A stretch of 64,000 bases of DNA from Arthrobacter yangruifuii (GTDB lineage Bacteria > Actinomycetota > Actinomycetes > Actinomycetales > Micrococcaceae), in NCBI RefSeq assembly GCF_009192775.1, contig NZ_VTFX01000004.1, positions 434,001 through 498,000 of the forward strand, in the 5' to 3' direction. Positions 1-64,000 of the stretch are shown piece by piece; positions within the stretch are counted from its first letter, which is position 1, and every line of letters begins with the position of its first letter. A model generated the notes under the pieces. The model ran no database searches. It was not told where the DNA came from and was given only the letters and a program-made list of their open reading frames with translations. A program made the position numbers and the translations under genes.

Positions 1-1
1 A

Positions 2-1705
2 CTCAGTGAGGGGCTGCTGGCAGAGGCGAGCGCGGCCCTCACCGCCCTGGTCCCGGCCGAGGACGAGGAGAACGAATACGGTATCCTCTCCGCACGGGTC
101 GCCGAACTCATCGAGAAGAAGAAGGCCCTGCTCCAGAGCTACCACCGGTCCATGGCAGCAGGTGATTTCCCCTCCGCATTGGCTGCCGTGACGGAGGCCA
201 TGCGGATTGACCGGGCGGATGACAACCTGGCCGCCCTGCAGGATTCCATCCCGCCGGCCGCGCCCGCGTCCCTGGCGGCGCGGGTTGAAGGGACCAGTGT
301 GCTGCTGCGCTGGCCGCAGGTCGAGTCGCTGGAGTACACGGTGGTCCGGGAAGAGGGCAGCGTCCCCGCCACCCCGCAGGACGGCACCGTCCTGGCCACA
401 CGGATCCGTGCCGGAAGTTATTCCGACACGGCAGCCCCGGCGGGCAAAACCGTCAATTACAGCGTGTTCGCCAGCCGGGACGGGAAGGTGTTCTCCGGTC
501 CCCGAACCGATTCGATCGCTGTCCTTCCTGCGCCCACCGGCCTCACCGCCTCATCGGATCCCACCAGTGCCCTCATCACCTGGTCACGGCCTGCGCAGGC
601 TGCCGGTGTCGTGGTGACCCGCTTGGGTCCGGACGGCAGCCGGATCGAAACCGAGCTGGCGAGCGGTTCGTCCTTCCGCGCCGCAGGACTCCGGACGGGG
701 GCCAGCTACCGTTTCTCGGTCAAGGCCTATTACCTGCTGCCGGACGGACGGAAGTTCTCCGAGGACGCCTCCCTCGTCGTCATTCCCCGGGGCGAGGCCA
801 CGGCCGTGGCTGATCTGCGCCTCACCGGCCCGGACTCCGACGGGATCATCCGGGCCACCTGGAATAGCGCTGACGGCTTCGACGTCGAGCTGTGGAGGTT
901 CCCCCTCCTCAACGACCTGCCCCCGCACCGCATGACGCTGCAGGAGGCCAAGGCCCGGGGCGGGCAGCCCATCCCCCGCCTGCCCGGCGGCGGAAAATCC
1001 GGCAGCGAGACACGCATGCTGTTCAAGGCCTTCGCAGGAATCAACGCGGTAGTCCCCCTCACCGTGGACGATGCCGGTTTCCTCGTTGGCAACAGTGTCC
1101 TTTCGGGATCCGCGCCGCAGCCTACAGCCGTCCTCGCCGAAGCCTTCGGTGATGACCTTCGGGTGTCGTGGGAATGGCCGCAGGGCGACTACATCATGGA
1201 AGTCGCCTGGGAGGTTGCCGGAGTTCCGCGGACGCGCCGGGTGACCAGGGCCAGATACCGGGCGGACGGCGGCGTGAAGATCGTCAACGGTGCCGCGGCG
1301 GACAAGCTCACCATCGCCACCGTGATCACCGCCGACGGCGAACGGCTGGCGTCGAACCCCCTTCCGGTCCCGCTGCAGGCCCGCCCCCGGCTGACCGTCC
1401 GCTATGAAGTACGCATCAAGCGGGGTTTCACCGGGAACGTGGCGTGCGTGGTCTCGGCCGAATCCAGCGCCGCGGGTTCCGCAGTTGAGGCGGCCCTGGT
1501 GCTCAAACGCGGGTCCATCATGCCCACCAGCAGCGCTGAGGGTGAGCTGATTGAGAACCTCACCCTCGATTTCACCGCGGGCACCAGCTCGCGGCACGAG
1601 CTTTCCCTCGGCAAGGTCAAGTCGCCTTTCTGGCTGTCGTTGTTCACGCAGGACAACGGCGAAACCACTCTCATTGCCCCGCCGACTTCCCAATTGAAAG
1701 GCTGA
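2..1705 (+). CDS. Fibronectin type III-like repeat protein (5' end outside window)
   Basis: The frame is open from the first bases of the window, so the N-terminus lies upstream; an internal ATG at 152 is not preceded by a good ribosome binding site. The first visible 70 residues are charged and helical (EKKKALLQSYHRSM), like a coiled or TPR-like helix pair. They are followed by at least two fibronectin-III-like beta sandwiches (starts PAAPASLAARVEG and PAPTGLTASSDP, each with the W and Y/F pattern of the fold) and two further beta-rich segments. No membrane helix or signal peptide is visible in this part. It ends one base before the zinc-ribbon GTPase gene, so it is the first visible gene of the GTPase operon. 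An adaptor or ligand-binding role is inferred from fold and context only. Confidence 0.75.
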   Translation, partial: LSEGLLAEASAALTALVPAEDEENEYGILSARVAELIEKKKALLQSYHRSMAAGDFPSALAAVTEAMRIDRADDNLAALQDSIPPAAPASLAARVEGTSVLLRWPQVESLEYTVVREEGSVPATPQDGTVLATRIRAGSYSDTAAPAGKTVNYSVFASRDGKVFSGPRTDSIAVLPAPTGLTASSDPTSALITWSRPAQAAGVVVTRLGPDGSRIETELASGSSFRAAGLRTGASYRFSVKAYYLLPDGRKFSEDASLVVIPRGEATAVADLRLTGPDSDGIIRATWNSADGFDVELWRFPLLNDLPPHRMTLQEAKARGGQPIPRLPGGGKSGSETRMLFKAFAGINAVVPLTVDDAGFLVGNSVLSGSAPQPTAVLAEAFGDDLRVSWEWPQGDYIMEVAWEVAGVPRTRRVTRARYRADGGVKIVNGAAADKLTIATVITADGERLASNPLPVPLQARPRLTVRYEVRIKRGFTGNVACVVSAESSAAGSAVEAALVLKRGSIMPTSSAEGELIENLTLDFTAGTSSRHELSLGKVKSPFWLSLFTQDNGETTLIAPPTSQLKG

Positions 1706-1706
1706 C

Positions 1707-2915
1707 ATGCTCTCGCTGTTTTCTTCCGCCAAGGCAACCGCCTGCCCCTATTGCTACGCCGAACTCAACGTGGGCAAAGTGGCCTTCCGCTGCAGCGGGC
1801 GCGGAGCCCCGGGCAGGACTCCCTGCAAGCCGGTTCCCGATCGGAAACGCGAAGAGGTCTTCTCCGACGGCACCCCGGTGCTTCCGGCGATCTCCGAGCC
1901 CGGGCAGCCGGAGGGACAGCGAAAGGACCTGCTGGGGAAATCCACGGTCACCTGCGGCGACTGCGGAGGCGAGAGCGGGATCCGCATGTGCCCGTCCTGC
2001 CATAGCATTCTGCCGCGCGGAATCGACAACAATTCGCCGCTGTTCGGCCTTATCGGGGTCCGCAACTCCGGCAAGACCGTCCTGTTGTCCGTCCTTCACC
2101 GCGAACTGGTCCAGAGCGTTGCCCGCCGGTTCGACGCGGCGATCGATACGCCGGGCGGCTCCTCGGGTTTGGCCCGCGACCTGGCCATGTTTGAAAAAGA
2201 CATGGCCCGCGAAGGCGGATCCCTTCCGCCGCAGACGGCCGCCAGCGGCACCGTGAAGAAAACGCCCGCTGTCTACGAGTGGAAATACAGCCGTAAGGGC
2301 AAAACCGCGTCCACCATTTTCTCCTTCTATGACACTGCCGGTGAGGATGTTTCCCGGCAGGAAACCGCCATGATGCAGCAATACCTGGGGCAGGCATCAG
2401 GAGTCATTCTCCTGCTGGATCCCTTCGCCTTCCCGGAAAACCGCGAGCGGGCCGAGCAGCTCGGTGCTGCCGCCGGTGACGCGGACACGCCGGAATCGGC
2501 CCTGGACGGGATTACCTACGTCCTGCAGACCGCACACAACGTCAAGAGCAATAAGAAGATCAAAGTTCCCCTCGCGGTGGTCGTTTCCAAGATTGACGCC
2601 TTCTTTGACCAGATTCCGGCGTCGCATCCGCTGCGCCAGCCGTCCTCCTCCAGCAGTGCCTTCGATGATGCCGAGTCCCGGACCATTCACGACCACGTCA
2701 TGGCTCTGGTGGCGAACTGGGGCGGGGACGGCCTGCTCCGCAAACTCGAACATGAGTATGACAACTTCCGCCTGTTCGGCGTCTCCGCGCTCGGTGCGGA
2801 GCCGGATTACCGCTCCGGCTCCGTCAGCTCCCGCGGGCTGCTCCCGCACCGCGTTGCGGACCCCTTGCTGTGGCTCATGGCGGACCGCGGATTCATCCCC
2901 AAGAGCGAGGGGTAG
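1707..2915 (+). CDS. Zinc-ribbon double-GTPase-family protein (soluble)
   Basis: 402 residues. The N-terminus carries two treble-clef or ribbon-like cysteine clusters (C13-x2-C16 with C29 and C40; C83-x2-C86 with C95-x2-C98). A P-loop NTPase domain follows: Walker A GVRNSGKT at 117-124, DTAGE at 209-213 (G3-like) and SKID at 294-297, a variant of the GTPase NKxD motif. No membrane segment is seen. This matches the DO-GTPase class described by comparative genomics next to GAP1 proteins in predicted NTP-dependent conflict systems. It lies between the FnIII-like gene (1 base gap) and the GAP1-like gene (9 bases). The second GTPase of the pair is at 4958-6640. GTP rather than ATP use is inferred from the SKID motif. 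Confidence 0.8.
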   Translation: MLSLFSSAKATACPYCYAELNVGKVAFRCSGRGAPGRTPCKPVPDRKREEVFSDGTPVLPAISEPGQPEGQRKDLLGKSTVTCGDCGGESGIRMCPSCHSILPRGIDNNSPLFGLIGVRNSGKTVLLSVLHRELVQSVARRFDAAIDTPGGSSGLARDLAMFEKDMAREGGSLPPQTAASGTVKKTPAVYEWKYSRKGKTASTIFSFYDTAGEDVSRQETAMMQQYLGQASGVILLLDPFAFPENRERAEQLGAAAGDADTPESALDGITYVLQTAHNVKSNKKIKVPLAVVVSKIDAFFDQIPASHPLRQPSSSSSAFDDAESRTIHDHVMALVANWGGDGLLRKLEHEYDNFRLFGVSALGAEPDYRSGSVSSRGLLPHRVADPLLWLMADRGFIPKSEG

Positions 2916-2924
2916 GAGTCTACG

Positions 2925-4955
2925 GTGGCATTCGAGAGCAGTATCTACACCGATGTCCGCGCCGGCGAAGCAGTTGACGGGGTTGACGGGTTCAACTTCC
3001 AGGCCGTGTCCCCCGGAATGGACGCGGGCAGCCAGCAGGTGATCCGGGAACTGATGCTTCACCAGATCAGCACCCGGTGGCCGATGGACCGTGAGGAACG
3101 CGACCATCCGCCGTCGGCGGCTTTTCTGCAGCGGGACGGGCGCTTCTATTTCTCCCGGGGCATGTCGACCGGAGCCACGGAAAACGGCCGGCGCGGGAAC
3201 CAGCTGACCCAGGCCGTGGTCACCAGATCAGTGGACGACATCCGTCCATACCGCCCGGCCCAGATCCTCGGAGCCGTGAACTGGACCCTGGAAAAGGCGG
3301 CCGGCACCACCTGCGAGCAGTGGTTCGCGCCGCTGGAACTGAGCAGCGGTTTCGAAGCCGACATGCTTCTTTCCTGGCTGCGCAGTGACTCCTGGATGCA
3401 GCAGGTGCTCCCGGCGTACCTGACCATGCTCGAAGAGGCCACCGGGGAGACCCCGCAAAAGGTCATACTCATCCATGATGACCTGCAGGTTGTTCTGCGC
3501 TGGATGGCGCTCGGCACGCTCCTGCTCGACGCCTCGGCCGCGGACCGCCTGGAACTGCGCGCCTTCGTCACGGACCCGTTCCAGACGAGCGCCAAGCTCG
3601 TCGGTATGCATCCGGAACTGATGCGGGGTCCGCTTACGGACACCCACACCATCAACATCCTGGAACGGACACACTCCAATATTGAGCCGTCCGAGTCGGC
3701 CCGGAAGGTGCTTGACTGGGCGCTGCGCCTGGACACCTTCGATGCCCTCGAGGTCATCGACATCGCCCAGCGCTGGATGCCGGCCATCGGCGTCCGTTAC
3801 GGCGCCGCCGGTGCCGAAGTAGTCACAGGCACCCGTGTGGCCCGCGTCGGGCGGGAAGAATGGGACCTGGGAGTATCCATCATTGAGGGGCTGGCCAGCA
3901 ACGGGCTGCGCAGCGATCTGGAGCTCTATCTCGATGAGCTGGCCGAAGCCGTCTCCTCCTACCGGCTGCAGAGCGCCGATGACTTCGCCCGCGCGGCCCG
4001 GGCCACCCGCTTCGCCGTCACCTCCGCAATCCCCGGACTCGCCGAAGCGCTCCTCGCGCCGACGTTCGAATCGCTTGCGGCTTCGCCCGAATTCGCTTTG
4101 ACGTGGGTGCGTGAACTCAACCCCGACGGCGGATGGGTATGGCCCAGGCTGGAAGCACCGGAGTCCCTCATGGAAAACCTCACCCAGGTCATTCTCGAGG
4201 CTCCGGCGGCCGCTCTCAGCCCGCTGCTGGTACTGGTCAAACCGCTGTCCGCCCTGCTGGCGGCTGACAGGCTCGGACCTGCAGTGGACCGGGCCGCCGC
4301 GCACGTCAGGCGAAACCCGCACAGCGGCCCGGAGGTCAACGGCTGGTACGGGGCGTCCCGGGCCCGCGCCGCGCTGCGGGGGCAGCTGCTGAACGAAGTT
4401 TCGGCCGTCGATCCGGCATTGCCCAGCACCACCTTCGAAGAGCTGCGCGCCGGCACCTGGGATTTCCTGGCTCCCGGGGAGGAACAGCACACGGGCACCT
4501 CCGTGCGGTTCCTGGGCATGCTCGATGCCGCCCGGGTTGCCCGCGAAGACGTGGCCAACCGTGAAGCGCTCCTGCGCACGCGGACACGACGCCCCGACCC
4601 CGGGTCCTGGCGGCGGGTTCTCTACGCCGATACCTCCCTGCCGAGGGACGCCGATTTGTGGGTGGCCTGGATCGAGACCGTCGGCGCCAGCAGCAACATG
4701 CAGGAACACATCAAAACCGGGGTCGAGCGGATACTGCAGCTCTCACCCAGGGAAGTCAATGCCAGGGACACCAATCGCTGGCTGGCCCTCCTGGAGGCTC
4801 TGGAGGTACGCAACCATCCGGATCCGGAACTGGAAACGGCTATTCGAGACCTGACGGACTTCATTGACTCCATCCCCTCCCTTAAGGACCGCGCATCCGA
4901 CGCCGGACGCAGAGTCAAGGGCATGATCCGCCGCCGCACCCCCAAGGAAGAATAA
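2925..4955 (+). CDS. GTPase-associated protein 1 (GAP1-N2)-like protein
   Basis: 676 residues starting at GTG 2925, with TAGGAG just upstream overlapping the previous stop. The N-terminal 130 residues (ESSIYTDVRAGEAVDG, then FYFSRGMSTGATENGR and RPYRPAQILGAVNW) resemble the GAP1-N2 domain, which is known only from gene neighbourhoods containing paired GTPases. A mid region around 150-270 is alpha/beta, and the C-terminal 400 residues are largely helical with no transmembrane segment or catalytic motif I recognise. It sits between two zinc-ribbon GTPase genes with gaps of 9 and 2 bases, the arrangement expected for GAP1. The family is predicted to regulate or bind the GTPases; no activity has been shown that I know of. 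Assignment rests on pattern and context, not on a search. Confidence 0.7.
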   Translation: MAFESSIYTDVRAGEAVDGVDGFNFQAVSPGMDAGSQQVIRELMLHQISTRWPMDREERDHPPSAAFLQRDGRFYFSRGMSTGATENGRRGNQLTQAVVTRSVDDIRPYRPAQILGAVNWTLEKAAGTTCEQWFAPLELSSGFEADMLLSWLRSDSWMQQVLPAYLTMLEEATGETPQKVILIHDDLQVVLRWMALGTLLLDASAADRLELRAFVTDPFQTSAKLVGMHPELMRGPLTDTHTINILERTHSNIEPSESARKVLDWALRLDTFDALEVIDIAQRWMPAIGVRYGAAGAEVVTGTRVARVGREEWDLGVSIIEGLASNGLRSDLELYLDELAEAVSSYRLQSADDFARAARATRFAVTSAIPGLAEALLAPTFESLAASPEFALTWVRELNPDGGWVWPRLEAPESLMENLTQVILEAPAAALSPLLVLVKPLSALLAADRLGPAVDRAAAHVRRNPHSGPEVNGWYGASRARAALRGQLLNEVSAVDPALPSTTFEELRAGTWDFLAPGEEQHTGTSVRFLGMLDAARVAREDVANREALLRTRTRRPDPGSWRRVLYADTSLPRDADLWVAWIETVGASSNMQEHIKTGVERILQLSPREVNARDTNRWLALLEALEVRNHPDPELETAIRDLTDFIDSIPSLKDRASDAGRRVKGMIRRRTPKEE

Positions 4956-4957
4956 GC

Positions 4958-6640
4958 ATGCCTTACGTCATCGCCTTCGTCGTCATCCTCGGTATCGCGA
5001 TCTTCGTTGTCTGGATTGCGTTTATCTATCTGATGAGGCTTCTGGGTTTCCTGATCGCCTGCAGCGTTGTGGTTGCCGCCTTCACCTTCACGGCCGGACT
5101 TCTCTGGGGCGTGGTTCTTCCCATCCGGGTGCTCCGCGGCCGCGCCTCGGTGACCCCGCGGGTTGCGACGCCGCAGCTGATCAGGGACGGACAAATCTTC
5201 AAGGGCGCACCCAGGGGCGCGGCCAGGGAATTCGGCTGGGACGCGGCCTGGCCGCTTTATGTTCCCTATCAGCTCCGCTTTGACGCCGCAGCTGTCCGCG
5301 GCGAGGCCGCGCTGCTCGTTGAGGACGTCCGCGGGCTGGCAACCCGTTGGTGGCCCACCTCCGATAAAGTCCTGCTGCAGGCCCTTCTCAGTGTCGCCAG
5401 GTTCCTGCTTCTGGGAATTCCCGCATACGCGTACATTCTCGGGTTGTTCAGCGGGATCTTCCTCTGGATGACCATCGTGGGGGTTATCCAGGCCCTGGTC
5501 GTCAGTGCCCAGTGGATCACCACCCGGCTGCTGCGGATCCGCGAAAGCCGGCACATGAAAAAGCATGCTGCCACCGTCAAATGCACCCGGTGCTACCGGG
5601 AAACCAACATGCCCAGCTACCGGTGCCTCAACCCGCAGTGCCCGCGCATCCACCGGGACGTCAATCCCGGTCCGTTGGGTATCCGCACCAGGATCTGCGA
5701 ATGCGAGGAGAAAATCCCGCTCACCGTAGCGGCGGCATCGCGGGCGCTCACTGCCCACTGCCCGTTCTGCGATGCGGAACTGCCCCGGGGTGCCGGATCA
5801 CGGCGCGTAGTTGTTGCCCCCGTCTTCGGTTCAGTGGGGTCCGGAAAGACCCAGTTCCTTGCCACCACGGCAACGGCGCTGCACTCCATGAGCGAAGACG
5901 AAGGCACCCCTACCGGGCTCAGCGCGCTGACTCCCGCCGCAGAGCAGTTTCTTGCCAACTCGGTTGAGGAAACGTCCGCCGGCAGCGCCCCCCTGAAAAC
6001 CCAGCATCATGACCGCCCGGAGGGCTACCCGTTCCTGATCACCGGGCACGGATCCGACGTCGAGCTGCACCTCATGGATGCCGCCGGGGAGAACTTTGTC
6101 CACTCGGACAGCTCCCGCTCGCTGGGGTACCTGGACCTGAGCACCTCGCTCCTGTTCCTTCTGGATCCGCTGACGATCCCCGAAGTCCGCGAGCAGCTGA
6201 CGTTGTCCGGAGTCGGCGTCCAGGTTGCCCAGGGACAGGCGAGCGATGCCTATGCAAGCGTCGTGGACCGGCTGCGGGACAGCGGTGAGGACCTCAGGAA
6301 AAAGAAGCTGGCGGTGGTCGTCACCAAGGCCGATGTCGTGGGGCAGATTTTCGCCTCCGAACCGCTGCCGGAGGACAGTGCAGGTGTACGCGGCTGGCTC
6401 TACTCCCATGGAGGTGACAACCTCGTCCGGCGTATTGAGGCCGATTTCCAGGAAGTGGCCTACTTCGGCGTGGATTCAACCCCGGGCGTATCCGCCCGTT
6501 CCGCGTCCCACCCGCTGCGTGTCATCGACTGGGTCCTGGCCAACGGCGGTGCCGAACCGCTGTCTGCGGGTCCCGTGGATCCACCGTCGCCGGGCACCGA
6601 CGCACCGGACGAACTCAACAAGGAGGCGGCACACTCGTGA
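4958..6640 (+). CDS. Membrane-anchored zinc-ribbon double-GTPase-family protein
   Basis: 560 residues. Two hydrophobic helices at about 3-55 and two more at about 145-190 anchor it in the membrane. They are followed by zinc-binding clusters (C209-x2-C212, C223, C228, C247, C249, C268-x2-C271) and a P-loop domain: GSVGSGKT at 291-298, DAAGE at 374-378 and TKAD at 456-459, the last being the G4-type guanine motif. The soluble GTPase at 1707 has the same zinc-ribbon plus GTPase order but no membrane helices, so the two look like a functional pair. The stop overlaps the GTG of the next gene (GTGA at 6637-6640), implying translational coupling. A role at the membrane as sensor or effector platform is inferred. 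Confidence 0.8.
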   Translation: MPYVIAFVVILGIAIFVVWIAFIYLMRLLGFLIACSVVVAAFTFTAGLLWGVVLPIRVLRGRASVTPRVATPQLIRDGQIFKGAPRGAAREFGWDAAWPLYVPYQLRFDAAAVRGEAALLVEDVRGLATRWWPTSDKVLLQALLSVARFLLLGIPAYAYILGLFSGIFLWMTIVGVIQALVVSAQWITTRLLRIRESRHMKKHAATVKCTRCYRETNMPSYRCLNPQCPRIHRDVNPGPLGIRTRICECEEKIPLTVAAASRALTAHCPFCDAELPRGAGSRRVVVAPVFGSVGSGKTQFLATTATALHSMSEDEGTPTGLSALTPAAEQFLANSVEETSAGSAPLKTQHHDRPEGYPFLITGHGSDVELHLMDAAGENFVHSDSSRSLGYLDLSTSLLFLLDPLTIPEVREQLTLSGVGVQVAQGQASDAYASVVDRLRDSGEDLRKKKLAVVVTKADVVGQIFASEPLPEDSAGVRGWLYSHGGDNLVRRIEADFQEVAYFGVDSTPGVSARSASHPLRVIDWVLANGGAEPLSAGPVDPPSPGTDAPDELNKEAAHS

Positions 6641-6858
6641 CCGAACGGAAAATCATGTCAAAGAGCCAGCCGGTGCGTTACTGGGTCTTCCGGAATGTGG
6701 TCTCAACACTTCAGCTCCTGGTGGTGGCGGCACTGCTTGGGGCCGTGGCTCTGTGGCTGCTGTCCGACAACAACGGCAAGGACCTGTGGAGCGGGTACCT
6801 GGAGTTCTCCCGCGGGGTGTCCAACTGGGCGAAGGGGCTGAGGCTGCCATGGGAGTGA
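6637..6858 (+). CDS. Small single-pass membrane protein of the GTPase operon
   Basis: 73 residues beginning at the GTG that overlaps the preceding stop; an in-frame ATG at 6655 is the alternative start. A basic N-terminus is followed by one hydrophobic helix at about 24-44 (VVSTLQLLVVAALLGAVALW) and a short amphipathic tail. It overlaps the NERD gene by 10 bases. I recognise no family. Position between a membrane GTPase and a nuclease suggests an adaptor or anchor in the same complex, but this is inference. Confidence 0.7.
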   Translation: MTERKIMSKSQPVRYWVFRNVVSTLQLLVVAALLGAVALWLLSDNNGKDLWSGYLEFSRGVSNWAKGLRLPWE

Positions 6859-7730
6859 AGCTTCGGGTTTTGATGAAGCTGCTGGGGCTCAGCGGGTCGT
6901 CCGCGCCGAAAACCGCAGGCCGGCCCGTTCCTCCCCGGAATACCGGCCGGACCGGGATGCCGCGTACCGGGACGCCGCGTACCGGAACGAACCCCGGAAC
7001 GCATCAAGGGCAGTATGAGCGTCCGAAGCCGGCACCGGAGGTGGGGGCCACTCGGGCAAGACCCCTGGCGAAGGGCCGGATGACCGGTTTTGAGCCCGCA
7101 AAGCTGCGCAGTTACCAGGCACCGGTCTCCCTCCGGGCGCACGGACTGGCCGGCCTGGGGCTCTTCGACTCGGACTTTGACCGCGCCAGCATCTATAACG
7201 GGCAACGGGGCGAGGTGGGCTTCTACAAGGCACTGTGCCTGGAGGACCTCATCGACGACTGTTCCTCCTACTGGTCTGTCGCAATGCCCGGCGACGACGG
7301 TACGGCGCGGCCCGATTCCAAGTACCAGACCGACGTCGACTGCATTGTGGTGCAAGGCAAAACCATGTACCTCATTGACCTGAAGTACTACGCTTCCGGC
7401 GATGTCACCTGGCACACCCGAGACGGTCAGTGGCTTCTTTGCCGCGACAACACAACGAGGGAACAAGTCGGCAAACCCCGGCACATGTCCCGGAACATGG
7501 CCATGGCCCAGGACCGTTTCCGTCGGATCTTCCCCGGACTGCAGATCCAAAGCTACGTAGTGCTGATTCCCACCCAGGACGGGCTCGGGGATATTGCGCC
7601 CGGGACGGCCTGGCCCGGAAACGTGGAGCTGATCGATCTGCCCGCCATGCTGGCCGTTATCCGTGCCGGCGGCGCGGGCTATGCCGACGATGCCACCCAG
7701 CAAAAACTCCTGGCTCTCCTCAAGGACTGA
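6849..7730 (+). CDS. NERD (nuclease-related) domain protein, last gene of GTPase operon
   Basis: 293 residues from ATG 6849, chosen because it overlaps the end of the upstream gene by 10 bases; the same frame stays open further upstream but only inside the preceding genes. Residues 15-75 are low-complexity and rich in Pro, Arg, Gly and Thr (repeats of RTGTP type), probably a flexible linker. From about 110 a restriction-endonuclease-like fold is visible: GE at 121-122, DVD at 162-164 and D177-L-K179, the acidic and lysine positions expected of a NERD/PD-(D/E)xK active site. No extra domain is seen. Being last in the operon and immediately followed by a terminator, it is the best candidate for a nuclease effector of the system. 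Confidence 0.8.
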   Translation: MGVKLRVLMKLLGLSGSSAPKTAGRPVPPRNTGRTGMPRTGTPRTGTNPGTHQGQYERPKPAPEVGATRARPLAKGRMTGFEPAKLRSYQAPVSLRAHGLAGLGLFDSDFDRASIYNGQRGEVGFYKALCLEDLIDDCSSYWSVAMPGDDGTARPDSKYQTDVDCIVVQGKTMYLIDLKYYASGDVTWHTRDGQWLLCRDNTTREQVGKPRHMSRNMAMAQDRFRRIFPGLQIQSYVVLIPTQDGLGDIAPGTAWPGNVELIDLPAMLAVIRAGGAGYADDATQQKLLALLKD

Positions 7731-7769
7731 GCAGGCGTCCGACGGCGGCGTTCGACGTCGGACGCCTGC
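7731..7769 (+). terminator. Terminator-like hairpin ending the GTPase operon
   Basis: It begins directly after the NERD stop codon. A perfect 14-bp stem (7731-7744 pairs with 7756-7769) encloses an 11-base loop. There is no clear T-run, only cgggcttctcccc after it, so it may act as a GC-rich hairpin terminator or as a 3' stabiliser. Confidence 0.7.
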
Positions 7770-7822
7770 CGGGCTTCTCCCCTACCCACCAGCTTCATCA
7801 AGAGGAAGGCGAAACCGCCGCC

Positions 7823-8002
7823 ATGAATGATCTACTGAACGCCCTCGGCAGCGTGGTCGCGCTTATCGGCGGCTTCGCGGCTATGTGGTGGGTGACCACA
7901 CCCAAACGGTTCCCCGGCCGGCGGCACACCCGGGGCCTGATCGCCGTGGTATTTTTCGGCGTCTCCATCATGCTCTATGCCTACGCAGGCAATTTCGAAT
8001 AA
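7823..8002 (+). CDS. Small two-helix membrane protein
   Basis: 59 residues (MNDLLNALGSVVAL...). An AGAGGAAGG-like purine stretch (7801-7809) lies 13 bases before the ATG. Two hydrophobic segments (about 4-23 and 38-55) are separated by a basic loop (TPKRFPGRRHTR), giving a hairpin membrane protein. It stands alone after the terminator at 7731-7769 and before the DUF3000 gene, so it is probably not part of the GTPase operon. No family recognised. Confidence 0.6.
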   Translation: MNDLLNALGSVVALIGGFAAMWWVTTPKRFPGRRHTRGLIAVVFFGVSIMLYAYAGNFE

Positions 8003-8170
8003 GCACCGGGGTACATCGGCGCACAATCCTGATATACCGAAACAACGGTTCGGCATCCTCCACCCGTAGCCCCGGCCCTCCGGATCCGGGCCGGGCGGGC
8101 GCAGATAACGAAACGGCTACAGCGGCGAGCCTGCTCCGCCCCGGTGTTGCGCAGGCAATAGTCTGCGGAG

Positions 8171-8803
8171 GTGAGTGCAATAGGTGACCTGTCCCAGGTG
8201 CCCCCGGATTTCCTGACGGCCCTCGGTGCCCTGCGCCGGGCTGCCTGCCGGGCAGAGCTGAAGCTGGAAGAGATTCCGGCGCCGACCCGGCTGGCTCCCT
8301 ACGCCGTATCCCTCGGCGCCGAGGTACTGACCCCCGGTCCCGTCGGTCCGGGAAGCCTGCACGGCCCGGGCGCCCCGCTGGTCCCCGACCAGCTTGAGCT
8401 GGCCACCGGCCGCTTCATTCTCCTGCATGATCCGGCGGGTTCACCCGTTTGGAACGGCACCTTCCGCATTGTCACCTATATCCGCGCGGAGCTCGAACCG
8501 GACATGGGCAACGACCAGCTCCTCGGCTCGGTCGCCTGGACCTGGCTAGTGGAGGCACTGGAGCAGCATGGTGCCCGCTATTCCATGGCCGGCGGAACCG
8601 CCACGCGCGTACTGTCGGAAAGCTACGGCACGCTCGAGCCCAGGGATGACTCAATCGACATTGAGCTCCGGGCTTCCTGGACCCCGGCCGACGCCGACGT
8701 CCAGTCCCATCTGGAAGCATGGGCGGACATGGTGTGTACCTTCGCCGGACTGCCGCCGCTGCCGGACGGCGTCACTCCCCTTCCCGGACGGCGCCGCAGC
8801 TAG
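8171..8803 (+). CDS. DUF3000 family protein
   Basis: 210 residues. The start is the GTG at 8171, the first possible start after an in-frame TAG at 8159; the GGAG purine run touches the GTG, so the true start could be the later GTG at 8198. The sequence (LSQVPPDFLTALGALRRA, SWTWLVEAL-type segment, ATRVLSESYGTLEPRDDSIDIELRASWTP) matches the actinobacterial DUF3000 family as I recall it, whose gene is commonly found just upstream of the HRDC/ribonuclease D gene, as here. Function unknown; no catalytic motif or membrane segment. Confidence 0.85.
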   Translation: MSAIGDLSQVPPDFLTALGALRRAACRAELKLEEIPAPTRLAPYAVSLGAEVLTPGPVGPGSLHGPGAPLVPDQLELATGRFILLHDPAGSPVWNGTFRIVTYIRAELEPDMGNDQLLGSVAWTWLVEALEQHGARYSMAGGTATRVLSESYGTLEPRDDSIDIELRASWTPADADVQSHLEAWADMVCTFAGLPPLPDGVTPLPGRRRS

Positions 8804-8877
8804 TCCCCTGCCCGACGGACCGCCTCGACCGGCAGCTGCACCGTGTCCGCACTGTCGGAGGCAACTGTCTTCCCCGG

Positions 8878-8883
8878 TAGAAT
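8878..8883 (+). promoter_or_regulatory. Probable -10 element of a near-leaderless ribonuclease D transcript
   Basis: TAGAAT (TANNNT type) ends 9 bases before the ATG at 8893. Transcription would start about 6-8 bases downstream, leaving a leader of only 2-3 bases; no convincing Shine-Dalgarno lies between. The -35 region is weak. Confidence 0.4.
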
Positions 8884-8892
8884 GGAACCCTT

Positions 8893-10230
8893 ATGACCGC
8901 GCACATACCCGGCAAGACCGAAGACCAGTCCAGCACCTCACCTGCCGAAGCCGGGGAACCGCCGCAGCCGAAGCCCATTCCTGTACTGGAGGAACCGCGG
9001 GACGGCGTGCCGCTGGTCATTGACTCCCAGCGCGGACTGGAACGCGCCGCCGCCGCGCTGGCCGCGGGGACCGGACCAGCCGGCGTCGACGCCGAGCGTG
9101 CCTCCGGATTCCGCTACGGACAACGTGCGTTCCTGGTCCAGATCCGCCGCGAAGGCGCGGGGACCTGGCTGATTGACCCGGAGGCTTTCGGGGACCTGCG
9201 CATCATCAACGAGGCCCTGTCCGGCGTCGAATGGATCCTGCATGCCGCCACCCAGGACCTGCCCTGCCTCTCGGCCCTGGGCATGTGGCCCGACAAGCTC
9301 TTTGACACCGAGCTCGCCGCCCGCCTGGCCGGGCTGCCCCGCGTGGGCCTCGCCGCCGTCATCGAAAACCTCTTGGGCTTCTCTCTGGCCAAGGAGCATT
9401 CGGCCGCCGACTGGTCCACCCGTCCGCTGCCGGAGCCCTGGCTGCGTTACGCGGCACTCGACGTCGAGGTCCTCGCCGAGCTGCGGATCGAACTCATCCG
9501 GGTGCTGGAAGAAGCCGGGAAGCTGGAACTGGCCGAAGAGGAATTCGAAGCCATCCGCACCGCGCCGCCGGCACCGCCCCGCGTGGACCCGTGGCGCCGC
9601 ACCTCCGGCATGCACCAGCTGCGGGACCGCCGCCAGCTGGCCGCCGTCCGCGAACTCTGGACCGAACGCGAGCACCTGGCTGAACTCCGGGACACCGCGC
9701 CGGGCCGGTTGATCCCCGACTCCGCCATTGTCGCCGCTGCCAGGGCCATGCCCACCACGGTCCCGCAGCTGCTCAAGACGCCCGGTTTCCACGGGCGCGC
9801 CGCCCAGAAGGAAGCCCCGCGCTGGCTGCGGTGCATTTCCGCTGCCCGTTCCACCGAGGACCTGCCTCCGCTGCACATTCCCACCCACGCCCCGCCGCCT
9901 CCCCGCGTCTGGGCCAAGAATGATCCGGCTGCCGCCGCCCGCCTGCAGACCGCCAAGCCGCGGCTCACCGCCCTCGCGGAGCAGCTGAACCTGCCCCTGG
10001 AGAACCTCCTGACGCCGGATCACCTGCGCCGGGTTGCCTGGCGTCCGCCGAGCGAAATCAACCTGGAGACCATCGGCGCCGCCCTGCGCGACCTCGGTGC
10101 CCGTGAGTGGCAGATCCGGGAGACCGCCGCCGTACTCACCGTGGCCTTCCTCGACCCGGACCCGCTGGAGGAAAAGGCGGAGGAGGACAAACCCGCCGGA
10201 GAGCGGCCGGCCCGCGCCCGGCGGCGCTGA
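8893..10230 (+). CDS. HRDC domain ribonuclease D
   Basis: 445 residues. It is a DEDDy 3'-5' exoribonuclease: D66-A-E68 (Exo I), D122 in HAATQDLPCL (Exo II), and Y186 with D190 in YAALDVEVL (Exo III). An HRDC nucleic-acid-binding region follows (about 225-310, MHQLRDRRQLAAVRELWTER), then a helical C-terminal extension typical of actinobacterial members, ending in a basic ARARRR tail. The family trims the 3' ends of tRNA and other stable RNAs. The gene follows DUF3000 as in related genomes and seems to have its own promoter at 8878. Confidence 0.9.
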   Translation: MTAHIPGKTEDQSSTSPAEAGEPPQPKPIPVLEEPRDGVPLVIDSQRGLERAAAALAAGTGPAGVDAERASGFRYGQRAFLVQIRREGAGTWLIDPEAFGDLRIINEALSGVEWILHAATQDLPCLSALGMWPDKLFDTELAARLAGLPRVGLAAVIENLLGFSLAKEHSAADWSTRPLPEPWLRYAALDVEVLAELRIELIRVLEEAGKLELAEEEFEAIRTAPPAPPRVDPWRRTSGMHQLRDRRQLAAVRELWTEREHLAELRDTAPGRLIPDSAIVAAARAMPTTVPQLLKTPGFHGRAAQKEAPRWLRCISAARSTEDLPPLHIPTHAPPPPRVWAKNDPAAAARLQTAKPRLTALAEQLNLPLENLLTPDHLRRVAWRPPSEINLETIGAALRDLGAREWQIRETAAVLTVAFLDPDPLEEKAEEDKPAGERPARARRR

Positions 10231-10288
10231 CCGGGCAGGGCCGCAGCCACTCATTGACAGCACGCAGCGGGCCTGCTGGGATCGGCCC

Positions 10289-10840
10289 GTGCCCAGTCGG
10301 AACGCTTTCCTTACCTTCGTAGTCCACGGGCTGATTCTTGCCGTGCTGTTCGGAGCTTTCGTGGAACCAGGCCTCCCGTTCCTGACGGAAAGGCACTGGT
10401 TCATTCCGTTGCAGTTCCTGGTTCTCGTGCTGGCGACCCGTGCCGGCGCCCGGCGGTCGAAGGCACGTTTCCGGGAACGCGGCGAGTTCGCCTGCCTGCT
10501 TCGGGAAGTACCGGGCGGAGGCGCCGGGATCTCCGGCCGGTGGAAACGCGCCAAGGTCATCCCCTACCACCATCGATTGAGCATCACCGGCCATGCGGCG
10601 GACCGTCCACCGGCATCCCACCTGACGTGGGATGAACCGGTCGAGGAGGGCCTGGTGCAGTTGGAGAATCCGGTCGAGGTTTCCCGGCGTGATCCTTCCC
10701 TGCCGGAGGTGCTCCGGTTCGGGTTCGCATACCCGGTTGCACGGTACTCCGCCGACGGCGCGGTCGTGGAAATAGCGGCCCCGTCAAGGTACTTGGATGC
10801 TGCCCGTGCCGTCGTGCACGGGACGGTGCCGGCGACCTAG
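10289..10840 (+). CDS. Hypothetical two-helix membrane protein
   Basis: 183 residues from GTG 10289. The frame is open upstream but only inside the ribonuclease D gene. Two hydrophobic segments (FLTFVVHGLILAVLFGAF and FIPLQFLVLVLAT) are followed by a basic ARRSKARFRERG loop and a predicted cytoplasmic beta-rich domain of about 120 residues. No strong Shine-Dalgarno precedes the GTG, so the start is uncertain. The stop shares the CTAG at 10837-10840 with the convergent acetyltransferase gene. I do not recognise the family. Confidence 0.6.
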   Translation: MPSRNAFLTFVVHGLILAVLFGAFVEPGLPFLTERHWFIPLQFLVLVLATRAGARRSKARFRERGEFACLLREVPGGGAGISGRWKRAKVIPYHHRLSITGHAADRPPASHLTWDEPVEEGLVQLENPVEVSRRDPSLPEVLRFGFAYPVARYSADGAVVEIAAPSRYLDAARAVVHGTVPAT

Positions 10841-11325
10841 CCGGTAGCTGCCGGCTGGCTCAGGTCCAGTTCAAGCATCAGCGCGTCGGCGGTCTCCCCG
10901 CGCGGATCGATGACGAAGCCGAGCCGCCGGTAGGCGCGCAGGGCGATCGCGTTTCCCTTGACCACCCGCAGCCCTGCGCTGCCGGCGCCTTCAGCGCGTG
11001 CCCGGTCCAGGACCAGCCGGATCAGCTGCTGCGACAGGCCGCGTCCGCGGAACCGCGGGTCGATAATGACCCGGGCAATATGCGCGTGTCCTTCATGGAC
11101 GTAAAGTTCCGCCTGTCCCAGCACCTTCCCGGGCGGGGGCTGGGATTCCAGCACCCATGCCGTAAGTCCGGGTATGTCAGCCAGCTCCGCGAACTGCCTT
11201 TCCGTCGGCGGCCACGCCATCCTCCGGCCGGTGAACATGAGCAGGGCGGCTTCGTCGGGAATCCAGCTGATCAGGGTGTCAATATCGGATGTCCCCCGCC
11301 GGCGGAGGGATGGGGGCACGGGCAT
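10837..11325 (-). CDS. GNAT family N-acetyltransferase
   Basis: 162 residues from the ATG at 11325 (MPVPPSLRRRGTSDID). A longer reading to 11502 exists, but its extra 59 residues are Pro/Arg-rich and unlike the family. The GNAT core is clear: beta4 (YVHEGHAHIARVIIDP), the acetyl-CoA pyrophosphate loop RFRGRGLSQQL (R/Q-x-x-G-x-G/A), and the C-terminal NAIALRAYRRLGF motif. Substrate unknown. It converges on the membrane-protein gene to its left, and its start is about 150 bases from the divergent acetyltransferase at 11474. Confidence 0.85.
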   Translation of the reverse strand: MPVPPSLRRRGTSDIDTLISWIPDEAALLMFTGRRMAWPPTERQFAELADIPGLTAWVLESQPPPGKVLGQAELYVHEGHAHIARVIIDPRFRGRGLSQQLIRLVLDRARAEGAGSAGLRVVKGNAIALRAYRRLGFVIDPRGETADALMLELDLSQPAATG

Positions 11326-11473
11326 GTATGCATTATCGTCCTGCCCGGCGTCCCGGCGTTCCTCCACCCTCCCAGGGTGAGGGCCAGGACCTGCTGGAAC
11401 CATTTCCGGCGGCCCGGAGCATGGAGGCCCTGAGGGGGTTGGGGTGGCTGTCCGGCGAATGCAACAATGACGC

Positions 11474-12019
11474 ATGCCCTTGCTGACGTGCACTCCGGAC
11501 ACGCTTCATCTGGGAAGGTTCACCCTCCGAATCCTGACCGCAGCGGACTGGCGCCTCGAACAGGCTCTGTCCAGGGACGACGACGTCATCCGCTGGACCC
11601 TGTTCCCTCCGGACCTCAGCGATGACCGTGCCCTGCACCGGGTGGAGCGCGCGGCGGAAGCACGTACCGAGAGCCTCCTGGCCCGGTACTCGCTGCGGCA
11701 GGGCGAGGACGTGCTCGGCACAGCGGGGATCTCGTCAACCGCTTACGGCACGCCGGAACTCATGTACGCGCTATTACCTTTCGGGCGGGGCCGGGGTGCC
11801 GCCACGGCGGCGGCACGGGGGCTCAGCGACTGGGCCCTCGGCAGCGGTTTCCCGGAGGTTGGGCTGCGCACCATTTACGGAAACAGCCTCAGCGAGGCGG
11901 TGGCGCGGCGGGCCGGCTTCCATCCCCGGAGGACGGAGCGCCAGCGCCAGCGCGGTGCCCTCGTCAAAATGCTCTATTGGACCCGAACCGCTTCATCCGG
12001 GGCCGTTCGGCCGGGCTAG
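11474..12019 (+). CDS. GNAT family N-acetyltransferase (RimJ/RimL-like)
   Basis: 181 residues. The layout is that of RimJ/RimL-type acetyltransferases: TLRILTAADW near the N-terminus, a central GTAGISS strand, the YALLPFGRGRGAATAAARGL acetyl-CoA loop, and LRTIYGNSLSEAVARRAGFHP near the C-terminus. The substrate may be a protein N-terminus, antibiotic or amino acid and cannot be told. The last four bases overlap the convergent DinB-like gene through a CTAG. Confidence 0.85.
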   Translation: MPLLTCTPDTLHLGRFTLRILTAADWRLEQALSRDDDVIRWTLFPPDLSDDRALHRVERAAEARTESLLARYSLRQGEDVLGTAGISSTAYGTPELMYALLPFGRGRGAATAAARGLSDWALGSGFPEVGLRTIYGNSLSEAVARRAGFHPRRTERQRQRGALVKMLYWTRTASSGAVRPG

Positions 12020-12516
12020 TCTCCGGTGGAGCCGTCCAGCAGCTCGCGCAGAATGTCCAGATGGCCGCAGTGCCGGCTGGTCTCCTCGATCATATGAACA
12101 AGGATCCAGCGGACGCTCTGGCCGGCATTACCGCCCCGGCATCGGTCCGCCAAGTCATAACGCTGCAGGACTTCGCGGGATTTCCTGCAGGCGTCCTCAT
12201 ACTCGGCCAGGAGCCGGACCAGGCTGTCTGACTCAGCGACGCGGAACTCACCGTCGGGATCCTCATCGTTCCAGCGGGTCCTGATGCCCTGCTGTCCATC
12301 AATCCGGCCCCGGAACCAGAAGGACTCGACGTCCGTGAGGTGCTGCACGAGCCCGGAGACCGTAGTCAGGGAAGGCAGCAGTTGTTTGGCGCCGTCGGCG
12401 TCGCTCAGACCGGACGCTTTGAGATGCACTGTGGCGCGGAAGTAGTCCAGGAAACCGACGAGCGTTTCCCGCTCTCCCGCCGTCTCCGGAGGATTGACGC
12501 GGGTGTCTGGTGCCAT
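12016..12516 (-). CDS. DinB family (DUF664-type) protein
   Basis: 166 residues. Four-helix-bundle signature of the DinB/DUF664 group with the metal-binding histidine pattern: H in VQHLTDVESFWF, then VHMIEETSRHCGHLDILREL. Members are metal-dependent, and some are thiol (bacillithiol or mycothiol) S-transferases; in an actinobacterium mycothiol is the likely thiol, which is inference. Stand-alone gene in convergent overlap with the acetyltransferase. Confidence 0.85.
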   Translation of the reverse strand: MAPDTRVNPPETAGERETLVGFLDYFRATVHLKASGLSDADGAKQLLPSLTTVSGLVQHLTDVESFWFRGRIDGQQGIRTRWNDEDPDGEFRVAESDSLVRLLAEYEDACRKSREVLQRYDLADRCRGGNAGQSVRWILVHMIEETSRHCGHLDILRELLDGSTGD

Positions 12517-12696
12517 GGCGCCAATCTAGCCGGTCGCCTGCACGGTTTCCCGGTACGCCACGGATTCGGTATGGCAAGGCACCCGACATCCCGCCCGTCC
12601 GGGCGTCCCGGTACGGTCTTGGTTTATCCCTCGGGAGGGGTTATCGTAGATATCTTGGTTCAGACGCGGGCCTTGGTTTACTCCGTTAGGACAGTC

Positions 12697-12954
12697 ATGA
12701 CCCCGCGCCCCATTCTCTCTGTGGATATCTTCCCGGATTTCTCCGCGATGACGGACAGCACCCTTGAATCCCTGTGTGACCAGGCCTTCGACCAGCTGGA
12801 AGACGGACCCCTGGTAGAGGGACTCCTCGGGTTCTACCTCTCCCTCCAGTCGGAACTCGAAGACCGCCAGTCCGCTGCAGCTTCTCCGGAGCCGGTTTGG
12901 GCGGATCCGGCCCAAGCCGCAGCACAGGTACCCTCCGAGGCGGTCACCGCCTGA
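12697..12954 (+). CDS. Small acidic hypothetical protein
   Basis: 85 residues from ATG 12697, preceded by TTAGGA at 12686-12691. Acidic (many D and E, pI clearly low), with one likely amphipathic helical region (TLESLCDQAFDQLEDGPLVEGLLGFYLSLQSELED) and an Ala/Pro-rich tail. No membrane segment. It ends before a strong bidirectional hairpin. Family not recognised. Confidence 0.55.
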   Translation: MTPRPILSVDIFPDFSAMTDSTLESLCDQAFDQLEDGPLVEGLLGFYLSLQSELEDRQSAAASPEPVWADPAQAAAQVPSEAVTA

Positions 12955-12987
12955 CCGGCCCCGCCGGGTAGCCAGTCCCCGGGAAAC

Positions 12988-13035
12988 AAAACGTCCCGGC
13001 ACCCTGCGTACTGCGCAGGAGTGCCGGGACGTTTT
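12988..13035. terminator. Bidirectional intrinsic terminator
   Basis: 15-bp perfect outer stem (12988-13002 pairs with 13021-13035) with AAAA on one side and TTTT on the other, and an inner 6-bp stem (13003-13008 with 13014-13019). It separates the convergent 12697 and 13051 genes. Confidence 0.9.
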
Positions 13036-13050
13036 CGTTAATGGTGAGGG

Positions 13051-13320
13051 TTAGCGGCGCACCTGGTTGCCCTTGCCGCGGCCGGCAACACCCTCGGCAA
13101 CGCCGATGAGCAGGACCGACGCGATGACGGCAACAATGAAGCCGAGCGTATTCAGCTCCCAGATGTCCCCAGTACCCAGCAGATTCGCAATGACGCCGCC
13201 GATAACCGAACCGACGAGGCCCAGCAGCAAAGTGGCAATAATCCCCAGGTTCTGGCGGCCGGGCTTGATCAGGCGTGCCAAGGCTCCAATGATGAGCCCC
13301 GCAATGATAAATCCGATCAT
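13051..13320 (-). CDS. GlsB/YeaQ/YmgE family stress-response membrane protein
   Basis: 89 residues. The start at ATG 13320 (MIGFIIAGLIIGALARLI) is set by GAAGGGA about 8 bases upstream. Three hydrophobic helices with the family's glycine pattern (GLVGSVIGGVIANLLG, GFIVAVIASVLLIGVAEG). Small integral membrane proteins of this family are often stress induced; molecular role unknown. Shares the bidirectional terminator at 12988-13035. Confidence 0.9.
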   Translation of the reverse strand: MIGFIIAGLIIGALARLIKPGRQNLGIIATLLLGLVGSVIGGVIANLLGTGDIWELNTLGFIVAVIASVLLIGVAEGVAGRGKGNQVRR

Positions 13321-13442
13321 GGTTCTGGTCCCTTCATAGCAGTGCATGCAGGCGGAGCACCGGGCTCCTGCCCATCTCTTCTGCGTTTAATCCTAGACAA
13401 CACCTGCCGAATATCCTAAGCGTACTGTCTATTTGCCGTCGG

Positions 13443-15239
13443 CTATTCGAAGACAGGCACCCCGTCGCGCACCAGGCGCCAGTTGTTGTCCGCGAAGTCC
13501 GCCGGATCCACGGTCCCCTGGGCCACCACGTAGTCGATGAGCAGCTGGCGAATTTCCGTCTGCTGGTTGACCAGCACCGGTGCCGTGGAGATGTGCGGGA
13601 AGTTGCCGCCGCCGGACTGCCGGTAGTTGTTCGTGGCCACGGCAAACCGCTGGGCCGGATCCACCGGAGCACCGTTGAAGCTGAGATTGACGATGCGCTC
13701 CCCCACCGGGCGGCTGATGTCGATGTCATAGTCGACGCCGGACATCATGTCGTAGTTGTAGTCCGGAGTGCCGTTCGCATTGGTCAGCGTCGCAGGGTCC
13801 ACCGGCGCCCCGGGCGCCGACTGGGTGAAGTACTTCGCCGAATACTCGAGGTACTCCTTGACCTGCGCACCCGTCATCTCCACGCCGAAGAGGGTGTTCG
13901 GGAAGACATACAGCCCGGCGAGATCACGGATGGTCACCGGACCGGCGGGGATTTCCGCGGTGCGGCTGAAGGGTGCCACCAGGGAGAGCACCGGCAGGTC
14001 AGCGTTGGGGCCGCCGTCGAGCGCCCGGTCCACGGCCCCGGCCTGGACCGAATTCACGAAGTCCATGACGGCGGTGTCGCGGTACCGGGATTCCTCCGCA
14101 GGCATGGACTCGGTGGCGTTGCCAACCGGAGTATTGACGTAATCGATGACGCGCTGGTGCTGCTCGGCTACCAAGGCGGAGACCACCGGGTCCGGCTCAA
14201 CGGTGTTGGCGTTGAGCAGCGACGACGACGCCGATGTCACGTCCCACTGCCCGCGCACCTTGGTCAGCTCAAAGTCCATGACGGACAGGCGCATGCCCCA
14301 GTTCAGCGGCTCGGTCAGGAGCACACGCTCGCCGGTTGCCTTGTTGGTCACGAAGCGTTCCGGGATTTCCTGGTGGGCATGCCCGACCAGGATGGCGTCG
14401 ATGCCGGGCACCGATTCCGCCAGCTGGGTGGAGGCATTCTCCAGCGGCAGGTCATCCCCGTAGGAGGAGGTCCCGGAGGTTCCCGAGTGGGCGCTGACCA
14501 GAACGACGTCGGCGCCGCGGGCCTTCATCTCCGGTACATACTTCTGTGCCTGCTCCACGATGCCGGGGAACTTCAGCTTTCCTTCGACGTTGTTCTTGTC
14601 CCAGATGGCCACACCGGGATTGGTGAGCCCCAGGACGCCGACCTTGACGGGCTTGTTGCCCTTGGTCTTGACGGTCTTGATGATGTACGGGGTGAACGCA
14701 GGTTTGTCCGTTGCGGCGTCCACCGCATTTGCCCCCAGCAGCGGGAAGTCCAACTGGGATTCGAATTTGCGCAGCGTATCCAGGCCGTAGTTGAATTCGT
14801 GGTTGCCCAGCGCTGCGGCGTCGTAATCCATGGAATTCATTGCCGCGGCCATGGGATGGATTTCCCCGGTCTCGGTGATTGGCTCCGTATTGGCGAAATA
14901 ATCGGTCAGCGACGTGCCCTGGATGGTGTCGCCGGCGTCAATCAGCATGGTTGATTCCGCACCCCGGTCCGCACGCACCGAATCCACCAGGGTGGAAATC
15001 TTCGCCAATCCCACGTCATTGTGCGCGGCGTCGTCATATTCCGCGTTGTTGAAATAGTCCCAGTTCTCGACATAGCCGTGCATATCCGAGGTTCCCATGA
15101 CCGTAACGCTGGTTTTCTGGTCCTTGCCGGCATGCTCCGGCGGCGCAGCCGCCGCGGGTGCCATGGACACGAGTGTAACTGCCACGGCTGCGGTGGCTGC
15201 GGTGGCAGCACCCCGGCGTCGGGCGGATGGATGTATCAA
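13443..15239 (-). CDS. Secreted 5'-nucleotidase / UDP-sugar hydrolase family metallophosphatase
   Basis: 598 residues. The TTG at 15239 is preferred: AAGGAG (15249-15254) lies 9 bases before it, whereas the TTG at 15248 abuts that site. A signal peptide is obvious (ARRRGAATAATAAVAVTLVSMAPAAAA). The calcineurin-like domain shows TSDMHG, LIDAGDTIQGT, LGNHEFNYG, SAHSG and GHAHQE; the C-terminal nucleotidase substrate domain follows (LFGVEMTGAQVKEYLEYSA, ATNNYRQSGGGNFP). The family hydrolyses extracellular nucleotides or 2',3'-cyclic nucleotides to scavenge phosphate and nucleosides. No cell-wall anchor motif seen. Divergent from the M6 protease gene. Confidence 0.9.
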   Translation of the reverse strand: MIHPSARRRGAATAATAAVAVTLVSMAPAAAAPPEHAGKDQKTSVTVMGTSDMHGYVENWDYFNNAEYDDAAHNDVGLAKISTLVDSVRADRGAESTMLIDAGDTIQGTSLTDYFANTEPITETGEIHPMAAAMNSMDYDAAALGNHEFNYGLDTLRKFESQLDFPLLGANAVDAATDKPAFTPYIIKTVKTKGNKPVKVGVLGLTNPGVAIWDKNNVEGKLKFPGIVEQAQKYVPEMKARGADVVLVSAHSGTSGTSSYGDDLPLENASTQLAESVPGIDAILVGHAHQEIPERFVTNKATGERVLLTEPLNWGMRLSVMDFELTKVRGQWDVTSASSSLLNANTVEPDPVVSALVAEQHQRVIDYVNTPVGNATESMPAEESRYRDTAVMDFVNSVQAGAVDRALDGGPNADLPVLSLVAPFSRTAEIPAGPVTIRDLAGLYVFPNTLFGVEMTGAQVKEYLEYSAKYFTQSAPGAPVDPATLTNANGTPDYNYDMMSGVDYDIDISRPVGERIVNLSFNGAPVDPAQRFAVATNNYRQSGGGNFPHISTAPVLVNQQTEIRQLLIDYVVAQGTVDPADFADNNWRLVRDGVPVFE

Positions 15240-15443
15240 GTAAAACAACTCCTTATAGTGCGTGTAAATGTCCCCCAGGCACCTTTACCGGCAACAGGTC
15301 CGGAACGGAAGACCGGCACTGGATTTTCACGTCACTTATCAACGCATTTGAAACAAAACGTATGTCGATTGGCACCCGAGGACCCGTAAAACGTAGCGTA
15401 ATTGCACCTCACTTCCACATCGCACTAAGGGGAAACCTTGAAT

Positions 15444-17258
15444 ATGAACAGCAGGCACCGGAGTTTCCGGTGCGCATTGGCGCTGGCAGTCGGCAGTGCC
15501 GTTGTCCTGTCGCCCGTGGCGGCAGTAGCCGCCCCCTCCGGCACGGTGCCCCTCACCGGCCAGGTCTCGGGTGCCCCGGGGGCGGACGGGAATGCGGCCA
15601 AAGCCGATGACCGTTCCGATCCGGCCGCCGACGCACGGCGTCAGCTGAACCAGCAGGGCATCGAGAAGGTCATCCGGGGCGAGGCACCCGTGCAGACCCG
15701 CGGCGGTTCCAAGGCCGTGCAGGTGGCCCCCGGCCAGTGGGCCGAGTACGGGTTGGAGGACAGCGACCAGATCCTGTCCTTCCTCATCGACTTCGGCGAC
15801 CAGGTGGACCCCCGCTTCCCGGCCGCGCCCGCCGGACCGGAGCACAACTCCATTCCGCAGCCGGACCGCGCGGTGGACAACTCGACCTACTGGGAGCCGG
15901 AGTTTGACCGGCAGCACTATCTGGATATGTTCTTCAATCCGCAGGGTGAGTCACTGAAGACCCTGTATGAGGAAATGTCCAGCGGCCGCTACACCGTCGA
16001 CGGCGACGTCAGCGACTGGGTCACGGTTCCCTACAGCTCGGCCAGCTACGGAGAGACCGAGAGCCAGGAGGACATGACCCGCTTCGTGCAGGACGCCGCC
16101 GATGCCTGGTATGACGCGCAGATCGCTGCGGGCAAGAGCGCTGCCGACATCGACGAGTATCTGGCCGGGTTCGACCAGTGGGACCGTTACGACTACAACA
16201 ACAACGGGAACTTCGATGAGCCGGACGGCTACATCGACCACTTCCAGGCCATCCACGCCGGCGAGGGCGAGGAGGCCGGCGCGGCGTCGTCGGCAATCTG
16301 GTCCCACCGCTGGTCCGTTGGCCAGGCCGGACGGGGCACCGAAGGTCCGGCAACCAACCCCTTCGGCGGCATCCGGATCGGCGACTCAAAGGTCTGGATC
16401 CGCGATTACACCACGGAGCCGGAAAACGGCGGCCTGGGAGTCTTCGCCCACGAGTACGCCCATGACCTCGGCCTTCCGGATCTCTACGACACCAGCGGCG
16501 GCGAAAACGGCACCGGCTTCTGGCCGCTGATGAGCTCCGGTTCGTGGATGAGCCACGGCAAGGACTCGATCGGCACCACCCCCAACCACATGGGGGCCTG
16601 GGAGAAACTGCAGTTGGGCTGGCTGGACTATGACACCGCAACAGCCGGCACAAAATCCACGCACAAGCTCGGCCCGTCCTTCCACGCGACCAAGAAGCAG
16701 CAGGCCCTCGTAGTCACGCTGCCGCGCGATGCCGCCGGCAACGGCCGCTACTACATTGCCGAAAACCGGCAGTACCTGGGCTATGACGCCACCCTGCAGA
16801 CCGGCCCCTACAACTTCGGCTGGGCGGTCAGCACCCCGGACCGGGTGGAGCACTACCCCTACCAGGACGGGCTGCTGGTCACCTACTGGAACGCCGGTCA
16901 GGCGAACAACAACACCCGGCAGCATCCAGGCGCCGGACTGGTCCTTCCGGTGGACGCACGGCCGCAGGCCCTGACGTGGTCCGACGGCACCATTGCCCGC
17001 AACCGCATCCAGAGCTTCGATGCGACCTTCGGCAAGGAGGCCACGGATCCGATTCTCCTGCACCGGGAAACCGCCGCGGGGATGACGACGCTGACGGCAC
17101 CGTCCCGTGCCGCTGTGCCGGTATTCGATGACACGAATCCGAATGCCTACTACGATCCCGCCAATCCCGAGGCGAGCGTGCGGGTGGCAGGAACCGGAAC
17201 GAAGATCACCGTGATCAACAGCAATCCGAAGGGCATGATGACGGTTCGCGTGAACTAG
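15444..17258 (+). CDS. Secreted M6 family (immune inhibitor A-like) metalloprotease
   Basis: 604 residues from ATG 15444; a TTG six bases upstream at 15438 is an alternative, both behind AAGGGGA (15427-15433). The signal peptide (RSFRCALALAVGSAVVLSPVAAVAA) is followed by a pro-region. The zinc site HEYAHDLGLPD begins near residue 336 (HExxHxxGxxD), with the downstream FWPLMSSGSWM segment of M6 enzymes. Shorter than Bacillus InhA (roughly 750-800 residues). Asp/Asn-rich YDYNNNGNFDEPDGYIDH looks like a calcium-binding loop. Secreted protein degradation is likely. Confidence 0.9.
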   Translation: MNSRHRSFRCALALAVGSAVVLSPVAAVAAPSGTVPLTGQVSGAPGADGNAAKADDRSDPAADARRQLNQQGIEKVIRGEAPVQTRGGSKAVQVAPGQWAEYGLEDSDQILSFLIDFGDQVDPRFPAAPAGPEHNSIPQPDRAVDNSTYWEPEFDRQHYLDMFFNPQGESLKTLYEEMSSGRYTVDGDVSDWVTVPYSSASYGETESQEDMTRFVQDAADAWYDAQIAAGKSAADIDEYLAGFDQWDRYDYNNNGNFDEPDGYIDHFQAIHAGEGEEAGAASSAIWSHRWSVGQAGRGTEGPATNPFGGIRIGDSKVWIRDYTTEPENGGLGVFAHEYAHDLGLPDLYDTSGGENGTGFWPLMSSGSWMSHGKDSIGTTPNHMGAWEKLQLGWLDYDTATAGTKSTHKLGPSFHATKKQQALVVTLPRDAAGNGRYYIAENRQYLGYDATLQTGPYNFGWAVSTPDRVEHYPYQDGLLVTYWNAGQANNNTRQHPGAGLVLPVDARPQALTWSDGTIARNRIQSFDATFGKEATDPILLHRETAAGMTTLTAPSRAAVPVFDDTNPNAYYDPANPEASVRVAGTGTKITVINSNPKGMMTVRVN

Positions 17259-17293
17259 GGCCGCCCGTCCCCGACAGCACACCGCGCCACATC

Positions 17294-17330
17294 AACGGCA
17301 GGGTCTCGTATTTTGCGAGGCCCTGCCGTT
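17294..17330. terminator. Bidirectional terminator hairpin
   Basis: 15-bp stem with one G-T pair (17294-17308 with 17316-17330) and a 7-base loop, between the convergent M6 protease and the tandem acetyltransferase genes. Confidence 0.85.
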
Positions 17331-17334
17331 CGTG

Positions 17335-18420
17335 TCAGTCGGCGGTGTGGATGAAGGAGGTGCCGGACCAGAGTTCTTCGCCGTCGTCGTCGAAAGAGCC
17401 CGTGGGGAGGAGACCGAGACGGCGGGCGACGGCGGCCGAGGCAAGGTTGTCCGGATGGATGGAGGCCGTGATGCGGCCGATGCCCCGGCTGCGCAGCCAG
17501 GAGAGCATCGCACGGGCGGCGTCGGTGGCGGCACCCCTGCCTTGGAAGGCCTCGCCGATCACCCAGGCAACGTCCGACGTCGACCCGTCCGCCGCCGCGG
17601 TTGCCTGGACGAAACCGATGGCCTGGCCCTGTTCGCGGATGATCCAGTTCAGCCAGGCCTCGCTGCCGTCCGGTGATCCTCCGACGGTTTGGGCCGCGTA
17701 TCGTGCCTGAAGCATCTCCTTTGTGGGTGCCTGCCCGCCGATGTACCGGTAGATTTCCGTGCCGGCCAGCACCGGCACCATTTCCGCCGCGTGGTGAACG
17801 CCCAGGGGATCGAGCGTCAGCCGGTCCGTGGTGATCAGGGCGGCCCGGAGGGCCCGATTTGTCTCCGGCGTCCGGAGAAGCCGTTGGAAGAGCAGATGGT
17901 CCTGCCAGGCGCCGGCGATGCGCAGGTACTGCGGCGCCATGCCGATCCGCTCAAAGCCGGACCGGGCCAGCACCTTCTGCGATCCGGGGTTCACCAGCAG
18001 GGTCGCGGCCTGGATCCGGTGCAGTCCCATCCCACTCCCGGCGAGTTCGACAACAGCGGCCACTGCCGCGCTGCCGATCCCCCGTCCGGCACGCTCGGTG
18101 TCGACCCAGTAACCCAGGTTTGCCGACTGGAACGGGCCCCGCACAATCCCCGTCAGGGTAATGCAGCCGATGATCCGATCTTTTTCCACCAGGACCCATG
18201 GAACCTCCGTGCCCGCCGCGTACTGCTCCAGCTTTGTCCGGAGGACTGCGCGCTGGCCTGCCGGAGTGAAGAATGCGTCCTCCCGCTGCGGCTCCCAAGG
18301 CGCCAGATAGCTGCGGTTCCGCCGGTATGCGGCGGCGAGTGCATCGGCATCGGACAGCTCCGCCACGCGGAGCCGGACGCCGTGCACCAGGTCAACGGCC
18401 GAAACTGTTTTGCTAAGCAC
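17335..18420 (-). CDS. Tandem GNAT N-acetyltransferase (two fused domains)
   Basis: 361 residues from GTG 18420. Two RimJ/RimL-like GNAT domains: residues about 10-180 (LGYWVDTERAGRGIGSAAVAAV, ending VNPGSQKVLARSGFERIG) and about 195-355 (VAWVIGEAFQGRGAATDAARAM, ending NLASAAVARRLGLLPTG). Both acetyl-CoA loops appear intact, so either could be active. Substrates unknown. No operon partners: it converges with the protease gene and is divergent from the 18626 gene. Confidence 0.85.
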   Translation of the reverse strand: MLSKTVSAVDLVHGVRLRVAELSDADALAAAYRRNRSYLAPWEPQREDAFFTPAGQRAVLRTKLEQYAAGTEVPWVLVEKDRIIGCITLTGIVRGPFQSANLGYWVDTERAGRGIGSAAVAAVVELAGSGMGLHRIQAATLLVNPGSQKVLARSGFERIGMAPQYLRIAGAWQDHLLFQRLLRTPETNRALRAALITTDRLTLDPLGVHHAAEMVPVLAGTEIYRYIGGQAPTKEMLQARYAAQTVGGSPDGSEAWLNWIIREQGQAIGFVQATAAADGSTSDVAWVIGEAFQGRGAATDAARAMLSWLRSRGIGRITASIHPDNLASAAVARRLGLLPTGSFDDDGEELWSGTSFIHTAD

Positions 18421-18625
18421 GCCCTGAGCCTAGCCGAGGGATCCCGGCTGCGGGTAAAGGGTGATGATGCCACCGAAAGTAAACGTCCTTCGGCCGGCAC
18501 CAGATCTGCCCGCGGAGGATTTGATCTGCGGGCAGAGGTACGGCAGCTACAGTTCAGGCCGCAGCTTGCAGCAGGAGTACTAAGCTCCGGAGCCAACTCG
18601 CAGGTTGGTGTGGAAAACTTGGCGG

Positions 18626-19096
18626 ATGAACAAGACGGAACGGATTCCGGCATGGCTGCGCCGCACCGGCATCGAGGTGGCCGGGTGGTCCCTGGTCGTG
18701 CTCGGAGTGGCGGCTCTGGTGCTCCCGGGTCCCGGACTGCTCATGGTGGTGGCCGGGCTGGCGGTCCTGTCGCTGCGCTACCACTTTGCCGACCGCTGGC
18801 TGCATCCGATCAAAGAGCGTGCCTTCCGGGCGGCGGCGCAGGGAGTTCAGACCGTACCGCGCATTATCGGTTCCGTGAGCGGCTCCCTGGCCGTGATAGC
18901 GGCCGGCGTGATCTGGGGCCTGTGGCGGCGGGTGCCGCAATGGTGGTCCCTGCAGGATTCCTGGTGGCTGCCCGGCGGCTGGGTCACGGGCGGAACGCTC
19001 ATCGGCTCGGGCATCATCGGCCTGGCATTGATTGTCTACAGCTTCGTGCGCTTCCGCCGGACGAGCCCGTCCCGAAGCCAGGCATCCGAGACCTAG
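18626..19096 (+). CDS. PGPGW-type / TIGR02611-like transmembrane protein
   Basis: 156 residues from ATG 18626 (MNKTERIPAWLRR), with GGCGG upstream; an in-frame GTG at 18605 is less likely. The VLGVAALVLPGPGLLMVVAGLAVL segment carries the PGPG turn between two helices that defines this small actinobacterial membrane family. Two further helices lie at about 85-100 and 125-145. Function unknown. Upstream, 18505-18513 and 18528-18536 form an inverted repeat of unknown role. Confidence 0.75.
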   Translation: MNKTERIPAWLRRTGIEVAGWSLVVLGVAALVLPGPGLLMVVAGLAVLSLRYHFADRWLHPIKERAFRAAAQGVQTVPRIIGSVSGSLAVIAAGVIWGLWRRVPQWWSLQDSWWLPGGWVTGGTLIGSGIIGLALIVYSFVRFRRTSPSRSQASET

Positions 19097-19144
19097 GCAT
19101 CCGCTGCCCGCGGGTACCCGGGGGTCCGCCGGCGGACTGCAGCC

Positions 19145-20455
19145 TCAGCGAAACGGTGCCAGCGATCCGGTGCAGGCCACGGGGAGGGCCGCCGCGCCGG
19201 CCAGCAGCGCCCAGAGCCACAGCACCGGAACCGTGCCCACGGCGGCAGCCGCCAGTCCTGCCAGCACGGCAGCCGCCGGCATTACGCCAAGCGTCAGGGT
19301 GCGTTGGGCAGCTCCCACCGTCGCCAGCTCGTGGTGCGGGACCACCCGGGGAAGCACTTCGGCCCCCGCGACGCCGGCAACAGCCACCAAAAAGCCCCAG
19401 ACCAGGGTCTGCGCCGCGAGCCATGCCGTTTCCGGTCCGGGAAGCACGGAGCAGAAGACTGCCAGCAGGACGGCCGGCACTCCCAGCAGTGCCGAGCCCG
19501 TTCGCAGAGCCCGAAGGCCCATCCGCCCGCTGAGGTACGGCGCTGCGGCAGCGCCGCCCACGGCTCCGAGGGCAGACAGGACCCCCAGCGCGGCGAAGGC
19601 CCCGGGAGCAACCGCCAGATCCCGCAGCACGTAAACCGGCAGGACGGTGTTGCCCACCATGGCGCCGGCATTTGTCAGACAGGCGGAAAGGGTCAGGGCC
19701 CGCAGTGCCGGTGAATGCCGCAGCGAGGCGAACCCGCCGCGGGCACGCCGCCGGGCGGCTGCCGGGCGCCGTTGGCCGCCGGGCCCCGGTTTACCGGCAG
19801 GTCCCGGTTTACTGCCTGCCACCGGTTCCGCCTCGGGACGCGGTTCGACGTCGTCCAGCCGGATCCCCCGCTGGAAGAGGCAGGACGCCGCGTACGCACC
19901 CGCACCGGCCAGAAGCAGCAGCGGCATGCCGATCACCGCCAGAATGGCCCCGGCTGCACCCGCCCCGCCGGCCGCCGTCGTTTGGTTGATGACTGCCAGC
20001 CGCGAGTAGGCGCGCCTCAGGCCTCCCTGCCCGACGACCCGGGGTACAACAGTGCTGTGTGCGGTGGTGAACACCACGTCCGCTACGCCGATCAGCACTG
20101 CTGCGGCAAAAAGCACCCCTCCGGTCAGCCCGCCCCGCCAGAGCGCGGCAGCAAGAGCGAGCAGGACTCCGCACCGCAGCAGCGATGCCGCTCCCATGGC
20201 CGCGCGCGGTTTGCCGGCGCGGTCCACCGCGATGCCGACGCCGACGCCCAGCAGCAGGAACGCCGCAATGCCGGTGGCATTGAGGATCCCGACGAAGGCC
20301 GGACCCAGGCCAAGCACGGCCACGGCAAGGATGGGCAGAACGGCGCGGGTCAGGGCATCCCCAAAACCTTCGGCAGCCGCCGCGGAGGCAAGGAAGCGAA
20401 AGGACCGCCCGGGCGGATTTCCCTCGGCAGTGTGGTGGAGTTGTCCCGTTGCCAT
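19145..20455 (-). CDS. MFS transporter, probable drug/siderophore exporter type
   Basis: 436 residues, about 12 helices with a long central loop (PRPEAEPVAGSKPGPAGKPG region). N-terminal half: FGDALTRAVLPILAVAVLGLGPAFVGILNATG, and GVGIAVDRAGKPRAAMGAASLL as the loop 2-3 motif; this resembles the EntS/macrolide-efflux branch of MFS. AAGGGGCGG (20459-20467 on this strand) precedes the ATG. Two palindromes 20-61 bases upstream of the start suggest repression by a dedicated regulator. The substrate cannot be inferred. Confidence 0.85.
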   Translation of the reverse strand: MATGQLHHTAEGNPPGRSFRFLASAAAAEGFGDALTRAVLPILAVAVLGLGPAFVGILNATGIAAFLLLGVGVGIAVDRAGKPRAAMGAASLLRCGVLLALAAALWRGGLTGGVLFAAAVLIGVADVVFTTAHSTVVPRVVGQGGLRRAYSRLAVINQTTAAGGAGAAGAILAVIGMPLLLLAGAGAYAASCLFQRGIRLDDVEPRPEAEPVAGSKPGPAGKPGPGGQRRPAAARRRARGGFASLRHSPALRALTLSACLTNAGAMVGNTVLPVYVLRDLAVAPGAFAALGVLSALGAVGGAAAAPYLSGRMGLRALRTGSALLGVPAVLLAVFCSVLPGPETAWLAAQTLVWGFLVAVAGVAGAEVLPRVVPHHELATVGAAQRTLTLGVMPAAAVLAGLAAAAVGTVPVLWLWALLAGAAALPVACTGSLAPFR

Positions 20456-20474
20456 GCGCCGCCCCTTCGGAAAC

Positions 20475-20516
20475 TGTCAGGTAATTCCTGACATAGTGTC
20501 AGGTGTTGCCTGACAC
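20475..20516. promoter_or_regulatory. Double palindromic operator between MFS and zinc-finger/HTH genes
   Basis: Two near-identical inverted repeats: TGTCAGG-N5-CCTGACA (20475-20493) and GTGTCAGG-N5-CCTGACAC (20496-20516). Centres are about 22 bp apart, two helical turns. They sit in the 103-bp divergent region between the genes starting at 20455 (minus) and 20559 (plus), so one regulator could control both. Confidence 0.75.
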
Positions 20517-20558
20517 CACAAGGGGTCGCCCGGGGCGGGCGCTGGTTAGACTGGGGCC

Positions 20559-20972
20559 ATGTCTCCTGAACGAAGCGGCGAGGACCGTGAGGATCCCCGG
20601 TCCCAGCCCTTCATGTGCTCATTCTGCCTGCGCCCGCGGGAGGAGACCGGCGTGCTGGCCGCAGCGCCCACCGCCGCCATCTGCCGGGACTGCGCAGCCG
20701 GCGCCCTGAAGCTGTTGGAGGCGCCCCGCCCTGCCGCTCCGGGTCCCCTGCCTGCCACCCCTTGGGATGCGCTGAGCAATGATGAACTGCTGGAGCGCCT
20801 TCCCCGGGTCGCCGAGGCACGCGATCAGGTTGAGGAGCATCTGCGCCGCTGGGTGGACGTAGCCAGGGGCCGGAACATCAGCTGGGCTGTCATCGGCTCG
20901 TCGCTGGGCATGTCCCGCCAATCCGCGTGGGAACGCTTCCGGTCCGGGGTCCAGCCGCATTCACAGACTTAG
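20559..20972 (+). CDS. ClpX-type C4 zinc finger plus helix-turn-helix protein
   Basis: 137 residues. The N-terminal CSFCLRPREETGVLAAAP...ICRDC resembles the ClpX zinc-binding dimerisation domain (C-x2-C ... C-x2-C). The C-terminal third (VARGRNISWAVIGSSLGMSRQSAWERF) has a helix-turn-helix of the type found in sigma-70 region 4-like or small regulatory proteins. No ATPase domain, so it is not ClpX. It is divergent from an MFS gene across a double palindrome. It may bind that operator, or may be a target-recognition adaptor; neither is shown. Confidence 0.75.
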   Translation: MSPERSGEDREDPRSQPFMCSFCLRPREETGVLAAAPTAAICRDCAAGALKLLEAPRPAAPGPLPATPWDALSNDELLERLPRVAEARDQVEEHLRRWVDVARGRNISWAVIGSSLGMSRQSAWERFRSGVQPHSQT

Positions 20973-21079
20973 CCGCGCGGTGAAGTTCGCCGGTTCCTTC
21001 CCGGACCCGCTAGGGTGCTTCCACAGCACTAAAGTGCCACGGCTGCCTACTTGTGCAGCTGCAGTCAAAGGAGATTGGC

Positions 21080-22786
21080 ATGACCAAACCCGCACCCGCC
21101 CGTGTCCACACCGCACAGGACACCACCGTGGACCTTCTGGTGATCGGCTCCGGCACCGGCATGGCCGCGGCCCTCGCCGCCGCCGAGCTGGGCTCCAGCG
21201 TCCTGATCGTTGAGAAGACCGCCTATGTGGGCGGCTCCACGGCGCGGTCCGGCGGAGCCTTCTGGATCCCCAACAACCCGGTGCTGCAGAAAGCCGGAGC
21301 ACCCGACTCGCCCGCACGCGCAACCGCCTACGTGGACGCCGTCGTCGGCGGAACCTCCCCGCGGGCGCGCTGGGAAACCTTCCTGGCCCATGGCAGCGCC
21401 GCCGTGGAGATGCTGCTGCGGATGACACCCATGCGCTTCCTCTGGGACAGGGAGTACTCGGACTACCAGCCGGAACAGCCGGGCGGCTCGGCCATGGGAC
21501 GCAGCTGCGAATGCGTTCCCTTCAATGCCAACCAGCTCGGCTCCGAACGCAGCCGCCTGCGGGGCGGAACCATGGAAGCCCCGTTGCCCATGCCGGTGAC
21601 CGGCAAGGACTACCGGTGGCTGAACCTGATGGCGAAGGTGCCGGCGAAGGGTCTGTCGACGGCGGCCGCCCGGGCCGTCCAGGGCATCGGCGGGCTCGCG
21701 CTGCGCCGGAATTACGTGGCCGGCGGGCAGGCCCTGGCCGCCGGGCTCTACGCGGGTGTGCTCCGGGCCGGGATTCCGGTGTGGACCGAAACATCGCTGG
21801 TCCGGCTCATCACCGAGGAGGAACGGGTCACCGGAGCCGTGCTGGAGCAGGACGGCCGGAAGGTCACGGTGACGGCACGGCAGGGCGTGGTCCTGGCCGC
21901 CGGGGGTTTCGACCACGATATGGCGATGCGGCACAAGCACCAGTCGGCGTCGCTGGAGAACTGGAGCTTCGGCAGCGAGGGCAATACCGGAGACGCCATC
22001 AAGGCCGCGGCAGAGCTTGGCGCCGGCACTGCGCTGATGGACCAGTCCTGGTGGTTCCCGGCCGTCGCACCGCTGCCCGGCGGTGCACCCGCGGTAATGC
22101 TGGCCGAACGCTCCCTGCCGGGGTCCTTCATTGTCGACGACGCCGGGCGCCGGTTCACCAACGAGGCCCAGGACTACATGTCCTTCGGGCAGCGTGTGCT
22201 CGAGAGGGAACGGCAGGGCGATCCGGTCGGCACCATGTGGATGGTCTTCGACCAGGAGTACCGCAACAGCTACCTCCTCGCCGGCAGCCTGTATCCGCGC
22301 AGCCCCCTGCCCGCCGCCTGGTACGAGGCCGGCATTGCAGCCAAGGCGGGCAGCCTGCCTGAACTGGCCCGCAGCATCGGGGTGCCCGAAGAGGCCTTCA
22401 CCGCCACCGCCGCCCGGTTTAACGAACTGTCCGCCGCCGGCGTGGACGAGGACTTCCACCGCGGGGCCAGCGCCTATGACCGCTACTACGGGGACCCCAC
22501 GGTCCGCCCCAACCCGAACCTGCGTCCCCTCTCCGGCAAGACGTTCTACGCCGTCAAGCTGGTCCTGTCCGATCTGGGCACCTGCGGAGGCCTGACAGCC
22601 GACGAACGCGGCCGTGTGCGGTTCGAGGATGGAAGCCCGGTCGAGGGTCTCTACGCCATCGGCAACACTGCGGCCAACGTGTTCGGCAAGAGTTACCCCG
22701 GCGCCGGAGCAACCATCGGCCAGGGCCTGGTCTACGGCTACGTGGTGGCCCACGACGCCGCGGGACGGCTTACCGCAGCAGCTTAA
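21080..22786 (+). CDS. FAD-binding dehydrogenase, 3-ketosteroid delta1-dehydrogenase-like
   Basis: 568 residues from ATG 21080, behind AAAGGAGA (21067-21074). Rossmann FAD motif VIGSGTGMAAALAAAELG near residue 20, then EKTAYVGGSTARSGGAFWIPNN as in KstD and fumarate-reductase-like flavoproteins. The C-terminus has DLGTCGGL and SYPGAGATIGQG; the latter corresponds to the KstD segment bearing a catalytic Tyr and Gly. Steroid A-ring dehydrogenation is plausible, but other ketone substrates occur in the family and no other steroid genes are adjacent. Converges with and overlaps the uvrA-like gene by 17 bases. Confidence 0.8.
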   Translation: MTKPAPARVHTAQDTTVDLLVIGSGTGMAAALAAAELGSSVLIVEKTAYVGGSTARSGGAFWIPNNPVLQKAGAPDSPARATAYVDAVVGGTSPRARWETFLAHGSAAVEMLLRMTPMRFLWDREYSDYQPEQPGGSAMGRSCECVPFNANQLGSERSRLRGGTMEAPLPMPVTGKDYRWLNLMAKVPAKGLSTAAARAVQGIGGLALRRNYVAGGQALAAGLYAGVLRAGIPVWTETSLVRLITEEERVTGAVLEQDGRKVTVTARQGVVLAAGGFDHDMAMRHKHQSASLENWSFGSEGNTGDAIKAAAELGAGTALMDQSWWFPAVAPLPGGAPAVMLAERSLPGSFIVDDAGRRFTNEAQDYMSFGQRVLERERQGDPVGTMWMVFDQEYRNSYLLAGSLYPRSPLPAAWYEAGIAAKAGSLPELARSIGVPEEAFTATAARFNELSAAGVDEDFHRGASAYDRYYGDPTVRPNPNLRPLSGKTFYAVKLVLSDLGTCGGLTADERGRVRFEDGSPVEGLYAIGNTAANVFGKSYPGAGATIGQGLVYGYVVAHDAAGRLTAAA

Positions 22787-25298
22787 GCGCCGCCGACAGA
22801 TAGGGTGCCGTCCGGCTCGCAGCACAGCCGGCGACCTCGTCGGCGGTGCCGGCGCAGATGATCTTTCCGCCGTCCTCGCCGCCGGACGGCCCCATGTCGA
22901 TCACCCAGTCGGCGGAGGCCACCACGTTCATGGAGTGCTCCACCACCACCACGGTGTTGCCGCTGTCCACCAGCCGGTTCAGCTGGCCCAGGAGCAGTTG
23001 AACATCCTGCGGGTGCAGGCCGGTGGTCGGCTCGTCCAGCAGGTAGAGGGTATGTCCGCGCCGGGCACGCTGCAGTTCCGTGGCCAGCTTAATCCGCTGC
23101 GCCTCGCCGCCGGAGAGTTCGGTGGCGGGCTGGCCCAGGCGCAGGTAGCCCAGGCCGACGTCGAGCAGGGTCTGCAGGCTGCGGGCAGCGGCAGGCACAT
23201 CCGCCAGAAACTCCGCGGCGGTCTCCACGCGCATGTCCAGCACATCGGCGATCGACTTGCCCCGGTAGGTGACCTGCAGGGTCTCCTCGTTGTAGCGGGC
23301 GCCCTGGCAGACCGGGCACGGTCCGTAGGTGCCGGGCAGGAAGAGCAGTTCGACGGCAAGGAAGCCTTCGCCCTGGCAGGTCTCGCAGCGGCCGCCGGCC
23401 ACATTGAAGGAGAACCGGCCAGCGGTGTACCCCCTGGCGCGTGCCTCGTCGGTGGAGGCGTAGAGCTTCCGGACGGCGTCGAACAGGCCGGTGTAGGTGG
23501 CCAGGTTCGAGCGCGGAGTCCGGCCGATGGGCCGCTGATCCACGCGGACGAGCCGGTCCAGGTGTTCCAGCCCGGCAATGGAGCGTACCTGCGCGGCCGG
23601 ATCGTTGTCCTCGGCCTGCTCTTCCGTGCCGTCCGGTTCCGGGGCCGTTCCATTGACCTGGTGCCCCACGGTCTCGGCCAGGACCTGGCTGACCAAGGTG
23701 GACTTGCCGGAGCCGGAGACACCGGTGACTGCAGTGAGCACACCCAGCGGAATGTCGGCATCCAGGCCGGAGAGGTTGTGCCGGGTGATCCCCTTCAGGC
23801 GCAGCCAGCGGTCCGGCGTCCGGCGGGGCGGCCGGGCCGTTTCCGCCTCGCCGAAGAGGAACGGCCGGGTGGCGCTTTCCTCCACTTCGGCGAGTCCGTC
23901 CACGGGTCCGCTGTAGAGCACGGTGCCGCCGCCGTCGCCGGCCTGCGGACCGACGTCGACAATCCATTCCGCGCTGCGCACCACATCCATGTTGTGCTCG
24001 ACGACGAACACCGAGTTTCCCGCGTCCTTCAGTTCCTGCAGCACGGTGAGCAGCGGCTCGGCGTCGGCGGGGTGCAGGCCGGCGGACGGCTCGTCCAGGA
24101 CATAGATCACTCCGAAAAGGCCCGAGCGCAGCTGCGTGGCGATGCGCAGACGCTGCATCTCCCCCGGCGACAGGGTGGGGGTGGCGCGCGAGAGGCTGAG
24201 GTAGCCCAGGCCCAGGCCGATCAGCACTTCCAGCCGGCCCAGCAGGTCACGGGTGATGGTCACCGCTACTTCGGTGTCTTCATTGGAGGCCGCCGCGCGG
24301 GAGGCGGTGCCGGCGGACTTCAGCTCCGCCGTCGGACGGATGATTCCGGCCAGTTCGGCCAGCGTGGCGCCGTTCAGTTCGGCGATGTTCCGGCCGGCGA
24401 AGGTCACCGCCAGCGCCTCCGGGCGCAGGCCCGCGCCGCCGCAGACCGGGCAGGGCCCGGAGACCATGTAGGCCAGGACGCGCTCACGCATCTGGGCGCT
24501 GCCGGAATCGGCCAGGGTATGCATGACGTAGCTCTTGGCGCTCCAGAACCGTCCCTTATACGGTTTGGCAACGCGGTCCCGCTGCGGGGTAATCATCACC
24601 ACCGGCTGTTCCTCGGTGAACAGGATCCAGTCGCGGTCCTTTTTCGGCAGCTTCTTCCAGGGCACGTCGACGTCGTAGCCGAGCTGGATGAGGATGTCGC
24701 GCAGGTTTTTGCCCTGCCAGGCGCCGGGCCAGGCGGCGATGGCTCCGTCACGGATACTCAGCGACGGATCCGGCACCAGCGAATCCTCCGTGACGGTGTG
24801 CGCGATGCCCAGGCCGGAGCATTCCCGGCAGGCACCGGCGGCAGTGTTGGGGGAAAAGGCATCCGAATCGAGGCTGCCCGGCTCCGCATTCTCCGGATAG
24901 GTGCCGCCGCGCGAGAAGAGCATGCGCATCGAATTTGAGAGTGTGGTCAGCGTGCCGACAGTGGACCGCGAGCTGGGGGCGCCGCGGCGCTGCTGCAGCG
25001 CGACGGCGGGCGGCAGCCCCGTGATTTCCTCCACCTTGGGATTGTGCCCCTGGGACAGCAGCCGCCGGGCATAGGGTGCCACGGACTCGAAGTACCGGCG
25101 CTGCGCCTCGGCGTAGATGGTGCCGAAGGCCAGGGATGACTTGCCGGAACCGGATACCCCGGTGAAGGCCACAATCGCATCGCGCGGGATGTCGACGTCC
25201 ACGTTGCGCAGGTTGTTTTCCTGCGCGCCGCGCACGCGGACCATACCGGATGTGCTGGGCGTGGGGGCAGTGTTCGGGGAGATTTTCGCAGTACTCAT
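22770..25298 (-). CDS. UvrA-like ABC ATPase lacking the UvrB-binding domain (UvrA2 class)
   Basis: 842 residues from the second of two adjacent ATGs (25298 or 25301). Two ABC ATPase modules: Walker [10 protein letters not shown] and GVSGSGKST; signature LSPGEMQR and LSGGEAQR; Walker [15 protein letters not shown] and [14 protein letters not shown]. Zinc modules [16 protein letters not shown] and [16 protein letters not shown]. After the first module the sequence passes from MLFSRGGTY almost directly to [13 protein letters not shown], so the UvrB-binding insert of about 110-120 residues is missing, explaining the short length. Such paralogues are linked to DNA-damage or antibiotic tolerance rather than canonical excision; here the role is inferred. 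Confidence 0.9.
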
Positions 25299-25410
25299 CA
25301 TTCCCAGATTAGCGAGGTGCCCCGCGCGAAACGAATTAGTAAGCATGCTTCCGCCCAGAGCATCAGTGATATGGTTCACAGGCGAATACTCACGAGACCT
25401 TGGGGGATCC

Positions 25411-25821
25411 ATGAAGAAAACACTGGCAGCAACTGCCGTCCTGTTCCTGGCCGCTTCGCTGACCGGATGCGGCGGCGGGGACGAGCCGGCCGATGCCCAG
25501 GAGCCGGCCTCGGAGGAGGTCAAGACCCACACCATCGTTTACGAGGTGACCAGCGACGGCCCCACCTCCCCTTCCGTCATCGTCTCCGGCAAGGTCGGCG
25601 CGAATGAAGACGAGCAGCTCACCGACGTCGCGCTTCCGTTCACCAGGGAACTGACGGACAAGAACGAGACGGAATACGAGAGTTTCTACGATCTCTCCGC
25701 CACAAAGGACGAATCCGCCACGTCCATCACCTGCAAGATCACCATCGACGACGTCGTTGCGGACGAGCAGACGTCCACCGGTCCCGAGAGCGCCTATTGC
25801 TCCGCGACTCCGGATCTCTAA
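25411..25821 (+). CDS. Small lipoprotein, possibly MmpS-like
   Basis: 136 residues from ATG 25411, behind GGGGGA (25402-25407). A lipoprotein signal peptide with lipobox LTGC (MKKTLAATAVLFLAASLTGC) and an acidic linker precede a beta-rich domain (HTIVYEVTSDGPTSPSVIVSG, VALPFTREL, ITCKITIDD) resembling MmpS-like accessory proteins. Two cysteines (ITC, AYC) may form a disulfide. No partner MmpL transporter is nearby. Ends at a strong terminator. Confidence 0.7.
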   Translation: MKKTLAATAVLFLAASLTGCGGGDEPADAQEPASEEVKTHTIVYEVTSDGPTSPSVIVSGKVGANEDEQLTDVALPFTRELTDKNETEYESFYDLSATKDESATSITCKITIDDVVADEQTSTGPESAYCSATPDL

Positions 25822-25830
25822 GGTAAAGGC

Positions 25831-25876
25831 AGTTCTGCCCGTGCCTGCGATGCAGGTACGGGCAGAACTTTTTCTT
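25831..25876 (+). terminator. Intrinsic terminator after lipoprotein gene
   Basis: 18-bp stem with one G-T pair (25831-25848 with 25852-25869), a 3-base loop, then a T-rich tail (tttttctt). Confidence 0.9.
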
Positions 25877-25924
25877 CGGCGCATCCAATAAACGCAAGCA
25901 AATGGGAATGACCGACTTCCGGCC

Positions 25925-26845
25925 CTAGACTCGGTTTCTCCCCAGCATTTTCCCGTACCGGCGGAGCAGGGTATCTCCGGCTGACCGCGCGGCCGGCGAT
26001 ACCGTATCCAGCGTCATGAATCCGTGGACCAGGCCGGGGTGCGGCAGATACTCGACCTCGGTTCCGCCGCGGGCCAGTTCGTCGGCCAGCTGTTTTCCTT
26101 CATCCCGCAGTGGATCATGTTCGGCGGTTGCCAGCAGCGTCGGCACCGGCAGGGGACGGCGGCGCGCGCTGTCCACGGGGCTGAAGCCCGACAGGTTCGC
26201 TGCTTCCGGGACCCACTGGGCTATGTAGAAGGCGAGATCCCGCACATCCAACCCCCACCCCTCCCCCTTATCCCTGACACTGGGCCCGCTGAGCGTGAGG
26301 TCGGCATTGGGGTAGGCAAGGAACAGCGCATCCGGCTGCGCGGATGTGCCGGCAAGCCGCTGAGCGGCAAGGAAGGCAATCAGCCCGCCGGCGCTGTCGC
26401 CGGCCAGTCCGACTCGTGGGTTCAGCGGCCCCAGCACCTGCGGGCGGCCCGCTGCCCAGCGCAGGACCCGGACGACGTCGTCCACCGCCGCGGGAGCCGG
26501 ATGCTCCGGTGCCAGCCGGTAGTCCACTGCCAGGACGGCGGTGCCGGCCAGGAGCGCGAGTCGGCGGCACAGCCGGTCGTGGGACTCCAGGCCGCCGAAC
26601 ACGAAGCCCCCGCCGTGGACAAACACGGTCAGCGGCGGCGCCGGCCTTTCGGGACGGTACAGCCGGGCAGCGAGCGGTTCGGTACCCGGGATCCGAAGAT
26701 CCCGCACGTCTTCCACCGCAGGCCCGGCCGGGCGGTGGCGCGGCGCCCGGAGCTGTCCGATCCGCTCCACCGAGGGTTGGGAACTGCCGCCGGAACGGAC
26801 GTCATCCACCCACGCAGCCAGCTCGGGGTCAGCGACGGATTCCAT
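25925..26845 (-). CDS. Alpha/beta hydrolase, hormone-sensitive-lipase-like esterase
   Basis: 306 residues. HSL-family hallmarks: oxyanion motif VHGGGFVFGG, nucleophile elbow GDSAGG, acid in TAEHDPLRDEG and histidine in HPGLVHGF. No signal peptide. It would hydrolyse short or medium-chain esters in the cytoplasm. It is divergent from the fadA-fadB operon, but the palindrome at 26953-26970 lies over 100 bases from its start, so shared control is uncertain. Confidence 0.9.
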   Translation of the reverse strand: MESVADPELAAWVDDVRSGGSSQPSVERIGQLRAPRHRPAGPAVEDVRDLRIPGTEPLAARLYRPERPAPPLTVFVHGGGFVFGGLESHDRLCRRLALLAGTAVLAVDYRLAPEHPAPAAVDDVVRVLRWAAGRPQVLGPLNPRVGLAGDSAGGLIAFLAAQRLAGTSAQPDALFLAYPNADLTLSGPSVRDKGEGWGLDVRDLAFYIAQWVPEAANLSGFSPVDSARRRPLPVPTLLATAEHDPLRDEGKQLADELARGGTEVEYLPHPGLVHGFMTLDTVSPAARSAGDTLLRRYGKMLGRNRV

Positions 26846-26952
26846 CCCGACAAGGTACCAGCACGGGCCGCGTCATGGTTTCCGGGGACGGCGGTATGTC
26901 GGTAGGGTCGGTGCGGACCGGCCGTCACAACGGCAGGCATCCTTGCGGCCTA

Positions 26953-26970
26953 TGTTACTCACGAGTAACA
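26953..26970. promoter_or_regulatory. Perfect palindromic operator upstream of fadA
   Basis: TGTTACTC-AC-GAGTAACA, an 18-bp inverted repeat 47 bases before the fadA start. TetR-family fatty-acid regulators bind palindromes of this size and style; which regulator acts here is unknown. Confidence 0.65.
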
Positions 26971-27017
26971 TCGAGCCGGACGCAGTTCCGTTTCATATCT
27001 CAAAGAGGAGTAAGTAC

Positions 27018-28259
27018 GTGAGCCCACAAAGCCGATCACGGCAGATCAGGGACGTAGTTTTCGTTGACGGAGTGCGGACCCCGTTCGGCAAAGCCGGCGA
27101 AAAGGGAATCTACGCCGGCATGCGGGCCGATGACCTGGTGGTCAAGTGCATCCGCGAGCTGATGCGCCGCAACCCTTCCCTTCCTCCGGAACGCGTCGAC
27201 GAGGTAGCCATCGCTGCAACCACCCAGTCCGGCGACCAGGGCATGACCATCGGCCGCACCGCCGCCCTGCTGGCGGGCCTGCCGCAAACGGTGCCCGGCT
27301 TCGCCATTGACCGCATGTGCGCCGGTGCCATGACGGCCGTCACCACCACTGCTTCCGGCATCGGCTTCGGCGCCTACGACGTCGTCATCGCCGGCGGCGT
27401 GGAGCACATGGGCAACCACCCGATGGGCAAGGACGCCGATCCGAACCCCCGCTTCATGACCGAACGCCTGGTGGACCCGGCGGCCCTGAACATGGGCAAC
27501 ACGGCCGAGAACCTGCATGACCGGTTCCCGCACATCACCAAGGACCGCACCGACGCGTACGCCGCCGCCAGCCAGGAAAAGCTCGCCAAGGCCTACGCCA
27601 ACAACTCCATCCAGCCCGATCTGGTGCCGGTTGCCACCAAGAAGCCGGGAACCGGCTGGACGCTGAACACGGTGGATGAGCCGCCGCGTCCGGGCACCAC
27701 GGTCGAAGACCTCGGCCAGCTGCGCACCCCCTTCCGTGCGCACGGCCGCGTCACCGCCGGTAACGCCGCAGGCCTGAACGACGGCGCCACCACCGCCCTG
27801 CTCGCCTCTGCCGAGGCTGCCGAGGAACTTGGCCTGGGCGTCAAGATGCGCCTGGTCGGCTTCGCCTTCGCCGGCGTCGAACCCGAGGTCATGGGCTACG
27901 GCCCGGTGCCCTCCACTGAAAAGGTCCTGAAGCAGACCGGCCTGTCCATCGAGGACATCGGAATCTTCGAAATCAACGAGGCCTTCGCCGTCCAGGTTCT
28001 GTCCTTCCTGGATCACTTCGGCATTGCCGACGACGATCCCCGCGTCAACCGCTACGGCGGCGCCATCGCCGTCGGCCATCCGCTGGCTTCCTCCGGCGTG
28101 CGCCTGATGAACCAGCTGGCCCGCCAGTTCGAGGAAGACCCGAGCGTGCGCTACGGCATGACCACCATGTGCATCGGCCTGGGCATGGGCGCCACCGTGA
28201 TCTGGGAGAACCCGAACCACCCCGACTACAACACCGATTCCACGGAGGCCACGAAGTAA
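27018..28259 (+). CDS. fadA: Acetyl-CoA acyltransferase (3-ketoacyl-CoA thiolase)
   Basis: 413 residues from GTG 27018, with AAAGAGGAG (27002-27010) 7 bases upstream. Thiolase features: nucleophile C101 in IDRMCAGAM, NEAFA, GGAIAVGHPLASSG with the catalytic His, and the second cysteine in MCIGLGMGA. It performs the last step of beta-oxidation. The stop overlaps the fadB start (TAATG), so the two subunits of the multienzyme complex are translationally coupled. Confidence 0.95.
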   Translation: MSPQSRSRQIRDVVFVDGVRTPFGKAGEKGIYAGMRADDLVVKCIRELMRRNPSLPPERVDEVAIAATTQSGDQGMTIGRTAALLAGLPQTVPGFAIDRMCAGAMTAVTTTASGIGFGAYDVVIAGGVEHMGNHPMGKDADPNPRFMTERLVDPAALNMGNTAENLHDRFPHITKDRTDAYAAASQEKLAKAYANNSIQPDLVPVATKKPGTGWTLNTVDEPPRPGTTVEDLGQLRTPFRAHGRVTAGNAAGLNDGATTALLASAEAAEELGLGVKMRLVGFAFAGVEPEVMGYGPVPSTEKVLKQTGLSIEDIGIFEINEAFAVQVLSFLDHFGIADDDPRVNRYGGAIAVGHPLASSGVRLMNQLARQFEEDPSVRYGMTTMCIGLGMGATVIWENPNHPDYNTDSTEATK

Positions 28260-30391
28260 TGTCTGCTCCCGATTACCAGCACCTCGCAGGCCTCTTCCCC
28301 ACCGAGGTTGTCACCCACTCCTACGTCTCCGACATTCAGCTGCCCGGCAACGCCGGCACCTTCGCGCTGATCACCCTGGACAACGACGTCGACCACTCCC
28401 GTCCCACCACCCTGGGCCCGAACACCCTGCTCGAGCTCGGCGGGAAGCTCGATGAGCTTAAGGTCCGCGCGGACAACGGCGAGATCGTCGGCGTCGGCGT
28501 CACCGGCAAGCCGTTCTACCTGGTGGCCGGCGCTGACCTGTCCGCCGTGAAGACGCTCGCCGAGTACGAAGACGGCTACGCCATGGCCCGCCTGGGCCAC
28601 GATGTCTACGCCAAGCTGGGCACCCTGGGCGTTCCCAGCTTCGCCTTCATCAACGGCGTGGCTCTGGGCGGCGGCCTGGAGATTGCCCTGCAGTCCGATT
28701 ACCGCACGGTGTCCACCGGCGCCGGTGCACTGGCCCTGCCGGAAGCCTTCATTGGCCTGGTGCCGGGCTGGGGCGGCGTCTACCTGCTGCCACGGCTCAT
28801 CGGTCCCGAGAACGCCGTCAAGGTGATGATCGAGAACCCGCTGAGCAACAACCGCACCCTGAGCGGTCCCGCCGCCTACAAGCTGGGCGTCGCCGATGCG
28901 CTCTTCGAGCCGGCGGACTTCCTCGAGCAGTCCCTGGCCTGGGCCTCCCGCGTGATCACCGGTGAGGAAAAGGTGGAGCGGCCCAACGCCGTCGAACCTG
29001 CCGACGCCGGCGAGGCATGGGACGCCGCCGTCGCCAAGGGCCGTGCCTTCGTGGAGGCCAAGACCTCCAACGCGGCCCCGGCACCGGCAAAGGTGCTGGA
29101 CCTGCTGGAAAAGGGCAAAACCTGGACCCGCGCGGAATCCCGTGAAGCCGAGTGCGACGCACTGGCCGAACTGATGCAGTCCCCGCAGTTCACCTCCACG
29201 GTGTACGCGTTCCTGGACCTGGTCCAGAAGCGCGGCAAGCGTCCCGCCGGTGCCCCGGATAAGAAGCTTGCCCGTCCGGTCACCAAGGTGGGTGTTGTCG
29301 GTGCAGGCCTCATGGCCAGCCAGCTCGCCCTGCTGTTCGCGCGCCAGCTGAAGGTCCCCGTCGTGATGACGGACATCGACCAGGCACGCGTGGACAAGGG
29401 CGTGGGCTACGTGCACGCCGAGGTGGATAAGCTGCTCGCCAAGAAGCGGATCTCCCCCGACGCCGCCAACCGCACCAAGGCACTGGTCACCGGCTCGGTG
29501 TCCAAGGAGGCCTTCTCCGACGCCGACTTCGTTATCGAAGCCGTCTTCGAGGAACTCTCGGTCAAGAAGCAGGTCTTCGCCGAGGTGGAGGCCGTGGTCT
29601 CCCCCGAGTGCATCCTGGCGACCAACACCTCCTCGCTCTCCGTGACCGAAATGGCCGCGGACCTTCAGCACCCCGAGCGCGTGGTGGGCTTCCATTTCTT
29701 CAACCCGGTCGCCGTGATGCCGCTGCTGGAAATCGTGCGCGCGCCCAAGACCGACGACGCCGTGCTGGCCACCGCCTTTGTGCTGGCCAAGCAGTTGAAG
29801 AAGACCGCCGTGCTGGTCAAGGATGCCGCGGCCTTCGTGGTGAACCGCATCCTGGGCCGCATGTTCGGCGAGATCACCATGGTCTTCGACGAGGGCACCG
29901 ACGCCGCCACGGCGGACAACGCGCTGCGTCCCATGGGCCTGCCGATGTCTCCGTTCACCCTGCTGGCCCTGGTGGGCCTGCCGGTGGGCCAGCATGTGCA
30001 GGAATCCCTGCACAGCGCCTTCGGTGAGCGGTTCTGGCTGTCGAAGAACTCGCAGAAGATTATCGACGCCGGCATCAAGTCCCTGTGGCAGAAGGACGAG
30101 GACGGCAACTCCTACATCCCGGAGGAAACCCTGGCGATGCTGGACTTCGGCACCACCCCCTCCACCTCCGAGGAAGTCCTGCGCCGCACGCAGGACGCCC
30201 TGGCCGAGGAAATCGGACTCATGCTCGAAGAGGGCGTTGTGGCCGGCCCGGAGGACATCGACCTGTGCGTCATCCTCGGTGCCGGCTGGCCGATGCACCT
30301 GGGCGGCATTACGCCGTACCTGGACCGCGTTGGTGCCTCCGAGCGTGTGAACGGGAAGAAGTTCCATGAGGATGCTGTGGCTGCTGCCTAG
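28259..30391 (+). CDS. fadB: Fatty-acid oxidation multifunctional protein (enoyl-CoA hydratase / 3-hydroxyacyl-CoA dehydrogenase)
   Basis: 710 residues, ATG 28259 sharing one base with the fadA stop. The N-terminal crotonase domain has AGADLSAV, FINGVALGGGLEIAL and LPEAFIGLVPGWGG, with the catalytic glutamate in LPEAF. The C-terminal dehydrogenase has the NAD motif GVVGAGLMAS, TNTSSLSV and the catalytic histidine in GFHFFNPV, followed by the helical domain (VKDAAAFVVNRILG). Hydration and oxidation of enoyl-CoA; partner of FadA. It is followed by a large inverted repeat. Confidence 0.95.
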   Translation: MSAPDYQHLAGLFPTEVVTHSYVSDIQLPGNAGTFALITLDNDVDHSRPTTLGPNTLLELGGKLDELKVRADNGEIVGVGVTGKPFYLVAGADLSAVKTLAEYEDGYAMARLGHDVYAKLGTLGVPSFAFINGVALGGGLEIALQSDYRTVSTGAGALALPEAFIGLVPGWGGVYLLPRLIGPENAVKVMIENPLSNNRTLSGPAAYKLGVADALFEPADFLEQSLAWASRVITGEEKVERPNAVEPADAGEAWDAAVAKGRAFVEAKTSNAAPAPAKVLDLLEKGKTWTRAESREAECDALAELMQSPQFTSTVYAFLDLVQKRGKRPAGAPDKKLARPVTKVGVVGAGLMASQLALLFARQLKVPVVMTDIDQARVDKGVGYVHAEVDKLLAKKRISPDAANRTKALVTGSVSKEAFSDADFVIEAVFEELSVKKQVFAEVEAVVSPECILATNTSSLSVTEMAADLQHPERVVGFHFFNPVAVMPLLEIVRAPKTDDAVLATAFVLAKQLKKTAVLVKDAAAFVVNRILGRMFGEITMVFDEGTDAATADNALRPMGLPMSPFTLLALVGLPVGQHVQESLHSAFGERFWLSKNSQKIIDAGIKSLWQKDEDGNSYIPEETLAMLDFGTTPSTSEEVLRRTQDALAEEIGLMLEEGVVAGPEDIDLCVILGAGWPMHLGGITPYLDRVGASERVNGKKFHEDAVAAA

Positions 30392-30738
30392 GTAGTCCGT
30401 CTGCTTCGCCCGCGCCGGGCGGACCGGAACGGCGGCAATGAAACCTGCTCGCTTCAGCTCGCAGGGATTCTTCAAGCCGCCTAACCCGGTCCGTCCGGCG
30501 CTTTTGCGTGTCCGCCAGGGGTGACGAGCTGGTTGAACTCGGAGCGCATTTCGTGGAATGACTTCACTTCTTTTATTGCAGGGTAGAGCTTTCTCGGGCT
30601 GCTTTCCTGCACAGCAACAATCGGGCGTGTTCAACCCCATAGTCGCGTTCACTACCCTTACTTCGTCCACTTCACGGCCCCCGTGCATGGGTGACGAACG
30701 TGAGAGGAGCGACGAGTACTACTAGGACCTGCGCACCC
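30392..30738. other. 347-bp gap with a long nested inverted repeat
   Basis: No coding sequence supported. At 30412-30427 and 30486-30501 there are 16-base arms, complementary with one G-T pair, and TTTT follows at 30502-30505. Nested inside are GGCGGC/GCCGCC (30431-30436, 30476-30481) and CCTGC/GCAGG (30444-30448, 30461-30465). This could be a large terminator for fadAB, a REP-like element, or a small structured RNA. The remaining 230 bases, down to the convergent MFS stop, hold nothing I recognise. Confidence 0.5.
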
Positions 30739-32280
30739 CTATTTCAGCGTGGAACGAAGTGGGGCAGCCTGGTTATCCTCGTCTGGCCGCGCCAGCTTGA
30801 TGTCCCGGGAGAGAGCCAGTCCGCAGACAATGGCGACACAAGTGAAGACCGATGCCACACCGAATCCCATGGTAAAGGTTTCCGGCCGCAAGGCCAGCGT
30901 TTCCGGGTCTGTGCCCCATCCTGCGACAGCCGAGTAGATAGCGGTGCCAACGGAGCTGGCGGCCAGTGCCACCGCAATGTATATGGATGCGGTGCCGGCA
31001 CCTTTGCCCTCGCGTGCTTCGACAGCAATGACCGAGACGGCAGTGGTCATCAGGGTCGTGTAGGCCATGCCATAGAAGAAGATCACCACCACAACGACGG
31101 CGAGGCTGGTGTGACCGAAGGTCAGCGTCACGAAGGACGCCAACATCACGACTCCCGCACCCACAAGGACGTTCCTTGCCGTCGTACGGGCCAGCCAGCG
31201 GGTGACCAGGCGCGCTGCGAGGAAGCCGGCAGCAACCTCGGGCAGGAAGATAAAGGCTGCCTGAAGCGGGCTCAGGCCAAACCCATAGCCCAGGGGCGCC
31301 GCGGGAGTCATCGCGTAACCCATGATCATGTTGAAGAGCAGCATGCTGGGGATCCCCATGGAGATGAAAACACCGTAGGCCGGCAGCAGGCGGCGGGAGA
31401 ACAGGTCGCTGATCGGCAGCAGCGGGTCTTTGGACTTGGATTCCCAGTACAGTGCGGCGGCGATGAGGAGAACACCGCCCAGGGTAAAGCCGAGCGTCAG
31501 CGACGCCGTTGGGCCCCAGGTCATGGACTGGCTGATCCCTATGCACAGGGCGGTCACACCGAGTCCCAGCAGTACGACGCCGACGACGTCGAATGATTTC
31601 TTCTGGCCGCGGTTGCGTTCAATGGCGTCCGAATCCTTACCCCAGAACCAGAATCCGAGCAGGGCCAGCAGTGTAAGTAGGCCGCCGAAGACGAACGCGT
31701 GCCGCCAGGTCAGGCCTGCCGCCACAAACGCGCCGCCCAATGCAAAGCCGATGAACACGCCCGCAGCCTGCCCTGCAGCAATATAGGCCACGGCCCGCTT
31801 GCGGTTGGGGATGGAGAGCCTGTCGTTCATGATTCCCACGCACAAGGCCTGGCCCGCCGTGATTCCGAGCAGCGCTCGGCCGGCAATAAGCGTCACCAGG
31901 TTCGGAGCGAAGGCGGCGATTCCGTACCCCACGACGATGAGCACGAGACACAGGTACATCATCCGGCGATGCCCGAGGATGTCCCCTGCTTTGGCGATGA
32001 TCGCGATGGAGACAGATCCCATGAGAGTGGTCGCCATCAGGGCCCACGTGACCTGGCTCGGCGTAAGTGCCAGGTCGGCACTCATCTGCCCGTAAAGCGG
32101 AATGGACATGAGGGCGCCAACCTCATTCATCATCTGCAGGAACGAGAAGGTGATGGCCATGAGGACGCCGGCCCGCTTCCACGGAACATGACCCGTGGGA
32201 GGAGCCCCTGTCAGAGTCTTAGACCCCCCGGGGGACGCCGGTGGTCCGGGAAAGGACATAGGGGAAGAGGTTTCCTGCAT
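30739..32280 (-). CDS. MFS transporter (DHA2-like, about 14 helices)
   Basis: 513 residues. A cytoplasmic N-terminus of about 35 residues is followed by 14 predicted helices; the loop 2-3 motif is GDILGHRRMMY and helix 5 shows GQAAGVFIGFALGG. Divergent from the SDR-hydrolase-P450 genes across a 329-bp region carrying two copies of an operator-like motif, so it probably belongs to the catabolic island as importer of the aromatic substrate or exporter of toxic products. Substrate unknown. Confidence 0.85.
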   Translation of the reverse strand: MQETSSPMSFPGPPASPGGSKTLTGAPPTGHVPWKRAGVLMAITFSFLQMMNEVGALMSIPLYGQMSADLALTPSQVTWALMATTLMGSVSIAIIAKAGDILGHRRMMYLCLVLIVVGYGIAAFAPNLVTLIAGRALLGITAGQALCVGIMNDRLSIPNRKRAVAYIAAGQAAGVFIGFALGGAFVAAGLTWRHAFVFGGLLTLLALLGFWFWGKDSDAIERNRGQKKSFDVVGVVLLGLGVTALCIGISQSMTWGPTASLTLGFTLGGVLLIAAALYWESKSKDPLLPISDLFSRRLLPAYGVFISMGIPSMLLFNMIMGYAMTPAAPLGYGFGLSPLQAAFIFLPEVAAGFLAARLVTRWLARTTARNVLVGAGVVMLASFVTLTFGHTSLAVVVVVIFFYGMAYTTLMTTAVSVIAVEAREGKGAGTASIYIAVALAASSVGTAIYSAVAGWGTDPETLALRPETFTMGFGVASVFTCVAIVCGLALSRDIKLARPDEDNQAAPLRSTLK

Positions 32281-32345
32281 GAGGGCTCCTAAGAGGAAGG
32301 GCAGGGACGCGAAGGGAACCGGCTGAAGGACGCCGCCGTATGCCT

Positions 32346-32359
32346 GTGATGGAGATCAC
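32346..32359 (+). promoter_or_regulatory. Operator-like inverted repeat, copy 1 (MFS side)
   Basis: GTGAT-ggag-ATCAC, perfect 5-bp arms, 66 bases upstream of the MFS start at 32280. It matches copy 2 at 13 of 14 positions. Confidence 0.6.
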
Positions 32360-32553
32360 CATAGTTCTTCAGGGCACGGGGGTTGTCAAGAGCAAAACGG
32401 CCTGAGTGTCGCCACTAAATCCCGCTGTCCGCGTTATTTAGCCGAGTTTGGCGTCTACATCGCCATAAAGCGGCACTCTCTTGTCGACACTGTGATGCGA
32501 AATTCGTGGACATATGACCAATCGGGTGTGATCATGAGGTGTCCAGCGGAGTA

Positions 32554-32567
32554 GTGATCTCCGTCAC
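32554..32567 (-). promoter_or_regulatory. Operator-like inverted repeat, copy 2 (SDR side)
   Basis: Read on the minus strand: GTGAC-ggag-ATCAC. It lies 43 bases upstream of the SDR start and is inverted relative to copy 1, so each divergent gene has one copy at promoter distance. Confidence 0.6.
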
Positions 32568-32609
32568 TGTTATTCGGCCGGCTCTATCGGTCTCTGAGAG
32601 GTAATCGAA

Positions 32610-33422
32610 ATGGATATGAACGGCAGGATTGCAGTCGTGACCGGCGCAGCCTCAGGCATGGGCCTTGAATCCGTGAAGGCGTTGTCCCGTGCCGGCGCCA
32701 CTGTCTACGGATTGGACCTCCGCCAGGAGGCATTGGATGCTGCGCTTGCCGGGGTTGACCGGGCCGAGGGATACGCCGCCGATGTTTCGGACTCCACTGC
32801 AGTAAATGCGTTTTTCGAGATGGTTGAGTCCAGGCACGGGAAACTGGACATCCTTGTCAATGCGGCCGGAGTTTCCACCCCGAACCAAACCAAGCAGGCC
32901 TGGGTCAACGACATCAACAACAAGATGATTGCCGCGGCCAAAACCGGTGAGTCCTACTTTCCTGAATTCATCGAAGAAATCACGGATGAGGACTTCAGGC
33001 GGGTAATGGCCATCAATCTCGATGGTACTTTCTACACGATGCGGGCCGCCGCGCCGCTGTTAAAGGCCGCCGGAGGAGGGTCAATCACGAACTTCTCCTC
33101 TGTGGCGGGACTCCTGGGCATACCTATGCCGTCGTATTATCCAGCGTCCAAGGCAGCAGTCGTGGGTCTGACCAAGGCCGCAGCTGCAGAGTTGGCACCT
33201 TTCGACATTAGGGTCAACGCGATTGCCCCGGCCGGCATCAATACTCCCATGTTCACCGCCAGCGGTGACGACCACGTGGAGTTCCTTTTGGCCTTGCAGC
33301 CATTAAAGCGTGTTGCTGATCCCGCTGAAGTCGGCCAGACCGTCCTTTTCCTGGCTTCAGACGCCGCCAAGCATTACACCGGCCAAACCTTGTCGCCTTC
33401 GGGCGGCGGATTGATGGCGTAA
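32610..33422 (+). CDS. Short-chain dehydrogenase/reductase (SDR)
   Basis: 270 residues. Classical SDR: cofactor motif TGAASGMG at 11-18, NAAG at 84-87, catalytic S164, Y177 and K181. Asp36 at the end of beta2 (GLDLR) favours NAD over NADP. An insert around 95-125 (WVNDINNKMIAAAKTG) is longer than in most SDRs and may shape the substrate pocket. First gene of the rightward SDR-hydrolase-P450 run. It could oxidise an alcohol formed by the P450. Confidence 0.9.
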   Translation: MDMNGRIAVVTGAASGMGLESVKALSRAGATVYGLDLRQEALDAALAGVDRAEGYAADVSDSTAVNAFFEMVESRHGKLDILVNAAGVSTPNQTKQAWVNDINNKMIAAAKTGESYFPEFIEEITDEDFRRVMAINLDGTFYTMRAAAPLLKAAGGGSITNFSSVAGLLGIPMPSYYPASKAAVVGLTKAAAAELAPFDIRVNAIAPAGINTPMFTASGDDHVEFLLALQPLKRVADPAEVGQTVLFLASDAAKHYTGQTLSPSGGGLMA

Positions 33423-33506
33423 GCAGCTACCCCGCACCTTCCCATCCATCCGTCCACACTGAGACCGCAGCATGCCCTCACAACATCCCAGAAAACGGAG
33501 CACCAT

Positions 33507-34724
33507 ATGACATCCGTGTCCATTACTCCCACTACCGAATCCTCGTTCAGCGATGTCGAGGGGCTCGACGCCCGGTATCTGCATGTTCTAGACGAGACGA
33601 TCTGTGAGGACATCGGGCAAGGCGACTACCTCGGCGCCAATGTCATCGTCGCCCGCGGCGGTGCAGTTGCTCTTCGCGGCACGTATGGCATTGCCGATCA
33701 GGACACGGGACGACCCACAGCCCGCGACGACGTCTACCGGATCCTGTCAATGTCGAAGGGCTTCACCAACGCCCTGGTCCTGCGTGCCGTCAGTGAAGGC
33801 AAACTGATGCTCAACACCCGGGTGGTGGATCTGATTCCCGAGTTTCCGGGAACCGACCCGTTCCGAGCAGCGCGCAAAGACCGAATCAACGTGGCCCACC
33901 TGCTCACTCACAGGGCAGGCCTTCCCTCCACGCCTCATCCGGGAATCGGGGTCCCTGGCTTCGCTGTGCTCGCCGACGTCATCCGGGCGTTATGCTCTGT
34001 CGATGTCGTAAACGAGCCAGGGGAAAACCTCAGCTACTCCGCGGCCATCAACCATGCACTTCTGGGCGAAATGGCGCGCCGCGCCTACGGGGCCGAGTCC
34101 TTCCGCGACCTCATGGAGGAGAAGGTCTTTGCGCCGATCGGGATGCCGGACACCAGCTTCGGTATGCCGGAGCGGCTCAGCGGGCGCGCCAACCCGCTCA
34201 AAGTCATCACGAGCAATGAGGGCTGGCTTGAGCCCAAGGACATTGAATGTTTCAACGAGGTCCTCGACCTCCCCAACGCTGAGTTGCCGTGGGTAGGAGC
34301 CGTCTCGACGATAGACGATGTCTTCCGGTTCACCGAGATGCTCCGCAACGGCGGCCGCACCGCAGCGGGTATAAGCATCATCTCTCCGGCCGTCCTCGAC
34401 CAGGCCACGCACAATCAAACGGGAGACATGGTCAATGACCTCTACGGAATGATTGCCACCGAGCGAAAGTGGGACCTGCCCCCCGGGAATATGGGGCTCG
34501 GCTATGCACTCGCTGGTAACGGTATCCATGCCCGCTTCTTCGGCCCTTTCGTCTCTCCCCGGACCTTCGGTTCCTACGGGGCGGGCTCAACCCTCTTCTG
34601 GATCGATCCCGTCAGCGAAATATCATTCTCATTTCTGTCTACCGGGATTATGGACGAAGGCGACAATGTTGCCCGGTTCCAAAAGCTCTCCACCATCGTC
34701 GCCTCCGCCGCGGCCGCTAGCTGA
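33507..34724 (+). CDS. Serine hydrolase of the class C beta-lactamase / esterase EstB fold
   Basis: 405 residues, no signal peptide, so cytoplasmic. SxxK motif S81-M-S-K84 and Tyr motif Y177-S-A179 (YxN-type Tyr with N replaced by A); FGSYGAGSTLFW near residue 360 takes the place of the KTG-like third motif. This pattern suits esterase, lactonase or transferase members rather than beta-lactamase. It is 10 bases upstream of the P450 gene, so probably acts on an ester or lactone in the same pathway. Exact reaction unknown. Confidence 0.85.
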   Translation: MTSVSITPTTESSFSDVEGLDARYLHVLDETICEDIGQGDYLGANVIVARGGAVALRGTYGIADQDTGRPTARDDVYRILSMSKGFTNALVLRAVSEGKLMLNTRVVDLIPEFPGTDPFRAARKDRINVAHLLTHRAGLPSTPHPGIGVPGFAVLADVIRALCSVDVVNEPGENLSYSAAINHALLGEMARRAYGAESFRDLMEEKVFAPIGMPDTSFGMPERLSGRANPLKVITSNEGWLEPKDIECFNEVLDLPNAELPWVGAVSTIDDVFRFTEMLRNGGRTAAGISIISPAVLDQATHNQTGDMVNDLYGMIATERKWDLPPGNMGLGYALAGNGIHARFFGPFVSPRTFGSYGAGSTLFWIDPVSEISFSFLSTGIMDEGDNVARFQKLSTIVASAAAAS

Positions 34725-34734
34725 GGAGAAGAGC

Positions 34735-36987
34735 ATGACGACGATCCACACACCCCCCTCAGCCGGCGGGCATGCTCCTGTTTCACCATCCTTTAATGCC
34801 CTCGGCGATGATTATTTCCGCGACCCGGCAAAGCACTTTGCAGGTGTCCGAGAAGCCACACCTGTCTTTTGGTACGACTATCTGAATGCCTGGATCGTCA
34901 CCTCCCGTGAAGACTGCCTCGAGGTCCTGGGTGACTGGCAGTTATTCTCCTCAGCGCAGAACTCTGCCGCCGAAGTGCCATCGCAGCACCATGCGGTTTA
35001 TCCCCCCGAGCTGATCTCGATGATGATCGTGGGCCAGGACCCTCCCACGCATACCCGTTCCCGTCAGGTGGCCCAGCGAGGCTTCACCAAGGAGCGAATG
35101 GAACGGCTGCGTCCTGAGATCGAGGCGCGCGCCCATCGGATTATCGACAAATTCGAGGCGAACGGTTCCGCCAACCTTATGGAGGAGTATTCGCTCGAAC
35201 TGACTACCCAGACGATCATGGCCCTGCTGGGCCTCGGGTACGAATACGATCCCATGATGCGCCAGCTCCGCGATGATGAAGCAGCGATCCTGTCCTCGGC
35301 ACACGAGCCTCTGTTGGAGCCGCGGCGCAGCGAAGTCTGGGACCGCTTTGTTAACGCCAATCTGGTTCTCAGGGACATTATTGAATCTCGCCGGGAATCC
35401 GACGCCGATGACATTATCTCCGTCATGGCTTCGGCTAAGGACGCGCATGGCGCCTATATGCTGTCCACGGATTTGATTGGATTGCACCTCTCTGAGTTTG
35501 CGATGGCAGGTGCGGACACGACTGCGCAGGCTATGACCAATGCAGTCATATTCCTGTCGCAGCATCCAGACGCCTTGGCCGATGCCATCGCCGAGCCCAC
35601 GCTCTGGTCGAATGTGTTCGAGGAGACCGTCCGTCGCCGCCCGTCCTCCACCTTTACGTCGCGGACTGCCATGAAGGATGTCGAACTGTCCGGGGTCAGA
35701 ATCAGCAAGGGAGACATGATTTTTGTGTCCCTGGCCTCGGCAAATACCGATCCGACGTACGTCGACCGCCCCTTCGAATTCGATATCCATCGTCCCAACC
35801 CAACAGATCATCTGGCTTTTACCGCCGGTCGGCATACTTGTTTGGGCAACCCGTTGGCTCGGGCACAGGGTTCCACCGGCCTCAAAGTCCTGTTCGAACG
35901 GCTGCCGTCCATCCGGCCGTCGAATCCAGATGAACTCGACTTTCTGCGAATGGCGCTGCTGCCCGTCCGGCGGACGCTGCACGCCGCCTGGGATCTGGCC
36001 GATGTCGAACGCTCACGCGAACGGACCGTGCGCACTCTCAACCTCCAGGTGTCCAAACGCGTTACAGCCTCCGATGGCGTGATCAGTCTCGATCTAACCC
36101 ACCCGGACGGAGGCGAACTTCCGCAGTGGAAGGCCGGCGCTCATGTGGATCTTCATCTGGCCGGGACGGGGGGCCAGAGGATTGTCCGCCAGTATTCGCT
36201 GTGTTCGGATCCTGAAGACCTGTCGAGTTACCGTATCGGTGTCCTGCGTGAGCCGGCAGGAAGGGGCGGATCTGCAGCAATTCACGACCTCCTGGTTGAA
36301 GGCAGCACGGTGACTGTGTCCTGGCCACGCAACAACTTCCGCCTGAATCCGACCAGGAACTACCTTTTCATTGCCGGCGGCATTGGGATTACTCCGATCC
36401 TGGCGATGGTGCGCGAAGCCGAACGTACCGGAACCAACTGGCAGCTTATTTATGGGGGTAGGACGAGGAACTCCATGGCGTTCCTTGAGGAATTGGCACC
36501 TTATGGCAGCCGGGTGACCGTGGTACCGCAGGATGAGTTTGGCCATATTGACCTGCCCGGAATTCTCAGGGACTCCCGGGAGGATACCCTCGTCTACGCC
36601 TGCGGCCCGGAACCCTTACTCCGTGCTACAGAATCCAATGCCGCGCACTGGCCGAAGGATTCACTGCGCCTTGAACGGTTCGCACCAAAGATCTTTGACG
36701 CTCCGACCGTAAATCTGCCCTTTGAAGTCGAATTTTCCATGTCGAAAAAGACTGTCGTGGTTCATGCGGACGAATCGATTCTGGAAGCCGCAGAAAGAAT
36801 TGGTCTACCTGTCATCTCCTCTTGCAAGGAGGGTACGTGCGGAACGTGTGAGACCCCCGTCATCGAGGGACAGGTCGACCATCGGGACTCGATCCTCTCG
36901 CCCACTGAGCAGCAAGCCAACGAAACTATGATGATCTGTGTCTCACGCGCCACCGGCACGTGTCCGCGGCTGATTCTGGACGCCTGA
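34735..36987 (+). CDS. Self-sufficient cytochrome P450 fused to a phthalate-dioxygenase-type reductase (CYP116B-like)
   Basis: 750 residues from ATG 34735, behind GAGGAGAA. P450 domain 1-415: I-helix AGADTT at 259-263, ExxR at E297/R300, haem loop FTAGRHTCLG with C369. Linker, then FMN-binding reductase (RQYS at 485-488), NAD-binding GGIGITP at 548-554 and CGPEP at 623, then a plant-type 2Fe2S domain with C697, C702, C705 and C735. The order P450-FMN-NAD-2Fe2S is that of CYP116B enzymes such as P450RhF (about 770 residues), which need only NAD(P)H and O2. Typical reactions are aromatic or benzylic hydroxylation and O-dealkylation; the substrate here is unknown. Confidence 0.95.
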   Translation: MTTIHTPPSAGGHAPVSPSFNALGDDYFRDPAKHFAGVREATPVFWYDYLNAWIVTSREDCLEVLGDWQLFSSAQNSAAEVPSQHHAVYPPELISMMIVGQDPPTHTRSRQVAQRGFTKERMERLRPEIEARAHRIIDKFEANGSANLMEEYSLELTTQTIMALLGLGYEYDPMMRQLRDDEAAILSSAHEPLLEPRRSEVWDRFVNANLVLRDIIESRRESDADDIISVMASAKDAHGAYMLSTDLIGLHLSEFAMAGADTTAQAMTNAVIFLSQHPDALADAIAEPTLWSNVFEETVRRRPSSTFTSRTAMKDVELSGVRISKGDMIFVSLASANTDPTYVDRPFEFDIHRPNPTDHLAFTAGRHTCLGNPLARAQGSTGLKVLFERLPSIRPSNPDELDFLRMALLPVRRTLHAAWDLADVERSRERTVRTLNLQVSKRVTASDGVISLDLTHPDGGELPQWKAGAHVDLHLAGTGGQRIVRQYSLCSDPEDLSSYRIGVLREPAGRGGSAAIHDLLVEGSTVTVSWPRNNFRLNPTRNYLFIAGGIGITPILAMVREAERTGTNWQLIYGGRTRNSMAFLEELAPYGSRVTVVPQDEFGHIDLPGILRDSREDTLVYACGPEPLLRATESNAAHWPKDSLRLERFAPKIFDAPTVNLPFEVEFSMSKKTVVVHADESILEAAERIGLPVISSCKEGTCGTCETPVIEGQVDHRDSILSPTEQQANETMMICVSRATGTCPRLILDA

Positions 36988-37004
36988 GCGGCCGCAGGTC
37001 TCGT

Positions 37005-37043
37005 GAGCCGGTGTGTCCGCACGGAATGCAGACACACCGGCTC
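37005..37043. terminator. Hairpin between convergent P450 and HtaA genes
   Basis: 13-bp perfect stem (37005-37017 with 37031-37043) and a 13-base loop; no T-run. It lies 18 bases after the P450 stop. Confidence 0.7.
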
Positions 37044-37220
37044 GCTCATGCCGGAGGCAAGGACGCGGTCACCTTTTCCGCCGCCCCTGGAGAAGTTCGG
37101 GTGGCGAACCGTCTTATGCACCACAGTCCCTGTCTGGGTTTAGCTCGTTCCGGCCGGGAAACTGCGCTGGAGACGGTCAGACAAAGGGGGTTATGCACTG
37201 CCGCTTCCTTGCCGCCGTAG

Positions 37221-37697
37221 TCAGTGAGTTGCTTCCATCGCCACAGTGACGACATCCAATTCCGAACCAGGATCGTACATCTCGTTAAACATTCCCACTG
37301 CATCGGGCAGCAGGAACGACCTGTAGGTTCGTCGCGTCGTGTCCTGGGTTGACACTTCAACAAGTCTGGCAACTTCGAAGTGTTCAGGTTGCGTGCCGTC
37401 CATCCCCGAATCGAATTCGAACGCCAGTACTAGATCCAGGTCGGACCATCTGACCACGGGATTCTTCAGCGACAGCCGCATCATGCCTCCGTGCGCTACG
37501 AAGACCGCCCACCCTTCGGACATCCATACAACGTTTCCGCTCCCCGCTTTGACAGGGAACTGGATGACATTCCCGGGCCCGATAGAGGCGTGGTCGGACA
37601 CGGTGAGACTGAAGTCGGCCTGTCGCGAGACGTAGTCCCTGAACGAGTCCTTGATTCCCCAGCTAAGAGACCCAACGGTTTCAGTGTGCTTATGCAT
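37221..37697 (-). CDS. Solitary HtaA (haem-binding) domain protein, no signal peptide
   Basis: 158 residues from ATG 37697, behind GAAGGA. The opening GSLSWGIKDSFRDYV is the signature of the HtaA domain, known from corynebacterial surface haem-uptake proteins, where a Tyr and His pair binds haem. Here the domain stands alone, with neither signal sequence nor anchor helix, so it should be cytoplasmic. It lies between the P450 gene and the ring-hydroxylase gene, divergent from the latter. Haem binding or supply to the P450, or a non-haem ligand role, is inference. Confidence 0.8.
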   Translation of the reverse strand: MHKHTETVGSLSWGIKDSFRDYVSRQADFSLTVSDHASIGPGNVIQFPVKAGSGNVVWMSEGWAVFVAHGGMMRLSLKNPVVRWSDLDLVLAFEFDSGMDGTQPEHFEVARLVEVSTQDTTRRTYRSFLLPDAVGMFNEMYDPGSELDVVTVAMEATH

Positions 37698-38113
37698 AGG
37701 GGTCCTTCGGATATGGCTTGTGTGTGGTCGTCATAACTGACCCTGCCGACCCTCCGGGACAGATATTGCTAGTGCCGCTTTGTACCTAGCGTCTAACTAG
37801 TGTCGACACCATAGCAGAGGGAGAGCTAAAAATGATTACCTTTGTTTGCTGGATCATACCCCAAGGCGACATTCTGCAGATTCGATTCGAAGAGAACGGG
37901 CAGCACCTTCGGGGTCGAATCAGAAGGTGTTTCTCGGCGCTGCGAGGAAACACGGGAAATCTTCACGCTCCCCGGTACGGCGCCTGACATCCGCTCTGGC
38001 CATTGCATGTGCTCGAGGCGAAATGATCGGAAGTCCACATATTAGGACAAAGGTCTTGAATATTAGGACACGCGGCGGTTAGGCTGAGCGGAACATCCCC
38101 GGGGAGGACGACT
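37698..38113. promoter_or_regulatory. 416-bp divergent promoter region (HtaA / ring-hydroxylase)
   Basis: No convincing gene. It holds CTAGTG/CTAGCG repeats at 37769, 37786 and 37797, and a perfect 10-bp palindrome GTGTCGACAC at 37800-37809, whose TGTCGACAC also occurs at 32482. A direct repeat at 38039-38070 precedes the hydroxylase gene. GGGGAGG (38101-38107) is its ribosome binding site. Confidence 0.55.
38039..38070 (+). promoter_or_regulatory. Direct repeat upstream of ring-hydroxylase gene
   Basis: ATATTAGGACA occurs at 38039-38049 and 38060-38070, 21 bases apart start to start (two helical turns), 44 bases before the ATG. The first copy is also part of GTCC-N8-GGAC (38033-38048). Candidate binding site for the IclR protein encoded at 41657. 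Confidence 0.55.
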
Positions 38114-39712
38114 ATGAGCACACGAGAAAACACGACCGAAACCGATGTCGTCATTGTCGGGGCAGGGCCAGTGGGTATGACTGCAGCAGCTTTACTGGCT
38201 GCTCGTGGTATTCGCGTCATAATCCTGGAGCAACGTCTGGGTACCAGTGACGAACCGAAGGCCATCAGCGTCGACGACGAGGCGCTGCGGACGTATCAGC
38301 AAGCCGGGATCGTCGACGAAATATGCAGCATCATTGTTCCAGGCACCGGCACCCGCTATTACGACGCTGACAATGAGCCCTTGTTCCAGGCCCGTGCCGG
38401 GGTCCCGTATCGCCTTGGCCATCCCTTCAAGAACCCGTTTGCCCAACCCGACCTGGAGCGCATCCTCGCAGCTTTCCTCGACGCCCACGACCTGGTGACA
38501 GTCCACTTCGGTACCCGTATGACCGGACTGGATGAAAAAGACGCTCAGGCCTGCGTAACTGCCGAAGCTGACGACGGAACCAAGTACTTCAGCGCCAAGT
38601 TCGTCCTCGGTGCAGACGGCGGCCGATCGATCGTTCGCGAACTGAAGTTCGGCAACGCCATGAGTGGCCGCAGCTACCCAAACGTGTGGCTGGTAGCAGA
38701 CACCCTTGAGGACCCCCACACGGAACGCTATGGAATGCATCATGGGGACCCCAACCGACCCCACGTAATAGTGCCGGGACTCGACGGGCGTTGCCGCTAC
38801 GAGTTCCTGCTCTTCGAGGGGGAGGGACAGCCTGGCGATATCCCGGACATCGAGCTGATTCGCACCTTGGTCGCCCCCTACCGGGCCATCGAGAAACATC
38901 ACATTGAACGGTCCGTGAACTACCGCTTCAATGCCGTCAACGCCGACAGGTACAGGGCAGGCAGGTTCTTTGTCCTCGGGGACGCAGCACACATGATGCC
39001 GCCGTTCGCCGGCCAGGGACTGAACTCAGGAATTCGGGACAGCGCCAACCTCTGCTGGAAGATCGCCGAAGTCATACAGGGAAAGGCCCCGGACTCGATC
39101 TTGGGCACCTATGAGGCCGAGCGCAAACCTCACGCGGCAGCCGTCATTGCACAGTCCATTCGTCTGGGAAGCATCGTCATGACCACCAACCAAAGGGTGG
39201 CCCGATACCGCGATGACTTGGTCAGAAGGGCTTTGGGAACCGAAGACGGCAGGGCCTTCCTCGAGGAGATGCGTTACCGCCCAATCGCCCACTTTGGCGG
39301 TGAGCTCACCGCGACCGCGGACGCCGGCTACGTCATCGGACAGCCGCTGGTCTATGACACCCGCTCGCGCAGCAGCAACCGTTTGGATGAAGTCGTCGGC
39401 ACCGGGTGGGTCCTCTACGGGGTAGACATTGATCCCGCTGAGTGGGCGAAAGCAGACGCCCTGGCAGCACGATTCGATGCAACGCGGTGGCACGTCCCCT
39501 TCGGTGATACCCAACCACGCACGGATGCTGTGGACGGCGTGCTGATCGATCTCGACGGCGGCCTGTATCGCGAATTTGGTTCGTTCCGAAACAAGTTCGT
39601 ACTCCAGCGTCCTGACCATTTCACTTCAGCCGTCTTCGCCCCGTCCGACATCGCAGCAGTCCTCAACGCAACCGCCGTCTGGCGAACCGAGGCTCTGACT
39701 CTCAACTCCTAA
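38114..39712 (+). CDS. FAD-dependent aromatic monooxygenase (MhpA/PheA-like)
   Basis: 532 residues. Class A flavoprotein hydroxylase: GAGPVG at 16-21 with E39 at the end of beta2, the DG motif in GADGGRS (166-172), and the second FAD motif VLGDAAHMMPPFAGQGLNSG (288-307). The thioredoxin-like C-terminus (from about 400) is as in MhpA and phenol hydroxylases. It inserts one oxygen ortho or para to a phenolic OH using NAD(P)H. First gene of a rightward run with the extradiol dioxygenase and FAA hydrolase, so it likely makes the catechol or trihydroxybenzene that the dioxygenase opens. Confidence 0.9.
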   Translation: MSTRENTTETDVVIVGAGPVGMTAAALLAARGIRVIILEQRLGTSDEPKAISVDDEALRTYQQAGIVDEICSIIVPGTGTRYYDADNEPLFQARAGVPYRLGHPFKNPFAQPDLERILAAFLDAHDLVTVHFGTRMTGLDEKDAQACVTAEADDGTKYFSAKFVLGADGGRSIVRELKFGNAMSGRSYPNVWLVADTLEDPHTERYGMHHGDPNRPHVIVPGLDGRCRYEFLLFEGEGQPGDIPDIELIRTLVAPYRAIEKHHIERSVNYRFNAVNADRYRAGRFFVLGDAAHMMPPFAGQGLNSGIRDSANLCWKIAEVIQGKAPDSILGTYEAERKPHAAAVIAQSIRLGSIVMTTNQRVARYRDDLVRRALGTEDGRAFLEEMRYRPIAHFGGELTATADAGYVIGQPLVYDTRSRSSNRLDEVVGTGWVLYGVDIDPAEWAKADALAARFDATRWHVPFGDTQPRTDAVDGVLIDLDGGLYREFGSFRNKFVLQRPDHFTSAVFAPSDIAAVLNATAVWRTEALTLNS

Positions 39713-39744
39713 CAAGTCCTCAAAGAAGAGAAGGAAGCATCACT

Positions 39745-40680
39745 ATGGACACCCCAGAACGCCTAGCACAGGAAGAAAAAGGCACCGCCGGTTTCCTCAG
39801 CGACACCGCCGTGTCCCACATCGGCTTGACTGTCCCCGACATTGATGCCACCGAGAAGTTTTACCTTCGGGTCTTGGGCCTGGTGCGTCAGACCGAATTA
39901 CCAAACGGTGTTCGTCTGGGCTGGGGACCTCACGGGCACCATGTGGTGGACCTCTTCCAAGGGCCGAAGGGCCTTGCCTACTACGGCTTCGAAGTGCGGG
40001 ATGAAAACGGCATCGCGGGACTCCGCGGACGCCTCTTCGAAGCCGGAGTTGAGTTCGCCGACATGAACCCCGAGGACATTACCGCTCCGGCAGGCATGCC
40101 TGAGGGTATTACCTTTACTGACCCAGACGGCACTCGTGTGCACTTCCATTCACAAGTGCAGCGCCAGGGCGAAACGACGTCGGACTCAGGACGTCGCCCC
40201 GTAAAGTTCCAGCACACTACCCTCGGTACGTCCGATGTGGCCCGGATGGTGGATTTCTACACGACGATTGTCGGCTTCCGCATCTCGGACCAGTTGCGGG
40301 ACGGCAACTTCTGCTGGTTGCGCTCGGACAAGGACCACCACACCCTCGCTGTGGTGTTTACCGGCAAAGGCGGAGACCTCGATCACTACTCCTACGATTT
40401 GGCGGAATGGGAAGATTTCAAGGCATGGTGCGACCGCCTCACGGTACTGAATGTCGACGTCGCCTGGGGCCCCGGCCGCCACGGTCCTGGCAACAACCTC
40501 TTCGTCTTTTTTAATGACCCGGCCGGCAACCACATCGAGCTCTCCGCGGAAATGGAGAAGTTTTACGACGATCGCGTGAACTATCTGCCTCGCGTCTGGA
40601 ATCCGATCCCGAACAGCGTCAACCTGTGGGGTGGCCAATTACCACGATGGCGCAAAGTCAGCGAAGGAAACCCCGTCTGA
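39745..40680 (+). CDS. Two-domain VOC extradiol (catechol 2,3-) dioxygenase
   Basis: 311 residues, two vicinal-oxygen-chelate modules. The C-terminal module supplies the iron ligands H157 (FQHTTLGT), H214 (DLDHYSYDL) and E265 (NHIELSAE); the N-terminal module (HIGLTVPDIDATEKFY) is structural. Type I extradiol dioxygenases of about this length cleave catechols beside the two hydroxyls. 32 bases after the hydroxylase gene, with GAAGGAAG as ribosome binding site. Precise catechol unknown. Confidence 0.92.
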   Translation: MDTPERLAQEEKGTAGFLSDTAVSHIGLTVPDIDATEKFYLRVLGLVRQTELPNGVRLGWGPHGHHVVDLFQGPKGLAYYGFEVRDENGIAGLRGRLFEAGVEFADMNPEDITAPAGMPEGITFTDPDGTRVHFHSQVQRQGETTSDSGRRPVKFQHTTLGTSDVARMVDFYTTIVGFRISDQLRDGNFCWLRSDKDHHTLAVVFTGKGGDLDHYSYDLAEWEDFKAWCDRLTVLNVDVAWGPGRHGPGNNLFVFFNDPAGNHIELSAEMEKFYDDRVNYLPRVWNPIPNSVNLWGGQLPRWRKVSEGNPV

Positions 40681-40713
40681 ATCCGCTCCCGATAGAACCA
40701 GGAAACGCTAGTT

Positions 40714-41541
40714 ATGGCATACGTAAATTACACATACCAAGACAGGGACCACGTCGGTGAGGTCACGGGCAACATCATCACACCCCTCGAGGGAATCACG
40801 TCCGTCGGACCCGACACCAGCAAAGAGGTGTTGGACAACGCCATTCGGCTAGAGGCCACCCAGCTAAGCCTCTCGGAAGTCACCCTTCGCGCAGCATCAC
40901 CGTGCGCAGGCAAGGTCGTGTGCGTCGGTCTGAACTACAAATCCCACGTCGCCGAAACAAACCGGGACTTACCCACCTACCCCGTAATGTTTCCAAAGTT
41001 CGCGTCGAGCCTGATCGGCCCCACTGCCGACATTCAACTTCCGCCTGAAGCTACCCAATTTGACTATGAGGGTGAGCTTGCGGTGATCATTGGTCGTGCC
41101 GGACGCCGTATCACCGAGGCGAACGCCTTGAAGCATGTGCTGGGCTACGCAGTCTGCAACGACGTGACGGTGCGTAACTACCAGTACAAGACGCACCAAT
41201 GGATGCAGGGCAAGGCATGGGACAATTCCACGCCTCTGGGGCCCTACATCGTCACCCCCAGCGAGGTGGATCTGGCCACCGCCGGCATCAGCACTGTGCT
41301 CAACGGGGAAGTCGTGCAGAAATCTGACCTGTCCTACTTGATCTTCAGTATCCCGAGTTTAATTGCCATAATCTCCGAGTTCACTGAGCTGCAGCCCGGC
41401 GATGTGATCCTCACGGGCACCCCCTCCGGCGTCGGCTACCGTCGGGACCCGCAGCTATTCCTCCAAGAAGGCGACATCGTCACGGTGAGCATCGAGGGGG
41501 TCGGATCCGTATCAAACAAAGTCGTTGCCGAGTCAGTGTAG
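40714..41541 (+). CDS. Fumarylacetoacetate hydrolase family protein
   Basis: 275 residues. FAH fold with metal ligands E119, E121 (FDYEGELAVIIG) and D150 (AVCNDVTVRNYQ), and the GTPSGVG loop. Members cleave C-C bonds of acylpyruvates or isomerise/decarboxylate meta-cleavage products. Following the dioxygenase by 33 bases, it probably processes the ring-opened product. No separate meta-cleavage alpha/beta hydrolase is present in the island, which favours acylpyruvate hydrolysis. Confidence 0.9.
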   Translation: MAYVNYTYQDRDHVGEVTGNIITPLEGITSVGPDTSKEVLDNAIRLEATQLSLSEVTLRAASPCAGKVVCVGLNYKSHVAETNRDLPTYPVMFPKFASSLIGPTADIQLPPEATQFDYEGELAVIIGRAGRRITEANALKHVLGYAVCNDVTVRNYQYKTHQWMQGKAWDNSTPLGPYIVTPSEVDLATAGISTVLNGEVVQKSDLSYLIFSIPSLIAIISEFTELQPGDVILTGTPSGVGYRRDPQLFLQEGDIVTVSIEGVGSVSNKVVAESV

Positions 41542-41656
41542 TCCCCCTCCAAACGAACTCTCCCAGGTTGCGCCGCAGGCAACGGGCGGACTTCACCGGT
41601 CTGGCTGTTTGGTGTCCCTGGCTAGTCCGCTGCATCCTCCCGCTAGGCTGATAAAC

Positions 41657-42448
41657 ATGGATGCACCGACAACAAGCAGTGGTTACCGGGACCGCAACAG
41701 CACCGCTGACCGGGCCCTGACGATACTTGAGATGTTCAGCGATACCCAGCCGTCCATTTCAGCCCTTGACGTCGCCGACAGCCTGTCCGTTGCCCGCTCT
41801 ACAGCCTACCGCTACCTCGAATCCTTAGTTTCGCGCGGATACCTGGAAGAGTCGCCTGGTGGAGGATTCCGCTTAGGGATCATGGTTCTGAAACTCGCCC
41901 GGGTTGCTCGGAGCGGTTTTGGGCTTTCCGAGGTGGCTCTGCCCAGAATGCGGGAGCTGTGCAGCGAGTTCGGCCAAACCGTTGTACTGACTCGCCGGGC
42001 AGGTGCGTCCGTTGTGTGCTTGGAACGTGAACTGCCATCTGGCCAGCTGCTGCGTATCTCCTATGAGCGCGGCAGCCAGCTCCCTCTGACTGCAGGCGCC
42101 TCGGCGCTCGTACTCCTGGCGTGGCTGCGTGAATCAGAAGTCCGCGAACTGTTGTCCTTGAATAATCGCCCCCAGTTCACCGAGCGGACCCTCACTGGTG
42201 TGGATGAGCTTGTTACGCGGTTGAAGCAAATTCGCGCACTCGGATACAGCATCTCGCACGGAGAGGTCGATCCCGATGCATTGGGTATCGCTTGCCCGCT
42301 CTTCGGTCACCGACATGAAGTGGTTGCCGGGCTGAGCATTATCGGGTTGGGGAGCCGGATCAGTGAGCAAGAGCGTGAACAAATGATCGCGGCGCTAAGG
42401 GCAGCCGCACGGGACATCGGAGAAACCCTGGCCCTCTCGGCCGGTTAG
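41657..42448 (+). CDS. IclR family transcriptional regulator
   Basis: 263 residues from ATG 41657. N-terminal winged helix (ADRALTILEMFSDTQPSISALDVADSLSVARSTAYRYLESL at about 16-57) and C-terminal effector-binding IclR domain (LCLERELPSGQLLRISYERGSQLPLTAGASAL region and IACPLFGHRHEVVAGLSIIG). Last gene of the island, in the direction of the dioxygenase and FAA hydrolase. Such regulators usually sense an aromatic intermediate; the repeats at 38039-38070 and the two sites at 32346 and 32554 are candidate targets. Confidence 0.9.
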   Translation: MDAPTTSSGYRDRNSTADRALTILEMFSDTQPSISALDVADSLSVARSTAYRYLESLVSRGYLEESPGGGFRLGIMVLKLARVARSGFGLSEVALPRMRELCSEFGQTVVLTRRAGASVVCLERELPSGQLLRISYERGSQLPLTAGASALVLLAWLRESEVRELLSLNNRPQFTERTLTGVDELVTRLKQIRALGYSISHGEVDPDALGIACPLFGHRHEVVAGLSIIGLGSRISEQEREQMIAALRAAARDIGETLALSAG

Positions 42449-42576
42449 AGCAAACCCGAATTGCCGCGCCTGTATCTTCTCGTTGGGACGTCTGGGAGAC
42501 GCTAGTAGTAGTTCAACAATCGGTCGCGGCAACAGGGCCCCGGCCCCGGCCCGCCCTTTCGATGCAGACCGTACCA

Positions 42577-42596
42577 CCGAGGCTGTCCAGCCTCGG
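42577..42596. terminator. Near-perfect palindrome downstream of the iclR-type gene
   Basis: CCGAGGCTG-TC-CAGCCTCGG: 9-bp arms with a 2-base centre, no T-run. It could be a terminator or a protein-binding palindrome; it lies 128 bases after the stop and 61 bases before the next gene. Confidence 0.4.
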
Positions 42597-42657
42597 CCGA
42601 CACATTTCACTTCGGCTGCCTCTGGCGAGAACGCTGCGGTTGCACTAGCCTCCCTGC

Positions 42658-42879
42658 ATGAAGGCAGGTTGGGAGCGCGACCATGTTCGGCAAATGGTCG
42701 CGGTAATGCTGAGTACGTTCGTTGCTCTCTGGCTGCTCCTCCTGCTGCCGTTCGATGAGCCCTGGAACTGGTTGATGGTGTGCCTTTTCCTTGCGCTTAC
42801 CGCAGCTTCCCTCAGGATGCTGGCACAGCTCGTCCGCAGGAGGCGCCAGGAGTATTGGCACGAACGGGAAAAGGGATAA
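42658..42879 (+). CDS. Small two-helix membrane protein, probably leaderless
   Basis: 73 residues. Two hydrophobic helices (MVAVMLSTFVALWLLLLLPF; WNWLMVCLFLALTAASLRML) and a basic RRRRQEYWHEREKG tail. No Shine-Dalgarno precedes the ATG; instead TAGCCT at 42646-42651 ends 6 bases before it, fitting a -10 element of a leaderless transcript. The DUF4287 gene follows after 4 bases. No family recognised. Confidence 0.6.
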   Translation: MKAGWERDHVRQMVAVMLSTFVALWLLLLLPFDEPWNWLMVCLFLALTAASLRMLAQLVRRRRQEYWHEREKG

Positions 42880-42883
42880 CTAG

Positions 42884-43174
42884 ATGTCTTTCCAGGCCTA
42901 CCTCGACGCCATTGAGGACAAAACGGGACTAACACCGCGCCAACTCGTGGAGATAGCCGAAACCAAGGGTTTCAGCGGCGAAGGCGCCAAAGCCGGGGAC
43001 ATCCTCGAATGGCTCAAGACCGACTATGCAATTGGACGCGGACACGGGATGGCCCTCGTCCATGTCATCAGGAATGGCGCCCGGATAGACCAGAAACATG
43101 TCGGCACCACGGGAACCCACCGGGACGACGCGGACACCCTCTGGCTCGACGGCAAGGCGACCAAGCCCGCCTGA
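42884..43174 (+). CDS. DUF4287 domain protein
   Basis: 96 residues. MSFQAYLDAIEDKTGLTP and GDILEWLKTDYAIGRGHGMALVHVI match the DUF4287 helical domain as I recall it. AAGGGA lies 10 bases upstream of the ATG. Function unknown. Cotranscribed with the small membrane protein (4-base gap). It is followed by GC-rich tandem repeats. Confidence 0.85.
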   Translation: MSFQAYLDAIEDKTGLTPRQLVEIAETKGFSGEGAKAGDILEWLKTDYAIGRGHGMALVHVIRNGARIDQKHVGTTGTHRDDADTLWLDGKATKPA

Positions 43175-43223
43175 GCACCGCCGAGCCTTTCGTCAAGCGG
43201 AGGCGTGGACCGTCCGGAGGGGA

Positions 43224-43331
43224 ACGAGGCACGCAAGGGTCCGAGTCGCCGAAGGGTCCGGGTTAGGCACCGTCGGGCCGGAGGGTCCGGGTTAGGCGAG
43301 GCACCGTCGGGCCGGAGGGTCCGGGTTAGGC
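43224..43331. repeat. GC-rich imperfect tandem repeat
   Basis: The 16-mer AGGGTCCGGGTTAGGC occurs at 43253, 43282 and 43316 (periods 29 and 34). The last two copies are joined by ACCGTCGGGCCGG-type spacers, and a degenerate unit lies at 43224-43252. The 5-base difference is an extra GAGGC. It lies between the DUF4287 gene and the convergent aldo/keto reductase. Confidence 0.8.
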
Positions 43332-43425
43332 GGCTTTAATAATTTCTGCGAGCTCTGCGAGCAAGGGATTTTCGTTGCCGCCGTTCCGGACCCACCACGC
43401 ACCCACGGTGACGAAACAGGTGAAC

Positions 43426-44403
43426 CTAGAACAAAGCGACCTTCGGCGTCTTCGGGAAGATCCGGTCCAGTTCTTCCAGATCCTTCTCCGACGGCGTCCA
43501 GGCCACGGCCTCGGCGTTCTGCCGCACCTGCTCCACCTTCGTGGCACCGGCAATCACGGACGCCACGGACGGCTGCGCGGCCAGCCAGGAGAAGGCCACC
43601 TGCACCTCGGTCAGGCCGCGGTCAGCGGCGAACCGGCCGAACTCGGCCAGCTGCTCCAGATCAGCGTTTTCCAGCAGGTTCTTCCGGGAGTGGGTCAGCC
43701 GGCTGCCCTCGGGCGCCTTGCCGCTGCTGTACTTGCCGGTGAGCAGCCCGTTGGCCAGCGGGAAGTACGGCAGCACGCCCAGCCCGTAGGCTTCGGCGGC
43801 CGGGGTTACCTCCAGCTCGGCCCGGCGGTCCAGCAGGTTGTAGTGGTTCTGGGCGGAGATGAACGGCGTGTAGCCGCCCATCCGGGCCGTGAACTCGGCT
43901 TCGGCAATCTGCCATCCGGCACGGTTGGAGTGGCCGATGTAGCGGACCTTGCCGCTGGTCACCAGGTCGTCGAGAGCCGCGAGGGTCTCCTCGATGGGTG
44001 TGAGGGGATCCGGGGTGTGGAACTGGTACAGGTCAATCCAGTCCGTATTCAGCCGGCGAAGGGAGGCCTCCGCTGCCTTCACGATGTACCGCCGTGATCC
44101 GCGGGCACCGAAATCGGCACCATTGACGCCCTGCATGTCCATCCCGAACTTGGTGGCAAGCACAACGTCATCCCGCCGGGAGCCCAGGGCCCTGCCCAGC
44201 ATTTCCTCGCTCAGCCCCGGTGTCCGACCGTACGTATCGGCAACGTCAAAAAGCGTAATACCGGCGTCAATAGCGGCGCTGACGACGGCGTCGGTTCCCT
44301 CCTGCGATTCGGTGGGAGTTCCCGGACGGCCGAGGTTGTTGCAGCCCAGACCGACGGTGGAGACGGTCAGGCCGGAGTTTCCGAGTCTGTTGTAAGAAGT
44401 CAT
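43426..44403 (-). CDS. Aldo/keto reductase
   Basis: 325 residues. TIM-barrel AKR with catalytic tetrad D (FDVADTYG), Y in the same motif, K (LATKFG) and H (YQFHTPDP); NADPH-binding SVIAGATKVEQVRQN near the C-terminus. The sequence start LGNSGLTVSTVGLGCNNLG suits the AKR11/YajO-like group. Physiological substrate unknown. Confidence 0.92.
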   Translation of the reverse strand: MTSYNRLGNSGLTVSTVGLGCNNLGRPGTPTESQEGTDAVVSAAIDAGITLFDVADTYGRTPGLSEEMLGRALGSRRDDVVLATKFGMDMQGVNGADFGARGSRRYIVKAAEASLRRLNTDWIDLYQFHTPDPLTPIEETLAALDDLVTSGKVRYIGHSNRAGWQIAEAEFTARMGGYTPFISAQNHYNLLDRRAELEVTPAAEAYGLGVLPYFPLANGLLTGKYSSGKAPEGSRLTHSRKNLLENADLEQLAEFGRFAADRGLTEVQVAFSWLAAQPSVASVIAGATKVEQVRQNAEAVAWTPSEKDLEELDRIFPKTPKVALF

Positions 44404-44442
44404 GGAAGCTACGCTATACCCGCCCGGGACGGAGTCCGCGCC

Positions 44443-44751
44443 CTACTCCGGGAAGATGTCCAGGCCGCTGTTGGGGCTGGGTGCCTTGTCGGTTTCCAGA
44501 ATGTACTGGATGGGGATGGCCCCGGTGGGCAGAAGGCCGGTGTACACCTGCTCGCTGCGCCGCCGTTCGGCTTCGATGCCCTCTTCCCGCACCGCCGCGG
44601 AGAAGGCCTGGACGGCCAGCGGCTCCGTCCCCTGCTGCTCGCTCCAGATGATGTACATCCCGTAGAGGTCGGCCACGGGGGTGGCTTCGTCGTCCAGGTC
44701 CCCCACCGTGCATTCAGTCAGGAATCGATGGACGTGAATTTCGGGATTCAT
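44443..44751 (-). CDS. Hypothetical protein with phage-primase-like winged-helix pattern
   Basis: 102 residues from ATG 44751 (MNPEIHVHRFLTECT); a start 8 codons upstream is possible. The stretch VADLYGMYIIWSEQQGTEPLAVQAFSAAVREEGIE resembles the DLYxxYxxWCxxxG...F...L...G pattern of the C-terminal DNA-binding domain of phage/plasmid (D5-type) primases, followed by RRSEQVYTGL. No other phage gene is near. Whether it binds DNA is untested; the assignment is a pattern match by eye. Confidence 0.6.
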   Translation of the reverse strand: MNPEIHVHRFLTECTVGDLDDEATPVADLYGMYIIWSEQQGTEPLAVQAFSAAVREEGIEAERRRSEQVYTGLLPTGAIPIQYILETDKAPSPNSGLDIFPE

Positions 44752-44801
44752 ACCTACGACCCTATCCCCTGGCACCCCTGACCAGGTACTCCGTATGCGG
44801 C

Positions 44802-45656
44802 TTAGTTACGGGTCCGCTGCAGGTATTCCTCGAACCCCAGCGGCGGGGTCCCGGTGAGCTGCTCGATGTCCGGGCTGACGGGCGCCAGCTGCCCCGCCGC
44901 TATCGCCTGATAACTGCTGGTCCAGGCCTCCGCCTGCCACCGGGCGGCACCCGCCTTGATGCGGGAATCCATGGCTTCGCCGTAGGTTTCCTCCAGATAA
45001 TGCACCGCGGCACCGGCGACCGTGGTCAGGATGCCGGCAACCTGGTCCATGGTCAGTTCAGCCGGACCGGTCAGGGTGTAGGTCTGGTTGCGGTACTGCT
45101 CCGGGGAGAGCAATATCTTTGCAGCCGTGCGGGCAACGTCGGTTCGAGCCACCGGTGCAAAGCGGCCCTGCCCCGCGGGGCCACGGATGACGCCGTCGGG
45201 CTGAACGAAGGTTGGCAGGACGTCCTGGTAGAGACAGTCGCGCAGGAAGGTGTAGGCCACGCCAGCGGACTTGATGTGCTCCTCCGTGGCGAAATGGTCG
45301 CGGGCCAGGGTGAACACCGCATCCGGCGCCGCCCCCATGAAGGAGGTGTACACAATGTGCTCCACCCCGGCCTCCACGGCAGCATCCACGAACGTCTGCT
45401 GGTCCTGGACCCGGTGCGGGCTCTCCGCGGCGGACACCATAAACAGCGTGTGCACCCCGCGGAGAGCATTGACCGCCTGGGGACCGTCCAGATAGGACAC
45501 TGCAAAAACCGGGGTGTCCGGCAGTTCGGGCAGCCGCACGGTATGCCGGGCCAGGAGCCGCTGCCGCACGCCGGCCTCGGCCAGGAGCCGGGCCACCGCA
45601 CCGCCCACGGCTCCGGTGGCACCCGTAACGGCGAGGGCAGGAACGTTATCCGCCAT
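44802..45656 (-). CDS. NmrA-like NAD(P)-binding protein (atypical SDR)
   Basis: 284 residues. N-terminal AVTGATGAVGGAVARLL (GxxGxxG) and the region ALRGVHTLFMVSAAES, FVDAAVEAGVEHIVYTSF are characteristic of NmrA/HSCARG and the type 2 NAD(P)H:quinone oxidoreductases. No catalytic YxxxK is evident, so it may be a redox sensor or a quinone reductase. AAAGGGG precedes the ATG. It lies just downstream of dxs, but probably with its own signals. Confidence 0.85.
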   Translation of the reverse strand: MADNVPALAVTGATGAVGGAVARLLAEAGVRQRLLARHTVRLPELPDTPVFAVSYLDGPQAVNALRGVHTLFMVSAAESPHRVQDQQTFVDAAVEAGVEHIVYTSFMGAAPDAVFTLARDHFATEEHIKSAGVAYTFLRDCLYQDVLPTFVQPDGVIRGPAGQGRFAPVARTDVARTAAKILLSPEQYRNQTYTLTGPAELTMDQVAGILTTVAGAAVHYLEETYGEAMDSRIKAGAARWQAEAWTSSYQAIAAGQLAPVSPDIEQLTGTPPLGFEEYLQRTRN

Positions 45657-45697
45657 GGCAAACCCCTTTGACAGTGGTCCGGCCTCCCGAACCGTGG

Positions 45698-47671
45698 CTA
45701 TTGGATCTTCGGCACCTGCCCGGTCGGCAGTTCGGAGCCGGGCAGGGGCCGGGCAAAGGGAACCTTTGTGCCCAGAACCTGCGCGACGACGTCGTTCGCA
45801 ATCTGCCGCGCGGTCAGCCCCACCCGCTCGAGCACCTCGCTCCGGCTGCCGTGGTCCAGGAACTCCACCGGCAGTCCGACTTCGTTGAGGGCCGTATCGA
45901 CGCCGGCGGCACGCATTTCCTGCCGGATCCTGGAGCCAACGCCTCCGGCGCGGACACCGTCCTCGATAACGATGACGATCCGGTGTTCGGCGGCAATCCG
46001 GATAATGGAGCGGGGTACCGGCAGCACCCAGCGCGGATCCACCACGGTGGAGCTGATGCCCTGGTCCCCCAGCCGCCCCGCAACATCCAGGGCAATGTCC
46101 GCCATGGCGCCGACGCTGACAATCAGCACGTCATTGCAGCTGTCCCCGGAGGGACGGCGGGCGAGGATGTCCACTCCGTCATCGGTGCGCTCTTCGGCGT
46201 CGACGTCCGGGCCCACGGTGCCTTTGGAGAACCGCACCACCGACGGCGCGTCGGAAATAGCCACGGCTTCGCGCAGCTCTTCCTTCAGCCGGGTGGCGTC
46301 CCGCGGCGCGGCGAGGTGCAGGCCGGGGACTATCTGCAGCATGGACATGTCCCACATGCCGTGGTGGCTGGCTCCGTCCGGGCCGGTTACCCCTGCGCGG
46401 TCCAGGACGATGGTGACGCCGGCCTTGTGCAGGGCCACATCCATTAGCAGCTGGTCAAAGGCCCGGTTCAGGAAGGTGGCGTACAGCGCCACCACCGGAT
46501 GCAGGCCGCCGAAGGCCATGCCCGCCGCGGAGGTCAGTGCGTGCTGCTCGGCAATGCCGACGTCGAACACCCGGTCGGGGTGCCGCTCAGCGAACCGGTG
46601 CAGGCCGACTGGAATGAGCATGGCACCGGTGATCCCGACGATGTCGCTGCGTTCGTCGGCAATCTCGGCGATCTCCGTGGCGAACACGGAGGTCCAGGAT
46701 TCCTTGCCGCCCGGTTCCACCGGAGCGCCGGTTTCCGGATCGATGATGCCCACGGCGTGGAACTGGTCTGCTTCGTGTGCGCGGGCCGGGGCATAGCCGC
46801 GTCCCTTCTCGGTCATGGCATGCACAATGACCGGACCGGCGTAGTTCTTGGCCTTATTCAGGGCGCGTTCGACGGCGTCAATGTCGTGGCCGTCGATGGG
46901 GCCCACGTATTTCATGCCAAGGTCTTCGAAGAGGCCCTGCGGAGACCACCAGTCCTTGATGCCCTTTTTGGCCGCGTGCAGGCCGCGGTAGGCGAACCGC
47001 CCTGCGGGACCGCCCTGCTGCAGCCGGTTCCGCCACCAGCCGAGGGTGTTCTCGTAGGCGTGATGGGTGCGGACGGCGTCGATGGTCGGACGGAGGGACG
47101 CCAGATAGTCGGCCAGGCCGCCGATGGTGGGGGCGTAGGAGCGGCCGTTGTCGTTGACGACAATCACCACCCGGCGCCTCTGGTCGGCGGCAATATTGTT
47201 CAGTGCCTCCCAGGCCATACCGCCGGTCAATGCGCCGTCGCCCACCATCACTACGGTGTAGCGGTCCCCTTCGCCGCTGAGCTGGCGGGCACGGGAAATG
47301 CCGTCCGCCCAGGAAAGGGAGGACGAGGCGTGCGAGCTTTCCACAATGTCGTGGACCGACTCGGCGCGCGACGGATAGCCGGACATGCCGCCCTGCTGGC
47401 GCAGCGTGGCGAAGTCCTGGCGGCCGGTAAGCATCTTGTGCACGTAGGACTGGTGCCCGGTGTCGAAGACGATGCTGTCCCGCGGGGAATCAAAGACGCG
47501 GTGGATGCCCATGGTCAGCTCCACCACGCCCAGGTTCGGTCCCAGATGTCCGCCGGTCTGTGCAACGTTCGTGATGAGGAACGAACGGATTTCCTCAGCG
47601 AGGCGCTTCAGCTGTGTCAGCGAAAGCCTGCTGAGGTCCCGAGGATCCCGGATTGTTTCCAGAAGTCCCAA
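45698..47671 (-). CDS. dxs: 1-deoxy-D-xylulose-5-phosphate synthase
   Basis: 657 residues. The TTG at 47671 is chosen because AAGGGAGG lies 7 bases before it and the protein then begins [16 protein letters not shown], like known Dxs. Thiamine diphosphate-binding [29 protein letters not shown], and the pyrimidine/transketolase region [18 protein letters not shown] are all present. It condenses pyruvate and glyceraldehyde-3-phosphate in the MEP pathway for isoprenoids. Monocistronic by appearance, adjacent to acnA. Confidence 0.96.
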
Positions 47672-47766
47672 CAGGGTGCCTCCCTTGAGTCGTATCGGCG
47701 GCACTGCACACCGTCGCAATGAATTAACTCTAACGCGCGGCGTGCGCTCCGCGGTTCCTGACTAAC

Positions 47767-47829
47767 GGTTCAGGGCCCCGTTTCCCTCCTCCGCCCTCTG
47801 GACGGATCGGGGAAACGGGGCCCTGAACG
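47767..47829 (-). terminator. Hairpin downstream of acnA
   Basis: A stem of about 19 bp (47768-47786 with 47810-47828) and a 23-base loop, between the acnA stop and the dxs 5' region; no long T-run. Confidence 0.75.
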
Positions 47830-47851
47830 TGGTGCGTTTACTGCTGCTTAG

Positions 47852-50677
<2,826 letters not shown>

Positions 50678-50987
50678 AACAGGACTCCTCTCGCCACCTT
50701 GTTATCTTTGTCCAGCTCACTACTGCCCGCCAGTTAGGTTTCCCTAACAGCGACACAAAAGGACCGGCTAAGGAAACCGGTGGTTCATTTCCCTGCCGAA
50801 CGGCCCCCTGCCTGGGCAATGACCGCGCGAAAGCGCGAAACTCCCCCGGGAATCCCCCAATAAAGGCGCAGGACTGGACAACTGTCTTCCATCCTAGCCT
50901 TTACAGGGGCGCCCGCAGGAGATATGGGCCACGACGCGTCGTGACGGAGCCCGCAGGCCGCCTTCCGGCGTCCTGCGGGGCGGTTTC
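50678..50987. promoter_or_regulatory. 310-bp region: acnA promoter with palindromes, and methyltransferase terminator
   Basis: No gene seen. GTTAGG-tttc-CCTAAC at 50733-50748 is a 16-bp inverted repeat about 56 bases upstream of the acnA start. The 12-mer GGTTTCCYTARC occurs at 50737-50748 and inverted at 50767-50778. At 50951-50957 and 50972-50978, CCGCAGG/CCTGCGG arms form a hairpin that may terminate the methyltransferase transcript from the other side of the gap. Confidence 0.55.
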
Positions 50988-52277
50988 CTAGCGCTTGCGC
51001 AGCACCGCGAAGGACTCCATGTGATGGGTGTGCGGGTAGAGGTCGAACACGCGCAGGCTGTCCAGGTCCCAGCCCGCACTGCGGAAATAGCCCAGATCGC
51101 GGGAGAACGACGCCGGGTCGCAGGACACGTAGCCGACCACCCGGGGCGCGGCGGCGTCGATCTGCTGCACCACCGTTTTCCCGGCACCGGCGCGCGGCGG
51201 GTCCAGCAGGACGACGTCGAGGTCCGCGGCATCCCGGAGCATTTTGTCCACGCGGCCCTGGCTGATGGTGACCTGGGGTGCGGCGAAGAGGTTCTTGCGG
51301 GCGTCGCGGCTGGCTCCGGGGGATCCTTCCACGGAGAGCACCCGCCCGGATTCCCCGGCTGCTTCGGCCAGCGGTGCGGTGAACAGCCCGGCGCCGGCGT
51401 ACAGGTCCGCCACGGATTCCCCGGACTGCACGTCCAGCGCCTCCAGCACCGCGGAGGCAAGGGTCTGCGGCGCGGTCCGGTGGATCTGCCAGAACCCGGC
51501 GCCGGTGACCCGGTAGTCATGGCCCAGGACTGTTTCCTGCACCCAGGTCCTGCCCTTGAGGCGGGTGAGTTCATGGCTTTCCGGATCCCAGGCGGCCGCG
51601 GAAACGCCGTCGGGCAGGCTCTGCGCAATCCTGGCAGGGATCCGCGGGTGGGTTCCCGGTGCGGGGATCAGCAGGACCAGCGGCTGGCCGCCTGCCGCCG
51701 GGGCGGCGACCTCTACCCGGTCCATGCCGGTGTAGTCCGCTTCCCACAGCCGCAGGCCGTTGACCGCCCCGGTGGCCAGCGGCATGGCTTCGACCGGAAT
51801 CAGCTCATCGGAGCGGTGGGCATGCATGGCCAGCCGCCCGCTGGGGGCCACCGAGAAACTGACCCGGGTACGCCAGGCCAGCCCGTCGGCGCTTTCTTCC
51901 CGGGCCGGCTCAACCTCGGGCATCAGCTCTGTGCCGCCCAGCCGGCGCAGCTGCTCGGCGAAGATTTCCGCCTTCAGCCGGCGCTGGACGCCGAGTTCGA
52001 TGTGTCCGAACTCGGCGCCGCCCACGGGCAGCTTTCCCCGGGCTGCGGCGCGCAGGGCATCGGCTTCCTTCCAGAAATGTTCGCGGCGCCCGGGAGCAGG
52101 CTCCAGGACCTCGACGACGTCGGCCCGCCAGAACTTGGCGTCCTCGCCGGATTCGGTCAGCCGGACCCGGACCCGCTCCCCCGGCAGGGCATGCCGGACA
52201 AAGATGACGCGTCCTTCGTGCCGGGCAACAAAATGGCCGCCGTGGGCCGGGGCACCGATGGTGAGTTCAAGTGACAT
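50988..52277 (-). CDS. TRAM-domain class I SAM-dependent RNA (uracil-C5) methyltransferase, RlmD/TrmA family
   Basis: 429 residues. N-terminal TRAM OB fold (LTIGAPAHGGHFVARHEGRVIFVRHALPGERV) followed by the methyltransferase: DLYAGAGLFTAPLA (SAM motif I), LLDPPRAGAG, the catalytic cysteine in YVSCDPASFSRDL, and HHMESFAVL at the end. The 4Fe4S cysteines of E. coli RumA are not seen. It methylates a uridine of 23S rRNA or tRNA; which one cannot be told. Confidence 0.92.
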   Translation of the reverse strand: MSLELTIGAPAHGGHFVARHEGRVIFVRHALPGERVRVRLTESGEDAKFWRADVVEVLEPAPGRREHFWKEADALRAAARGKLPVGGAEFGHIELGVQRRLKAEIFAEQLRRLGGTELMPEVEPAREESADGLAWRTRVSFSVAPSGRLAMHAHRSDELIPVEAMPLATGAVNGLRLWEADYTGMDRVEVAAPAAGGQPLVLLIPAPGTHPRIPARIAQSLPDGVSAAAWDPESHELTRLKGRTWVQETVLGHDYRVTGAGFWQIHRTAPQTLASAVLEALDVQSGESVADLYAGAGLFTAPLAEAAGESGRVLSVEGSPGASRDARKNLFAAPQVTISQGRVDKMLRDAADLDVVLLDPPRAGAGKTVVQQIDAAAPRVVGYVSCDPASFSRDLGYFRSAGWDLDSLRVFDLYPHTHHMESFAVLRKR

Positions 52278-52487
52278 GGGGGAGTTCTACTTCTTTCAAA
52301 AGGCCTAAAAGTCCATCTCACCACGGGAGCCGCGTGCGGTGCTATTTGGTCCGCCGACGGGACTAAGCTGGCGTTGATTGTTTTTTCATGTGCGGACCAC
52401 CGGCCTGACGGCCCGGCGCCACCGTGCAGCCGCCCCTGAAGGCGGGGCAGTCACCCAGAGAACCAAACCGAAACCGAGGTAGGGCAG

Positions 52488-53162
52488 TTGGCCCATTACG
52501 TGATCATGGGGTGCGGGCGCGTAGGCGTCAGCCTTGCCCATACCCTGGACAATGCCGGCCATTCCGTCGCCATCATCGACCAGGACGAGCGGGCGTTCCG
52601 GCGGCTGCGGCAGTCCTTCACCGGCCGCAGGGTGACCGGCGTCGGTTTTGACCGCGAGACCCTGAAGGCTGCGGGAATCGAAGAGGCCTACGCGTTCGCC
52701 GCCGTCTCCAGCGGCGACAACTCAAATATCCTGGCTACCCGCGTTGCCCGGGAGACCTTCCATGTGGGGCATGTGGTTGCGCGCATCTACGATCCGGGAC
52801 GTGCCGAGATCTATCAGCGCCTTGGCATCCCCACGGTCGCCGCCGTCAGGTGGAGCGCGGACCAGGTGCTCCGCCGGATCCTGCCGGAGCAAAGCATCAA
52901 CGGCGACTTCCGGGAATCCTCCGGAAGGCTGATCCTGGGCGAGCTCGCCCTGCACGAAGGCTGGCTGGGACGGTCGCTGGGCAGCATCGAAACGGCCGCC
53001 GGTGTCCGGATTGCCTACGTCACGCGCTTCGGGGAAGGAATCCTGCCCCGGCCGGACAGCAGCTACCAGGAGGGGGATGTCCTGCACGCGATGATGTCCG
53101 TGGAGCGGACCGCCGAAATCAGCAGGATCCTGTCCAAGGAACCAGTCAAGGAGTCGCTGTGA
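52488..53162 (+). CDS. Trk potassium uptake regulatory protein, TrkA type (CeoB-like)
   Basis: 224 residues starting at TTG 52488, with GAGGTAGGG upstream. TrkA-N Rossmann domain (YVIMGCGRVGVSLAHTLDNAGH, D at the end of beta2) and a TrkA-C domain from about 140 (LALHEGWLGRSLGSI). Cytoplasmic NAD- and nucleotide-binding subunit that gates a Trk/Ktr potassium channel. Its stop overlaps the GTG of the second TrkA gene (GTGA), so the two are translated together. Confidence 0.9.
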   Translation: MAHYVIMGCGRVGVSLAHTLDNAGHSVAIIDQDERAFRRLRQSFTGRRVTGVGFDRETLKAAGIEEAYAFAAVSSGDNSNILATRVARETFHVGHVVARIYDPGRAEIYQRLGIPTVAAVRWSADQVLRRILPEQSINGDFRESSGRLILGELALHEGWLGRSLGSIETAAGVRIAYVTRFGEGILPRPDSSYQEGDVLHAMMSVERTAEISRILSKEPVKESL

Positions 53163-53962
53163 AAGTTGTGATTGCCGGCGCCGGCAGCGTGGGCTCGTCC
53201 ATTGCCAAGGAGCTGCTGTCCCACGGCCATGAGGTGCTGCTGGTTGATGAAAAGCCCGAGTGCGTGGGACGCAGCGACCTGCGCGGGGCGCAGTGGCTGA
53301 TTGGAGATGCCTGCGAGCTGACCACGCTGAAGGATGCGCGGCTGGAGGAGGCCGACGTCGTGGTTTCGGCCACAGGCGATGACAAGGTCAACCTGGTGGT
53401 GTCGCTGCTGGCCAAGAGCGAGTTCGGGGTGGCGCGGACGGTGGGCCGGGTGAATAACCCGAAGAACGACTGGATGTTCGACGATTCATGGGGCGTGGAC
53501 GTCGCCGTGAACACTCCACGGCTGATGACCGCACTGGTGGAGGAGGCCGTCGAAATCGGAGACCTGGTCCGCCTGCTGAGCCTGCAGACCGGAGTGTCCT
53601 CCCTGGTGGAGTTCACCGTGCCCTCCGATTCGCACCTGACGGGCCGGACGCTTGGGTCGATCGACTGGCCGCTGGACGCCACCGTCGTCGCAATCCTGCG
53701 GGACGACGCACCCATTACGCCGAGCAACGACGACGTCATCGAGCCGGGCGATGAACTGTTCTTCATCACCACCATTGCGGCCGAAGACGAGCTGCGGGCA
53801 GTCCTGTCCCCCGCCGCGGCCAGGGCCGCCGCACAGGCGGCCCCGGAGCCGTCCGCTGCTCAGTCCCCGGCCACGGAGGTGGACGCGGACCCGCCGGCCG
53901 TTTCGGGAACGATGGCCGACGGCCGGGAAACCACCCAGGCCAGCCAGAGCCCCAGCGCGTAA
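53159..53962 (+). CDS. Trk potassium uptake regulatory protein, second TrkA subunit (CeoC-like)
   Basis: 267 residues from GTG 53159. TrkA-N (VVIAGAGSVGSSIAKELLSHGHEVLLVDEK) and TrkA-C (VEFTVPSDSHLTGRTLGSIDWPLDATVVAILRD) are complete by about 217; the last 50 residues are Ala/Pro/Glu-rich and unlike the family. This tail overlaps the 3' end of the convergent DUF3159 gene by 103 bases. Partner of the upstream subunit in potassium homeostasis. No channel gene is in the window. Confidence 0.9.
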   Translation: MKVVIAGAGSVGSSIAKELLSHGHEVLLVDEKPECVGRSDLRGAQWLIGDACELTTLKDARLEEADVVVSATGDDKVNLVVSLLAKSEFGVARTVGRVNNPKNDWMFDDSWGVDVAVNTPRLMTALVEEAVEIGDLVRLLSLQTGVSSLVEFTVPSDSHLTGRTLGSIDWPLDATVVAILRDDAPITPSNDDVIEPGDELFFITTIAAEDELRAVLSPAAARAAAQAAPEPSAAQSPATEVDADPPAVSGTMADGRETTQASQSPSA

Positions 53963-54588
53963 AGGGGCACACCCATGGCCAGGCGCATGGTCCCCAGTGC
54001 GGCGACGTTGTCGGCCAGGAAGAGCGGGAGCTGGACTGCCAGGCGCAGCGCAAAGACGGCCACAATAATCCAGCTGGCCCAGATGTAGGCTTTCAGCCGC
54101 ACGGGCCGGCTCCTCCAGTCCAGGTTCTCGCCGCGGATGGCACCGAACAGCAGACCAGCCACCGGCCATTTCACGGCGATGGAAATGAGGAACGCCAGGA
54201 TGTAGGCGCCGTTCAGATAGAACCCGGGCACGAAGTACGTGGCTCCGTCGCCGCTGCGCAGCGCGACGAACGCGCAGATGGCTACGCCGGCCACGCCGGT
54301 CAGGGACTGCATCAGCGGGCGCCGCTGGATCAGGTTGGCCACCGAGAACACCGCGGCCGCAGCCACGGCCGCGCCCAGCGACACGTTCAGCTCGGCACCC
54401 ACGGTATAGAGCAGGGTGAAGAGAAGCCCGGGAACAATGGCTTCGGCCAGTCCCCGGACTCCGCCAACGGACTTCAGGACGTCAATCTGCCCGTCCTCCC
54501 GGCGCTCCACGCCGGCCCGGGAGGCATATTGGCCGGCGAGTGAGTTCAGGTCCGGCCGGGCTTCGTCCGGCTGTTCGGGGGTGCTCAT
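53860..54588 (-). CDS. DUF3159 family membrane protein
   Basis: 242 residues with about six hydrophobic helices (VPGLLFTLLYTVGAELNVSLG; AAVAAAAVFSVANLIQR; GVAGVAICAFVALRSGD; NGAYILAFLISIAVKWPVAGLLFG; YIWASWIIVAVFALRLAVQLP; MGVPLYALGLWLAWVV). Actinobacterial DUF3159; function unknown. The ATG overlaps the stop of the OB-fold gene by 4 bases (ATGA), so they are coupled; order DUF3710-OB-DUF3159 beside the Trk pair recurs in relatives as I recall. Confidence 0.88.
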   Translation of the reverse strand: MSTPEQPDEARPDLNSLAGQYASRAGVERREDGQIDVLKSVGGVRGLAEAIVPGLLFTLLYTVGAELNVSLGAAVAAAAVFSVANLIQRRPLMQSLTGVAGVAICAFVALRSGDGATYFVPGFYLNGAYILAFLISIAVKWPVAGLLFGAIRGENLDWRSRPVRLKAYIWASWIIVAVFALRLAVQLPLFLADNVAALGTMRLAMGVPLYALGLWLAWVVSRPSAIVPETAGGSASTSVAGD

Positions 54589-54926
54589 GACTCGTCCTCC
54601 GGGCGTCCAATGATTTCGTAGCGTGGATTGAAGATGGTGGGGCGGCCGTCCACGGCGGACACCATGCCCTCGAACGCCAGCCAGGTTCCTGCCTCGATCC
54701 CCGGGACCCGGCGCTGGCCCACCCAGACCAGGCGGACCTTGGCCCGTCCCGCCGGCGGGATTTCCCGGTATTCGGCCATCGCGTCCTCAACCACCGCCGT
54801 AAAACGCGGCGGATCGTTGGCCGGAACCACGGTGACGGCCGAAACATAACCGCGGCAGTACGCCCGGCCGCGCTCGGGCAGGGAACCGATGCTCACGCAA
54901 TGTGCGGAAGCGGTAAGTGCTGACAC
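54585..54926 (-). CDS. OB-fold nucleic-acid-binding-like protein
   Basis: 113 residues from GTG 54926, three bases after the DUF3710 stop. Small OB fold: GYVSAVTVVPANDPPRFTAVVED, KVRLVWVGQRRVPGIEAGTWLAFEGMVS, IFNPRYEII. RecG-like wedge/OB proteins of this size are common next to DUF3710 and DUF3159 in actinobacteria. Nucleic-acid binding is predicted by fold only. Confidence 0.85.
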   Translation of the reverse strand: MSALTASAHCVSIGSLPERGRAYCRGYVSAVTVVPANDPPRFTAVVEDAMAEYREIPPAGRAKVRLVWVGQRRVPGIEAGTWLAFEGMVSAVDGRPTIFNPRYEIIGRPEDES

Positions 54927-54929
54927 CGA

Positions 54930-55667
54930 TTAGCCGATCGTCGTGATTTCCGGGCCGCGCTCGGGCGCGGCAGGCTTGGCTGCATCCTTGTCGGGGCGCG
55001 GCAGCGGGGAGGCATCCCGGGGCAGGCGCAGCTGCAGCAGGTCGCGCGGCGGAAGGGGCTGCTCGCCCCGGACGACGACGACGTTGCGGAAGACTTCCTC
55101 GAGGGGCCCGGCGGCGTCGGGGTTCATGGCGGCCGGGCCGCCGAAGACGCCGCGGAGGAACCAGCGCGGACCGTCGACGCCGACGAACCGGGCCACGCGG
55201 TATCCCTTGGAGCCGTCCTGGGCCAGCGCCGGCACCTTAGCCAGCAGTTCGGTGCCGAAGGTGCCCGAAAGTTCATCCACCGTGCCGCCCTGCGAGGCCA
55301 CCGATTTGCCGATCTGTTCCCGGATATCGTCCCAAAGGGTCTCGGACCGCGGGGCGGCGAAGGCCTGCAGCTGCAGGCTGGACCCGTCCAGATCCAGCGT
55401 CACGGCAACCACGCGCTGGGTCTTTTCCTCGACTTCCAGCCGGAGCTGCAGCCCCTGGGAAGCGGCGATCCGCAGTGCTCCCAGGTCAACGTAGCCTTCC
55501 TCGGAGGAACGCTCGCTGACATCGTAGGGCCCGCCGGCGGCCGCGGCCTGCCCGGAGCCGCTGCCCGTGCCTGCTGTGTCCTCCGCCTCCGCGGGTGCGT
55601 TCTCCGCAGCCGCGTCGGCTCCGGCCGTTTCTTCTGCCATGGTTTTCCTACGGCGCCCAAATGCCAT
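54930..55667 (-). CDS. DUF3710 family protein
   Basis: 245 residues from ATG 55667, with GAAGGAA 9 bases upstream. After an Ala/Glu-rich disordered N-terminus (to about 45) the domain begins PYDVSERSSEEGYVDLGALRIAA and includes LQAFAAPRSETLWDDIREQI and GPRWFLRGVFGGPAA. Soluble, acidic at both ends, no catalytic motif. First gene of the three-gene run leading to DUF3159. Function unknown. Confidence 0.9.
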   Translation of the reverse strand: MAFGRRRKTMAEETAGADAAAENAPAEAEDTAGTGSGSGQAAAAGGPYDVSERSSEEGYVDLGALRIAASQGLQLRLEVEEKTQRVVAVTLDLDGSSLQLQAFAAPRSETLWDDIREQIGKSVASQGGTVDELSGTFGTELLAKVPALAQDGSKGYRVARFVGVDGPRWFLRGVFGGPAAMNPDAAGPLEEVFRNVVVVRGEQPLPPRDLLQLRLPRDASPLPRPDKDAAKPAAPERGPEITTIG

Positions 55668-55751
55668 AACCGACGTTCCTTCTCTCGTGTGTCTGTTTGT
55701 TCTTAGTATGGCCGCCGCATTGTCCGCTGCCGCCCGGAACCGGAAAACGAA

Positions 55752-56222
55752 TCAGGCCGGAACGGCGGTGAAGCCTCCGGTGGACCCGAATCCGCCGGCT
55801 CCCCGAACGGAGTCCGGGAGCTCGTCCACCGGAACGAATTCGGCGGTTTCCACCCGCTGGATCACCAGCTGGGCAATCCTGTCGCCGCGCCGCAGGGTGA
55901 CCGGCTGCGTCGTATCCGTGTTGATCAGCGTGACCGAAATTTCCCCGCGGTAGCCGGCGTCCACGGTACCGGGTGCGTTGACGATGCTGATGCCGTGCTT
56001 GGCAGCGAGTCCGGAGCGCGGATGGACAAAGGCAGCGTAGCCGAACGGGAGGGCCAGGCTGACACCGGTGGGAATGAGCCGCCGTTCCCCGGGGGCGAGG
56101 GTGAAGTCGATCCGCGAGCGAAGGTCGGCTCCGGCGTCGCCGGGCTGCGCATACGACGGCGGTTCCAGCCCGCCGTCGAGCATTTTCAGCTGTACCTTCA
56201 GCGTGGTTCCTGCACCTTGCAC
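55752..56222 (-). CDS. dut: Deoxyuridine 5'-triphosphate nucleotidohydrolase
   Basis: 156 residues from GTG 56222, with CCGGAG 8 bases upstream. All five trimeric dUTPase motifs: [39 protein letters not shown] and the C-terminal P-loop-like [10 protein letters not shown]. It hydrolyses dUTP to dUMP, keeping uracil out of DNA and feeding thymidylate synthesis; a thymidine kinase gene lies 3 kb away. Confidence 0.97.
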
Positions 56223-56428
56223 CAGTTTCTCCGGTTTCCATAGATTTCAAACGTCTGCGGGCCCCGCCGGATGCACGGGGTGGAAATGCTTCCCTGCGGG
56301 AAGCCGCCCGGGTCCGGCCCGCCGGGCCAACCCCCACACTTTAGCGCGTTTTCCTGTACACCTGCCGGGCAGCGCGCGCCGGCACGGCCCGGGATGAAAT
56401 GCCCCGCCAAAGGTGAAAAGCTGGGGGT

Positions 56429-56914
56429 ATGTCATCCCCTTCCCCCAAGAGCCCTGCCCCCAAGGGCTCCGCCAGCACAGTGCTGTACTCCGAACGCCTT
56501 ACGCCGTCCTTCGGGATCTGGTTCGTTGCGGCCCTCCTGGCCGCCGCCTGCATCCTTGTGTTTGTCCCCATCAGCCTGACAGCGGGCATCACCGGCGCCG
56601 TTGTTGCCGCGGTCATCTTTGCCGTCCTGCTGATTCTGTCCACCCCGCAGATCCGGGTCACCCCCGACAGCCTGCAGGTGGGGCGCGCGCAGATTGAACG
56701 CCGCTTCATCGGCCAGGTGGAGGCCTTCCGCGGCGACGATGCCACCATGCAGCGCGGCCCCGCACTGAACGCCACCGCCTACATGTGCATCCGCGGGTGG
56801 ATCTCACCGGTGGTCCGCATTGAAATCACGGATCCGGCGGACCGCACCCCCTACTGGCTGACCTCCACGCGGCACCCCGAGAAGCTTGTCGAAGCGCTGA
56901 CCCAGGGACGCTGA
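56429..56914 (+). CDS. DUF3093 family membrane protein
   Basis: 161 residues, GGGGGT before the ATG. A Ser/Pro-rich cytoplasmic start, two adjacent helices (FGIWFVAALLAAACILVFVPI; GITGAVVAAVIFAVLLILS), then a PH-like beta domain (IRVTPDSLQVGRAQIERRFIG, YWLTSTRHPEKLVEALT), as in DUF3093. Convergent with the DUF4193 gene with one base between. Function unknown. Confidence 0.9.
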   Translation: MSSPSPKSPAPKGSASTVLYSERLTPSFGIWFVAALLAAACILVFVPISLTAGITGAVVAAVIFAVLLILSTPQIRVTPDSLQVGRAQIERRFIGQVEAFRGDDATMQRGPALNATAYMCIRGWISPVVRIEITDPADRTPYWLTSTRHPEKLVEALTQGR

Positions 56915-56915
56915 G

Positions 56916-57215
56916 CTAGCCTTCGCAGTCCACGCAGTACGCCAATCCGTCCTTTTCCAGGGCTATCTGGGAGCGGTGCCGGACCAGGAAGCAGGACGCG
57001 CAGGTGAACTCATCCGCCTGCGCCGGAAGTACCCGCACCAGCAGCTCTTCGCCGGAAAGATCCGCTCCGGGCAGTTCAAAGGCATCTGCGGCCTCGGCTT
57101 CATCCTCGTCCACCACGGCAGACTGCGGATCGGTACGCCTGGTCTTGAGCTCCGCTATCGGCTCGGAGCCGGTGTCTTCCTCGGTTTTGCGGGGGGCGTC
57201 ATAATCTGTCGCCAT
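56916..57215 (-). CDS. DUF4193 zinc-ribbon-like protein
   Basis: 99 residues. Acidic (DEDEAEAADAFELP) with two CxxC pairs, CASC and CVDC, about 23 residues apart, forming a likely zinc ribbon: FTCASCFLVRHRSQIALEKDGLAYCVDC. Highly conserved in Actinobacteria; function unknown. Divergent from sepH. Confidence 0.92.
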   Translation of the reverse strand: MATDYDAPRKTEEDTGSEPIAELKTRRTDPQSAVVDEDEAEAADAFELPGADLSGEELLVRVLPAQADEFTCASCFLVRHRSQIALEKDGLAYCVDCEG

Positions 57216-57530
57216 AGTGTCTTATCTCGCCGTCCGGTTGAGTGGTGTTCGCTGCTGCCTTGAGCCCCGGACCGGACCGGGTGTCCGGTCCGCGTCGGGA
57301 ACTCGCAGATATCAACGCCACGGTTACCTGTTTTGTGCCCGTAACGCAGAGATTTTTGCCTACCTTCGGCCAAAAAGCGAACCGGCACCAGCCCGGCGCC
57401 CCGGCCGGGGTGCCGGAGCAGCGTACCGCGGCCCCTTCCATCTGCGCCACACCCGGGCAAAGCGTAGGTTTTCGCCGCCGGGGATGGCATTGTTTCAAGA
57501 AGGAATTGCTATCGGGTGGAGGACTTTTTG
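57216..57530. promoter_or_regulatory. 315-bp divergent region between DUF4193 and sepH
   Basis: No gene seen. Two GC-rich inverted repeats: CGGACCGGA/TCCGGTCCG (57268-57276 and 57284-57292), and CCGGCGCCCC-GGCC-GGGGTGCCGG (57393-57416, one G-T). Either could be a transcript boundary or a protein site. GGTGGAGG (57515-57522) is the sepH ribosome binding site. Confidence 0.5.
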
Positions 57531-58871
57531 ATGCAGGATCTACGGCTGGTGGGTGTCCAGGAAGGTGGCGAACATCTGCTGTTAAGCGGCAAGGGCGGGG
57601 AAACCTTCCGTCTCCGGATTGATGAGGCCCTCCGGGTGGCGGCATCACGCCCGCACCGCTCCGCACCGCAGGCCGCTCCCTCGGCAGGCACCACCATGAG
57701 CCCCCGGGACATCCAGGCACGCATCCGTTCCGGTGCCAGTGCCGAAGAGGTTGCCAAGCTGTCAGGCCTCGACCTGACCCACATCCACCGCTACGAGGGT
57801 CCGGTCCTCGCGGAACGGGAATACGTTGCGCAGCAGGCCCGCAGCGTGGAAGTCGCTGCCCCGATGTCCGCCACCCATGACGGCTACCGCAGTGCCTTCG
57901 GCGAGAATCCGGTGAATCTCGGGGACATGGTGCTTCACCGCCTGCGTTCCTTCGGGGTGGATCCTGAATCCGTCGAGTGGGATGCCTGGCGCCGCCCGGA
58001 CGGCACCTGGGAAGTGGTGGCACGCTTCGAGCTCACCGAGAAGTCCTCCGGCGCCGCCATCGGCGAGGAACCGCCGGCCCGCTGGATCTTCAGCCCGCTG
58101 CGCAAGAGCGTCACCAACACCAACCGCTGGGCGCAGGTCCTCAGTGAACTCGAGCCGCTGGACACGCCCGTACCCACCCGCCGTCTGGCCGCCGTCGCGG
58201 ACCGCGTCTTCGATATAGAGGCGGAAGGCAGCCCTGCCTCGGACGACACCGACAACATCCTCGAAGTCCTGAAGTCGCGCCGCGGCCAGCGTCTGGGCAG
58301 CGATGAAGAGGGCGACGACGCGCTTGCGGCCCTGCTCACCAAGGGCAGCATCCCCGCAGCGCACCCCCGCGAGGACAGCTCCGGGGACGAGGACAGCAGC
58401 AGCCGGAGCCCCCGGACCGGCAGGCTGACGCTGGCACCGTCGGTCGAGCCTGCGGACTCCGACGATCCGGTTGATCCCGTCGCCCTTCCCGGCAGTGTGT
58501 CGCAGACCCGGGAAATCAGCGTCCTCGCCCGTCCCTTCCGCCGGCGCGCAGCCCGCGCCGAAGAGGCAGCCCGCACCGAAGAGGCCGCAGCGGAGGGCGC
58601 CGGCGAAGACACAACCGCCCCCTCGGACCCGACGGACGGCACCGTCCCGGAGGAATCACCGGCAGAAGTTACCGAACCGTCCGGGCGGAAGAACGCCGGC
58701 CGGGATTTCCCGTGGGACCGTCTGCCCAGCGGCGGCAAAGGTCAATCGGAGGACCCGGAGGCTGAGAAGACCGAGGGCAAGGACGGCGCCGCCCCGGAAC
58801 GGCGCGTCAAGCCGAAGCGTTCCTCGGTCCCGTCCTGGGACGAGATCGTCTTCGGAACCAAGGGAGACTAA
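57531..58871 (+). CDS. sepH: Septation protein SepH
   Basis: 446 residues. ATG 57531 (MQDLRLVGVQEGGEHLLL) is chosen over the in-frame GTG at 57516, because GGAGG lies 8 bases before it and SepH proteins begin this way. The N-terminal DUF3071 domain contains the helix-turn-helix MSPRDIQARIRSGASAEEVAKLSGLDLTHIHRYEGPVLAERE; the second half is a long acidic, Ala/Glu-rich disordered tail ending in PSWDEIVFGTKGD, a conserved terminal motif. SepH binds FtsZ and promotes filament assembly in actinobacteria. Converges with thymidine kinase, overlapping 4 bases. Confidence 0.93.
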   Translation: MQDLRLVGVQEGGEHLLLSGKGGETFRLRIDEALRVAASRPHRSAPQAAPSAGTTMSPRDIQARIRSGASAEEVAKLSGLDLTHIHRYEGPVLAEREYVAQQARSVEVAAPMSATHDGYRSAFGENPVNLGDMVLHRLRSFGVDPESVEWDAWRRPDGTWEVVARFELTEKSSGAAIGEEPPARWIFSPLRKSVTNTNRWAQVLSELEPLDTPVPTRRLAAVADRVFDIEAEGSPASDDTDNILEVLKSRRGQRLGSDEEGDDALAALLTKGSIPAAHPREDSSGDEDSSSRSPRTGRLTLAPSVEPADSDDPVDPVALPGSVSQTREISVLARPFRRRAARAEEAARTEEAAAEGAGEDTTAPSDPTDGTVPEESPAEVTEPSGRKNAGRDFPWDRLPSGGKGQSEDPEAEKTEGKDGAAPERRVKPKRSSVPSWDEIVFGTKGD

Positions 58872-59722
58872 TCCCGGCCGGCCTCCGGCCGGGATTGCAC
58901 TGAGCACAGCGACGCCGACTGTCCGTCTTCTTCGAGCGCGGCAGCCTGCTGCGCGGTTACGCGGCGCATGTAGTGCCGGCGGCACAGCGTTTCATAGCCG
59001 ATGACCGGTCCGGCTACGGCCGGGGTCCCGGACGCCGCACCCGATGCCTCGGCAGGCAGGAGGCCGCCGGCGTCGAACAGCGGCTGATCGTCAAACAGCG
59101 GCTCATCCTCGAATAAGGGCCGCTCCTCGAACAGGGGCTCATCCTTCGCTCCGGCCCGCTCCTTCTCCGCGGCGGCGGGTGCCGGGGTGCGGGACTCGAC
59201 GTCGCCCACCACCACCTGGTCCCCCTCCGTCACCATCACGCCGTCAACAGTGCGCGCGTTGTGCGTGGCGCGCCGCCCGCACCAGCACAGGGCACGGACC
59301 TGGAGCACTTCCATCCGGTCCGCGAGTTCGACGAGCCGCTGGGACCCCGGGAAGAGCCGGGTCCTGAAGTCGGAGGTGATGCCGAACGCAAAAACGTCAA
59401 TATCCATCTCGTCCACAATGCAGGCGAGCTGCTCCACCTGCCGGGCACTGTAGAACTGCGCCTCGTCACAGATGACGTAGTCCACGTTGTGTCCGGCTTC
59501 CCGGCAGCGCAGCACTTCGGCCCAGAAATCGGTATCGTCGCGCACTTCGACGGCCGGAGTCTGCAGGCCGAGCCTGCTGGAGATCATGGACTCCCCCGCC
59601 CGGTCATTGCGGCTAAACAGGATGCCGCCGCGGCCGCGGGCGCTGTGGTTGTAATCCATCTGGAGCGCGAGCGTGGACTTGCCGCAGTCCATGGTGCCTG
59701 AGAAAAAGACCAGTTCCGCCAT
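58868..59722 (-). CDS. tdk: Thymidine kinase (type II) with repeat insertion
   Basis: 284 residues from ATG 59722 (MAELVFFSG); upstream codons in frame overlap the preceding gene. P-loop GTMDCGKS at 9-16, catalytic E87 in CDEAQF, zinc ligands C146, C148, C247 and H250, and substrate lasso GYETLCRRHY. TK1-type enzymes are usually 190-230 residues; the extra length is an insertion at about 178-241 between the zinc half-sites. It carries four consecutive six-residue repeats (EPLFEE, RPLFED, EPLFDD, QPLFDA). Salvage of thymidine to dTMP. Two bases after the phosphatase-family gene, so in its operon. Confidence 0.93.
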   Translation of the reverse strand: MAELVFFSGTMDCGKSTLALQMDYNHSARGRGGILFSRNDRAGESMISSRLGLQTPAVEVRDDTDFWAEVLRCREAGHNVDYVICDEAQFYSARQVEQLACIVDEMDIDVFAFGITSDFRTRLFPGSQRLVELADRMEVLQVRALCWCGRRATHNARTVDGVMVTEGDQVVVGDVESRTPAPAAAEKERAGAKDEPLFEERPLFEDEPLFDDQPLFDAGGLLPAEASGAASGTPAVAGPVIGYETLCRRHYMRRVTAQQAAALEEDGQSASLCSVQSRPEAGRD

Positions 59723-59724
59723 GG

Positions 59725-60933
59725 CTACTTTCCGCCCTGCGCCGTGGAGGACTTGGCTTTGCGTGTCTCGGGCTTTGCGAGGACCAGGAGGGGAACCTCG
59801 CATTCCGCTTTGGTGAGGGAGCCGTGCTGGCCGGTGACCTCCATTGCCGAGGCAGATGCCCGGCGTCCGTCGAACAGCGCAATCGGCTCACGCGCGGCGA
59901 CCATCAGGTCCCCGATGCGGGGCAGAACGGCGGCATCCACCTCGGGGCCGAAGTACCCGGCACGCACTGCTTCTTCCCGTGTGAACACCCAGGCCCGGGT
60001 GCCGTAGGCTTCCTGCCAGGCGGCCCTGAGGCGGTCCCGGGCATCATCGCCTGCGTCCGGTTCCAGGTACAGGTGGACCATGCGCGGCTCCCCCGCCGTA
60101 TGCCGGACACCGTCCACCAGTTCCGGCCGGGTGCTGAAATCAAACCGCTGCGTCACCGGAACGTCCACCATGCCGTGGTCGGCGGTCAGGAGCACCAGGG
60201 TACCGGAGGGGACCCTGGCAACCAGCCGCTTCAGGGCGCTGTCGAGCTCTTCCAGTTCGCTGCCCCATTCAGCGGAAGCCGCACCGTACCGGTGGCCGGC
60301 CTTGTCCAGCTCGTTCCAGTAGAGGTACATCAGCATGCGGTCCGCGCCGGCCAGGGCCTCGACCGCCGCGGAAACACGGGCATGGACCCCGGAGGCCGCC
60401 AGGAACGTGCCGCCCCGCAGCGCGGCACGGGTCAGCGGGGAATCGGCGAAGCGGGGCAGGCTGACCGTGGCCACGGGAAGGTGCTCAGCGGCCTTTTCCA
60501 GGACAGTGGGATAGGGCTGCCACTGCAGCGGATCAACTCCGGGATCCCAGGATCCGAGCATGTTCACCACTTTGTCCTGGCGCGGATCCAGCACGTCGTA
60601 TCCCACCAGCCCGTGCCGGCCGGGAGGAAGTCCCGTGCCGAGGGACGCCAGCGAGGCCACGGTGGTGGTGGGGAAGGAAGCGCTGAGGCTGCGGGCGGCC
60701 GGGAGGAAGCCCTTCAGGAACGGTGCATGCCCGCCCCGCTTTCGAAGCAGCGACAGGCCCAGCCCGTCCACCATGACCACAACAACGCGGCGGGCAGCTG
60801 GAAGGGACAACGTGTTGTCATAGCCCGGAACGCCCAGCACAGCTGCTGCGCTGGACAGCACGTCGGCTACGGAACCGGATCCGTAGGCAGGTGCTGCGGG
60901 CAGGGGGTCAGGGGCGGCCGGAATGGATGCCAC
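59725..60933 (-). CDS. Alkaline phosphatase superfamily (nucleotide pyrophosphatase/phosphodiesterase-like) protein
   Basis: 402 residues from GTG 60933, 4 bases after the DUF5998 stop; longer readings would overlap that gene and are Pro/Arg-rich. Metal-binding motifs: VVVVMVDGLGLSLL (first Asp), the nucleophile Thr in SFPTTTVASLASLGTG, YWNELDKAGHRYG, LTADHGMVDVP and the final GQHGSLTKAE. It likely hydrolyses phosphodiesters or nucleotide pyrophosphates. No signal peptide from this start, so cytoplasmic. Middle gene of DUF5998-phosphatase-tdk. Confidence 0.88.
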   Translation of the reverse strand: MASIPAAPDPLPAAPAYGSGSVADVLSSAAAVLGVPGYDNTLSLPAARRVVVVMVDGLGLSLLRKRGGHAPFLKGFLPAARSLSASFPTTTVASLASLGTGLPPGRHGLVGYDVLDPRQDKVVNMLGSWDPGVDPLQWQPYPTVLEKAAEHLPVATVSLPRFADSPLTRAALRGGTFLAASGVHARVSAAVEALAGADRMLMYLYWNELDKAGHRYGAASAEWGSELEELDSALKRLVARVPSGTLVLLTADHGMVDVPVTQRFDFSTRPELVDGVRHTAGEPRMVHLYLEPDAGDDARDRLRAAWQEAYGTRAWVFTREEAVRAGYFGPEVDAAVLPRIGDLMVAAREPIALFDGRRASASAMEVTGQHGSLTKAECEVPLLVLAKPETRKAKSSTAQGGK

Positions 60934-60937
60934 GGTG

Positions 60938-61612
60938 CTAGCGCTGCGGGTGGGCGCGGTTGAAGCGTCCCCCAATGCCGGGCATGCGCTGGCGCGTGTC
61001 GCCGCCGTCGAGCGGGCGGGAAACGGCAGTGGTGTCCGTGTTGACCTTGCGCAGGGCGCGCGCGAAGGCCTTGGCGTTCTGGACTGCCTGGGCGCCGTCC
61101 GCTTCGGCACTGACGCGGAGCACAATGTCCTCCTGCGCGATGGTGCCGGTGTAGCCGTGGTCGGCATCGCACTGCGGGTCTGCGCAGCCGGCCGGACCCA
61201 TGTCCAGGCGCTGGCCTCCCGACCAGGCGATGGCGAGGGTCATTTCCCGCACCGGGTCCGACGGTTTGTAGTTCTGCGGCTGGGCGTACATGTAGCCCAG
61301 CACCACGGAGCGGATCTGCGTCACCGGTACGGATTCGGTGGAGACCTGCGCCATCATCTGCTCACCGGCTTCGTCCAGCTGCTGGTCATCCACGTGGGTG
61401 ATCACCAGCATGTCTTCGGTCAGCACCAGAACCGTAATGTGGCGGTGCACCTCGGTGCGCTCAAAGTGCGTTTCGAGGTGGATCAGATGGGAGAGCGGTT
61501 CGCGGCCGTCCAGCGCGTCGTGAACCACATCGGCCAGGAGTGTCGGGTAAAAGCCCGCCCGCTCCATGGATGCGTCAAGGCTGCGGCGTTCAGCGGAAAG
61601 TAACGGCGACAT
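60938..61612 (-). CDS. DUF5998 family protein
   Basis: 224 residues from ATG 61612. ERAGFYPTLLADVVHDALDGREPLSHLIHLETHFERTEVHRHITVLVLTEDMLVITHVDD and the CADPQCDADHGYTGTI segment (two Cys and a His, possibly metal-binding) match the actinobacterial DUF5998 family that neighbours this phosphatase-like gene in related genomes as I recall. Function unknown; first gene of the three-gene operon. Confidence 0.85.
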   Translation of the reverse strand: MSPLLSAERRSLDASMERAGFYPTLLADVVHDALDGREPLSHLIHLETHFERTEVHRHITVLVLTEDMLVITHVDDQQLDEAGEQMMAQVSTESVPVTQIRSVVLGYMYAQPQNYKPSDPVREMTLAIAWSGGQRLDMGPAGCADPQCDADHGYTGTIAQEDIVLRVSAEADGAQAVQNAKAFARALRKVNTDTTAVSRPLDGGDTRQRMPGIGGRFNRAHPQR

Positions 61613-61672
61613 GCTTCCAGTTTCCCCCAGACCGCCCCTTCCTGCCTAAATGGCGCGCGGGTGGTGGAAAAG

Positions 61673-64000
61673 TCAGTCGCGCATTGCCCGCCGGGCGCTG
61701 TCCGTCCGCCGCTGCGGGTTGCCCAGCCGAACGTCGGCGCTGAGCACGGTGACACCGTCTGCGGAGACCAGCACCGGGTTGATCTCGATGAGGGCGATCT
61801 GCGGATGCTCGTCCTTCAGCACGGCCAGCCGGGCCATCAGGTCCTCAAGCGCGTCGATGTCCGCTTCGGGCAGCCCCTGGTAGCCGAACAGTTTCGCCGC
61901 GGCGCGGGGCGCGCGCACCAGATCGGCAATGTCGCGGTCCGTCAGCGGCGGGACGCCGTGTGCCCAGTCGTCCAGCAGGCTCGTGGCGTCGCCGGCGAGC
62001 CCGAAGGAGATCACCGGTCCCAGCAGCGGATCTTCAATGGCCCGGATGCGGCAGCCCTGCCCGCTGGCGGCCATGGACTGGACTTCCATGTCGAATTCCC
62101 CGTAACGGCGCAGCGCCTGGCGCATCTGCTCAACGGTGGTCCGCAGCGCCTCCGGGGTGGAAATGTTCAGCCGCACTCCGCCCAGGTCAAGGCGGTGGCG
62201 CAGGTGCCCCTCACGGGTCTTCACGGCAACGGGCCAGCCGAGTTCTTCGGCGGCGGCGACGGCCTCATCCGCCGTGGAGAAGCCGACGGCCGGCAGCACC
62301 GAGATCCCGTAGAACTCCAGGAGTGCGGCTGTCTGCGCATGGTCCAGCCTGGTCAGCGCGTCACCCTCGACCCGGTCCATCAGCGTGCCGAGGTAAGCCG
62401 CCGCCCCCTCGGTGTCCATGCCGGCCGGTTCCACAAAGCTGCCGTGGTCCCGGCTGGCCCACTCGGTGTAGCGCACCACCGATGCCAGGGCGGTGACCGC
62501 GGCTCCGGGGCTGCTGAAGCAGGGCAGCCCTTCGCCCGGAACACCCGGGTCCGCTGCGAGCAGTCCTTCGACATGGGCCCGCGGATCCAGGATGCCGGTG
62601 AAGGCGGCAACCAGGGGCTTGCCGGTGGCCTGCACGCATTCGGCCAGGACCGCGGCTATGGCTTCCGTCTTCAGCCCCGGTGCCGGCAGGATCGCAACGA
62701 CGCCGGCGTCCACGGCGTCGTCGGAAAGCACCTCGGTGACTGTCCGGCGCAGCTGCGGCAGGGCCACGCTCATCCCGGTATCCAGGGCCAGTTCCGTCTC
62801 GAGCCGGGTGATCTCCAGGTCCAGGCCCGTGCACGCATCCGCCAGGACCCGGCCCAGTGCCGCCGAATTGCTGAAGACGGCGACACGGCGTCCGCGCGGC
62901 AGCGGCTGGCTGACCGCGATCTGCGCCACGTCGATCAGCTGCTCGTTGGTATTGACGCGGATGACGCCGGACTGGCGCAGCATCGCGTCCAGGGCACCCG
63001 GAGGTGCCTGCGTGGTCCGGACGGCGTGGCCGGGCGGCAGCTGGAGCCCGGTGACATCCGACTTGGCGACGATCACGGGCTTGGTCCGTGCCAGCCGGCG
63101 GGCCAGGCGGGAGAACTTGCGCGGGTTCCCCACCGACTCCAGGTACATCGCCACCACGCGCGTATCGGCGTCGTCCTCCCAGTACTGCATGGCGTCATTG
63201 CCGGAGACATCGGCCCGGTTGCCCGCGGAGATGGTGGAGGACAGTCCCAGGGCCCGGCGCTGGGCGGTTGCGTAGAGCAGCACGCCGATCGCGGCGGACT
63301 GGCTGAACAGCCCCAGTCCCCCGCGGCGCGGCAGGGCCGGTGCCATGGATGCGTTCAGGGACACTTCCGGCCGGGTGTTGATCAGGCCCAGGGACGCCGG
63401 GCCGACCACCCGCATGCCGTGGGCACGTGCGCGGCGGACCAGCGCGCGCTGCTGTGCCAGTCCTTCCGGTCCCTTCGGACCAAAACCGGCCGTGACCACC
63501 AGCAGGGCCTTCACCCCGGCGGCGGCGCATTCATCCGCCACCGGAAGGACCTGGTCATACGGCACGGCAATAACGGCCAGCTGGACCGGTTCGGGCACAT
63601 CGGCAATCCGGCTGTAGCAAATCATCCCGGCGAGTTCGAAGGCCTCCGGGTTAACGGCGTACACCGAGCCCTTGAAGCCGCCCTCGATAATGTGCTCCAG
63701 CAGCTGGTAGCCCACCGAGCCCCACTCCCGGCTGGCTCCGATGACGGCGATGGACGACGGCGCAAGCAGGTCCGCCACGCTGCGGGCCTCGGCGCGGTGC
63801 TCGCGTGCCTCCATGACCGCAAGGGATTTCTCCGTAGGGTCGATGTTGAAATCCAGGGCGATCACGCCGTCGTCGAAGTGCCGGCTGACCTCGTATCCGG
63901 CGTCGGCGAACACACCGATCATTTTGCGGTTCTCCGGCAGCACCTCGGCCGAAAAACGGCGGATCCCGTTCTCCCGGGCGGCGGCAGCCAGGTGCTCCAG
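61673..64000 (-). CDS. Pat-like protein: N-terminal GNAT plus NDP-forming acyl-CoA synthetase-like domains (5' end outside window)
   Basis: The frame is open to the window edge: before the GTG at 63943 it reads LEHLAAAARENGIRRFSAEV, the end of a GNAT domain, so the true start lies beyond 64000. Domains visible: GNAT end, CoA-binding (SIAVIGASREWGSVGYQLLEHI), succinyl-CoA-synthetase-like (GLGLFSQSAAIGVL, SAGNRADVSGNDAMQYW) and ATP-grasp (LLEFYGISVLPAVGFSTADEAVAAAEELGWPVAVK). The phospho-histidine of active ADP-forming synthetases (SHTGALAG context) is replaced (RTTQAPPG), as in protein acetyltransferases of the Pat type whose synthetase part is regulatory. Likely a lysine acetyltransferase controlling acyl-CoA synthetases. 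Confidence 0.85.
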   Translation of the reverse strand: MEHLAAAARENGIRRFSAEVLPENRKMIGVFADAGYEVSRHFDDGVIALDFNIDPTEKSLAVMEAREHRAEARSVADLLAPSSIAVIGASREWGSVGYQLLEHIIEGGFKGSVYAVNPEAFELAGMICYSRIADVPEPVQLAVIAVPYDQVLPVADECAAAGVKALLVVTAGFGPKGPEGLAQQRALVRRARAHGMRVVGPASLGLINTRPEVSLNASMAPALPRRGGLGLFSQSAAIGVLLYATAQRRALGLSSTISAGNRADVSGNDAMQYWEDDADTRVVAMYLESVGNPRKFSRLARRLARTKPVIVAKSDVTGLQLPPGHAVRTTQAPPGALDAMLRQSGVIRVNTNEQLIDVAQIAVSQPLPRGRRVAVFSNSAALGRVLADACTGLDLEITRLETELALDTGMSVALPQLRRTVTEVLSDDAVDAGVVAILPAPGLKTEAIAAVLAECVQATGKPLVAAFTGILDPRAHVEGLLAADPGVPGEGLPCFSSPGAAVTALASVVRYTEWASRDHGSFVEPAGMDTEGAAAYLGTLMDRVEGDALTRLDHAQTAALLEFYGISVLPAVGFSTADEAVAAAEELGWPVAVKTREGHLRHRLDLGGVRLNISTPEALRTTVEQMRQALRRYGEFDMEVQSMAASGQGCRIRAIEDPLLGPVISFGLAGDATSLLDDWAHGVPPLTDRDIADLVRAPRAAAKLFGYQGLPEADIDALEDLMARLAVLKDEHPQIALIEINPVLVSADGVTVLSADVRLGNPQRRTDSARRAMRD

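Follow-up and report, generated by a model that had tools for sequence, protein, structure and literature searches.

A NERD nuclease-like protein in an HSP70-type GAP1-N2 GTPase unit of Arthrobacter yangruifuii: a candidate effector at the membrane

The window analyzed here is a stretch of 64,000 nucleotides from Arthrobacter yangruifuii (GCF_009192775.1, contig NZ_VTFX01000004.1, positions 434,001 to 498,000, forward strand), and positions below are those of the window. It opens with six plus-strand open reading frames, whose spacings of 1, 9, 2, −4 and −10 bases are those given in an earlier note on this DNA, followed by a hairpin and a further small gene:

2..1705, + strand: FnIII-repeat protein, 3' part (fn3 match; full ORF 899 aa)
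1707..2915, + strand: soluble zinc-ribbon DO-GTPase2, 402 aa (Pfam DO-GTPase2, 1e-8; GVRNSGKT, DTAGE, SKID and CxxC motifs)
2925..4955, + strand: GAP1-N2/GAP1-M protein, 676 aa (Pfam, 1e-24 and 6.6e-12)
4958..6640, + strand: membrane zinc-ribbon DO-GTPase2, 560 aa (Pfam, 4.3e-13; motifs; hydropathy)
6637..6858, + strand: one-helix membrane peptide ("TM73"), 73 aa (conserved family 3' of the membrane GTPase in 7 of 27 HSP70-type loci)
6849..7730, + strand: NERD nuclease-like protein, 293 aa (Pfam NERD, 1.1e-5; GxxGE, DxDC, DxKxY)
7731..7769, + strand: hairpin after the NERD gene, no T run (−36 kcal/mol, z −4.3)
7823..8002, + strand: two-helix membrane protein, 59 aa (within the inserted block; related ORFs near GAP1 in L063 and L073)

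The six genes are real, but they are not the complete operon that the earlier note took them to be. The full unit consists of nine genes and reaches beyond the window edge and past the hairpin, in the order GrpE, HSP70, FnIII protein, DO-GTPase2, GAP1-N2, membrane DO-GTPase2, one-helix peptide, NERD, hairpin and 59-aa two-helix protein. The FnIII gene is truncated by the window edge (full product of 899 aa, L002:9006-11705, starting 995 bases before the window), and the HSP70 and GrpE genes lie outside the window, co-directional and 5' of it. The hairpin likewise exists (14 uninterrupted pairs, one 1x1 mismatch and two further pairs, scored against shuffles) but does not close the unit, because the 59-aa gene lies behind it inside the inserted block. 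ORFs related to the 59-aa protein were found near GAP1 in L063 (2.9e-9) and L073 (1.4e-4), and blastn with this gene found nothing at the empty sites of relatives. A sigma-70 scan returned 0 promoter-like sites, and terminator-like sites numbered 17 versus 8.7 expected, the strongest lying behind an aldolase-type gene and not at the NERD hairpin.

The nine-gene block is present in 2 of 29 same-genus genomes. Among relatives without GAP1-N2, the genes that flank the block are 92 to 398 bp apart in 24 of 27, versus 11.9 kb here, and the same core order recurs in other Actinomycetes. Corynebacterium glutamicum also has a GAP1-N2 gene of its own. The unit is thus gained or lost as a block, and a neighborhood survey, which could have overturned the proposed association, found instead that the genes travel together. 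Its distribution is patchy: 8 of 395 family genomes carry it, 7 of these over the family cut-off. A GAP1 search of the genome contigs found one relative only. The genes flanking the block resemble housekeeping genes rather than a defense island.

Pfam profile searches placed the proteins in the proposed DO-GTPase, GAP1-N2 and NERD families. The FnIII protein matched fn3 (1.4e-6; one stretch over the cut-off) with no DnaJ or TPR match in the same scan; by eye, a TPR-like stretch can be read 5' of the FnIII part. Both GTPases retain intact GTP-binding motifs, zinc-ribbon CxxC pairs and a conserved Glu in Walker B (DTAGE, DAAGE), and hydropathy gave the membrane GTPase four N-terminal hydrophobic segments and no C-terminal one. 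At the threshold used, 1.6, single segments near the threshold are weak, because HSP70 and GAP1 were each flagged once. The GAP1 protein carries the N2 and M domains and a C-terminal region with no Pfam match to GAP1-C at E up to 1. The linked genes matched HSP70 (4.9e-90) and GrpE (2.3e-9), and a separate HSP70 elsewhere in the genome scored higher than that of the unit. Comparison of two Arthrobacter species gave w = 0.04-0.18 for eight unit genes, GrpE being left out. Structure models from two sequences each reached a mean pLDDT of 41.3 for GAP1 and 31.9 for NERD, the latter unusable, and querying the PDB by sequence with these two proteins and the membrane GTPase gave one chance-level match (0.13) and two empty results.

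Because of its linked HSP70 and GrpE, the core belongs to the HSP70 theme of GAP1-N2 GTPase systems that was predicted in 2020, as this theme is described in PMC7159879. The shared features are zinc-ribbon DO-GTPases, one with four N-terminal membrane segments, together with GAP1-N2/M, FnIII, HSP70 and GrpE. Besides four N-terminal TM helices, the second GTPase described there has a C-terminal one, which the window GTPase lacks; this is not an exclusion, because the passage in PMC7159879 describes two-GTPase systems and does not define the family. The FnIII protein of the theme is said there to be "typically" fused to DnaJ or TPR. The window unit departs from the theme as set out there by its separate conserved one-helix peptide and by a NERD protein in place of the second HSP70 of its relatives; NERD has 0 occurrences in the main text of PMC7159879. 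Among the literature matches listed, none was an experimental study of GTPase/GAP1 conflict systems.

The 73-aa peptide, which could alternatively start at ATG 6655, has one hydrophobic segment by hydropathy and no Pfam family above the cut-off. It represents a conserved family behind the membrane GTPase; the 27 HSP70-type loci among which it was counted take in two doubtful ones, L099, where the HSP70 label falls on an 890-aa ORF that also scores as FnIII, and L115, where the HSP70/GrpE genes run in the opposite direction. Behind the peptide, a second HSP70 was found in 5 of the 7 loci (adjoining in 4, after four other genes in 1) and NERD in both Arthrobacter loci. The small peptide is therefore not a NERD-specific linker, since five of its seven loci have no NERD there. 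A survey of one further family (35 genomes) added no new peptide locus. In the FnIII tree, in which letter make-up was flagged for many rows including the window pair, this pair falls inside a 100/100 clade, where 6 of the 7 other loci have a second HSP70. A label test on this tree did not show slot content tracking it more closely than chance would (89 of 500 shuffles as low for the 5-locus label, 45 of 200 for all labels). We also considered that the peptide might have arisen when longer membrane GTPases lost their C-terminal helix to a separate gene. Such a helix occurs in 0 of 7 loci that have the peptide and in 3 of 13 that lack it; this is suggestive only, because the peptide profile had no match to those GTPase tails.

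The NERD protein scored 26.3 bits against a Pfam cut-off of 22.1, and its GxxGE, DxDC and DxKxY motifs are unchanged in all 6 aligned relatives. These acidic and D/ExK-type residues have a putative catalytic role. On sequence evidence there is good support for NERD as part of the window unit, because catalytic-type residues are kept, the gene is under purifying selection and a relative occurs in a second HSP70-type operon. Its gene overlaps the peptide gene by 10 bases in both Arthrobacter species. Its presence is not a rule for such systems: NERD lies near GAP1 in 3 of 21 HSP70-type genomes searched, namely the window pair and G510, and the window pair probably reflects one event, because both loci share one site. 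G510, from another family, encodes a same-subfamily NERD within an HSP70-type operon whose gene order is rearranged. This NERD has an FtsK-like ATPase as its fusion partner (3.7e-5, slightly below the cut-off), and a 95-aa two-helix ORF stands between it and the membrane GTPase. In the region preceding NERD, hydropathy peaked at 0.3-0.9 in these three operon members, versus 2.0-2.7 in 10 of 11 stand-alone proteins and a borderline 1.5 in the eleventh. The three operon members thus lack a hydrophobic segment, and each adjoins a small membrane protein.

We favor, with about even confidence, a variant of the HSP70-theme GAP1-N2 systems in which a NERD nuclease effector at the membrane is gated by GTPases and chaperones. 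The FnIII/GAP1 side would sense an invader or an envelope disturbance, switching would fall to the paired GTPases, which probably sit at the membrane, and HSP70/GrpE would hold or remodel the assembly. The one-helix peptide could offer a docking site in the membrane to a terminal effector that can be exchanged. In the window unit this effector would be NERD; recruited to the membrane or set free there, it would cleave DNA entering the cell or, if control failed, that of the cell itself. We infer a defense role for the unit, as well as the immune nature of NERD and its licensing by the GTPases. More tentatively, and on balance doubtfully, the peptide and membrane GTPase may form a dock for exchangeable effectors, and a normally self-anchored NERD subfamily may have lost its anchor on joining, possibly in two separate events, one for the window pair and one for G510.

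A somewhat unlikely alternative is a module for envelope stress or membrane protein quality control, in which damage is repaired by HSP70/GrpE together with the membrane GTPases, and NERD has an accessory part as a nucleic-acid enzyme rather than an immune effector. HSP70 and GrpE are indeed chaperone families, several components are membrane proteins, and for a DO-GTPase of PSP operons a role in membrane-related stress has been predicted (PMC11237479); yet the patchy distribution, the gain or loss as a block and the terminal genes, which differ between loci, L067 having one that encodes a papain-fold toxin-type domain, argue against it. It is less likely still that NERD was picked up recently, for example from plasmids, as a passenger that acts alone, as in plasmid exclusion, and is uncoupled from the GTPase switch. 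NERD relatives do occur on seven Arthrobacter and Bifidobacterium plasmids, the surroundings of the three examined having no annotated GTPase or HSP70 gene nearby, and among the HSP70-type genomes searched, proximity to GAP1 is confined to the window pair and G510. Against this stand the 10-base overlap in both species, the purifying selection, the differently placed NERD of G510 and the hydrophobic region missing in operon members only. A role for NERD in processing DNA during conjugation or replication, rather than as an effector, is highly improbable: the G510 fusion would fit, as would the HerA-type ATPase encoded in the corresponding gene run of L067, but the part of the neighborhood that was scanned contained no conjugation or replication families, and ATPase-nuclease pairs are also found in defense.

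If the more tentative reading of docking and anchor loss is correct, the GTPases and the chaperone would control where NERD is placed at the membrane, which would make it a switchable counterpart of nucleases that act on phage DNA and are constitutively membrane-bound. The variant would supply GTPase/GAP1 systems with an effector that has a simple assay, DNA cleavage, and mutable active-site residues, and the 2020 prediction therefore becomes directly testable. It also frames a comparison of membrane anchoring in cis and in trans for the control of a nuclease by a chaperone-GTPase switch.

PADLOC and PHROGs gave no match for the GTPases, GAP1, peptide or NERD, and only HSP70 matched a PADLOC model (PDC-M61B, 2.4e-6). 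Neither GAP1 nor the membrane GTPase matched anything in the plasmid collection; NERD and GAP1 had no match among phage records, nor had NERD among viral contigs. Among known systems, PglW of BREX type 2 combines NERD with kinases, and its NERD has been proposed, in PMC12839542, as a backup, possibly suicidal nuclease. The window unit shares with it a NERD-type domain built into a multi-gene system, but its proteins had no kinase, helicase, PglX or PglZ match, and NERD reached only 0.085 against the PglW model. SNIPE is a membrane-bound nuclease whose spatial logic a window nuclease at the membrane would share, although its abstract (PMC13190303) names no GTPase, GAP1 or HSP70. A mention of NERD in PMC12409351 proved not pertinent. 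HerA-nuclease defense pairs, such as HerA-DUF4297, resemble the NERD of G510 with its FtsK/HerA-like ATPase, whereas the window NERD has no ATPase domain. A further arrangement, a DnaJ-membrane-NERD fusion, is present in G526.

Sequence and family checks located all six genes of the operon proposed in the earlier note within the window (G000:C4:434001-498000; G000 is the window genome), with the coordinates, spacings and families claimed, but the extent of the unit required revision. When read from the DNA upstream of the window, the FnIII protein encoded by gene 1 has a full length of 899 aa, and two genes encoding an HSP70 and a GrpE-type protein precede it in the same direction. At the other end, a hairpin at 7731-7769 (-36 kcal/mol, z -4.3), whose stem has 14 uninterrupted pairs and, past a single mismatch, two further pairs, with no T run, is followed by another small gene. 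The additional genes are:

Upstream of gene 1, outside the window, co-directional: HSP70, 531 aa (Pfam 4.9e-90)
Upstream of gene 1, outside the window, co-directional: GrpE-type protein (Pfam 2.3e-9)
7823-8002, downstream of the hairpin: 59-aa two-helix protein, with relatives among ORFs near GAP1 at loci L063 (2.9e-9) and L073 (1.4e-4)

With these three genes the unit therefore comprises nine genes. The nucleotide-binding motifs of the operon HSP70 are intact; a separate, higher-scoring HSP70 is encoded elsewhere in the window genome.

That the genes travel together was borne out among same-genus genomes, in which they are present or absent as a block at one chromosomal site. The gene after the unit, which we take to be DUF3000-type, occurs in 29/29 of these genomes and GAP1-N2 in 2/29. 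The distance from this gene to the presumably aldolase-type gene on the other flank is 92-398 bp in 24 of the 27 genomes without GAP1-N2, 1.3-1.6 kb in the remaining three (G019, G002 and G003) and 11.9 kb in the window genome. Searched by blastn, the empty sites of same-genus genomes gave no match to the 59-aa gene, and we therefore place it within the inserted block. Arthrobacter zhaoxinii (G027, locus L003) carries the unit at the same site, and eight unit proteins (GrpE was left out) are 79-94% identical between the two genomes, with w of 0.04-0.18. The gap in G002 (L230:12292-13467) holds a single ORF, FAD oxidoreductase-like by eye, at the operon's intergenic site.

GAP1-N2 was detected in 8/395 genomes of the family (7 above the curated cut-off), 19/396 of the order (18 above) and 50/394 of the class (50 above), with G000 counted in each tally; the Corynebacterium glutamicum control genome was also positive. 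DNA around the matches was fetched for all 75 positive genomes, and a GAP1 ORF was recognized by a profile built for this analysis in 68 of the 78 fetched loci and in none of the other ten. Twenty-seven loci are of the HSP70 type, L099 and L115 being doubtful members. Their usual gene order is GrpE, HSP70, FnIII, GTPase, GAP1 and membrane GTPase, with parts missing or rearranged in some; no membrane GTPase was found behind GAP1 in L063, L073, L075, L115 or L167. Two f36-family genomes each have an ORF of 1051 aa placed one gene behind the membrane GTPase (L091:2001-5156 and L090:13324-16479), and a scan of the L091 protein detected a CHAT domain (1.3e-55).

A one-helix peptide with conserved P..YW..R and terminal P-W features is encoded behind the membrane GTPase in 7/27 loci: the window pair (L002, the window locus, and L003), L059, L067, L155, L156 and L157. 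In the first four of these the peptide gene and the GTPase gene share 4 bases; the two are separated by 16 bases in L155 and 12 bases in L156, and the start of the peptide gene in L157 is uncertain. The gene behind the peptide is NERD in the window pair and a second HSP70 in L059, L155, L156 (truncated where the contig ends) and L157; in L067, four other genes intervene before the second HSP70. The four, at L067:974-5929 in genome G446, are for a protein of 322 aa that by eye looks zinc-ribbon-like, a protein whose papain-fold Gln-deamidase domain is of the toxin type (5.9e-17), an ORF of 80 aa and an ATPase of the HerA type; they would fill the putative effector slot in yet another way. L059 and L063 have a vWA gene after the second HSP70. 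A common N-terminal leader, WxRxxFxxxGxTExPxGxxxxRL, begins the proteins encoded behind the second HSP70 at L059:14754-15380, L063:5548-6174, L155:3712-4425 and L157:3781-4479, and leads into a vWA domain in two of the four and a different, unassigned region in the other two; it is possibly an adaptor leader.

In an FnIII tree of 30 rows, midpoint-rooted and with many rows of unusual composition, a single 100/100 clade united L002, L003, L063, L073, L067, L059 and L155-L157, with the window pair sister to L063 and L073 (100/99). Since six of the seven other clade members have a second HSP70, parsimony would make that gene the older occupant in this clade and NERD the newcomer. L059, from the window's family, clusters with three f36-family loci (100/100), which suggests whole-system transfer. 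A label test of slot content on this tree was not significant (89/500 and 45/200 shuffles as low).

Proteins matching the NERD family are common, with 61 matches in 19 of the 21 HSP70-type genomes searched, and lie near GAP1 in only three of these, G000, G027 and G510; HSP70-type loci fetched later had no NERD near GAP1 within the fetched stretches. A subfamily profile matched 11/396 order genomes and reached 1e-20 or better at eight places, two of which, the window and G510 (both in the profile), lie in GAP1-N2 operons. GxxGE, DxDC and DxKxY are invariant in six aligned members, and pattern examination found GxxGE, DxD and DxK in 12/12. In G510, NERD and an FtsK-like ATPase (3.7e-5, slightly short of the cut-off for that family) form one fusion protein, whose gene adjoins the membrane GTPase and an ORF for a two-helix protein of 95 aa. 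Upstream of the NERD-ATPase gene, beside this rearranged HSP70-type operon, a protein encoded at L151:8893-9963 gave weak TPR and DnaJ matches, both below cut-off.

Peak hydropathy ahead of NERD was 0.90, 0.66 and 0.33 in the three operon members, whereas ten of 11 stand-alone members had values of 2.0-2.7 and the eleventh, L198, had 1.5 (Fisher p 0.003 for all, 0.013 with the window pair counted once; 0.011 and 0.04, respectively, with L198 scored anchorless). Four stand-alone members (L215-L218) were recognized by the subfamily profile only, with no Pfam NERD match at 0.01, and L219 and L220 are weak matches.

The window operon is a variant of the HSP70-linked GAP1-N2 theme, a predicted class: its core is the same as in the main text of PMC7159879, where NERD has no occurrences, and the supplements may list the peptide or NERD. 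An immune role for the GAP1-N2 GTPase class is a prediction of the authors of that 2020 study; for the window operon such a role is likewise predicted and is consistent with the patchy distribution. Among the papers listed by literature searches with the family names, none was experimental work on these families. What the sequences show is that the genes are linked, conserved and gained or lost as a block, with the GTP-binding motifs intact and the catalytic-type residues kept. In the mechanism we propose, FnIII and GAP1 would form the sensing side and the paired GTPases the switch, HSP70 and GrpE would act as remodeller, and the one-helix peptide would serve as a dock for NERD, the putative effector at the membrane.

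A further tie between NERD and HSP70 is a single protein of GAP1-N2-positive genome G526 (L219:8604-10079), encoded far from GAP1, that has DnaJ as its N-terminal domain (2e-13) together with hydrophobic segments and NERD. NERD relatives with N-terminal hydrophobic segments are also encoded on Bifidobacterium plasmids (L199:17461-18882 and L200:16482-17795), directly behind an ImmA/IrrE peptidase gene.
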